Origin: Candidatus Freyrarchaeum guaymasense
GTDB lineage: Archaea > Asgardarchaeota > Jordarchaeia > Jordarchaeales > Freyrarchaeaceae
Direction: 5' to 3'
DNA length: 32,007 bases
NCBI GenBank assembly: GCA_030587405.1
Contig: JAUQZD010000022.1
Span: 1 to 32,007 of the forward strand
Each line of letters starts with the position of its first letter. Position 1 is the first letter of the stretch. The notes beneath the pieces are model-generated. The model worked only from the letters and a program-made list of their open reading frames with translations. It made no database searches and was not told where the DNA came from. Positions 1 to 32,007 of this stretch are shown here, piece after piece. A program made the position numbers and the translations under genes.

Positions 1-108
1 TGGTAAACCGTGAAGAAGCAGACTCCTCCTAAGGTAGCATGGACGACGATGGTTGATCTCTGCGAACCTTGAGAACCAAGGTGCTTGGTGCTATTATACC
101 GATGAAAC

Positions 109-345
109 GTCAAGCCCTTTTTTACCCGAGACGTTGCCGCCTGCTGGAACCTTTTCCTTAAAGCCCTACGGGGTGATGGGAGCCACGCTCCAAGCCCCAT
201 AAGGTCTATACTAGATGGGAGCCGCATTCCGTTCGGCTCGACAGCCACCCATGACCCCGTAGGGTTAAGCAAGTCCCTATGGGCGAAGTGGAAGTCCACA
301 CCGCAGATACAATATGCTACAAATCTAAATAGAATGAAGCGGTAG
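109..345 (+). pseudogene. Decayed 3' end of an IS605/IS1341-type tnpB
   Basis: The frame read here gives a TnpB-like C-terminus. A TRDVAACWNL stretch corresponds to the D-R-D-V-x-A-x-N-L segment that follows the second zinc-knuckle cysteine pair, and a tail with GDGSHAPSP and LWAKWKS follows, ending at TAG. Upstream the same frame is broken by stops at 4-6, 70-72 and 106-108. The cysteine pairs that should precede RDV are not visible, so the copy is truncated or frameshifted. Within it, a near-perfect inverted repeat (about 164-178 with 249-263) could be the remains of an omega-RNA fold, which in this family overlaps the tnpB 3' end. The family call rests on motif resemblance only. The opposite strand is also open across this stretch but gives no recognisable protein. 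Confidence 0.5.
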
Positions 346-371
346 GGACAAACGGCAGGCGTACGGGAAGG

Positions 372-380
372 TTTAATATT
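372..380 (+). promoter_or_regulatory. TATA box of the roadblock gene
   Basis: TTTAATATT lies in an A/T-rich patch. Initiation about 25 bases downstream would fall near 400-405, after the ATG at 398 but before the ATG at 428. This favours the later start for the following gene. Confidence 0.5.
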
Positions 381-427
381 GGTTTCTATTTTAAAATGTG
401 TGGGGAGACCTTAGGGGGACGCACGTC

Positions 428-1135
428 ATGGAGGATGCTGAGAGGCTGCTGTTGGAGATTGAGGAGAGAATCGGGGTGGAGGCGGCCGCCATCCTGAACC
501 CTGACGGAAACGTGTTCGTCTCCCACATACCCGAGGAGGAACAGGATGTTATCCAGTCTCTCCTCTTCTCCCTTGGAGGGGTAGCCGTGTCCAGCTTCGT
601 AGCCGAGCTGGGAAGCAAGGTGATAGGGCTGAAGAAGACTGATAAGTTTATCCTCGCGGTGGTTTGCGGGGGGGAGGCTGAGAGGGTTCACTCGAAGCTG
701 AACATGGGGGTTGCCATGTTCAGGGAGGCCTTCGAGGAGGAGGGGATCAGGGAGGGTGTTTCAGGGGTTTCTAAGCCGGCGCTTATGCCGCGGCTGACCC
801 CTGCCATAAGACGGTTTGCCATGGAGATGAGGGTTCCAGCCGAGTTCATAGCGTTCTCCGTTCCCACAAAGAAAATATTCACCTTAGAGTTCATGAATAG
901 TAGCGTGTCTAAGGAGTTATCCGAGAGGTTTGGCGGGTGGGTTGTGGAGTTCTTTACGATGATAGATGGTGAGAAGAACATTAAGACGTTGGCCGACATG
1001 CTTGGCAGGGACGTGAACGAGGTGATAATGGTTGTGGCGGAGCTTGTTAAGAGCAAGGCTGTCACCGTTAAAAGGATAGACATATCGTCGATGTCGGGGG
1101 AGATACTGGAAAAGTTAAGGTCGATGGAGGAGTAG
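428..1135 (+). CDS. Roadblock/LC7-domain protein with C-terminal winged-helix-like region
   Basis: This is a 235-residue soluble protein. Residues about 5-105 have the alternating strand/helix pattern of the roadblock/LC7 (MglB-like) fold: a long acidic N-terminal helix, then VEAAAILNPDGNVF, and a later ILAVVCGGE strand. Residues about 150-230 form a second alpha/beta region that may be a winged helix. Roadblock proteins usually regulate small Ras-like GTPases or act as scaffolds; no GTPase is encoded next to it. I chose the ATG at 428, not 398, because the TATA box at 372 would place the transcript start after 398 and because AGGGGGAC sits 8 bases before 428. Two coiled-coil proteins follow in the same direction. 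The exact partner and role are unknown. Confidence 0.75.
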   Translation: MEDAERLLLEIEERIGVEAAAILNPDGNVFVSHIPEEEQDVIQSLLFSLGGVAVSSFVAELGSKVIGLKKTDKFILAVVCGGEAERVHSKLNMGVAMFREAFEEEGIREGVSGVSKPALMPRLTPAIRRFAMEMRVPAEFIAFSVPTKKIFTLEFMNSSVSKELSERFGGWVVEFFTMIDGEKNIKTLADMLGRDVNEVIMVVAELVKSKAVTVKRIDISSMSGEILEKLRSMEE

Positions 1136-1208
1136 CCTACGTTGGATGGAAGGGTTTATGTGGGATAAGCCCGCTTTCTCTCTATGAAGTAGTGAGGGAG
1201 AGTGCTTA

Positions 1209-1631
1209 TTGGTGTCAGCTGAGGTTGAAAATATCCTTTACAAGTTTAAGAGCTTGTCGGCGAAGCTTGACGAGTCGCTTAAGGTTATGGAGAGAAACTT
1301 CGAGCTTTTGTCGAGGCTTATGGAGAGGGTTGAGCAAAGTATTAGGGAGCTGAACGCAACGTTCGAAAACCTGACCAATACGATCAGGGAGCAGGAGGAG
1401 CTGTTCGCCGAGCAGGTCGAGACGCTTCTCAACTCCTTCAACTTCGAGGTTCGAGGGATCAGGGACATGCTTAAACTTGAAACGTTCACCGAAACGAAGG
1501 AGCTCTTGGATAGCGTGCTTGAAACCGTCCAGGGCGAGGTTGACCCCCAGAAGATCAAGCCCATGATGGCTGAGCTCGTCCAGGCATCATTAAAAATACT
1601 TTCCCAGGCGGGGAGGGGGACGGCGAGGTAG
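1209..1631 (+). CDS. Coiled-coil protein of unknown function
   Basis: This is a 140-residue protein, almost wholly helical. Heptad-like spacing of leucine and glutamate runs from about residue 5 to 85, and a second helical stretch is near the C-terminus. There is no signal peptide, membrane segment or catalytic motif. It starts at TTG (a GTG three bases on is the alternative), with AGGGAG about 8 bases upstream. The next gene begins within 13 bases of its stop, so the two are probably co-transcribed. I do not recognise the family. Together with the roadblock gene upstream and two more coiled-coil genes downstream, it suggests a structural or scaffold function, which is inference from context. 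Confidence 0.7.
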   Translation: MVSAEVENILYKFKSLSAKLDESLKVMERNFELLSRLMERVEQSIRELNATFENLTNTIREQEELFAEQVETLLNSFNFEVRGIRDMLKLETFTETKELLDSVLETVQGEVDPQKIKPMMAELVQASLKILSQAGRGTAR

Positions 1632-1643
1632 GAGGGCTAGGTG

Positions 1644-2090
1644 ATGGCGGCCCCGGAAGCCATAATACCCCTAATAACCCAAGCCCTAAGTGACATATAC
1701 AGTAAAATAGAGGAGTTGAGTGATAGGGTTGAGGACTACACTAGGAAGATGGAAAAGTTCACCGACTTCTTCACGAAGAACATTCACACGTTGATGAGGG
1801 GGGTGCAGGACCTAGCGAACGTGGTTAGGGAGGAGAGGACCAAGACCATACGCCACCTAAACGAGTCAACCGTTAATATAGTGGAGGAGCTGAAGAAACT
1901 GCAGTCTGTTAACGTGGAATCCATGAGGAAGGAGACCGTAGAGATACACAGGAAAACCCTTGAAAGCGTCAGGGAGGCCATATGGATACTTCAAACACTA
2001 ATACTGATAAGAAGGTTCCTCCTGACGATAGGTGAGCTGCAGAAGGAAATGGGGGAGGCTCGGCAAGCACCCAGCCAGCCGAAGCCCTAA
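1644..2090 (+). CDS. Coiled-coil protein with hydrophobic C-terminal helix
   Basis: This is a 148-residue protein. It begins with a short hydrophobic segment (about residues 3-15), followed by a long charged coiled coil to about residue 112. A hydrophobic stretch, IWILQTLILIRRFLL, follows at about 113-127, which could be a membrane-contacting amphipathic helix or a packing surface. A short polar, proline-containing tail ends it. GGAGGG lies 7 bases before ATG 1644; a GTG directly in front (1641) is the alternative start. It is tightly spaced after the preceding coiled-coil gene and converges on a third one. No known family is recognised. Confidence 0.7.
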   Translation: MAAPEAIIPLITQALSDIYSKIEELSDRVEDYTRKMEKFTDFFTKNIHTLMRGVQDLANVVREERTKTIRHLNESTVNIVEELKKLQSVNVESMRKETVEIHRKTLESVREAIWILQTLILIRRFLLTIGELQKEMGEARQAPSQPKP

Positions 2091-2109
2091 GGTAGTGCCG
2101 CGTAATCTT

Positions 2110-2769
2110 TCAGTATCCTCGCCTGAAGAGGTCCGAGGGCCTTATCAGGCGTTCCTCCTCTTCCTCCCGTGGCTCCTCGTAGGCGGGGGCTGGAGGCCGA
2201 CCAGGAGCCCTAGCCTCCCTTCTGGTCCCCCTCCTCGCTACGACGGGCGGGACAGGCTCCTCCCTCCTTTCCTCCCTGACGGCTCCCCTTTCAGGCCTTA
2301 CGGCCTTCCCCTCTCTCACCTGAACGGCTAAATCCTCTACTTTTTTAACGAGGTCGTTTAGGGTTAGAATTTCCATTCCCTTCTGAAGGTTGCTCACCGT
2401 CTTCTCTAGGGTTTCCTCGAGCCTTGCGACACCCTTCAACTCGACGCCTTCGATCCTCTCAGCTAGCTCGTCCTTTATCTCTTCAAGCCTCCTTTCAAGC
2501 ATGGAAACCCTATCGTTTAAGAGTTTTTCAAGCCTCAAGACGGTTTTAGCCACGTCCTCCATGATGCTGATCATGACCCTAAGGAGGGCTAGGTCTTCTC
2601 GTTCTGCTCCCTGCGCCGTGGGAGCCTTCGACTCGGGTTTCTCGGGCTCGGCTGGCTTCACCTCTTTCTCGGCTTCCATAACCTCTTTACCGTGACGTGG
2701 TGAGGCGGCTTCTGAAGGAAGCGGTGAGGGAGCACCTTTTTGAGGCGCATCATTTTTCTCCTTGGACAA
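2110..2769 (-). CDS. Proline/charge-rich coiled-coil protein
   Basis: The protein is about 219 residues in three parts: a low-complexity N-terminus rich in P, E, K and A (to about 60), a coiled coil (about 60-160) with regular leucines, and a basic then acidic proline-rich tail ending in SDLFRRGY. The tail looks disordered. Start choice: TTG at 2769 has AAGGAG at a 9-base spacing. The ATG at 2778 abuts that Shine-Dalgarno sequence directly, and a longer frame from TTG 2838 overlaps a TATA-like TTTAATA (about 2821-2828) and is unlikely. It converges on the coiled-coil pair on the other strand with only 19 bases between stops. Function unknown. Confidence 0.65.
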   Translation of the reverse strand: MSKEKNDAPQKGAPSPLPSEAASPRHGKEVMEAEKEVKPAEPEKPESKAPTAQGAEREDLALLRVMISIMEDVAKTVLRLEKLLNDRVSMLERRLEEIKDELAERIEGVELKGVARLEETLEKTVSNLQKGMEILTLNDLVKKVEDLAVQVREGKAVRPERGAVREERREEPVPPVVARRGTRREARAPGRPPAPAYEEPREEEEERLIRPSDLFRRGY

Positions 2770-2847
2770 GCCGCACATCTCCTTTAATATTCCCTCTTTA
2801 TGAAAATGGGGTTTAACCCTATTAAACCTTCTGACCAACCCTAACTT

Positions 2848-3324
2848 TCATTTAAGATGCCAGTATTTGTCTCCAACCCAGTGCAGGTTTTTAACGGCTC
2901 TCCCCTTCCCTCCAGCCAGTATTTCGTCCGCGTCGAGAAGCGACTCGCCAACAGCTAAAGGTTTACCGTGAGTTTCATCGACGACCACCACTATGGAGCC
3001 CCTCCTAACGGTTTCGTCTACAGACCTTATCCCGGGGAGCATGACGTCCGCCCCTCTGGTAACGTACGGTACAGCACCCATGTCCACAACCACTTTGGGC
3101 AGGCTGAATAAGCCGTTAAGAAGGGCTTTAACCGTGGGGAAAAGGCGGCCGCCCTCACGGATCAGCACCGGCTGACCCGAACGGAAGAAAACCTCGGTCC
3201 TCCCCTCCGTGACGGCTACTTCCAAGCCTTCTAGGGGGGGATGGGTGCCGAACAGTTCACTGAGCCTTCGACCCAGCTCCTTAACCTCCGACCTCTTCAG
3301 GAAGTGCCTTCGCTTGAGCTTCAA
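2848..3324 (-). CDS. PUA-domain RNA-binding protein (archaeal MCT-1/Tma20-like, DUF1947 type)
   Basis: This 158-residue protein has the two-part layout of archaeal MCT-1/Tma20 relatives (COG2016): a basic N-terminal pre-PUA domain (about 1-72, starting MKLKRRHFLKRSEVK) and a C-terminal PUA domain (about 78-155) with the typical GADVMLPGI turn and GKPLAVG strand. PUA domains bind structured RNA; eukaryotic relatives act in translation initiation and ribosome recycling. The length matches the family. It lies 16 bases downstream of the XRE-type regulator gene on the same strand, so the two are probably one transcript. Confidence 0.85.
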   Translation of the reverse strand: MKLKRRHFLKRSEVKELGRRLSELFGTHPPLEGLEVAVTEGRTEVFFRSGQPVLIREGGRLFPTVKALLNGLFSLPKVVVDMGAVPYVTRGADVMLPGIRSVDETVRRGSIVVVVDETHGKPLAVGESLLDADEILAGGKGRAVKNLHWVGDKYWHLK

Positions 3325-3340
3325 ACCCGCACCAGCCCCC

Positions 3341-4081
3341 TTAATAGGGGGAAGGCCCTATTTGCTGGGAGAACTGCCTTAGGGATTTAACAAGCTCTTC
3401 CACCGTCACGTTTCTCAGGACGGCGAGCGGGAACCCCTCCTCCTTAGCTAGATTCAGCGTTAATGGGTCCGGCTCGGATACGCCGTGGAGCACCAGTAGG
3501 CCAGGCATGTACTCGTTCTCTTTAAGGGTTACAGTGAGCGACCTCCCAGTGCTCAGGTTGGCGAGGACGAGGCCTCTCCCAGCAGCAGCCTTGTAGAGCT
3601 TCTTGAAGCCTTCGCTCGACAACTCCTTGAGCATCGCTCTGCTGTCAACCGCGATGTAGCCTAGAAGTGGGGAGTCGAGAAGGTCCTCGTTCGCGACGCA
3701 TGACGCGCCTATAGCTGAGCAGAACGACGACGCGTTAACCGGGGAGACAAACTCCCTAGTGTCGAGGAGGATGCTTGACGGGATCTCAACGTCCATTAGC
3801 CGTCCGAAAGCCGAGATCACCGGTTCACCCCTCCTACTGTCTATGTCTAGGAGGGCTTCGATGAAGCGTTTAATGGTCTTTGTCCCCGGCGACTTCCTCC
3901 TGTTACCCTCGTAATCGCTTATCACCGAGGGGGACACCTCAAGGTACTCTGCCAGGGTTATCTGGCTAATGTGGAAAAGCTCCCTCCACCTGCGCATCAT
4001 CTTCCCCGGGTCGTCGGCGAGCACTATCTCGCCGGCAACTCGGCGGGCAAGCCTTTCCTTGACGTCGACGGAGACGGTCAA
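3341..4081 (-). CDS. XRE-family HTH transcriptional regulator with C-terminal sensor-like domain
   Basis: The protein has 246 residues. Residues about 30-78 form a Cro/CI-type helix-turn-helix: ISQITLAEYLEVSPSVISDYE is the helix pair, followed by GNRRKSPGTKTIKRFI. The remaining 160 residues form an alpha/beta domain without a motif I can name. The layout fits the archaeal predicted regulators of COG1709. TTG 4081 was chosen as start. A/T-rich sequence with a TATA-like TTTTTATATC lies upstream around 4125-4136. It is the first gene of a likely two-gene transcript with the PUA protein. Its targets are unknown. Confidence 0.8.
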   Translation of the reverse strand: MTVSVDVKERLARRVAGEIVLADDPGKMMRRWRELFHISQITLAEYLEVSPSVISDYEGNRRKSPGTKTIKRFIEALLDIDSRRGEPVISAFGRLMDVEIPSSILLDTREFVSPVNASSFCSAIGASCVANEDLLDSPLLGYIAVDSRAMLKELSSEGFKKLYKAAAGRGLVLANLSTGRSLTVTLKENEYMPGLLVLHGVSEPDPLTLNLAKEEGFPLAVLRNVTVEELVKSLRQFSQQIGPSPY

Positions 4082-4218
4082 CTTAAACCAGCCCCCAAGC
4101 CTAGATGGACTCTTCCCAGACTTAAATATGATATAAAAAATAGGCTAAAACACCATTAATTAACTTATTGTCTGTGGAGGCGGTGAGGGATGGCACTCCT
4201 GGAAAGACCGCGGCTTTT

Positions 4219-5472
4219 TCATGCTTCCAGCACCCCCGCCGTTTCCACCATTAGCTCGGGTAGCTTTTGCCCAGCTACATACCGGATTAAGGGAATGGTC
4301 ACTAGGAGGAGTAGCAGGCTTACGATGGTAACAGCATTCAGCCCTGACGAGAATCCTGTGAGAAGCCATCCTTCATACACGGGCGTGAGAAGGTACGGGG
4401 CTATGGCGTAGCCGAAGAAGCGTATACTGTTGAAGACCGACGAGGTAGCCCCCCTCTGCTTGGGTGAGAGCTCAACCGAGAGAGCCACCAAGGGGAGCCA
4501 GAAGAGGTTTCTTCCAACACCAAATAGGGCCATTGAAAGCATGAAGCTTGGGAAGTCGCGCGAGATAAGTAGGAGGATGAGGGAGGCAAAGCTCAGAGCA
4601 ACTCCGAGGTACGCCACCTTCCCCCGCCCCAGCTTATCGGCCAGGTGACCGGCTGCTGGGGAGACGAATATTCCGACGGCGCCGCCAACCGAGAGGATCA
4701 AGCCTATGGCGTCTGGTTGCATGTAGTAAGGGTGCAGGGACAGGGCGTCCGAGAGAAAGGACTGGACGCCCATGAAGCTGAGGAAACCTAGGAAGCCGGC
4801 GGCGCTGAGGGCCATCACACCTCCCATTGAGCATGCGTCCTTCAGGTCGTTGGCTACTTGGCTTACAACCTGCACATCCGCCTTTCTGGGTTCTATTATT
4901 TTCCCGAGGATAAACCAGATGAGAAGCATCGAAGCATACGCCATGCCGCCGAGCATGAAGTAGACATACCACCATGAGTAGGCGAAGAAGCCGGCTAGTA
5001 GGGGGCCTAGGGCGACTGCGAGGGTGGCTACTGACGAGTATATGCCCATCACTTTCCCACGGTAGCTTATTTCTGTGAGGTCGCCTATGGCTGCAGGTAG
5101 GACGGGGCCGATGAACGCGTACCCTACGCCGCATACGAAGCGTGCCCCCAGAAAAACCCATATGTTAAAGTTCGGGCTGAAGCCGATTACCAGCAGTCCC
5201 GTGCCATAGATTAGGAAGCCCAGCACCAAAATGTTCCGCCTACCGTACATGTCCGACAGGGGCCCCGAGAAGAGCTGGAAGAAGGCGAATGGAAGCATTA
5301 AAACCGTTATGGAAAGAAGGACGGTGCCTACGTCAACGTTAAACGTCGACTTTAAAATCGGGATTAAAGCCAGTACGGTGTTCGCGGATAAAGGGCCGAC
5401 AAACCCTGCGAAGTATAGTGTTAAGAGCTTGGAGTTGAGGTATCGGAGCCATCCCTCGGCCATCCACGACAT
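4219..5472 (-). CDS. Major facilitator superfamily transporter
   Basis: This 417-residue integral membrane protein has about twelve hydrophobic segments. MFS motif A is clear in the loop after helix 2 (GPLSDMYGRR, residues 70-79), with the weaker symmetric copy GHLADKLGRG at 275-284. The central loop (about 190-215) is charged, as is usual between the two six-helix halves. The substrate cannot be read from sequence; the closest general type is drug/proton or metabolite antiporters. It starts at ATG after GAGAG. It stands alone between divergent or convergent neighbours, so context does not suggest a substrate. Confidence 0.85.
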   Translation of the reverse strand: MSWMAEGWLRYLNSKLLTLYFAGFVGPLSANTVLALIPILKSTFNVDVGTVLLSITVLMLPFAFFQLFSGPLSDMYGRRNILVLGFLIYGTGLLVIGFSPNFNIWVFLGARFVCGVGYAFIGPVLPAAIGDLTEISYRGKVMGIYSSVATLAVALGPLLAGFFAYSWWYVYFMLGGMAYASMLLIWFILGKIIEPRKADVQVVSQVANDLKDACSMGGVMALSAAGFLGFLSFMGVQSFLSDALSLHPYYMQPDAIGLILSVGGAVGIFVSPAAGHLADKLGRGKVAYLGVALSFASLILLLISRDFPSFMLSMALFGVGRNLFWLPLVALSVELSPKQRGATSSVFNSIRFFGYAIAPYLLTPVYEGWLLTGFSSGLNAVTIVSLLLLLVTIPLIRYVAGQKLPELMVETAGVLEA

Positions 5473-5617
5473 CTCTCATTATATTGTATCCTCACTGAAG
5501 GAGGAGAGATGAAATTAAGTTTTTCGCTTTTCCTGAAGGAGACGTGTCCGCTACGCTCTAACGTTAAACCGTTACGGTCAGAGGTGATAAAAGGGATGAC
5601 GGAAACACCCATAAAAC

Positions 5618-5625
5618 GTTTATAC
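5618..5625 (+). promoter_or_regulatory. TATA box for signal peptidase gene
   Basis: GTTTATAC lies in a short A/T-rich window, about 57 bases before the TTG start. A Shine-Dalgarno-like GGAGGGG (about 5669-5675) lies between them. Confidence 0.45.
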
Positions 5626-5681
5626 TAGTATGGACAGAGCCGAATAGGAAAACACGCCTCCTTGAAGCGGAGGGGACAGCG

Positions 5682-6284
5682 TTGAGCAGCGGAGGAGAAG
5701 CAAGGGAAGTCCTGAAGTTTATCTTCCTGCTTGCGGTACTCATCTTGTGCATCGTGGGCGGCTTCCAAGTTTTAAAGTTATACTTGGGTACTCCTGCTCC
5801 GTTCCGTGTCGTGTCCACCGCGCCATCAAGCATGGAGCCAACCCTCTACTATGGCGACATGGCTGTGATACAGCACGTCCCATGGTATGAGATAGGAATA
5901 GGGGACATAATAGTTTTCGACGCTTACAGCTGGTACTTCTACGCGCATGAGGCGCCGCCACCGGTTCCCGTAATCCACAGGGTAGTGGGAGTAACCGTGA
6001 TGGACGGGCAGATATGCTACTACACGTGGGGGGACAACAGGGTCACAAACCCTCAGCCGGACCCGGCGCCTACCCCCTACTGGCTAGTCCACGGGAAGGT
6101 GATATTCACAATACCAAAGGTCGGACTGCTGATCATCTTCTTTTACCAGGGAGGCTACATACTCGTAATACTCCTGACGGTGCTCCTCACAGTAGCCCTA
6201 GTGGTGAAAGGAATGAAGGAGCTAGAGGAAGAGGAAGACGAAGACGAGTACTACTCAGATTTCCACCAGCAAGATGAAAACTAG
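5682..6284 (+). CDS. Signal peptidase I (archaeal/ER Sec11 type)
   Basis: This enzyme removes signal peptides from secreted proteins at the membrane. The 200-residue protein has an N-terminal membrane helix (about 12-31), then the catalytic serine box SSMEPT with Ser50. The general base is in VIHRVVG (His99), a histidine where bacterial enzymes have lysine, which marks the archaeal/ER type. The acidic box GDNR (Asp118) follows. A second membrane helix (about 158-180) leads to a very acidic cytoplasmic tail (EEEEDEDE). The TTG start has GGAGGGG about 6 bases upstream. The gene is followed by tRNA-Gln and then, on the other strand, by a large exported protein. Confidence 0.9.
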   Translation: MSSGGEAREVLKFIFLLAVLILCIVGGFQVLKLYLGTPAPFRVVSTAPSSMEPTLYYGDMAVIQHVPWYEIGIGDIIVFDAYSWYFYAHEAPPPVPVIHRVVGVTVMDGQICYYTWGDNRVTNPQPDPAPTPYWLVHGKVIFTIPKVGLLIIFFYQGGYILVILLTVLLTVALVVKGMKELEEEEDEDEYYSDFHQQDEN

Positions 6285-6303
6285 GGAGGATTGACTCGAA
6301 AAC

Positions 6304-6311
6304 TATATAAA
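6304..6311 (+). promoter_or_regulatory. TATA box of tRNA-Gln
   Basis: TATATAAA is centred about 30 bases before the first acceptor-stem base, the spacing expected for an archaeal promoter whose transcript starts at or just before the mature 5' end. Confidence 0.7.
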
Positions 6312-6352
6312 ATTCCGGGTTTAAACCTTGAAACTGGAGCCCGGTGGTGTAG

Positions 6353-6382
6353 AGCGCGTAGGCGCAGAGTGGCCAAACACGT
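6353..6382 (+). other. Predicted D-loop intron of tRNA-Gln
   Basis: This 30-base insert lies between D-loop positions about 15 and 16. GTGT before it pairs with ACAC near its end, and AGA and GTG form the 3-base bulges. Its removal leaves a 9-base D loop (AGGGGCTCA) containing the conserved GG. An internal GCGC/GCGC hairpin lies at 6354-6365. The outer helix of the splicing motif is weak. Confidence 0.6.
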
Positions 6383-6420
6383 GGGCTCAGCATACGGGGC
6401 TTTGGACCCCGTGACCCCAG

Positions 6421-6431
6421 ACGCCGGGGAC
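6421..6431 (+). other. Predicted 11-base T-arm intron of tRNA-Gln
   Basis: The insert lies exactly between T-arm positions 53 and 54. The splicing motif is well formed: central CCCC:GGGG helix, bulges AG/A and AC/T, and outer pairs U-G, G-C and A-U (6412-6414 with 6433-6435). The intron-side terminal loop is only four bases. Confidence 0.75.
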
Positions 6432-6519
6432 TTCGAATCTGGGCCGGGCTACCACCCATCCTCTACATTCCTCGTCCTGGTTTTGCAGGCGTTAAGGAGG
6501 GAGCTTATGGTCTTGGCTT

Positions 6520-8292
6520 TCACCCATATAACGCTTTGCGTCTAAGGTCTTGAAGCTTCCTGTCAACCTTTGAGATCGCTTTATCTCTCTTCTTTTCCTG
6601 CTCCCTCTTCAGCTTCTCGTATACTTCCTTCCCTATTTTCCCCGTCATGTATCTTCTCCTCACGAAGTCTAGGGCTGCTCCCGCCTGCTCCACCTGCGTT
6701 TCAGCCGTTTCGAGCTCGTCTATTTCTGGCTCGTACCGCTTGTCGATGGAGAGGAGGCGGCTCTTAGCGTCACCTATGCGTTTCTCCAGCTCTTTAAGTT
6801 GCTTTTCGATGTCGCTCCTCCTCTTGGTGAACTCAAACTTCTTAACCTTACCCGCGCTATACCTTCTTTTAAGCTCGTCCTCCTCAAGTATGAGGAGGTG
6901 TCTCTCCTCGTAGAGGTCGCAGAGTTCTTCGAGTAGCCCGGATACCTCAACCTCAACCTCAACCTCAACCTCCTCCGCTGGTGGCGGGGCGGCCTTGACG
7001 CGGACTCTCACGGCGATCATGACGGCCATTAGGGCTGAAAAGATGATCAGGATGAAGGATGCTGGTCGAAGGTAGAGGGCGAGCATGGGTGAAGTGTAGT
7101 AGATGTACGCCATACGCTGTGTTCCGGGCGAAACGTTCCCGGTGCTGAAGAAGAGCAGTGTTTGGACGTTCAGCATGGTGCCCGATTGAAGGAAAGGCGA
7201 CGGAGGCTGCATGGCTTTAACCGTTAACTCCCCACTCAGCGATATGACAGTCACGGTGGCTGGGATTACCGTGTCGTAGCTCTGCGTGACAGGGAACGCG
7301 AAAAGGTATTTTCCGTATGCTCCAACGTGGTAGGCGGGCATAGGGATCAGGTACTTCACGTAGTAAGCGTAAGTGTAGTTCTGCTTTAGGGGGAAGCGGG
7401 GGTACACGTATATTTTTCCTCCTTCAGGCCATGCCCCTATAACGTTGAGCGCGTCGTACGCCAGCAACTGGACCGGGACGGGGGCAACCATGCACTCCAG
7501 CCTGCTAACCTGCTGGGGGCCATCGTTCCTAACACGGTAGAAGTCGAACACCTCCACCCCCCTCCACGGGTCGAGCGAGACGTATCTGAAGTGCCACTCT
7601 ATCCTGACCAATGGGCCATAGTAGTTCACGTCCATCGCCGTGTTGTTGAATGGCCCTATGTTTGAGTCGTTCATTACTAGGGAGCCGTTCTGGAACGTTG
7701 CACCTTCAGGGTAGGGGTACTGGGGGGTTGCGTTCTCGGGGAGCGAAACCAGTATTGTGCAGTTCGAAACCGGGTGGGCTATTAAGGGGTACCTGCACAT
7801 TGATGCCACCAGCGATGAGCCATTGGGATGAACTAAGCCGTTGAACGTCTGGGTCAGCGTGAAGACGTATGTTCCCCCTGGGGGGACAGGGTAGTTGAAG
7901 ACTACACGTTTCCCCTCGTAGGGTGACGAAACGTTCTCGATCGTTAGGGTGCTGCCTGACCGGTCCCTTGCGGATGCTTGAAGCAGGTGGGTGTAGAGGT
8001 TGGACGGGTAGAATACGTCAATGCACCAGGCGTTTTCGACTCCCGTGTTCACTACGGTGAAGTTGTCCTTTATGGTTACTAGACCATAGCCGTTTATGCT
8101 AACCGTCCTGTTAAGTGCTTGAACCGTTAGTGATGGGCTGCTGTCAGCCGCGCTCACGGGGCGAGAGGGTGAGCAAGCGTAACCGATGCTGCCTGGTTGT
8201 GCGGCTACCCGAGGCGGGTGGGTTAGGGAGGGAAACGTGAAGAGAATTATGAGAAAGAGGGCCGTTAAAAGGAGCAGCTTCCTAGCGTTCAA
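6520..8292 (-). CDS. Large surface membrane protein, possible ribophorin I-like (OST1-like) ectodomain
   Basis: The protein has 590 residues: a signal peptide (about 1-32), a beta-rich ectodomain (about 50-410) carrying at least ten N-x-S/T sequons, one membrane helix (about 413-435), an EVEVEVEV linker and a long coiled coil in the cytoplasm (about 450-585). The ectodomain resembles ribophorin I, the OST1 subunit of oligosaccharyltransferase. An N-terminal half has a conserved 'VNTG' strand and a proline-glycine 'VPPGG' turn, and a second half has a DPWRGVEVFDFYRVRNDG block followed by a region like the ribophorin 'shwG...n.G' module. This similarity was judged by eye. The TTG start has AAGGAGGA 9 bases before it. 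It could instead be an unrelated archaeal surface protein. Confidence 0.6.
   Translation of the reverse strand: MNARKLLLLTALFLIILFTFPSLTHPPRVAAQPGSIGYACSPSRPVSAADSSPSLTVQALNRTVSINGYGLVTIKDNFTVVNTGVENAWCIDVFYPSNLYTHLLQASARDRSGSTLTIENVSSPYEGKRVVFNYPVPPGGTYVFTLTQTFNGLVHPNGSSLVASMCRYPLIAHPVSNCTILVSLPENATPQYPYPEGATFQNGSLVMNDSNIGPFNNTAMDVNYYGPLVRIEWHFRYVSLDPWRGVEVFDFYRVRNDGPQQVSRLECMVAPVPVQLLAYDALNVIGAWPEGGKIYVYPRFPLKQNYTYAYYVKYLIPMPAYHVGAYGKYLFAFPVTQSYDTVIPATVTVISLSGELTVKAMQPPSPFLQSGTMLNVQTLLFFSTGNVSPGTQRMAYIYYTSPMLALYLRPASFILIIFSALMAVMIAVRVRVKAAPPPAEEVEVEVEVEVSGLLEELCDLYEERHLLILEEDELKRRYSAGKVKKFEFTKRRSDIEKQLKELEKRIGDAKSRLLSIDKRYEPEIDELETAETQVEQAGAALDFVRRRYMTGKIGKEVYEKLKREQEKKRDKAISKVDRKLQDLRRKALYG
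6945..6968. repeat. Four-copy CCTCAA hexamer repeat
   Basis: Four exact tandem copies of CCTCAA lie inside the preceding gene and encode the alternating Glu-Val linker just after the membrane helix on the minus strand. Slippage here would change the length in two-residue steps without a frameshift. Confidence 0.85.
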
Positions 8293-8769
8293 CTACCGCT
8301 TCCTCCTTCATCCCCGAGTGGGCGCCCATCCCTTTAAGGACGGGTTCGACCATGCATCGTTCCACGTGGGCGGGGCTAGACGGGCGTAAGGAAAGCTTAA
8401 CGGGGGCTCACCGCTACCAGCAACGGACGGGTTGAAGTGTGCATCTAAGCTTAACGAGATGCTTTCAAGCGGCGGTGCGGTGGTGGAGTCCATGCCAGAC
8501 ACCATGACGCCGTCAGGTAGCCCACGTGTAAACTGATCGTAGTTGTAAAGGAAAGAGTTAGCTTTAAGTTTTACTTTAATCGGGCTTCCCGGGTTTCTAG
8601 CGTTGTGTTTCTCGGGTTCCTCGGCGGGGCGCTACGTTCCCCGTCCGTTCCACAACATGGTTTGGTGGACGGGGTGGAGGGTGAGGGTGGAGGTTGAGCG
8701 TGGAGGCTGAGCGTGGAGGCGAAAGCGTTTTAGGGATGAAGCTTCCTTCACGTGTTTGGGGGGTGGATC
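8293..8769. other. Intergenic region with a decayed open frame
   Basis: No intact gene is seen in these 477 bases between a minus-strand and a plus-strand gene. On the plus strand one frame stays open from the left edge to TAA at 8387, and then again to TGA at 8534. It reads plausible but unassignable protein (for example GFDHASFHVGG and MTPSGSPRVN). This may be an eroded mobile-element tail, but no diagnostic motif is present. An A/T-rich patch (about 8550-8582) and the 13-base tandem repeat at 8682 follow. Confidence 0.4.
8682..8720. repeat. 13-base tandem repeat, three copies
   Basis: Three head-to-tail copies of TGAGCGTGGAGGC lie just upstream of the Nudix gene; the first copy differs at two positions. 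No reading frame or promoter element is obvious within it. Confidence 0.8.
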
Positions 8770-9198
8770 GTGGCTAGGGAGTATCCTGAGCGTCCCCTGG
8801 TTGGAGTGGGAGGGGTCGTCTTCGATGGTGGCAGGGTTCTGCTCGTTAAGAGGGGGAGCCAGCCGTCCTATGGTAAGTGGTCTATTCCTGGTGGCTTGGT
8901 TGAGCTTGGCGAGACCGTGGCTGACGCTTGCGTCAGGGAGGTTTACGAGGAGACGGGGTTGATCGTGAAGGTTAAGAGGCTCATAGACGTGGTTGACTAC
9001 ATAGATTACGATGAGGAGGGGGAGGTGAGGTTCCACTATGTTATAGTTGACTTTCTGGTGGAGCCCGTTGGAGGAGTACTTAGGGCTGGCACCGACGCGC
9101 TAGACGCCAGGTTCGTGAGGCTGGATGACCTGGGAAGGTACGAGTTGACGGGGACCGCACGCAGGTTGTTCATCAAGCTCGGGTGGATGAAGGGTTAA
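8770..9198 (+). CDS. Nudix hydrolase (ADP-ribose pyrophosphatase-like)
   Basis: This 142-residue single-domain enzyme hydrolyses a nucleoside diphosphate linked to another moiety, with Mg2+. The Nudix box is complete (residues 42-64: G-x5-E-x7-R-E-V-Y-E-E-T-G-L), preceded by WSIPGGLVELGE. The sequence around it, VGVGGVVFDGGRVLLVKRG, is typical of the ADP-ribose/NADH pyrophosphatase group, but the substrate is not determined. I chose GTG 8770 because GGGGGTGG lies just before it; GTG 8752 would add six residues. The 3' end overlaps the convergent PDCD5 gene by four bases. Confidence 0.85.
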   Translation: MAREYPERPLVGVGGVVFDGGRVLLVKRGSQPSYGKWSIPGGLVELGETVADACVREVYEETGLIVKVKRLIDVVDYIDYDEEGEVRFHYVIVDFLVEPVGGVLRAGTDALDARFVRLDDLGRYELTGTARRLFIKLGWMKG

Positions 9199-9581
9199 TC
9201 TTCCTTCCTGAGTGCTTCGGTTAGGTCTAATGGTTTCTCCTCGCCCCGCCTTTTAATCATGATCCTCGGCTCCACCCCCTCGATCTTCCTCTCCATTCTC
9301 ATTATGTCGATCTCCGTCAGCCTCCTGTTAACCAGCTTGTTGGCGAAAACGTATATTACCGCGCTTTCTATCTTCTCGGCTACTTTCGGCTTCCTCTCCC
9401 TGAGGTTTTCGAGGCGGCGCTTCGCCTCGGGGGTCAGCACCATGGTGAAGAAGCGTTCCTTCTCCTTTTCAGCCTCGCTCTGCTTCGCTCTACCTTCCTC
9501 TTCAGCCCTTTTGGCAGCAGCCATCTTCATCAGCTGGATGAGCTTGCGCCTCTTGATCATTTCTAGCTCTTCATCGGACAT
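9195..9581 (-). CDS. PDCD5-family DNA-binding protein
   Basis: This is a 128-residue, very charged helical protein. It begins MSDEELEMIKRRKL, the characteristic opening of archaeal PDCD5 proteins, followed by a basic helix (to about 45) and the conserved three-helix core containing the typical VLTPEAKRRLENLR segment (about 47-61). Archaeal members bind double-stranded DNA; the biological role is unclear. ATG 9581 matches the family start. A GTG at 9602 would add seven residues and lies near the expected transcript start, because a TATA-like GTTTAAGTA is at about 9620-9628. It shares an 85-base promoter region with the divergent PhoU-like gene. Confidence 0.85.
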   Translation of the reverse strand: MSDEELEMIKRRKLIQLMKMAAAKRAEEEGRAKQSEAEKEKERFFTMVLTPEAKRRLENLRERKPKVAEKIESAVIYVFANKLVNRRLTEIDIMRMERKIEGVEPRIMIKRRGEEKPLDLTEALRKED

Positions 9582-9686
9582 TTCCGTCACGCTCAGAGGC
9601 ACAATATGGGGGGTTCTACTTAAACTTTTTGAGTTTAATCCGGGAAAGGTTCAGTATATGTTTACATAAAAGGGCATAAAAAGTAA

Positions 9687-10535
9687 ATGCAAATCGTTTT
9701 TCTTAAACCAGCTGGAAACCATCCAGTAAGGGGGCAGCTTCGATTGGAGAGGGAAGAAGGCAGGGTCATCATCAGGAAAAGGGAGGACTTGGAAAACGTA
9801 GTTCACCTGATAGAGTCGTACTACATGAGAGGGGTGAGGTCGCTTAGGATAGAGCTAAGCGAGCCCTTAACCGTGGAGGATCTGGAAAGGATCAACGCGC
9901 TGCTATACAGGCTGCCAGGGTTTGAAGTCTCGTTCTACACGCCTAAAAGCATAGTTCTCCAGGACGTGATGGAGGCAAGCTTGGAAGACATATTGGAAGT
10001 AATATATGAGTCCACCCTGAAGCTTTTCGACAACGTTATAGAGGCCGTGGAGAGGGAGGATGCCCTGATAGCGGAGGCCGTTGAGGAGGCACACGACAAC
10101 GTCCACAGGTACGCTCAAAGGTATAGGAGGCAGGTGTTCCAGGAGCCAAGGAGGAAGCTTAAGAGGCTGATGGAGAAGGCGAGCTACGTTTCGCTCCTTG
10201 AAAACGTCGCGGACTACCTCTCCCACACGGCCCACGCCGTAGCCAGGAGAAGCATAACAGGGAAAATAAAGTGGGAGGTCTTGAGGGTTATGAGGATGGT
10301 CAGGGACCTCCTCGAAGCAGCCGCCAAGAACGTTAAGGGGGAGGAAGGGAAAGCCTACGCGGTCCTCAGGGCAGAAGAGTTCCTGCAGAAGGAGGTTAGA
10401 AGGCTGATGGAGAAGGCGACCGAAATACCCGACCGGCTAGCCAAGCTCTCAGCCGAGGCGGTGCTGATACACATGAGAGAAATACTAAGGAGCATACACC
10501 AGATGGCTATAGACAGGGTTAAGGAGGAAGCCTAA
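9687..10535 (+). CDS. PhoU-domain protein
   Basis: The protein has 282 residues. The N-terminal 90 residues are alpha/beta and resemble the domain that precedes PhoU in archaeal proteins, but the SpoVT/AbrB strand pattern is not evident. Residues about 95-280 are all helical in two PhoU-like three-helix repeats, with the acidic metal-binding pattern E-x3-D in VIEAVEREDALIAEAVEEAHD. PhoU proteins modulate phosphate transport or signalling; no pst transporter is nearby. TATA-like TTTACATAAAAG lies just before the ATG, so the message may be leaderless. Confidence 0.7.
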   Translation: MQIVFLKPAGNHPVRGQLRLEREEGRVIIRKREDLENVVHLIESYYMRGVRSLRIELSEPLTVEDLERINALLYRLPGFEVSFYTPKSIVLQDVMEASLEDILEVIYESTLKLFDNVIEAVEREDALIAEAVEEAHDNVHRYAQRYRRQVFQEPRRKLKRLMEKASYVSLLENVADYLSHTAHAVARRSITGKIKWEVLRVMRMVRDLLEAAAKNVKGEEGKAYAVLRAEEFLQKEVRRLMEKATEIPDRLAKLSAEAVLIHMREILRSIHQMAIDRVKEEA

Positions 10536-10735
10536 GCGCCCTTCAACATCCTTCAAGGAACATTCACTTTTACCCGCTTACCTCCACTGCTTAAATTTTG
10601 TAGCCGTCCTTTGGGGTGCTAGGGGGTGACGGCTTAAGAAGCTGGATTGGAGGAAGCTTGGTGGGGGGTAGGACGAATTTTTAGTATTTTTCCCGAAAGA
10701 TCTGTGGAACATTAATTGTTATAGGTGGACTGCAG

Positions 10736-10754
10736 CCTCCCTCCAGTAGGGAGG
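10736..10754 (+). promoter_or_regulatory. Hairpin covering the sepF ribosome binding site
   Basis: CCTCCCT (10736-10742) pairs perfectly with AGGGAGG (10748-10754) around a 5-base loop. The right arm is the Shine-Dalgarno sequence of the gene starting 7 bases later, so folding would hide it. This fits translational control or simply a chance G/C-rich inverted repeat. Confidence 0.5.
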
Positions 10755-10761
10755 GAGTCCC

Positions 10762-11253
10762 ATGGGTATAATCGAGCTCTTTAAGAGGAAAGGTAGAGGG
10801 CATGGCAGCCTTCAGGAGGCTGGCCCGCATGGCGGAGTTTGCTCGGGGATAGAGCCTGAAACGTTTAACCTTTGCATGCCTGAGGAGGTTTACATTAAGT
10901 CCATCCCATTGATAATGCTTTCCGACGTCCAAAGGGCGGCAGGGGAGCTTAGGGCGGGTAACATAGTGATACTTCACATCAAGCCCATGCTTCAAAGGGA
11001 CAGGACGAGGAACGAGCTTAAAAGGGCCGTCGACCAGCTTAGGGGGATATGCCGCCAGCTTGACGGGGACATAGCACAGCTCGGGAGGGAGTACATAATA
11101 GTGACGCCTGGCCCGTTCATAAAGATATATAAGCCTGAGCCTAAGCCTCCCAGCGAGGAGAAGGAGGGAGAAGAGGAAAGGAAGGCTGATGGCCACCACG
11201 CTCAGGCACCACCCCATCCCCGCCCTCACGTTCAAACCGCCATGGTCAGATAG
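10762..11253 (+). CDS. sepF: SepF-like cell division protein (FtsZ membrane anchor)
   Basis: The protein has 163 residues. A short N-terminal amphipathic segment (MGIIELFKRKGRG) is the membrane-targeting helix expected for SepF. The SepF core spans about 38-126: VYIKSIPLIMLSDV, the GNIVILHIKPML strand, helix RTRNELKRAVDQLRGIC, and DIAQLGREYIIVTP. In archaea with FtsZ, SepF tethers the ring to the membrane. The C-terminal tail of about 37 residues is highly charged, then rich in His and Pro, and longer than usual for archaeal SepF. The Shine-Dalgarno sequence is strong but can be hidden in a hairpin. The riboflavin operon starts about 120 bases downstream. Confidence 0.85.
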   Translation: MGIIELFKRKGRGHGSLQEAGPHGGVCSGIEPETFNLCMPEEVYIKSIPLIMLSDVQRAAGELRAGNIVILHIKPMLQRDRTRNELKRAVDQLRGICRQLDGDIAQLGREYIIVTPGPFIKIYKPEPKPPSEEKEGEEERKADGHHAQAPPHPRPHVQTAMVR

Positions 11254-11327
11254 GTTGACGAGTTAACAGGCAGAGTGATGCTTTCTGGTTTCGTCTGCCC
11301 GCTTTCTACTCAAAAACGGGTAGCAAC

Positions 11328-11336
11328 AAATATATT
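11328..11336 (+). promoter_or_regulatory. TATA box of the riboflavin operon
   Basis: AAATATATT in an A/T-rich patch. A transcript start about 25 bases on gives a short leader to the ATG at 11372, too short for an FMN riboswitch; none was seen. Confidence 0.55.
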
Positions 11337-11371
11337 TGAGATCTTCTTATTGTGAAGAACGGTGTCCACGC

Positions 11372-12082
11372 ATGCGGCAGGCAGAGGTTAGAAGGGTTGC
11401 TAGGAGCCTCCTGCAGGGAGACTTTGTGCTGGTATACGACGAGGACGGGAGAGAGGAGGAAGTCGACATGGTGATGCTGGCTGAGAAGGCTACCCCAAGA
11501 CATGTTTACAGGCTTAGAAGGGATGCCGGAGGACTCATCTGCGTAGCCCTCCACCCTAAAATATGGGAGAGGTGGGGGCTCCCCTTCCTCCACGACGTCT
11601 TCAGCTTTTCAAGCATGAAGTATGGTGTGCTGTCAAGCCTGGCGCCAAACGACATACCCTACGATTCCAGGTCTGCCTTCTCGATCACCGTCAACCATAG
11701 GAAGACGTACACTGGAATCACGGATGCTGATAGGGCTTTAACCATAAGCGAGGTAGGGAGAATGGGGAGGGAGACCATTGAGGAGCCCGGCTTAGACTGG
11801 CGGAGGAGGGTTGGGGAGGCGTTCAGGTCTCCTGGACACGTCCACCTCCTCCTTGCTGCAAGGGAGCTGCTCCATGAGAGGCACGGGCACACCGAGCTCA
11901 CGGTGTCGCTTGCAGAGGTGATGGGGGTTCCACCGGTGATGGTGCTCTGCGAGATGCTCGACGGCGAAACGGGGGGAGCCCTCTCGGTAAGGGACGCTAA
12001 AAGGTATGCTGAGAGGTACGGGTTCAACTTCCTGCGGGGCGAGGACATAGTTGAGCTGTGGGAGAGGAGCCATGAAGGTTAA
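11372..12082 (+). CDS. ribB: 3,4-dihydroxy-2-butanone 4-phosphate synthase
   Basis: The enzyme converts ribulose 5-phosphate to formate and the four-carbon unit used by lumazine synthase. The protein has 236 residues. The acidic Mg2+ and substrate loop is visible as DGREEEVDMV (residues 25-34); further on come DAGGLICVAL, the TGITDADRALTI signature and GHTELTVSLAEVMG near the C-terminus, all in the expected order. I chose ATG 11372 because an upstream TTG (11336) lies within the TATA box. It is the first gene of a tightly packed operon and overlaps ribC by 11 bases. Confidence 0.93.
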   Translation: MRQAEVRRVARSLLQGDFVLVYDEDGREEEVDMVMLAEKATPRHVYRLRRDAGGLICVALHPKIWERWGLPFLHDVFSFSSMKYGVLSSLAPNDIPYDSRSAFSITVNHRKTYTGITDADRALTISEVGRMGRETIEEPGLDWRRRVGEAFRSPGHVHLLLAARELLHERHGHTELTVSLAEVMGVPPVMVLCEMLDGETGGALSVRDAKRYAERYGFNFLRGEDIVELWERSHEG

Positions 12083-12542
12083 GATAGGCATAGCGGACAC
12101 GACGTTTGCAAGGTACGACATGGCTAGGGTTGCAGTGGAGGAGATCGAGAGCATGACGAGCAAGGTGGAGATAGTGAGGTACACGGTTCCAGGGGTGAAG
12201 GACCTGCCGGTTGCCGCCAAGAAGCTCATAGAGGAGGAGGGGTGCGAGGTGGTTATAGCGTTCGGCATGCCTGGCCCTGAACCCATAGACAAGCTGTGCG
12301 CCCATGAGGCTTCGATGGGGATAATCCAAGCCCAGCTGATGACCAACAAGCACATAATAGAGTGCTTCGTGCACGAGGACGAGGGGGGGAGCGTTGAGGA
12401 GCTCATCTCGATATGTGAGGACAGGGCGAGGAAGCACGCTAGGAACGCTGTGAGGCTCATATTTGACAGGGAGTGGCTTACCAGGCATGCCGGGCAGGGT
12501 CTCAGGCAGGGGCACCCGGACGCAGGACCCCTAAAGCCTTAA
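12072..12542 (+). CDS. ribC: Archaeal-type riboflavin synthase
   Basis: The enzyme catalyses the dismutation of two lumazines into riboflavin and the ribityl-aminopyrimidine. The archaeal enzyme is unrelated to bacterial RibE and instead resembles lumazine synthase. The 156-residue protein begins MKVKIGIADTTFARYDMA and contains VRYTVPGVKDLPVAAKKLI, FGMPGPEPID and the helix AQLMTNKHIIECFVHEDE, all typical of this family. ATG 12072 is preceded by GAGAGG and overlaps the end of ribB, which suggests translational coupling. An in-frame upstream GTG/ATG extension was rejected. Confidence 0.93.
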   Translation: MKVKIGIADTTFARYDMARVAVEEIESMTSKVEIVRYTVPGVKDLPVAAKKLIEEEGCEVVIAFGMPGPEPIDKLCAHEASMGIIQAQLMTNKHIIECFVHEDEGGSVEELISICEDRARKHARNAVRLIFDREWLTRHAGQGLRQGHPDAGPLKP

Positions 12543-12572
12543 AAGGCTGAGGGTGGGAAGGTAGGCTGAAGG

Positions 12573-13013
12573 GTGGTGAAGGTGGCTGGTGAGGGCGTGA
12601 ACCTTGGCATAGTGGTTTCCGAGTTCAACTACGATATAACGTACCTCATGCTGCAGAGGGCGGTGGACCACGCCGAGTTTCTGGGCGCGAAGGTTATTAA
12701 GGTGGTGAAGGTTCCCGGGGCGTTCGACATGCCTCTCGCCGTTAAGAAGCTTCTCGAGAGAGGCGACGTCGACGCCGTCGTCACCATAGGGGCGATCATA
12801 AAGGGCGACACCGACCACGACCAGGTGGTTGCACAGCACGCGGCGCGTAAAATGGTTGACCTAGCGCTGGAGTATGGTAAGCCCGTGACCTTGGGGGTTT
12901 CAGGTCCAGGTATGACTAGGATGGAGGCCATGGAGAGGATTGAGGAGTTCGCCAGGAGAGCGGTTGAGGCGGCTGTTAAGATGGTTAAGAGGATGAGGGA
13001 GGTTTCAACTTAG
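12573..13013 (+). CDS. ribH: 6,7-dimethyl-8-ribityllumazine synthase
   Basis: The enzyme condenses the aminopyrimidine with dihydroxybutanone phosphate to give lumazine. The protein has 146 residues. The substrate loop SEFNYDIT (16-23), the phosphate-binding [12 protein letters not shown] (49-60) and the catalytic histidine in GDTDHDQVV (His82, matching His88 of bacterial enzymes) are all visible. [16 protein letters not shown] near the C-terminus is the archaeal version of the last active-site segment. Several in-frame GTG codons make the exact start uncertain within a few residues. It is the third gene of the operon, 15 bases before arfA. Confidence 0.93.
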
Positions 13014-13027
13014 GGGAGCTGAACGCC

Positions 13028-13807
13028 TTGATAAAGATGACGCTTGTTCAGCTTGACAATTACGGTCCCTGGACGGAGTTCCTTGGGGATGACAGGGAGG
13101 CTGACCTGCAGGTTTTACAGTCCGAGCTCTACGCCGACCTGCAGAGGATGTTCTCCTCGAAGGGTGGACTCCTCTTCTTCTCCAGGTTCGACAACATGCT
13201 CGCTGTATCGAACGGGGTGACGGTGGAGGATCACAGGGCCATCCTGAAAAGCATCGCTAGGAGGTACCCTGTGACCGTCAGCATGGGGATCGGGGTTGGG
13301 GAGACACCCTACGAGGCGCAGCGTATGGCTACGAGGATGCTTCAGAGGAGCGGGAGCGCCCAGTCGCCTGAAAGGAGAAGCGTACTGGCCCATAACCTTG
13401 ACGGGCCTGTCAGGGGGGGATACGTCCAGATAGCCCACATAGACGTTAACAGCTTCACGGAGCAGGTGACCGACAGGGAGGACGCCTACAAGGCAATGTA
13501 CCTGGTCTCAAACCTGTCCACCGTCCTGATGAAGCTGTCGATGAGTAAGGGCATATTAACGTTCTTCAACGGCGGGGATAACTTCATATCTGTTTGCAAT
13601 GGTTTGAGCGAGGACGACTTTAGGGAGATCCTTTACAGGCTTGAGGTGAGCACCGGGCTGAAGCTTAAGGCAGGCGTAGGGTTCGGGAGGAACGCTGTTG
13701 AAGCCCTAACAGAAGCCAACAAGGCTCTTTCGATGATAAGGAGGGGTAAAAGGGGGGAGCCCGTGGTTTTCCTGGGAGGGCCGCCACGTGAAGACTATCT
13801 ACTGTGA
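13028..13807 (+). CDS. arfA: GTP cyclohydrolase III
   Basis: This is the first committed step of archaeal riboflavin synthesis: GTP to the formamidopyrimidine (FAPy) nucleotide. The protein has 259 residues in two related palm-like halves (about 1-125 and 130-255) of the cyclase/GGDEF-like fold. Each half carries a strand-turn with acidic or polar metal ligands, VQLDNYGPW near the start and AHIDVNSFTEQ in the second half. SMGIGVGETPYEAQ and KAGVGFGRNAVEALTEA repeat the same helix start, and FFNGGDN is also present. It starts at TTG (ATG three codons later is possible) after GGGGAG. Its end overlaps the next gene by 20 bases. Confidence 0.9.
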   Translation: MIKMTLVQLDNYGPWTEFLGDDREADLQVLQSELYADLQRMFSSKGGLLFFSRFDNMLAVSNGVTVEDHRAILKSIARRYPVTVSMGIGVGETPYEAQRMATRMLQRSGSAQSPERRSVLAHNLDGPVRGGYVQIAHIDVNSFTEQVTDREDAYKAMYLVSNLSTVLMKLSMSKGILTFFNGGDNFISVCNGLSEDDFREILYRLEVSTGLKLKAGVGFGRNAVEALTEANKALSMIRRGKRGEPVVFLGGPPREDYLL

Positions 13808-14924
13808 GTACGCCCTCCTAGGCAGAGAGTTAAGGTTTGAGGAGAGGGTTTACGTCACGATCTCGAGCAGTGGATTTATAAAGAGGGTTTCACCCTCCCC
13901 GCCTAGGAGGGTGGATGAGGAGTATGATTCATGCCTTCTCACCCCGGGGTTCATCAACGCTCACACGCACGTAGGAGACTCCTTCTTTAAGGAGGTCGGG
14001 TTTAACGTTCCCGTGGAGGAGCTGGTTGCGCCTCCAGACGGGCTTAAACACAGGCTTTTAAGGAATGCAGGGGAGGACGACGTTAAGGAGGGGATTAGGT
14101 GCGCGGCGGAGGAGATGCTGTCCTCCGGAACCACGGCTTTCGCGGACTTCAGGGAGGGAGGCGTCAGGGGGGCGCTGATCCTTAGGAGGGCGCTTGAGGG
14201 CACGCCTATACGCTACATAATACTGGGAAGGAATGATGGGTTGGAGGAGCTGCTCCGCGTGTGCGATGGCGTAGGGCTCCCCTCAACCAACCTTTACAGC
14301 GACGAGGAGTTGAGGAGGATCTCTGAGGCATGCAGGTTGAACGGGCTTCTAGTGGCGGCTCACGCCTCCGAAACAGTGAGGGAGAGGGAGCTGGCCGTCA
14401 AGATGTATGGTGTGTCGGATGCTGTGAGGGCTGTTAAGGTGCTTAACGCCGACCTCCTAGTCCACTTAACGCACGTTGACGAGGAGGAGCTACCCCTCTT
14501 ATCGGGGAGGGGGGTTGCATGCTGCCCGAGGGCTAACGCGTACCTCGGCGTCGGGCTCCCCCCCGTCGAGAGGATGGTTAGGGCGGGAGTCAGGGTTTGC
14601 CTTGGAACGGACAACGTGATGGTGAACAGCCCCGACCTCCTAAGAGAAATGGACTTTCTGGGGAAGATGGTTAGGGCTAGGTCCGGCCCAGCATGCCTCG
14701 AGGCCAGGGAGATAGTTAAGATGGTGACGGTTAACCCGGCTGAGGTTTTGGGGCTGAACTCGGGGTGGATTGAGAGGGGGAGGTGCGCTGACCTTGCGGT
14801 CATAGACCTTGACGCCGCCAACGTTAAGCCGGTTCACCACCCTTACCAGGCGCTTGTCCACAGGGTTAAGTCCGAGAACGTGCTGTGCGTCTACGTTGGG
14901 GGTGTTAAAGCCTATGAAAGGTAA
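13788..14924 (+). CDS. Amidohydrolase of the cytosine/SAH deaminase type inside the riboflavin operon
   Basis: This 378-residue TIM-barrel metalloenzyme has a complete set of metal and catalytic residues for the ATZ/TRZ-like deaminase branch: HxH at His59/His61 (NAHTHVGD), His192 with Glu195 in HASET (the H-x-x-E proton shuttle of deaminases), His229 in HLTH, and Asp275 in GTDN. The N- and C-terminal beta-sandwich strands are present (LTPGFINAH; ADLAVIDLD). It overlaps arfA by 20 bases and arfC by 11, so it is almost certainly translated with the pathway. The creatininase-type deformylase ArfB and a known aminopyrimidine deaminase are both absent from the cluster. It may supply the deaminase, or less likely the deformylase step. 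The function is inference. Confidence 0.85.
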   Translation: MKTIYCEYALLGRELRFEERVYVTISSSGFIKRVSPSPPRRVDEEYDSCLLTPGFINAHTHVGDSFFKEVGFNVPVEELVAPPDGLKHRLLRNAGEDDVKEGIRCAAEEMLSSGTTAFADFREGGVRGALILRRALEGTPIRYIILGRNDGLEELLRVCDGVGLPSTNLYSDEELRRISEACRLNGLLVAAHASETVRERELAVKMYGVSDAVRAVKVLNADLLVHLTHVDEEELPLLSGRGVACCPRANAYLGVGLPPVERMVRAGVRVCLGTDNVMVNSPDLLREMDFLGKMVRARSGPACLEAREIVKMVTVNPAEVLGLNSGWIERGRCADLAVIDLDAANVKPVHHPYQALVHRVKSENVLCVYVGGVKAYER

Positions 14925-15576
14925 ACCCTACGTTATACTTAACGCCGCCATGAGCCTTGATGGCAAAATAGCGACTGTAGGGGGGGACTCGGAGTTCTCG
15001 GACGAGGAGGACTGGAGGAGAGTGCACAGGCTCAGGGCCGAGGTCGACGCGATAATGGTTGGGGTTAACACCGTGCTAGCCGACGACCCTAAGCTGACTT
15101 CCAAGGTAGGGAGGAGCCCTTTAAGAGTTGTCGTCGACAGCATGGCCAAGACCCCTCCTACGGCGAGGGTTCTCACCTACAGGAGGGATGTGCCAACCGT
15201 GATAGCCGTGACGGGTAGGGCTCCAGCTGAAAGGGTTGAGAAGCTGAGGGAGGCAGGGGCGAGGATCCTGGTGTGCGGCGAGGGGAGGAGGGTGGACTTG
15301 GAGGTTCTCATGGAGAAGCTCTTCGAGATGGGGGTTAGAAGGCTCCTCCTTGAAGGGGGAGGAAGCCTTAACTGGGGCATGTTCGAGAAGGGGTTAGTGG
15401 ACGAGGTGAGGGTTGCCGTGGCCCCGGTGATAGTTGGCGGAAGCAGGGCGGTGACGCTCGTTGAGGGGGAGGGGTTCGGCAGGGTGAGCCAGGCGGTGAA
15501 GCTTAAAATTCTAAACGCTGAGAGGGTGGGGGGATGCTTGCTAATAACGTGCAAAGTGGAGAAAAAAGGGATTTAA
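14914..15576 (+). CDS. arfC: 2,5-diamino-6-ribosylaminopyrimidinone 5'-phosphate reductase
   Basis: This NADPH-dependent enzyme reduces the ribosyl to the ribityl side chain in archaeal and fungal riboflavin synthesis. The 220-residue protein is a single RibD C-terminal (DHFR-like) domain. It opens with PYVILNAAMSLDGKIAT, followed by DAIMVGVNTVLADDPKLT, the glycine-rich EGGGSLNWGMF segment, and APVIVGGSRAVTLVEG. No deaminase domain is fused, as in other archaea. ATG 14914 follows GGGGGTG and overlaps the amidohydrolase stop; a longer in-frame extension through that gene was rejected. It is the last gene of the operon. Confidence 0.92.
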   Translation: MKGKPYVILNAAMSLDGKIATVGGDSEFSDEEDWRRVHRLRAEVDAIMVGVNTVLADDPKLTSKVGRSPLRVVVDSMAKTPPTARVLTYRRDVPTVIAVTGRAPAERVEKLREAGARILVCGEGRRVDLEVLMEKLFEMGVRRLLLEGGGSLNWGMFEKGLVDEVRVAVAPVIVGGSRAVTLVEGEGFGRVSQAVKLKILNAERVGGCLLITCKVEKKGI

Positions 15577-15606
15577 AAAAGGGGGGAAGGAAGGAGAACG
15601 TGTGGC

Positions 15607-16068
15607 TTAGAGTAGGCGTTCTATATCCTGTTTTAGCTCCTTGAAGGCCTCGTTTTCCGGGTCGAGCGCTATGGCCTTATCTATCGTTTCCACTGCCTTC
15701 CTTTTCTCGCCTTTATCGGCGTAGCAGGCGCTTAGAACGTAGTAGAAGACTGGTATGTCGGGACGTATGGAGATCGCTTTCTCCAGGCTGTCTATTGCCT
15801 CGTCGTACCTTTTCAGCCTCATGTACGAGAAGCCCATGTAGTAGTATGCGTCCTCCGGGCCTGGAACTCCGAGCTCAATCGACTTCTTCATGGACGATGC
15901 GGCAGCCTCAAAGTTGTGCATTCTAAACTGAACCACTCCGTCATAATACCAGACGAGAGGGTGGTTAGGCGCCATTCCCTTAGCGGACTTTAGGTCCAGT
16001 TCAGCTAGGTCAAGGCGTCCCTCTCTTATGTTTCTCACGGCACTCTTCAAAACGTTTTCCAGCGACAT
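15607..16068 (-). CDS. TPR-repeat protein
   Basis: This 153-residue all-helical protein has about four tetratricopeptide repeats. The clearest are at about residues 73-106 (AYYYMGFSYMRLKRYDEAID...) and 107-140 (VFYYVLSACYADKGEKRKA...), with the canonical small and large residues at TPR positions and the A-x-x-L-D-P ending. TPRs mediate protein-protein contacts. There is no enzyme domain, signal peptide or membrane helix. It starts at ATG and converges on the riboflavin operon with 30 bases between stops. The partner is unknown. Confidence 0.85.
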   Translation of the reverse strand: MSLENVLKSAVRNIREGRLDLAELDLKSAKGMAPNHPLVWYYDGVVQFRMHNFEAAASSMKKSIELGVPGPEDAYYYMGFSYMRLKRYDEAIDSLEKAISIRPDIPVFYYVLSACYADKGEKRKAVETIDKAIALDPENEAFKELKQDIERLL

Positions 16069-16294
16069 TAAACCAACACTTGGAATGTTGCTAGGTTGCG
16101 ATAAAAAGGAGGAACCTTTCCATCACACCCGCAACTCAACATAACCGAAAAGCAGTATAAATAAATTTCTAAGAAAGGCGGGAGGCAACCTAAAACCTGA
16201 ACAGTGAAGGCGACATTCTAATTAGAACACATTTCTACTGTAAGCCTTGCGAAACTGTTAAATGTTTGGTGGACATGTATGGGCGTTTTGATAG

Positions 16295-16550
16295 ATGTGT
16301 CCCAGATGCGGTGGGAGGATGGAGCACCGAAAGGGACAGGTTCTGGAGTGTAAATAGACAGTTGAACGCTTCAGTAAACCTATACCTAAGGATGAGAGGC
16401 TTCCCTCCTTCAATGAGGGTTTGGGAGGAAATTGTTCCCCAGACCCGAGGAGGGGTGGGCCCCCTCGATAGGGGCGAGACCGATGACACGCCCCCAATGA
16501 ATCCAGAGGGAGACGAAGCTGACGCCCCCAAAGCGGACACGCACCTATAA
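16295..16550 (+). pseudogene. Frameshifted C-terminal remnant of tnpB (IS605/IS1341 type)
   Basis: Two frames together read like the end of TnpB. From 16295 one frame gives MCPRCGGRMEHRKGQVLECK, the first zinc knuckle and the first cysteine of the second, and then stops at TAG. A second frame, open from 16266, continues with VNRQLNASVNLYLRMRG, the D-R-D-x-N-A-x-N-L equivalent, then FPPS and a proline-rich tail with TPPMNPEGDE to TAA 16548. One cysteine of the second pair and a few bases are lost at the junction, and nothing of the RuvC body remains upstream. A TATA-like AGTATAAATAAAT at about 16153-16165 precedes it. Confidence 0.7.
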
Positions 16551-16576
16551 AGACCACGTCCGCTGAACCCCGCATG

Positions 16577-16966
16577 CTAAATTCGGTATGAGACTATTCC
16601 CGCAGCTATTAGGGCGATTCCCCCTGTTATGCTGCCGGCAACAGGCAACCATATTTCCAAGATGGAGAGGGCCGTGAGCGTGGCTCCCGTGGCTAGAAAC
16701 ACTGCTGCCGCTCGTTTAACCTCACCTTGACCCACGTACCTGCATCCTAACAGTGAAATGGCGCCTAGCACTATGGGAATTAGGCTTTCAAGGGCTGTGA
16801 ATGGTGCCAACGCGTAGATGAAGAATGCACCTATCGACGCGAAGGGCATATATGAGAGGATGGATGCGATGATGAGGGGGGTTACGATGCTTTCGATGGC
16901 TCCAGCGATGGCTAACACGGCTCCGAGAACGCCAACAACGTAGGCAACATTCTCGTAGTCAATCAT
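16577..16966 (-). CDS. Small membrane protein, four predicted helices
   Basis: The protein has 129 residues and is mostly hydrophobic, with segments at about residues 7-27, 29-52, 57-75 and two closely spaced ones from 85 to 125. There are few charges outside short loops (GQGEVKR). No family motif is recognised; it could be a DUF-type archaeal membrane protein. ATG 16966 was chosen over GTG 16975 because AAGGTG lies 7 bases before it. A TATA-like ATATAAA is on the minus strand at 17025-17031. Downstream lies the tnpB remnant, so its 3' context is a disturbed region. Confidence 0.65.
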   Translation of the reverse strand: MIDYENVAYVVGVLGAVLAIAGAIESIVTPLIIASILSYMPFASIGAFFIYALAPFTALESLIPIVLGAISLLGCRYVGQGEVKRAAAVFLATGATLTALSILEIWLPVAGSITGGIALIAAGIVSYRI

Positions 16967-17136
16967 AAAGGACACCTTAGGTTAGTTGTGGTTCACGCTT
17001 TTTCCACCAGTCTCTATTTTTAAATTTATATGCGTTTCGGAGTGATGGTTTCCCTTAAAATGCCTTCCTTCTTTTGCTTGAATCGTTTCTTTCGGAGGCG
17101 AAAAGCTTCTAACGTGACGTTACCTATTTCTTATGG

Positions 17137-18402
17137 GTGGATACCGTGAGGGTTGGCTTACCCCAGATGCCGTGGTTTGGTGACGTGGTTTTAGAGCTGG
17201 AGTTCCCCGAGGAATGGGATGTGCATGTCTGCGGTATGGCGGGTGACGGGAAAAAGCCTCTAAGCACGGAGCAGATCCTGTCAGCGTTGAGGAACCCTAT
17301 TGGAGTGAAGGCTTTGGACAGGATGGCGGAGGGAAAGGAGGAGGCAGTGATAGTATTCGACGACATGACGAGGCCTACGAGGGTGTACGAGATAGCCCCC
17401 CTAGTTCTTGAGGAGATGAGGAAGGGAGGGATAAGAGAGGATCATGTGAGGTTCATCTGTGCGAACGGGGCGCACGGCACGTTTGACAGGGAGGACTTCG
17501 CTAAGAAGCTTGGGGAGGAAGTAGTTGAAGGGTACCCTGTCTTCAATCATAACCCGTACAGCAACGTAGACTACTTGGGGCACACCAAGCACGGGACTCC
17601 GGTGGAGGTAAACGCCGAGGTTATGAGCTGCGACTTGAAGGTTGCCATCGGATGCATAGTCCCCCACCCGCAGTTTGGCTTCGGAGGGGGGGCGAAGATT
17701 GTTCTGCCGGGTGTATCAAGCGTGAGAACCATATCGTTTAACCACGGGGACCTAGGCGGATGGTCTGCAGCCTCGGACTACAGGGAGATGCACCCCAGCT
17801 GCCAGCTGGCTTACGGGAGGGTTAACGAGGAGAACATTATGAGGCAGGACGCTGAGGAGGCAGCCAGAATGGTTGGATTGGACATGGTGGTGAACGTCCT
17901 GGTGGACTTCAGGAGGAACTCGACGGACGTCTTCGCGGGCGACGTTGTGGGGGCGCAGAGGGAAGGGGTGAGGGAGGCAATGACGCATTACAGGGCGCAG
18001 CTCGTCCAGAACCCGGACATAGTAGTCTCTAACGCTTACTCTAAAGCCAGCGAGGCGACCATAGCGGCGTGGCCAGCGGTCATAATGAGGGAGGGAGGTA
18101 CGCTCGTGATAGTGTGCAACACTCCAACGGGGCAAGTTTCACACTACGTCCATGGTAGGTGGGGTGTTAAAAGGGTCGGTGGAAACCTCTGGCTTCCACC
18201 TACAAGAATACTGGACAGGGCGGGGAAGATAATAATCTTGTCCAAGTACCCTGAGAAGCAGCACTGGCTGGAGATGGCTCCACCAGAGAAAACAGTTAAG
18301 CTGAAAACATGGGAGGAAGTTCTCGAGGAGTTAAAGAACACGCATAAGGGGAGGCCTAGGGTAGCCGTTTTCCCCGACGCAACGATCCAGAAGCCATTCT
18401 AG
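17137..18402 (+). CDS. LarA-family (nickel-pincer) racemase/epimerase
   Basis: This 421-residue protein is a member of the DUF2088/LarA family, whose founding member racemises lactate using a covalently bound nickel pincer nucleotide. Key features: DDMTRP (75-80), NGAHGTFD with His113, PHPQFGFGGG with His177, the lysine that would carry the cofactor in GGGAKIVLPG (Lys187), and NHGD with His203. The order and spacing match LarA. The substrate may be another 2-hydroxyacid. The cofactor genes larB, larC and larE are not in the window. It starts at GTG, possibly leaderless. It is monocistronic; about 215 bases of unassigned sequence follow. Confidence 0.8.
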   Translation: MDTVRVGLPQMPWFGDVVLELEFPEEWDVHVCGMAGDGKKPLSTEQILSALRNPIGVKALDRMAEGKEEAVIVFDDMTRPTRVYEIAPLVLEEMRKGGIREDHVRFICANGAHGTFDREDFAKKLGEEVVEGYPVFNHNPYSNVDYLGHTKHGTPVEVNAEVMSCDLKVAIGCIVPHPQFGFGGGAKIVLPGVSSVRTISFNHGDLGGWSAASDYREMHPSCQLAYGRVNEENIMRQDAEEAARMVGLDMVVNVLVDFRRNSTDVFAGDVVGAQREGVREAMTHYRAQLVQNPDIVVSNAYSKASEATIAAWPAVIMREGGTLVIVCNTPTGQVSHYVHGRWGVKRVGGNLWLPPTRILDRAGKIIILSKYPEKQHWLEMAPPEKTVKLKTWEEVLEELKNTHKGRPRVAVFPDATIQKPF

Positions 18403-18617
18403 AAGCGGCTTAGAGCAGCTACCCACCCTACTTTTTCATGGGGATGAGGGAGGGTTGAAGCGTTAAACATTCCATTCCCATCGACCCCTAGGATTCGACT
18501 CGACGTTTACGCCTCTGACACGCAAACCCCCGTAGCAACAAACCACATGGAAGGATGTTCTGCAACTCTCCGGTAACGTCGCGCCCAGCGTTGAAGCCCC
18601 TTTCCACTTTTAGCTTA

Positions 18618-19694
18618 CTATTTGACGGGTGGAAGGGTGGAGGGTTTAAGAACCTGGTCGTAGTATTTCTCTCCAGGCACGTAGGAGAGGGTTATCTGGT
18701 GGAAGGTTCTTTTCGGCGTTTGGACTTCCTCAAGCATTCCTTCGATTAGCACCCTGTCCCCCTCCCTAGCCATCATCCTGAACTCCTCAACGTACGTCAC
18801 TGCCCGTACGGCGTCGTCCGCCCTCGCCCCGCTGACTGTTTCAACGTCCTCTAGGAGGTATACTGCGGGTGTGAAGTAGGAGTCCTCGTCCCCCGCCACC
18901 GTGGCTTCAACCCTAGTCCACCCCTTAAATGTTATCCTGCTTCTCGGGTCATACTCGTTCCTTATCTCACTCCAGTCCTTCACCGGCTCGAACTCGACCT
19001 TAACCTTCCGTCCAAGCTCGGGTGAGTCGTAGACGGCGTATATCATCTTCCGCTCCTCGTAGAAGAGGTACTCTTGAAGGGTGTAGTTTTTGAAGCGCCA
19101 GTTCTTGCTGAGGTGCTGGCTTGGCTGGGAGAACTCGTTAGCGAGGGGGCCGCCCTCCTCGTAGAGGCATTTGAGAGCCTCAATCAGGTCTAGGAGGTTC
19201 CTCCTCCCGTAGACGACGAGGTCTATGTCGCTGAAGTACTCGTTGTAGAAGTCGTGGAGGATCGAGCCGAAGACGCCGAAGTCCCCGTAGCTTAGCCCGG
19301 AGACCTCCATGACCATCTCGACGACGCTTATCGTCGCGTCTATCATCCTGTCAGGCTCCTCGCTGAAGAGAAGCTGAAACCTGTGGTCGGGCCTCCTCAC
19401 CTCGGAGAGCTGCCCCTCCCTAACCCCAACCATCCTGCGCTGAAGAGGCTCATGGAAAAAAGTGTACTGGGGGTATTTCTCCATGACAAACCTTAACCCT
19501 TCATCACCGTAGAACTTGTAGTAGACTATGGGGAGGCCGTCCCTGACCGCTCTAGGATCCGAACTCTGGTAGATGGTTTCGGGGGCGTACTCAACGTCGC
19601 ACACGCAAGCCGTCGGAGGGTGATCGTAACCATAAACCCTGAAGATCAGACCCTCCTGCGTTACGGGGGCGTCCCTATCCCTAACCTTCAACAC
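18618..19694 (-). CDS. Nucleotidyltransferase-fold protein (paralogue A)
   Basis: The protein has 358 residues. It carries a polymerase-beta-type nucleotidyltransferase signature in the middle: DFGVFGSI, where Gly-Ser is at 143-144, and SDIDLVVYG, with the two metal-binding aspartates at about 156 and 158. The N-terminal 120 residues form a beta-rich domain shared with the upstream paralogue, and the C-terminal 120 residues a second shared beta-rich domain (PAVYLLEDVE, ADDAVRAVTYVEEFR, VLIEGMLEEV). This fits the archaeal predicted nucleotidyltransferases of COG1665. GTG 19694 was chosen because GAGGGGTGATC lies immediately before it. The start is 7 bases after the stop of paralogue B. Confidence 0.8.
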   Translation of the reverse strand: MLKVRDRDAPVTQEGLIFRVYGYDHPPTACVCDVEYAPETIYQSSDPRAVRDGLPIVYYKFYGDEGLRFVMEKYPQYTFFHEPLQRRMVGVREGQLSEVRRPDHRFQLLFSEEPDRMIDATISVVEMVMEVSGLSYGDFGVFGSILHDFYNEYFSDIDLVVYGRRNLLDLIEALKCLYEEGGPLANEFSQPSQHLSKNWRFKNYTLQEYLFYEERKMIYAVYDSPELGRKVKVEFEPVKDWSEIRNEYDPRSRITFKGWTRVEATVAGDEDSYFTPAVYLLEDVETVSGARADDAVRAVTYVEEFRMMAREGDRVLIEGMLEEVQTPKRTFHQITLSYVPGEKYYDQVLKPSTLPPVK

Positions 19695-19701
19695 TAAGCG
19701 A

Positions 19702-20685
19702 TCACCCCTCAGCGGGCCATATGTACTCCTCCTCCCCCACACCCGACCCGACGACTATTCGAAGCCAACCGCCCTCCTCCCCTTCAACTCTTTCCAGCAT
19801 GCCCTTCGCCACGACCCTCACCCCCCTCCGCGCCACATCCCTAAACTGGCCTATCATGCTGACAACCTGCTTGACGCGTTCATCCTCGCACTCCACGCCG
19901 TAGACCGCAGGCCTGAAGACTGCCTCCCAGTCCTCCGTTACGGTGCACTCTGCCTCGACGGGCCTCAGCGCCCTGTACCTGTACTGGCCGTACCTCTCCC
20001 TTATCTCCTCGATCTTCCTCGTCGCGTTTACCACGACGCGCACCCCCTCAAACAGCACCCTGTTCCTTCTAAGCTCGTCGAAGCGGTCTGCTAGGATGGG
20101 CTGGACGACGCCCTCGTCCGCAAGCAGGAGTAGAGCCTTTTTAACCCTCCTGAAGTTTTCCGACCCGTAGACGGACACGTCCACGTCGCTTCCCTCACCG
20201 TGCATTTGGAGGGATATGGAGCCGTGGACGCCGAAGTCGCCCAGTGGAACCCCTGACTTCTCCGAGAGAAGCCTTATTATCTTCACCGCCTTCTCCTCCA
20301 GCCGGTCGAGGCTTTCCTTGCGTAGGAGGAGCCTCAACTGTTCGCATGGAACGTAGACCCTTCTTATCTTGCTCCTGGGAACCGTGACCAGCTCTTTCCC
20401 GTCGCACGGAGAGTAGTAGACGTAGTCTTCCGAGATCCTTCTTAGAGCTGACAGGACGTTACGGTAGATCTTAGGGGAGTAAAGCTTTGCTGGCCTGACG
20501 AGGGTGACCCCTTCGAGGCGCCAGGTGTAGGGTAGCCACGGAACGTCGAAGAGGTCTTTAAGGCTTGACGGAACATACTTTAAGTATGCGACCACCCTGT
20601 CCTCGGGGTGAGCGTACCCCATCGTGTAGAACACGAGGCCGTCCTCTGTTAGTATGGCGTCACCGTCCCTTGGAGTCCAGTTCAT
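19702..20685 (-). CDS. Nucleotidyltransferase-fold protein (paralogue B)
   Basis: This 327-residue protein has the same three-part architecture as its downstream neighbour. DFGVHGSISL (Gly-Ser 155-156) and GSDVDVSVYG (aspartates 167 and 169) form the nucleotidyltransferase active site. The shared N-terminal 'DGLVFYTMGYAHPEDRVVAYLKY' type motif corresponds to 'EGLIFRVYGYDHPP' in paralogue A. The conserved C-terminal region is PAVYGVECEDERVKQVV followed by VRVVAKGMLERVEG. The substrate is unknown; RNA or protein modification is possible. Its ATG overlaps the end of the PSTK-like kinase gene by 26 bases, so the three genes are probably translated together. Confidence 0.8.
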   Translation of the reverse strand: MNWTPRDGDAILTEDGLVFYTMGYAHPEDRVVAYLKYVPSSLKDLFDVPWLPYTWRLEGVTLVRPAKLYSPKIYRNVLSALRRISEDYVYYSPCDGKELVTVPRSKIRRVYVPCEQLRLLLRKESLDRLEEKAVKIIRLLSEKSGVPLGDFGVHGSISLQMHGEGSDVDVSVYGSENFRRVKKALLLLADEGVVQPILADRFDELRRNRVLFEGVRVVVNATRKIEEIRERYGQYRYRALRPVEAECTVTEDWEAVFRPAVYGVECEDERVKQVVSMIGQFRDVARRGVRVVAKGMLERVEGEEGGWLRIVVGSGVGEEEYIWPAEG

Positions 20686-21472
20686 TTAGAGCCTCCTCAA
20701 CCTTTCTTCTGAAGGCTGCTTCAGCCTCTTCAGGGGTGAGACCTGCTTTTAAGGCTTCCCTGACGAAGCTTCTTCGAACGTTGCTGAGCGCGACCGCTGA
20801 TCTTGGAGCGGACTTCACGGCTTCGGACACCACCCTCCGTGTTACCTTGTCGATTTCCTCCGCCAATCCGGGGGGCCGTCTCTCAGCCTCCCCATCCTCC
20901 GGCTTCAACGCGAGGATGCGGCTCAGCGCCTCCCTCGCAGCGTGCTCTAGGGGTGTCCTGGACAGGTTAAAGCGGGCTAGGCTTCTATCCCAGCGGTAGC
21001 GTTTCCCGGGCTCCTCGAACTTCTCGTTGACGGACGCTATGACCTCGGGGGGGATGGGTGACCCTCTAGCCTCATTCCACTTTAAAGCGTCCTCTAAGGA
21101 TGCCTCAACGTGGATTATAGCGTGGATGGCGCCTGTCCTCCTAGCTAACTCGACCATGTCGTGGCGCATCGAAGAGTAGTAGTTCATGTCGTCGTTGACC
21201 ACGCTTACACCCCTCCTCAGAAAGTACTCTGCTAGGTGTAGTGTGGCGTCCCTGACGAGGGGCTCCCTGGCAGGGTCAAACTTCTCCCTGTAAATAGGCA
21301 TCATACTCCTCACGTTGTCTGATCCGAGCACGACCGTGGGGATCCCTGCCTCCTCCATTAGGAGGGCGATGCGTGTTGCGAGGGTTGTCTTCCCGCTTGC
21401 GGGGAGGCCGCACATGACCACAAGAAACTTCCTTGGCTGACCGGCAACCTTACAGCTGGAAATCCGAGCCAC
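20660..21472 (-). CDS. PSTK/Kti12-like P-loop kinase
   Basis: The protein has 270 residues. Walker A is GLPASGKTTLA (about 22-32). The sequence SDNVRSM, the DDMNYYSSMRHDMVELAR segment and the RGSPIPPEVI stretch are typical of L-seryl-tRNA(Sec) kinase and its relative Kti12 (COG4088). True PSTK phosphorylates Ser on tRNA-Sec, but many archaea without selenocysteine carry similar proteins. No selenocysteine genes are in the window, so another RNA or protein substrate is plausible. The C-terminal 100 residues form a charged helical extension. The GTG start has GGAGG almost touching it; a start near residues 17-20 is possible. Confidence 0.75.
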   Translation of the reverse strand: MARISSCKVAGQPRKFLVVMCGLPASGKTTLATRIALLMEEAGIPTVVLGSDNVRSMMPIYREKFDPAREPLVRDATLHLAEYFLRRGVSVVNDDMNYYSSMRHDMVELARRTGAIHAIIHVEASLEDALKWNEARGSPIPPEVIASVNEKFEEPGKRYRWDRSLARFNLSRTPLEHAAREALSRILALKPEDGEAERRPPGLAEEIDKVTRRVVSEAVKSAPRSAVALSNVRRSFVREALKAGLTPEEAEAAFRRKVEEALNELDSKGR

Positions 21473-21563
21473 CCTCCATTCCTGTGAAGTCTTCTGTGGA
21501 GAAATTTGTGAAATGCTTTAATTATGGTTTTTGACTCCCTTTTAGCTAGGGAGGGTGAACGGC

Positions 21564-22916
21564 GTGGTTCCAGTAGCTTTGACGATAGCCGGCTCGGACC
21601 CGCTCGGAGGGGCAGGGGTGCAGATGGACCTGAAAACCTTCGCCGCCCTAGGCGTCCACGGGGTGTGCGCCATAACCGCCGTGACAGCTCAGAACACTGT
21701 CTATGTTAGGGATATACACGTTGTTCCGCCCGAGATCATAATGGCCCAAGTTGACCTTCTCATGGAGGACTTGGAGGTTAAGGCCGCTAAGACGGGTATG
21801 CTCAGGGACAAGGAGACCGTGGAGGTTGTCTGCCACATAGAGGACGAGTATGGCTTCCCCCTAGTGGTTGACCCCATAGTCTGGGCTGGGTCTGGGGAGA
21901 GGCTGGCGTCGCCCTCGGCTGAGAGGGCGATAATAAACCAGCTTATCCCCAAGGCTACGGTCGTCACCCCGAACATAGCGGAGGCATCCCTCATAGCGGA
22001 CATGCAGATAAAGAGCGTTAGGGACATGGAGGAGGCCGCTAAGGCTATAGCGTCTAGGGGTGCCGAAGCCGTCGTAGTTAAGGGTGGCCACTTGGACGGG
22101 GAGAGAGATGTCGTCGTCGACGTCCTGTACGCTGACGGGGAGATTTCAAGGTTTGAGAAGGAGAGGGTGAAGGACTGCGCGAGCCATGGAAGGGGGTGCT
22201 GCTTCTCGGCTGCGATAACGGCGTTCCTCGCCATGGGCGAGGCCCCGGCGGCAGCCGTCGAGAAGGCTGAGAGGTACGTTGAGAAGGTTTTCCGCCACCC
22301 TGTTGACATAGGTAGGGGGAGGAAGCCTGCAAACCCCCTGATACTGCTCTACCACGACGCTGAGAGGTGGAACGTTATAAGCGACGTGGCGGAGGCTGTG
22401 AGCATGATAGAGTCTGAAAGGAACGTTGACGCGTTGATACCTGAGGTTAGGATGAACGTTGGCATGGCGACGAGCTTCGCGAGGGGGGTCGAAGACGTGG
22501 CGGCTGTGGAGGGGAGGATCGCAAGCTTCAGGGGGCGCGCCAGAGCTATTGGATGCCCAAGGTTTGGGGCGTCAAGCCACATCGCAAGGGTCATCTTGAA
22601 GGTGATGGAGTACGACCCGAACATGAGGGCTGCGGTCAACATAAAGTATTCGCCCGACATACTTGAGGCGTGCAGGAAGAGCGGGCTCACCGTCGCGGGG
22701 TTCGACAGGAGGGAGGAGCCAGAGGATGTTAGGTTGGTGGAGGGTAGGAGCCTTCAGTGGGGGGTGGAGCAGGCGATCCAGAAGGCTAAGGGGGTTCCCG
22801 ACGTCATATACGATGAGGGAGGGTACGGGAAGGAGGCCATGATAAGGGTTCTGGCTCAAACAGCCACCGAGGCCGTGGGGAAGGTTATCCAGATAAAGAA
22901 CAACCTTAAGCTGTGA
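21564..22916 (+). CDS. thiDN: ThiD-ThiN fusion: HMP(-P) kinase and thiamine phosphate synthase
   Basis: This is a bifunctional thiamine enzyme of 450 residues. The N-terminal ThiD domain (about 1-260) phosphorylates hydroxymethylpyrimidine and its phosphate; it shows [28 protein letters not shown] and [12 protein letters not shown]. The C-terminal ThiN domain (about 270-450) is the archaeal thiamine phosphate synthase, with [37 protein letters not shown] and the final [11 protein letters not shown]. The kinase anion-hole motif is [10 protein letters not shown] (from residue 208), with arginine where HGTGC is usual. GTG 21564 is favoured because GGAGGGTGA sits 5 bases before it; GTG 21555 would add three residues and overlap that site. 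Confidence 0.9.
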
Positions 22917-22960
22917 TGGGCGGATGGGAGGGCGGCGGGCAGGGACGGTAGAACACAACA

Positions 22961-22969
22961 TTATTTAAA
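22961..22969 (+). promoter_or_regulatory. TATA box of the helicase/phosphatase pair
   Basis: TTATTTAAA lies 27-35 bases before the GTG start, which fits a leaderless or nearly leaderless transcript. Confidence 0.5.
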
Positions 22970-22995
22970 GCTCTTCCTTTCCTTTAGTTAGTGGA

Positions 22996-25011
22996 GTGGG
23001 TTTCAGAGGGGTTTCTTTGAGGGAGGCTGACGCTAGGGAGGAACGGTTCAGAGGCTTTTTCCCCTATAAGCCGTACCCAGCCCAGCTTGAGTATGCTAGG
23101 GATGTAGCTAGGCTGGTTGAGGAGGGAGGTGTGGGCTTCCTCGAGGCCCCGACGGGCTTCGGCAAGACGGTCTCGATACTTTCAGCCGTTTTACCCTACC
23201 CCTACAGGGTTTTCTACTATTCGAGAACCCACACCCAGATGAGGCAGGTCGCCTACGAGCTTGAAAGGATCAACTCTTTAGGCTACGGCTTCACCGGGGT
23301 CGTTAGGGGGTCTAGGCTTCAGCTCTGCCTTGACAGGGACGTTAGGGAAATGGACGACTACTTGAGGGCGGACGAAGTTTGCCTTTCAAGGATTAGGAGC
23401 GAGGAGGATGGGAGGAGCCTCGCCGAGCTCTCCCTGTACAGGAGCGACGTGAGCCTGGCGAGCCAGGACAGGCTTCCATCCGACGTGCGCCTCTACTGCG
23501 AGTTTGAGGGGAGGAGGGTTGAGATACCAGGATACATGCCCCATGGGGTTCCAACCGTTGCAAGCGTGGAGAGGCTTCTGGAGTATGGGGATGAAAGGGA
23601 CGTTTGCCCCTACTACCTGGCTAAGGTTCTCTCGCAGGTTTACAGGGTCGTCATAGGAGCGTACAACTACCTTTTCCTCGACCCCGGCTTTAAGGGTCAA
23701 GTGATAGTTATGGATGAAGCGCACAACGTAGAGGACTTCTGTAAGGAGAGCAAGTCCTACGCCCTTTCGAGGAGGACCGTTGAAAGAGCGATAGACGAGG
23801 TTAAGGAGGTTGACAGGCCCTGGGCATCCGACGTGGAGGAGTTCCTCGCCTTTCTCTCAAGGTTCTTCAGCCACGCCGATTTTAAGGAGGACGAGCTTTT
23901 AACTAGGAGGATGATCCTTAAGGAGATGGAGGAGTGCGGGGTTACAAGGGAGAGGATAGAGGAGTTTCTTGAAGGGTGGCCTCTGATAATAAACATCCAG
24001 AGGGAGCTCATAGCGAGGAGGGGGAGGGTTGTAATCCTTGACAGGCTGAGGGTCGCCCAAGTCTACGCTTTCATCGAAACCTTCATGTCGAGTGGGGAGG
24101 AGGAGTACGTGGGGTTCTGGAACGCCGAGGACGAGAAGAACCCTGTGCTTGAGTGGCTCTGCCTAGACCCCAGGGTCGCGTTCAGCGAGATCCTATCCGA
24201 GAAGCCGAGGGCGGTCATACTGACCAGCGGAACCCTGTCGCCGGTGGAGGGTATGGCGGCACGGTTGGGGGTCCCGGAAGCCTTCAAGAGGAGCTACCCT
24301 TCAGTCATACCTAAGGACAACATAATGATTCTGGCTGTGGGCAGGGGGCCAAGCGGCAAACCCCTCACAACCAAGTACGAGATGAGGGGCGACGAGGAGA
24401 CGGTGCTCGAGTACGGGGAGGCGGTCGCTAGGATAGTTAGAAACGTCCCTAACGGAACCATAGTGTTCTTTCCAGCCTACCAAGTGATGAATAGGATGTT
24501 GAACACGTGGAACACTTACGGTGTCCTCGGCGAGATCGACGCAGCCGTCTTCATAGAGTCTCCGGGTAGCACGGCGTCGCTGGTCGACGCCTACAGGAAG
24601 GCGGCCAGGGAGGACAAGGCTGTGCTCTTCGCCGTCGTCAGGGGGAAGCTCAGTGAGGGGGCGAACTTCCCCGACGAGTCGGGGCGAGCCGTAGTTATAG
24701 TCGGCATACCATACCCTAACATTTCCGACCCCAGAGTTATGGCTCAGAGGGAGTACTACGACAGGGTGGAGGAGAGCATGGGGAGAAGGTGGTACCTTGA
24801 CCAGTCCTTTAACGCTGTGAACCAGTCTCTCGGCAGGGTTTGGAGGCACAAGGAGGACTACGCGGTTGGGGTGCTGCTTGACACGAGGTACGCTTGGAGG
24901 GAGAGCAGGAGGAGGCTTTCGCCGTGGCTGGCGGAGAGGACCACGCACGTGGACCCCAGGACGCCGTTTCAGACGGTGGAGAGGATGATCAGGGCATTCT
25001 TTAAAGGGTAG
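22996..25011 (+). CDS. XPD/RTEL1-like iron-sulfur DNA helicase
   Basis: This superfamily 2 helicase has 671 residues. Walker A is APTGFGKT (51-58) and the DEAH box is DEAHN (240-244). Four cysteines between them (111, 129, 168, 204) are the ligands of the 4Fe-4S cluster that defines the XPD/FANCJ/RTEL1/ChlR1 group. The C-terminal motifs are TSGTLSPVEGMAARLG, RGKLSEGANFPD, VIVGIPYPNISDPRV and the arginine finger region NQSLGRVWRHKEDYA. RGKLSEGANF and the PYPN block look closer to RTEL1/FANCJ than to classic archaeal XPD, and the protein is longer than typical archaeal XPD. It likely acts 5' to 3' in repair or recombination. The GTG start is 8 bases upstream of a second possible context, so it is uncertain by a few residues. 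Confidence 0.88.
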   Translation: MGFRGVSLREADAREERFRGFFPYKPYPAQLEYARDVARLVEEGGVGFLEAPTGFGKTVSILSAVLPYPYRVFYYSRTHTQMRQVAYELERINSLGYGFTGVVRGSRLQLCLDRDVREMDDYLRADEVCLSRIRSEEDGRSLAELSLYRSDVSLASQDRLPSDVRLYCEFEGRRVEIPGYMPHGVPTVASVERLLEYGDERDVCPYYLAKVLSQVYRVVIGAYNYLFLDPGFKGQVIVMDEAHNVEDFCKESKSYALSRRTVERAIDEVKEVDRPWASDVEEFLAFLSRFFSHADFKEDELLTRRMILKEMEECGVTRERIEEFLEGWPLIINIQRELIARRGRVVILDRLRVAQVYAFIETFMSSGEEEYVGFWNAEDEKNPVLEWLCLDPRVAFSEILSEKPRAVILTSGTLSPVEGMAARLGVPEAFKRSYPSVIPKDNIMILAVGRGPSGKPLTTKYEMRGDEETVLEYGEAVARIVRNVPNGTIVFFPAYQVMNRMLNTWNTYGVLGEIDAAVFIESPGSTASLVDAYRKAAREDKAVLFAVVRGKLSEGANFPDESGRAVVIVGIPYPNISDPRVMAQREYYDRVEESMGRRWYLDQSFNAVNQSLGRVWRHKEDYAVGVLLDTRYAWRESRRRLSPWLAERTTHVDPRTPFQTVERMIRAFFKG

Positions 25012-25019
25012 GTGGAAGG

Positions 25020-25871
25020 ATGGGGAGGCTGGCTGAGGAGATAGTCAGGAAGCCGCAGCTTGCATCTAAGCTCGACGGCGAAGCAGTCAAGAGGATCATC
25101 TACGATGTGGGGGAGGTTCTCGAGGGTGAAACTTACTTTGAGGTTGAGGGTGGGAGGGTCCTCTTCGTAGGTGACACGCACGGTGACCTCTACTCAACCA
25201 TGGCTGTGGCAAGGAGGTTTCTCAGGGAGGGCTACGACCTGGCGGTTTTCCTAGGGGACTACGTTGACAGGGGGGCTGAGCAGGTTGGAAACATGAACTT
25301 CGTCCTCTCGCTTAAAACCGTGTACCCTGACAGGGTGATACTTCTCAGAGGCAACCACGAGACCCCCCTCGCCAACAGGTACTACGGATTCATGGATGCT
25401 GTCTCGAGAAGGTTCTCCTTCAGCTTCTACAGGGTTTACGCCTCCCTCTTCGCATCCCTGCCATACGCTTGCCTAGTTAACGGGTCGGTGCTATGCCTTC
25501 ACGGGGGGATAGCTAAGGGGCTTGAAAGGCTGAGCCAGCTCAGGGAGATTCCCAGGGAGGTGGAGGTCGAGGACCCCATAGGGTTCCAAGTGCTGTGGAA
25601 CGACCCTCATGAGGGGGTGAGGGGGTTCAAGCCAAGCCCCAGAGGGCCGGGAATATACGTGTTTGGAGAGGACGTTTTCACGGAGTTCGCCGAGGAGAAT
25701 GGGGTTGAGGTTATGGTGAGAGCTCACGAGGTGTTCCCTCAGGGGTTCAAGTGGTACTTTCGAGGGAGAATTTTGAGCTTGTTTTCCGCCGCGCAGTACA
25801 CCATCCCGGTTAATGCCAAGGTGGGCGAGATGGAGGGAGGAGATCTCCGGGTAGTAGACGTCTTCAGCTGA
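25020..25871 (+). CDS. PPP-family serine/threonine protein phosphatase
   Basis: This two-metal phosphoprotein phosphatase has 283 residues. All PPP signatures are present: GDTHG (51-55), GDYVDRG (79-85), GNHE (111-114), then LHGGI (about 160-164) and VRAHEVFPQG toward the C-terminus. The N-terminal 40 residues are helical, as in other archaeal PP1/PP2A-like enzymes. ATG 25020 follows AGGTGGA and is only 8 bases beyond the helicase stop, so the phosphatase is probably co-transcribed with the helicase. This could link repair-protein phosphorylation to helicase expression, which is inference. Confidence 0.9.
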   Translation: MGRLAEEIVRKPQLASKLDGEAVKRIIYDVGEVLEGETYFEVEGGRVLFVGDTHGDLYSTMAVARRFLREGYDLAVFLGDYVDRGAEQVGNMNFVLSLKTVYPDRVILLRGNHETPLANRYYGFMDAVSRRFSFSFYRVYASLFASLPYACLVNGSVLCLHGGIAKGLERLSQLREIPREVEVEDPIGFQVLWNDPHEGVRGFKPSPRGPGIYVFGEDVFTEFAEENGVEVMVRAHEVFPQGFKWYFRGRILSLFSAAQYTIPVNAKVGEMEGGDLRVVDVFS

Positions 25872-25972
25872 GGGGGGCGGCGTGGATGGTTAACTTGCCT
25901 CCCTAGTGTGGTTGACGTTTGAGGCGGCTGCTAAGCCGTTAAGTGTGCTGCGGATTGCTGAGGGTTCCGAGT

Positions 25973-26713
25973 TTACGTTAGGAGGGCTGAGTTGAGGAAT
26001 TCCTGCAGGTCTTTAGGTTTTATCGTTCCTGTGTGGAGGGCTGTCGCAACCAGCGCGCCCTTCACTCCTATGCTTCGCAGAGCCTTTAAGTCTTCGACGC
26101 TTCTCACCCCTCCGCCGGCTATCACCGGGATTGAGAGGTGGGACGCAAGCTTCTCGAGGAGGGTGATGGGGGGGCCGCTGCGCATTCCGACACGGGATAG
26201 GTCCACCACGAGGAGGGAGGACACGCCGGAATCCTCAAACATCGCCGCTGCTTCAAGAGGGGTCATTGACGCTACCTCCCGGCTCCTAGAGACGACGGAG
26301 ACACCTCTCAGGTCGAGGCTTCCAACTATTCTTTCGCCGTAAAGCCTAGTGCACTCGGAGAGGAAGGCTGGGGTTGGGATGGTCTCGGTTGCAACGACGA
26401 CGCCTGATACTCCGGCTCTGACCAGGCTCTCGACGGACTCGACGCTTCTCACCCCGGCGTCGACCATGATCCTCATGGAGGAGCGTCTAACGAGAGACCT
26501 TATGGCTCCCAGGTTCGGCGCCCTCCCCTCTATAGCGTCCAGGTCTGCGATGTAGAGTTCGGTGAAGCCGAGGCATTTAAACGCGTACATGACGTTCATG
26601 GGGTCTGGCGAGGAGGTGAGAACCGACTTGACGGGCTCATACTCTCTTCTAACGCCTCCCTTAGCGTGCACGACGATGCCGTTCATCAGGTCCATGACAG
26701 GTATTACACGCAT
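25973..26713 (-). CDS. HisA-related TIM-barrel protein (COG1411 type)
   Basis: This 246-residue beta/alpha barrel is related to ProFAR isomerase HisA. It keeps the catalytic aspartate pair at Asp8 (VIPVMDLMNG) and Asp134 (GSLDLRG), and the phosphate-binding loops VDAGVRSVE and IAGGGVRSVEDL. The rest of the sequence departs from true HisA, and no other histidine genes are present. It fits the archaeal HisA-like group often found near methanofuran or tetrahydromethanopterin genes. It is divergent from mfnD across a 243-base promoter region, which supports that link. A TATA-like CTTTTTAAG at about 26752-26760 and GGGGGAG precede the ATG. The reaction is unknown. Confidence 0.75.
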   Translation of the reverse strand: MRVIPVMDLMNGIVVHAKGGVRREYEPVKSVLTSSPDPMNVMYAFKCLGFTELYIADLDAIEGRAPNLGAIRSLVRRSSMRIMVDAGVRSVESVESLVRAGVSGVVVATETIPTPAFLSECTRLYGERIVGSLDLRGVSVVSRSREVASMTPLEAAAMFEDSGVSSLLVVDLSRVGMRSGPPITLLEKLASHLSIPVIAGGGVRSVEDLKALRSIGVKGALVATALHTGTIKPKDLQEFLNSALLT

Positions 26714-26956
26714 ACCCCTTGCTCCCCCTTCATGGTGCAGGCGAAAAGGAGAAGCTTAAAAAGAATAGTGTAGCTACAAATAAAAAACTTTCCAACCTCT
26801 AATTGATCGTCCATCCCCTTCAGGGTGGAAGTGGCGGGAAAGGGCTTCAGCCCTGAGCCATCGTGTAGAGGCTGCGGGCAGCAGGTGGTTGGGGTAGGGT
26901 GCAACGGGTGGATTCTTGGGTTGGCGTGGGAGGCTGCCTTCCTGGCTGGTGGTGGG

Positions 26957-28093
26957 ATGAAGGGAAGGGTCTTCGTGTACGAGTTTATGTGTGGAGGCGG
27001 GATGGCTGGTGAGGAGTTGCACGTGGACGTTGCAGTGGAGGGGCTCGCCATGCTTCTCGCATCCGCCGAGGACTTCTCCTCCGCAGGGTTCCACACGTTC
27101 ACGACTCTAGACCCCAGACTTCTCTATTTGAAGAGGATTTTTGAAGCTAGGAGTGTCTCCGTGGTGGAGAGGGGTCTCCTTGAAGGGGTGGAGGAGGCTG
27201 ACTGGGTTCTTTTAATTGCCCCGGAGACGGGGGGGACGCTCTGCGAGTTAACGCGAACCCTTGAAAAGAGTGGATGCAGTGTTTTGGGCTCCTCCTCCAA
27301 TGGGGTAGCCTTGGCTACGGATAAGGGGAGAACATTGGAGTTGGCTGGTGAGGCAGGGCTAAGCGTTCCCCTGACCTTAACCGCCAAGAGCGTGGAGGAG
27401 GCTGTTGGGAGGGCGTGGGAGGTCGGGTTTCCAGCCGTGTTTAAGCCGGTTGACGGTGTGGGATGTGAGGGGGTCAGCGTAGCTAGGGGCGAGGATGATG
27501 TTAGGGGGGCGGCTGAGCTCGCCTCGGCTGCTTCAGGAACCGGGGAGATCCTCGTTCAGGAGTATGTGAAAGGGGTGGATGCGAGTGCAAGCTTGATAGT
27601 TGGCGATGACGAGGCAACGCCCTTAACGCTAAACGCTCAAATGATTCTAATCGGCGAGGACGGAAGGATACGTTATGGGGGGGGCTACCTCCCCCTCAAG
27701 CACGGCTTGGAGAAGGAAGCCTTAAAGGCAGCTGAGAAGGCGGCGCTGCAGATTCCGGGCTTGAAGGGGTACGTTGGGGTGGACTTGGTCCTGTCTCGCA
27801 GGGGGGTGTTCATAATGGAGGTTAACCCCCGCCTGACAACCTCGTACCTAGGTGTCAGGGAAGTTGTAGAAGGTAACATTGCAGGGTTTATCTTCGACTC
27901 GTGTCTGAGAGGGGTGACACCGGGAAGAGTGGTGGTTAGGGGAGGCGCAGCGTTCAGGAAAACGTCTACGCGTGAAGTGTGCGATTGGGAGGTTTCAATA
28001 AATGAGAGGCACAGGTTTATAGTTTGCCGCGGAGGAAGCATAGACGAAGCGCTGGTGAAGGCGGGAATCCGCCCTCGGAGGGCTAACCTCTAG
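26957..28093 (+). CDS. mfnD: ATP-grasp ligase, tyramine-L-glutamate ligase-like (methanofuran synthesis)
   Basis: MfnD joins tyramine to glutamate with ATP in methanofuran biosynthesis. The protein has 378 residues. It begins with MKGRVFVYEFMCGGG, the conserved N-terminal pattern of COG1821, then GSSSNGVALATDKGRT, the ATP-grasp lysine strand FPAVFKPVDGVGCEGV, EILVQEYVKGVDASAS, and the metal site GVDLVLSRRGVFIMEVNPRLTTSY. I chose ATG 26957 because GGTGGTGGG precedes it and the family begins here. A GTG at 26825 would add 44 residues unlike the family, so that stretch is treated as leader. mfnF lies downstream in the same direction. Confidence 0.75.
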   Translation: MKGRVFVYEFMCGGGMAGEELHVDVAVEGLAMLLASAEDFSSAGFHTFTTLDPRLLYLKRIFEARSVSVVERGLLEGVEEADWVLLIAPETGGTLCELTRTLEKSGCSVLGSSSNGVALATDKGRTLELAGEAGLSVPLTLTAKSVEEAVGRAWEVGFPAVFKPVDGVGCEGVSVARGEDDVRGAAELASAASGTGEILVQEYVKGVDASASLIVGDDEATPLTLNAQMILIGEDGRIRYGGGYLPLKHGLEKEALKAAEKAALQIPGLKGYVGVDLVLSRRGVFIMEVNPRLTTSYLGVREVVEGNIAGFIFDSCLRGVTPGRVVVRGGAAFRKTSTREVCDWEVSINERHRFIVCRGGSIDEALVKAGIRPRRANL

Positions 28094-28498
28094 TATGGTT
28101 TCCATGGGCAATTTCAGAGAAGGGTCTAAGCGTGCAACATCGGCGTGTAGGGTGGGGTACCTAGTCGTTCGCTCTCGTGTTTGCCTTCCTTAGTTCTGGA
28201 ACACGTTGAATAGGGGTGTTCCCGTAGGGGTCGACAAGGTAATCGCCAGCTTTCTTTTCCGATAGGGCCGGTAGATCAAGCTGTCCATTTCCGTTTGCGG
28301 TTGTTAGGTCCCGCCTCACAGTTGCAGGCAATATTGATGGTATTCCCGCATATCGTATAGGTTAGCCTTCTGATTGATTGCTGTCTTCATTGTTACGATT
28401 CGTTAAAGATAGAATCTTATAGGGAGAGACCTTATAGGATCTGAATGTGATGGATCCCGCTCTATGGTTGGAAGTGGGGCCTTCTGGGTGAAAGAGAA
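28094..28498. other. Intergenic region with a cryptic minus-strand frame
   Basis: No intact gene is seen in these 405 bases, which are less G/C-rich than the flanks. On the minus strand a frame of about 66 codons is open from about 28360 to TAG at 28161-28163. It contains DYLVDPYGNTPIQRVPELRKAN but has no start codon context or Shine-Dalgarno. It may be a decayed gene tail; I cannot assign a family. Near the right end, CTTATAGG occurs twice (28416-28423 and 28431-28438); either could be the TATA element for mfnF. Confidence 0.4.
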
Positions 28499-29569
28499 AT
28501 GATTTTTGTTGGATTGGACGTGGGGGGCGCCAATACCAAGGCTGCTAGGGTGGATGTTGGATCTGGGAGAGTTAGGGTTAAAGTGGTTAGGGAGTACTTT
28601 CCCGTGTGGGCTAGGTCGAGGGGTGAGCTTCCAGAGCTCATATCTAGGATAGGGCGGGGGCTTTGTGGCGGGGAGGAACCTGACTGCGTCTGTTTGACGA
28701 TGACCGCCGAGCTCTCCGACGCTTACGAGACCAAAAGGGAGGGGGTTAACCATGTTCTTTCTTCGGTTGAGTACGCTTTTAAGGGGGTTGAGGTGCTTGT
28801 CGTGAACTGCATGGCGGAGCTTTTAAGCGTCGGCGAGGCGAGGAGGCGCCCCTTGGAGGTTGCAGCGGCGAACTGGCCGGCTACAGGGTGGATGGTTGGA
28901 AGGGTCTTCAGAAACTGCATCTTCATGGATGTGGGGAGCACAACCACCGACATAATACCCGTTAGGGATGGGGTGCCCTGCCCTGAGGGGAGAAGCGACA
29001 CCGAGAGGCTGATGAGCGGAGAGCTGGTCTTCACGGGGGTTCTCAGGACGAACATTTCGGCTATAGTGGGGTGGGTCCCCCTGTGGGGGCGCATGTGTAG
29101 GGTGTCTCCGGAGAAGTTTGCGTTAACCGCCGACGTACACCTCATCCTGGGGCACATTTCGGAGGAGGATTACACCTGCGAGAGCGCTGATGGGAGGGGG
29201 AGGGACGTGGAGCACTCGATGGCTCGCTTGGCGAGGGTTGTGTGCGGCGACCTTGAAACCCTCACCGCCGAGGACGTCCTCGGGATCGCGAGGTACGTGT
29301 ATGTTAGGCAGGTGGAGCAGGTGGTGGAGGGGCTTGAGCAGGTTTCCTCCAGAAACCCGGACTTAAAGACGGTTGTAGTTGCTGGTCTGGGAGGGAGGTT
29401 CCTAGCTTGGAGGGCGGCCGAGGCTGCAGGATTCAGGAAAATACACAGTTTAGACGATGTGTTTGGGAGGATGGTTTCCGAGAATGCACCCGCCGTTGCT
29501 GCGGCTCTGATGGCTGCTGGAAGGAGGGGGGTGGACGTGGACGAAGTGCTTAGGAGGATGAGGGGGTAG
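28499..29569 (+). CDS. mfnF: MfnF-like methanofuran biosynthesis protein (COG1548)
   Basis: MfnF couples the furan unit with glutamyl-tyramine in methanofuran synthesis and belongs to the hydantoinase/actin-like ATPase superfamily. The protein has 356 residues. The first phosphate loop is GLDVGGANTKAA (5-16), followed by the family signature LTMTAELSDAYETKREGVNHVL, which I split here as LTMTAELSDAY and KREGVNHVL. The second phosphate loop is FMDVGSTTTDIIPV (from about 142). A glycine-rich VVAGLGGRFLA segment near 300 and ENAPAVAAALMA at the end complete it. It starts at ATG after GAAAGAGA. The neighbouring mfnD and HisA-like genes support the pathway assignment. Confidence 0.8.
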   Translation: MIFVGLDVGGANTKAARVDVGSGRVRVKVVREYFPVWARSRGELPELISRIGRGLCGGEEPDCVCLTMTAELSDAYETKREGVNHVLSSVEYAFKGVEVLVVNCMAELLSVGEARRRPLEVAAANWPATGWMVGRVFRNCIFMDVGSTTTDIIPVRDGVPCPEGRSDTERLMSGELVFTGVLRTNISAIVGWVPLWGRMCRVSPEKFALTADVHLILGHISEEDYTCESADGRGRDVEHSMARLARVVCGDLETLTAEDVLGIARYVYVRQVEQVVEGLEQVSSRNPDLKTVVVAGLGGRFLAWRAAEAAGFRKIHSLDDVFGRMVSENAPAVAAALMAAGRRGVDVDEVLRRMRG

Positions 29570-29660
29570 CATGGTTCGCCGGGCTTTTTCTTTGTGTTTA
29601 GCAATGAAATGTTTTACTTAAGTAAAAATTCGCGTCCATCACATTTAATTATAGAAAAAA

Positions 29661-29787
29661 ATAAATACCAGAAAATTGATAGAAGTTCCTCAGGTTTGGG
29701 AGGAGTCTCGGCGAGAGGGGGTAGGCCAACCCCTGAAGGGGAACACTGATCCAATGAAGGGCCTGTAACCCCCCGAGCCTCAAACCT
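29661..29787 (+). ncRNA. Candidate structured RNA or terminator between convergent genes
   Basis: From 29692 to 29787 the sequence folds on itself in nested helices: 29692-29700 with 29779-29787 (9 bp, one wobble), 29707-29711 with 29773-29777 (5 bp), 29718-29721 with 29769-29772 (4 bp), 29723-29727 with 29760-29764 (5 bp), then a CCCC-TGAA-GGGG hairpin (29730-29741) and a loop containing ACTGATCCAATGA. A TATA-like ATAAATA (29661-29667) lies about 25 bases before the fold on this strand. On the other strand a run of seven T follows about 30 bases after it, so it could also be a terminator of the minus-strand genes. It matches no RNA family I recognise. Confidence 0.45.
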
Positions 29788-29791
29788 CCTT

Positions 29792-30262
29792 TCAGAAAAG
29801 TGTTGTCTGCCTGTATCCCTTCTTCCCTTCCTCCTCGACGGCTTCCCCGGGCTTCCTTGAGCGCTTAGCCTTCCGCCCAGCCTGCATTTTGGCGGCTGCC
29901 TCGCGGGCTGCTTCACGCTCCCTCTGGGCGAGAGCCCTTATTCTTTCGCGGTCCACTTCAACGGTGAAGTCGAGGGGGTATGGTTCGACCTCGTCTAGGC
30001 CGCTGAAGTCGAACTTCTTTCCGAGGAAGATGAGGGGTGGGGTGTCAACGTCCCTTGCCATGGAGAGGAGGCCGCCGTCCATCCTCAGTACGCCGTTGTC
30101 CAGGGCTAGCTTGAGAAGTTTAAGGGCTCTTGTAGGGGAGAAGTTGAAGGGGAGCCCCCAGTCGAACGAGAGGATGAAGCACCATTCTTTAGGGGTAAGC
30201 TTGGATTTGCCTGAGAGGATGAATGGTATCTTTGATAGGGCCTCCACGGCGTCTAGGCTCAT
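29792..30262 (-). CDS. DUF2240-like protein with PIP-box-like C-terminus
   Basis: The protein has 156 residues. The N-terminal 75 residues form a small helical, winged-helix-like domain (SKIPFILSGKSKLTPKEWCFILSF, split here as SKIPFILSGK and LTPKEWCFILSF; then FNFSPTRALKLLKLAL and GVLRMDGG), matching the archaeal DUF2240 pattern. The C-terminal half is a long charged helix followed by a disordered basic stretch that ends YRQTTLF. QTTLF at the very end resembles the first part of a PCNA-interacting peptide. Its ATG overlaps the stop of the stress-type protein gene (ATGA), so translation is coupled. The function is unknown. Confidence 0.65.
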   Translation of the reverse strand: MSLDAVEALSKIPFILSGKSKLTPKEWCFILSFDWGLPFNFSPTRALKLLKLALDNGVLRMDGGLLSMARDVDTPPLIFLGKKFDFSGLDEVEPYPLDFTVEVDRERIRALAQREREAAREAAAKMQAGRKAKRSRKPGEAVEEEGKKGYRQTTLF

Positions 30263-31245
30263 GCTTGACCACCGTTGCCTCTCTGTTCTTCCTCCTTGGG
30301 TGGAGCGGGGGGAGCCCCCTCGGCTCTTCTGACGGGGGGTTGGGGGAGTATCAGCATCGACGCGTCGATCTCCTCGATTATAGGCTTAGTTTCCGGTCTT
30401 AGGGTGGCTTTCACGGGTATTACGAGGAGTTCCGCGTGCGTCTTCCTCATTCCGGCGACGGCGGTCACGTCTATTGTTCCGGCCTCTATGAAGTGGGCTA
30501 CCTTGAAGCCTCGCTCCACCAGAGCTGGCTCAACCTCCTTAAAGGACTTCTCCATTATGTTGCATGCCGACGACAACACCTTCTCCTTTTCGAGGGTTGT
30601 CAGCTCTGACAGGGCGTCGCTGACCATTTCGACCGACTTCAGGAACGACTCGTCTATGTACGTGAGGAAAGTTATCTTAGCGTTGGGTCTGCATATGGTT
30701 ATGAGGGTTGGGAGGCATGCCTTTATCTCCCCCGGCTCCCTGACGAGGACCAGCACGCGGCTGAGAAGCCTTTGAGGCGTAACCTCGGACTTCTTAATGA
30801 TGAGGATCGGGAAGCCTACCTTTTGAACCAGGAGTTCAACCAGCTTCACCATGGAGGCGGCGGCCTCAACCGTTTCTGAGGGGGAGGGGACGACCAGGAG
30901 GCTGGGCTGGCCGCCCCTCGTTAACTCCACTATGAGGTTTACCAGGCTGTCTTCTGGAACGTGCTCCTCCACGTCGTGAACCCCTCTCCTTTCCAGTTCC
31001 TTCCTGACGGATTTGAAGGCATCCCTGCAGTTCTGCTTCATGCACACCAGCTTAACACTGCACGAGCACTTCTTGGCGAGGAACGCCGCGGCCCCCACCG
31101 TCGGCTCAAGGGGGATCGAGGTGTCTGGCAGCAGCAGGAGTATGGAGGCGAACGGTGACGGTTCAACCTCCCTCACCGGTATTATTAGGTGTTGCTTAAG
31201 TCTGCTTTCAAGCCGGGCAATCTTCTCTAAATCCTCCTTGCTCAA
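30259..31245 (-). CDS. Tandem universal-stress-protein-like (UspA/HUP) protein
   Basis: The protein has 328 residues in two alpha/beta halves (about 28-155 and 165-300) with the strand pattern of UspA domains: ASILLLLPDTS, SVKLVCMKQ, SLLVVPSPSET and FPILIIKKSE in the first; RVLVLVREPGE, KITFLTYIDESF, KVAHFIEAG and AELLVIPVKA in the second. The G-x2-G-x9-G-S/T nucleotide motif is not clear in either, so ATP binding is doubtful. The tail is proline- and glutamate-rich and probably disordered. The TTG start has GGGAGGG six bases upstream. It is followed by, and overlaps, the DUF2240-like gene. Confidence 0.65.
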   Translation of the reverse strand: MSKEDLEKIARLESRLKQHLIIPVREVEPSPFASILLLLPDTSIPLEPTVGAAAFLAKKCSCSVKLVCMKQNCRDAFKSVRKELERRGVHDVEEHVPEDSLVNLIVELTRGGQPSLLVVPSPSETVEAAASMVKLVELLVQKVGFPILIIKKSEVTPQRLLSRVLVLVREPGEIKACLPTLITICRPNAKITFLTYIDESFLKSVEMVSDALSELTTLEKEKVLSSACNIMEKSFKEVEPALVERGFKVAHFIEAGTIDVTAVAGMRKTHAELLVIPVKATLRPETKPIIEEIDASMLILPQPPVRRAEGAPPAPPKEEEQRGNGGQA

Positions 31246-31722
31246 TTGGAACCCTCCCGTGGGAGAACGAAGCTAACCTAACCTTCAGCACCCTCCTTTT
31301 AGAATAAAAGCTGGCGGGTATAAGTAGAAGGCGAAGAGGGGTGAAGACGCAACCCGGGGCGGGATTCGGAGGGGACGCGTGAACCGCTCAGGGTGAAACT
31401 ACACGTCTTGGGAGAGGCTGCCGGAAACTTCACCCCGTAAACCCCGTCAGGACTTAAGTTACCATTTATGCTCCCAGAACATTTAAACATTCACTTATCC
31501 CTCTTCTAAAAGACAATTACCTTCGGATTTAAAAATATTGGTAAGTTCCTCTACTTTCTCAGAGGCAGCACATAAAAAGTTTTTGCCCCTATTTATAAAG
31601 GGAATCTTTATAAAGGGAATCGAGGGTGCGGAGGGGTTGAAGGAGAAGACGCTTAATGGTTTAAGGGGTGCTCCGCCGCGCCGCCCATCCGGGAACGAAT
31701 GGAGGGTTTCCACCGTTAAGGC
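31246..31722. other. Intergenic region with tandem TATA-like repeat and a decayed frame
   Basis: No intact gene is seen in these 477 bases. On the plus strand a frame from GTG 31341 to TAA 31455, broken by one TGA (31380), reads GGDA, then TAQGETTRLGRG and LHPVNPVRT. This is reminiscent of a tnpB tail but carries no diagnostic motif. TATACCC-type sequence at about 31317-31326 may be the minus-strand promoter of the stress-type gene. The tandem repeat at 31592-31621 lies further right. Confidence 0.4.
31592..31621. repeat. Exact 15-base tandem duplication with TATA-like core
   Basis: TTTATAAAGGGAATC occurs twice head to tail with no mismatch. Each copy has a good TATA core (TTTATAAA, readable on both strands) and so might be a doubled promoter element. 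No gene starts within 200 bases on the plus strand inside this window. Confidence 0.85.
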
Positions 31723-32007
31723 TTAGTAGTAGTCGGGGTATAGCTTCGGGGAGGGGGGTTGACCGTGCTCTGAGGCTGGAAGCTTCCCTTCAAGGTAGTC
31801 TTTAACTGTTTTGAAGTCGTTAAGGCCTGACCCGGTGAGGATGCACACCACCCTTCCATCGAAGAGCTTCCAGTTGTTTCTGATGGCTGCTATGGGGGTC
31901 GCCGCTCCAGGCTCGACGAACAGTCCTTCACTCCTCGCAAGGTAGACTAGGGCGTCCATTATCTCCCTGTCCGAGACCGTTAGTATTCTCCCTCCGCTCT
32001 CCCTCGC
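31723..32007 (-). CDS. thrC: Threonine synthase, C-terminal part (runs off the window)
   Basis: Only the last 94 residues are present; the 5' part lies beyond the right edge. The visible sequence shows the typical C-terminus of the PLP-dependent threonine synthase: TVSDREIMDALVYLARSEGLF, here split as TVSDREIMDAL and ARSEGLFVEPGAAT, followed by VVCILTGSGLNDFKTV. These match the T-V-S-D-x-E-I, E-G-x-F-x-E-P and T-G-x-G-L-K-D patterns of the family. The enzyme makes threonine from O-phosphohomoserine. The last 20 residues (PASEHGQPPSPKLYPDYY) are an unremarkable polar tail. Confidence 0.85.
   Translation of the reverse strand, partial: ARESGGRILTVSDREIMDALVYLARSEGLFVEPGAATPIAAIRNNWKLFDGRVVCILTGSGLNDFKTVKDYLEGKLPASEHGQPPSPKLYPDYY

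Follow-up and report, generated by a model that had tools for sequence, protein, structure and literature searches.

A putative amidohydrolase-type pyrimidine deaminase paired with ArfC in archaeal riboflavin and F420 gene clusters

In bacterial RibD, a deaminase of the CDA fold is joined to the same reductase domain that archaea possess as ArfC. The order of the two reactions differs in archaea, where reduction precedes deamination according to the accessible sections of two studies (PMC13028884, PMC3403918). The later steps are treated as common to bacteria and archaea in what is available of PMC13028884 and PMC9478397, and the latter names RibD. The accessible text of PMC9478397 also places the creatininase-family formamidases ArfB/BrbF in this pathway, and states that RibA yields the deformylated product itself. 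One intermediate, 5-amino-6-ribitylaminouracil, is common to riboflavin and FO/F420 synthesis (accessible part of PMC8498797). In 2021 the riboflavin pathway of H. volcanii was described as having three gaps, with candidates for two of them (PMC8305020, accessible part). Table 6 of that paper credits HVO_2483 and MJ0699 (34% identical) to Rodionova et al. 2017 as proposed candidates for a riboflavin step, and lists them between arfC and the EC 3.1.3.104 step, which is where a deaminase belongs. The hypothesis of a deaminase at this point of the archaeal pathway thus has a published precursor, as cited in the accessible text of PMC8305020.

The DNA analysed here is a stretch of 32,007 nucleotides, referred to below as the window. 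It contains a row of genes running in one direction, ribB-ribC-ribH-arfA-AHS-arfC, with the following features:

11336..12082, + strand: ribB (TIGR00506, 211 bits)
12051..12542, + strand: ribC, archaeal riboflavin synthase, start codon provisional (TIGR01506, 226 bits)
12573..13013, + strand: ribH, 6,7-dimethyl-8-ribityllumazine synthase (TIGR00114, 156 bits)
13028..13807, + strand: arfA, GTP cyclohydrolase III (GCH_III, PF05165, 291 bits)
13788..13807, + strand: overlap of arfA and AHS, 20 bases (ORF coordinates)
13788..14924, + strand: AHS, ATZ/TRZ-type amidohydrolase, proposed 2,5-diamino-6-(ribitylamino)pyrimidinone 5'-phosphate deaminase (PF01979, NF005552, AlphaFold2 model)
14914..14924, + strand: overlap of AHS and arfC, 11 bases (ORF coordinates, arfC from ATG 14914)
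14914..15576, + strand: arfC, reductase and partner gene of AHS (TIGR01508 / RibD_C, 237.5 bits, cut-off 186.45)

The AHS reading frame encodes 378 amino acids on the + strand, from a GTG at 13788 to a stop ending at 14924, and by eye a GGGAGGG (13774-13780) lies seven bases 5' of this GTG. The ORF coordinates agree with the overlaps of 20 and 11 bases given in a preliminary description of this DNA; the shorter one assumes that arfC starts at ATG 14914, since its longest ORF would begin upstream at TTG 14809. An identical gene order is present at a locus (L001) of Candidatus Jordarchaeum LHC_1308 (G001), the AHS of which is 74% identical. As the whole order recurs in a relative at this distance, it is not due to chance. 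Jordarchaeales are also the source of the closest homologs of AHS among those carrying a source name. Downstream of arfC the window encodes a protein with a lactate racemase N-terminal domain (17137-18402, + strand, PF09861), and L001 has what appears by eye to be a similar ORF in a like position.

AHS is a member of the amidohydrolase superfamily (PF01979, 156.1 bits against a cut-off of 25). PF01979 and PF07969 were the only Pfam domains in the protein; the Pfam search found in it neither PF00383, the CDA-fold deaminase domain of RibD, nor PF02633, the creatininase family of ArfB, and ArfB/BrbF belong to a different superfamily. The best NCBIfam model was NF005552/PRK07213 "chlorohydrolase", with 287.7 bits against 138.6 for the runner-up. 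The window protein falls 6 bits below the curated cut-off of 294, and its relative in G001, 74% identical to it, reaches 300.9. Of the members tested from other groups, four from Nitrososphaeria, Bathyarchaeia and Korarchaeota lie above the cut-off at 313-363 bits, and two encoded on haloarchaeal plasmids gave 246 and 270. The catalytic residues are common to this archaeal orphan family and the window AHS. The name "chlorohydrolase" is without support in the present data, and the literature searched, mostly papers outside subscription, held no mention of PRK07213. The AlphaFold2 model of AHS has a mean pLDDT of 94.3 and a pTM of 0.94. Nine sequences with solved structures match a sequence profile of AHS with E values of 1e-30 or lower. 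TM0936 and an MTA/SAH deaminase are among these solved relatives, and the second match was an atrazine chlorohydrolase, so family membership is no proof of deamination. In a tree of 96 proteins, built by a quick method and containing some long branches, the 81 AHS rows formed one branch against 15 other amidohydrolases (SH-aLRT 100). We take MJ0699 to be an amidohydrolase, and MJ0699 and HVO_2483 probably belong to the AHS family. Haloarchaeal AHS homologs exist, and NF005552 has matches at E 0.001 or better in M. jannaschii and H. volcanii, as it does in E. coli and others. Among the top-ranked papers of the same literature, again mostly outside subscription, there was no experimental report on the function of PRK07213, HVO_2483 or MJ0699.

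The residues by which AHS can be compared with its relatives are the following:

13962..13979, + strand: H59-x-H61 metal motif and family-specific D64 (each in 48 of 48 relatives)
14046..14048, + strand: K87, family-specific (K in 81 of 81 AHS rows; I, V or W in 15 of 15 others)
14151..14156, + strand: R122-E123, family-specific pair (R in 80 of 81 and E in 81 of 81 AHS rows)
14361..14372, + strand: H192-x-x-E195, metal ligand and proposed proton shuttle (48 of 48 relatives and 96 of 96 rows)
14463..14465, + strand: H226, catalytic histidine (H in 96 of 96 rows)
14610..14615, + strand: D275, catalytic, and N276, family-specific (D275 in 96 of 96 rows)

The active site proposed in the preliminary description stands for H59, H61, H192, E195 and D275, all invariant in 48 aligned relatives, but has to be corrected at H229. 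A histidine occupies position 226 in 47 of these relatives and position 229 in 19, and H226 aligns with the sole histidine of 4dyk in that stretch, indicating that H226 is the active-site histidine. AHS thus has the sequence family and the HxH...HxxE...H...D set in common with the TM0936-type MTA/SAH deaminase and other ATZ/TRZ enzymes. It differs from them in its separate branch and in D64, K87, R122-E123 and N276. Position 64 is D in 80 of the 81 AHS rows (one gap) and M, Q, G or E in the 15 other amidohydrolases; position 122 is Y or M in all 15; and position 276 is N in 81 of 81 AHS rows and G in 15 of 15 others. The AHS family also often, though not always, has R148 and R359. The single residues presumably have the roles known from ATZ/TRZ enzymes, and we infer that a phosphorylated substrate would be well accommodated by basic residues next to a centre of the deaminase type.

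The distribution of AHS was examined in 195 genomes, of unstated completeness, from the phylum of G001, presumably Asgard archaea. NF005552 is unusable without a score limit, because it also matches other amidohydrolases and finds 178 of the 195 genomes at E 0.001. AHS genomes were therefore picked by eye from matches down to 107 bits, 9 of the 87 listed genomes scoring below 151 bits. Two of them (G011 and G062) were rejected, their proteins being of the N-ethylammeline/DadD type by profile scores and tree. ArfC genomes were likewise picked by eye from TIGR00326 matches that span the reductase part and score at least 61.7 bits, leaving out a partial match in G170 (39.9 bits) and matches weaker than E ~1e-7. 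ArfC, the stand-alone RibD_C protein, was present in 89 of the 195 genomes. AHS and ArfC occurred together in 84 genomes, ArfC alone in 5, AHS alone in 1 and neither in 105 (Fisher p 8e-48, uncorrected for ancestry; 84/5/3/103 and 9e-45 if the two rejected genomes are kept). All 78 genomes with an AHS of at least 151 bits have ArfC. The five ArfC genomes without intact AHS (G034, G070, G124, G130, G145) occupy three places on the ArfC tree, so that the absences count as three changes, and the 84 co-occurrences are uncorrected for shared descent. ArfA (PF05165) was found in only 13 of the 195 genomes. AHS is present in 12 of these, and only the same number of the 84 genomes with AHS and ArfC have arfA. 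AHS therefore follows ArfC, which is accompanied by AHS in 84 of 89 genomes, and a tie to arfA is rejected. The thirteenth ArfA genome (G064) has a row ribB-ribC-ribH-arfA-creatininase (L152), and arfC and AHS were not found in the genome, both partners being missing together. In 36 of the 195 genomes RibA is present and no RibD_C reductase is listed.

The same partnership is visible in the gene order. We compared 86 AHS loci, one in the window and 85 in genomes of the phylum of G001; outside this phylum, only plasmid records allowed the neighbouring genes to be read. In 72 of the 86 loci the next same-strand gene after AHS is arfC; the longest ORFs overlap in 60 of these pairs, by lengths that depend on the choice of start codon, and lie within 200 bases of each other in 12. 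The preliminary description had regarded orthologues lying mostly outside pathway operons as evidence against its reading, and in the genomes read the opposite is found. Genes for F420 synthesis (cofG/cofH) lie within 6 kb of AHS in 57 of the 86 loci and ribB, ribC or ribH in 14, indicating that AHS serves the trunk common to riboflavin and F420. Label-free clustering of neighbours in 62 loci gave CofG/CofH in 45, MptA in 27, ribB/ribC/ribH in 10, FolE in 6 and a creatininase-family protein in 5. The AHS-arfC pair is thus plugged into riboflavin or into FO/F420 synthesis. A protein of 636 amino acids from Promethearchaeota (P0122) is a natural AHS-ArfC fusion, with the AHS part at 12-376 and the ArfC part at 415-630. 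Its key AHS residues are kept, and its full ArfC part scores above the cut-off of its model. It is the only full fusion among the best 120 of 2,192 matches to a joined AHS+ArfC query. Another protein, P0129, in which half of ArfC is joined to a piece of AHS, comes from a contig of 2.6 kb and probably reflects a chimeric assembly. The gene, its sequence family, its residues, the co-occurrence, the linkage and this one fusion are in hand, and from these sequence data we consider it very likely that AHS is the archaeal pyrimidine deaminase of the trunk pathway shared by riboflavin and F420.

Not all loci fit this pattern, and AHS might instead be an accessory enzyme carried in cofactor operons, removing damaged or overflow intermediates or salvaging pterins or purines. 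MptA or FolE genes adjoin AHS in many loci, and four haloarchaeal plasmid members lie apart from rib gene clusters and other pathway genes, as such a role would allow. The near one-to-one occurrence with ArfC, the adjacency and the fusion point to an obligate step, and make an accessory role very improbable. On pNRC200 of H. salinarum the AHS-family gene (L117:5878-6894, + strand) lies near the gas-vesicle cluster, with no rib genes within 6 kb, and similar copies are found on Natrinema, Halorussus and Halorientalis plasmids. In G018 (L154), AHS lacks an adjoining arfC and stands beside an ORF of 190 amino acids (8662-9231, - strand), which resembles by eye a flavin-reductase-type protein. MptA is near AHS in 27, and FolE in 5, of 42 AHS+ArfC genomes without a match to GTP cyclohydrolase II/III (L043-L092, L132, L133 and others). 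The proximity of MptA and FolE could reflect either shared regulation or cyclohydrolases that help to supply the first intermediate.

The preliminary description had left two readings side by side, a deaminase and a replacement deformylase with the function of ArfB, taking formate off the ArfA product. Several observations seem to speak for the latter. AHS is the gene immediately after arfA in the window as well as in eight genomes, nine loci in all in which the two genes adjoin, and there is no creatininase gene among the window ORFs. In G001 and G005, close relatives of the window organism, creatininase genes lie only away from the operon, and the six creatininase-family proteins tested all fall short of the ArfB model, which has a cut-off of 180, with 29-49 bits or no match at all. 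The absence of ArfB noted in the preliminary description holds for the ORFs of the 32-kb window, by BLAST and by a profile of five ArfB-like creatininases. It does not extend further, because G001, the nearest relative, has two creatininase-family genes elsewhere in its genome, and absence is therefore to be understood as absence from the window only. Creatininase-family genes occur in 136 of the 195 genomes, which is too common for their presence alone to signal ArfB. Against the deformylase, a creatininase-family gene lies inside the arfA cluster in 10 of the 13 arfA genomes, directly 3' of arfA in G012, G064, G071, G077 and G092, and downstream of arfC, within the row that includes AHS, in G015, G023, G031, G052 and G157. 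These genes can be called ArfB by place only, since those tested score far below the ArfB model. AHS and ArfC are moreover kept in 72 genomes without arfA. RibA, whose reaction includes deformylation, is found in 30 of these 72, which argues against AHS being retained for that reaction; the 30 RibA genomes among the 84 with AHS and ArfC include 14 without any creatininase-family gene. The fusion partner of AHS, finally, is ArfC and not ArfA. Of the two earlier readings, the deaminase is the one that accords with the distribution, and we give hardly any credence to the deformylase.

The distribution of RibD and of the CDA-fold deaminase domain gives evidence both for and against AHS as the deaminase. 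The ascription of the step to RibD in the accessible text of PMC9478397 counts against AHS, yet a profile search found no full RibD above the cut-off in the 195 genomes. There was no PF00383 match in 12 of the 13 arfA genomes and in 21 of the 84 genomes with AHS and ArfC, which speaks for the deaminase, although genome gaps could explain some of these absences. Some PF00383 protein was present in the other 63 of the 84, which counts against the deaminase. Among 14 controls, PF00383 was not matched in M. jannaschii and S. acidocaldarius, and was matched in H. volcanii and M. acetivorans. One of the five ArfC genomes without intact AHS, G145, has only a decayed C-terminal AHS half beside arfC, together with a separate ORF carrying a RibD-type deaminase domain. 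The remnant (L099:6655-7231, - strand) occupies two different frames immediately 5' of an arfC whose reading frame is open, and no trace of the metal-binding N-terminal half was seen in an 11.8-kb stretch of this genome. No other of these five genomes has such a replacement domain, which also counts against the deaminase; G070, G124 and G130 have one PF00383 protein each and G034 has none. The two kinds of deaminase are not strictly exclusive, since G185 has a RibD-type N-terminal domain together with AHS and ArfC. Taking these data together, it seems likely that an amidohydrolase-fold deaminase with ArfC, at least once fused to it, is the general supplier of 5-amino-6-ribitylaminouracil for both riboflavin and F420 in archaea, an independent invention occasionally replaced by a RibD-type domain.

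For AHS as a deaminase, we infer which reaction it carries out, on which substrate and by means of which residues, and in what order the steps run in the window organism. ArfC would reduce 2,5-diamino-6-ribosylamino-4(3H)-pyrimidinone 5'-phosphate to the ribityl compound. AHS would then exchange the 2-amino group for oxygen, using a metal-activated water held by H59, H61, H192 and D275, while E195 and H226 would move protons. The products would be 5-amino-6-ribitylaminouracil 5'-phosphate and ammonia, and the former, once dephosphorylated, could pass to RibB, RibH and RibC for riboflavin or to CofG and CofH for FO and then F420. AHS-ArfC would thus correspond in archaea to bacterial RibD, an amidohydrolase barrel taking the place of the CDA-fold deaminase domain; P0122 has two domains, as RibD does, and the proposed deaminase is a metal-dependent amidohydrolase. 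The linkage to arfC and the service to both riboflavin and F420 would be explained equally well if AHS were the missing phosphatase acting on the deaminated product, the EC 3.1.3.104 step, listed as a gap in Table 6 of PMC8305020 (accessible part). The residue set and the nearest families belong, by contrast, to amidohydrolases that attack C-N or C-Cl bonds, a phosphatase would leave the genomes without PF00383 with no known candidate for the deaminase, and the pairing of AHS with ArfC mirrors the deaminase-reductase pairing of bacterial RibD. A phosphatase is accordingly a most unlikely identity for AHS.

Compared with the earlier proposal, five points are new here: AHS is tied to arfC, it occurs in F420 clusters, it is separate from ArfB-like genes, PF00383 is missing from most arfA genomes, and a fusion protein exists. 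The assignment of AHS as a deaminase is directly testable, given that AHS and ArfC are found fused and that cultivable haloarchaea carry copies of AHS. Should AHS be the deaminase, a gap in riboflavin synthesis would close for many archaea, and likewise for F420, which methanogens and other archaea use as a core cofactor, and the "chlorohydrolase" family would gain a function. The partnership of deaminase and reductase would then have been assembled twice, from unrelated deaminases.
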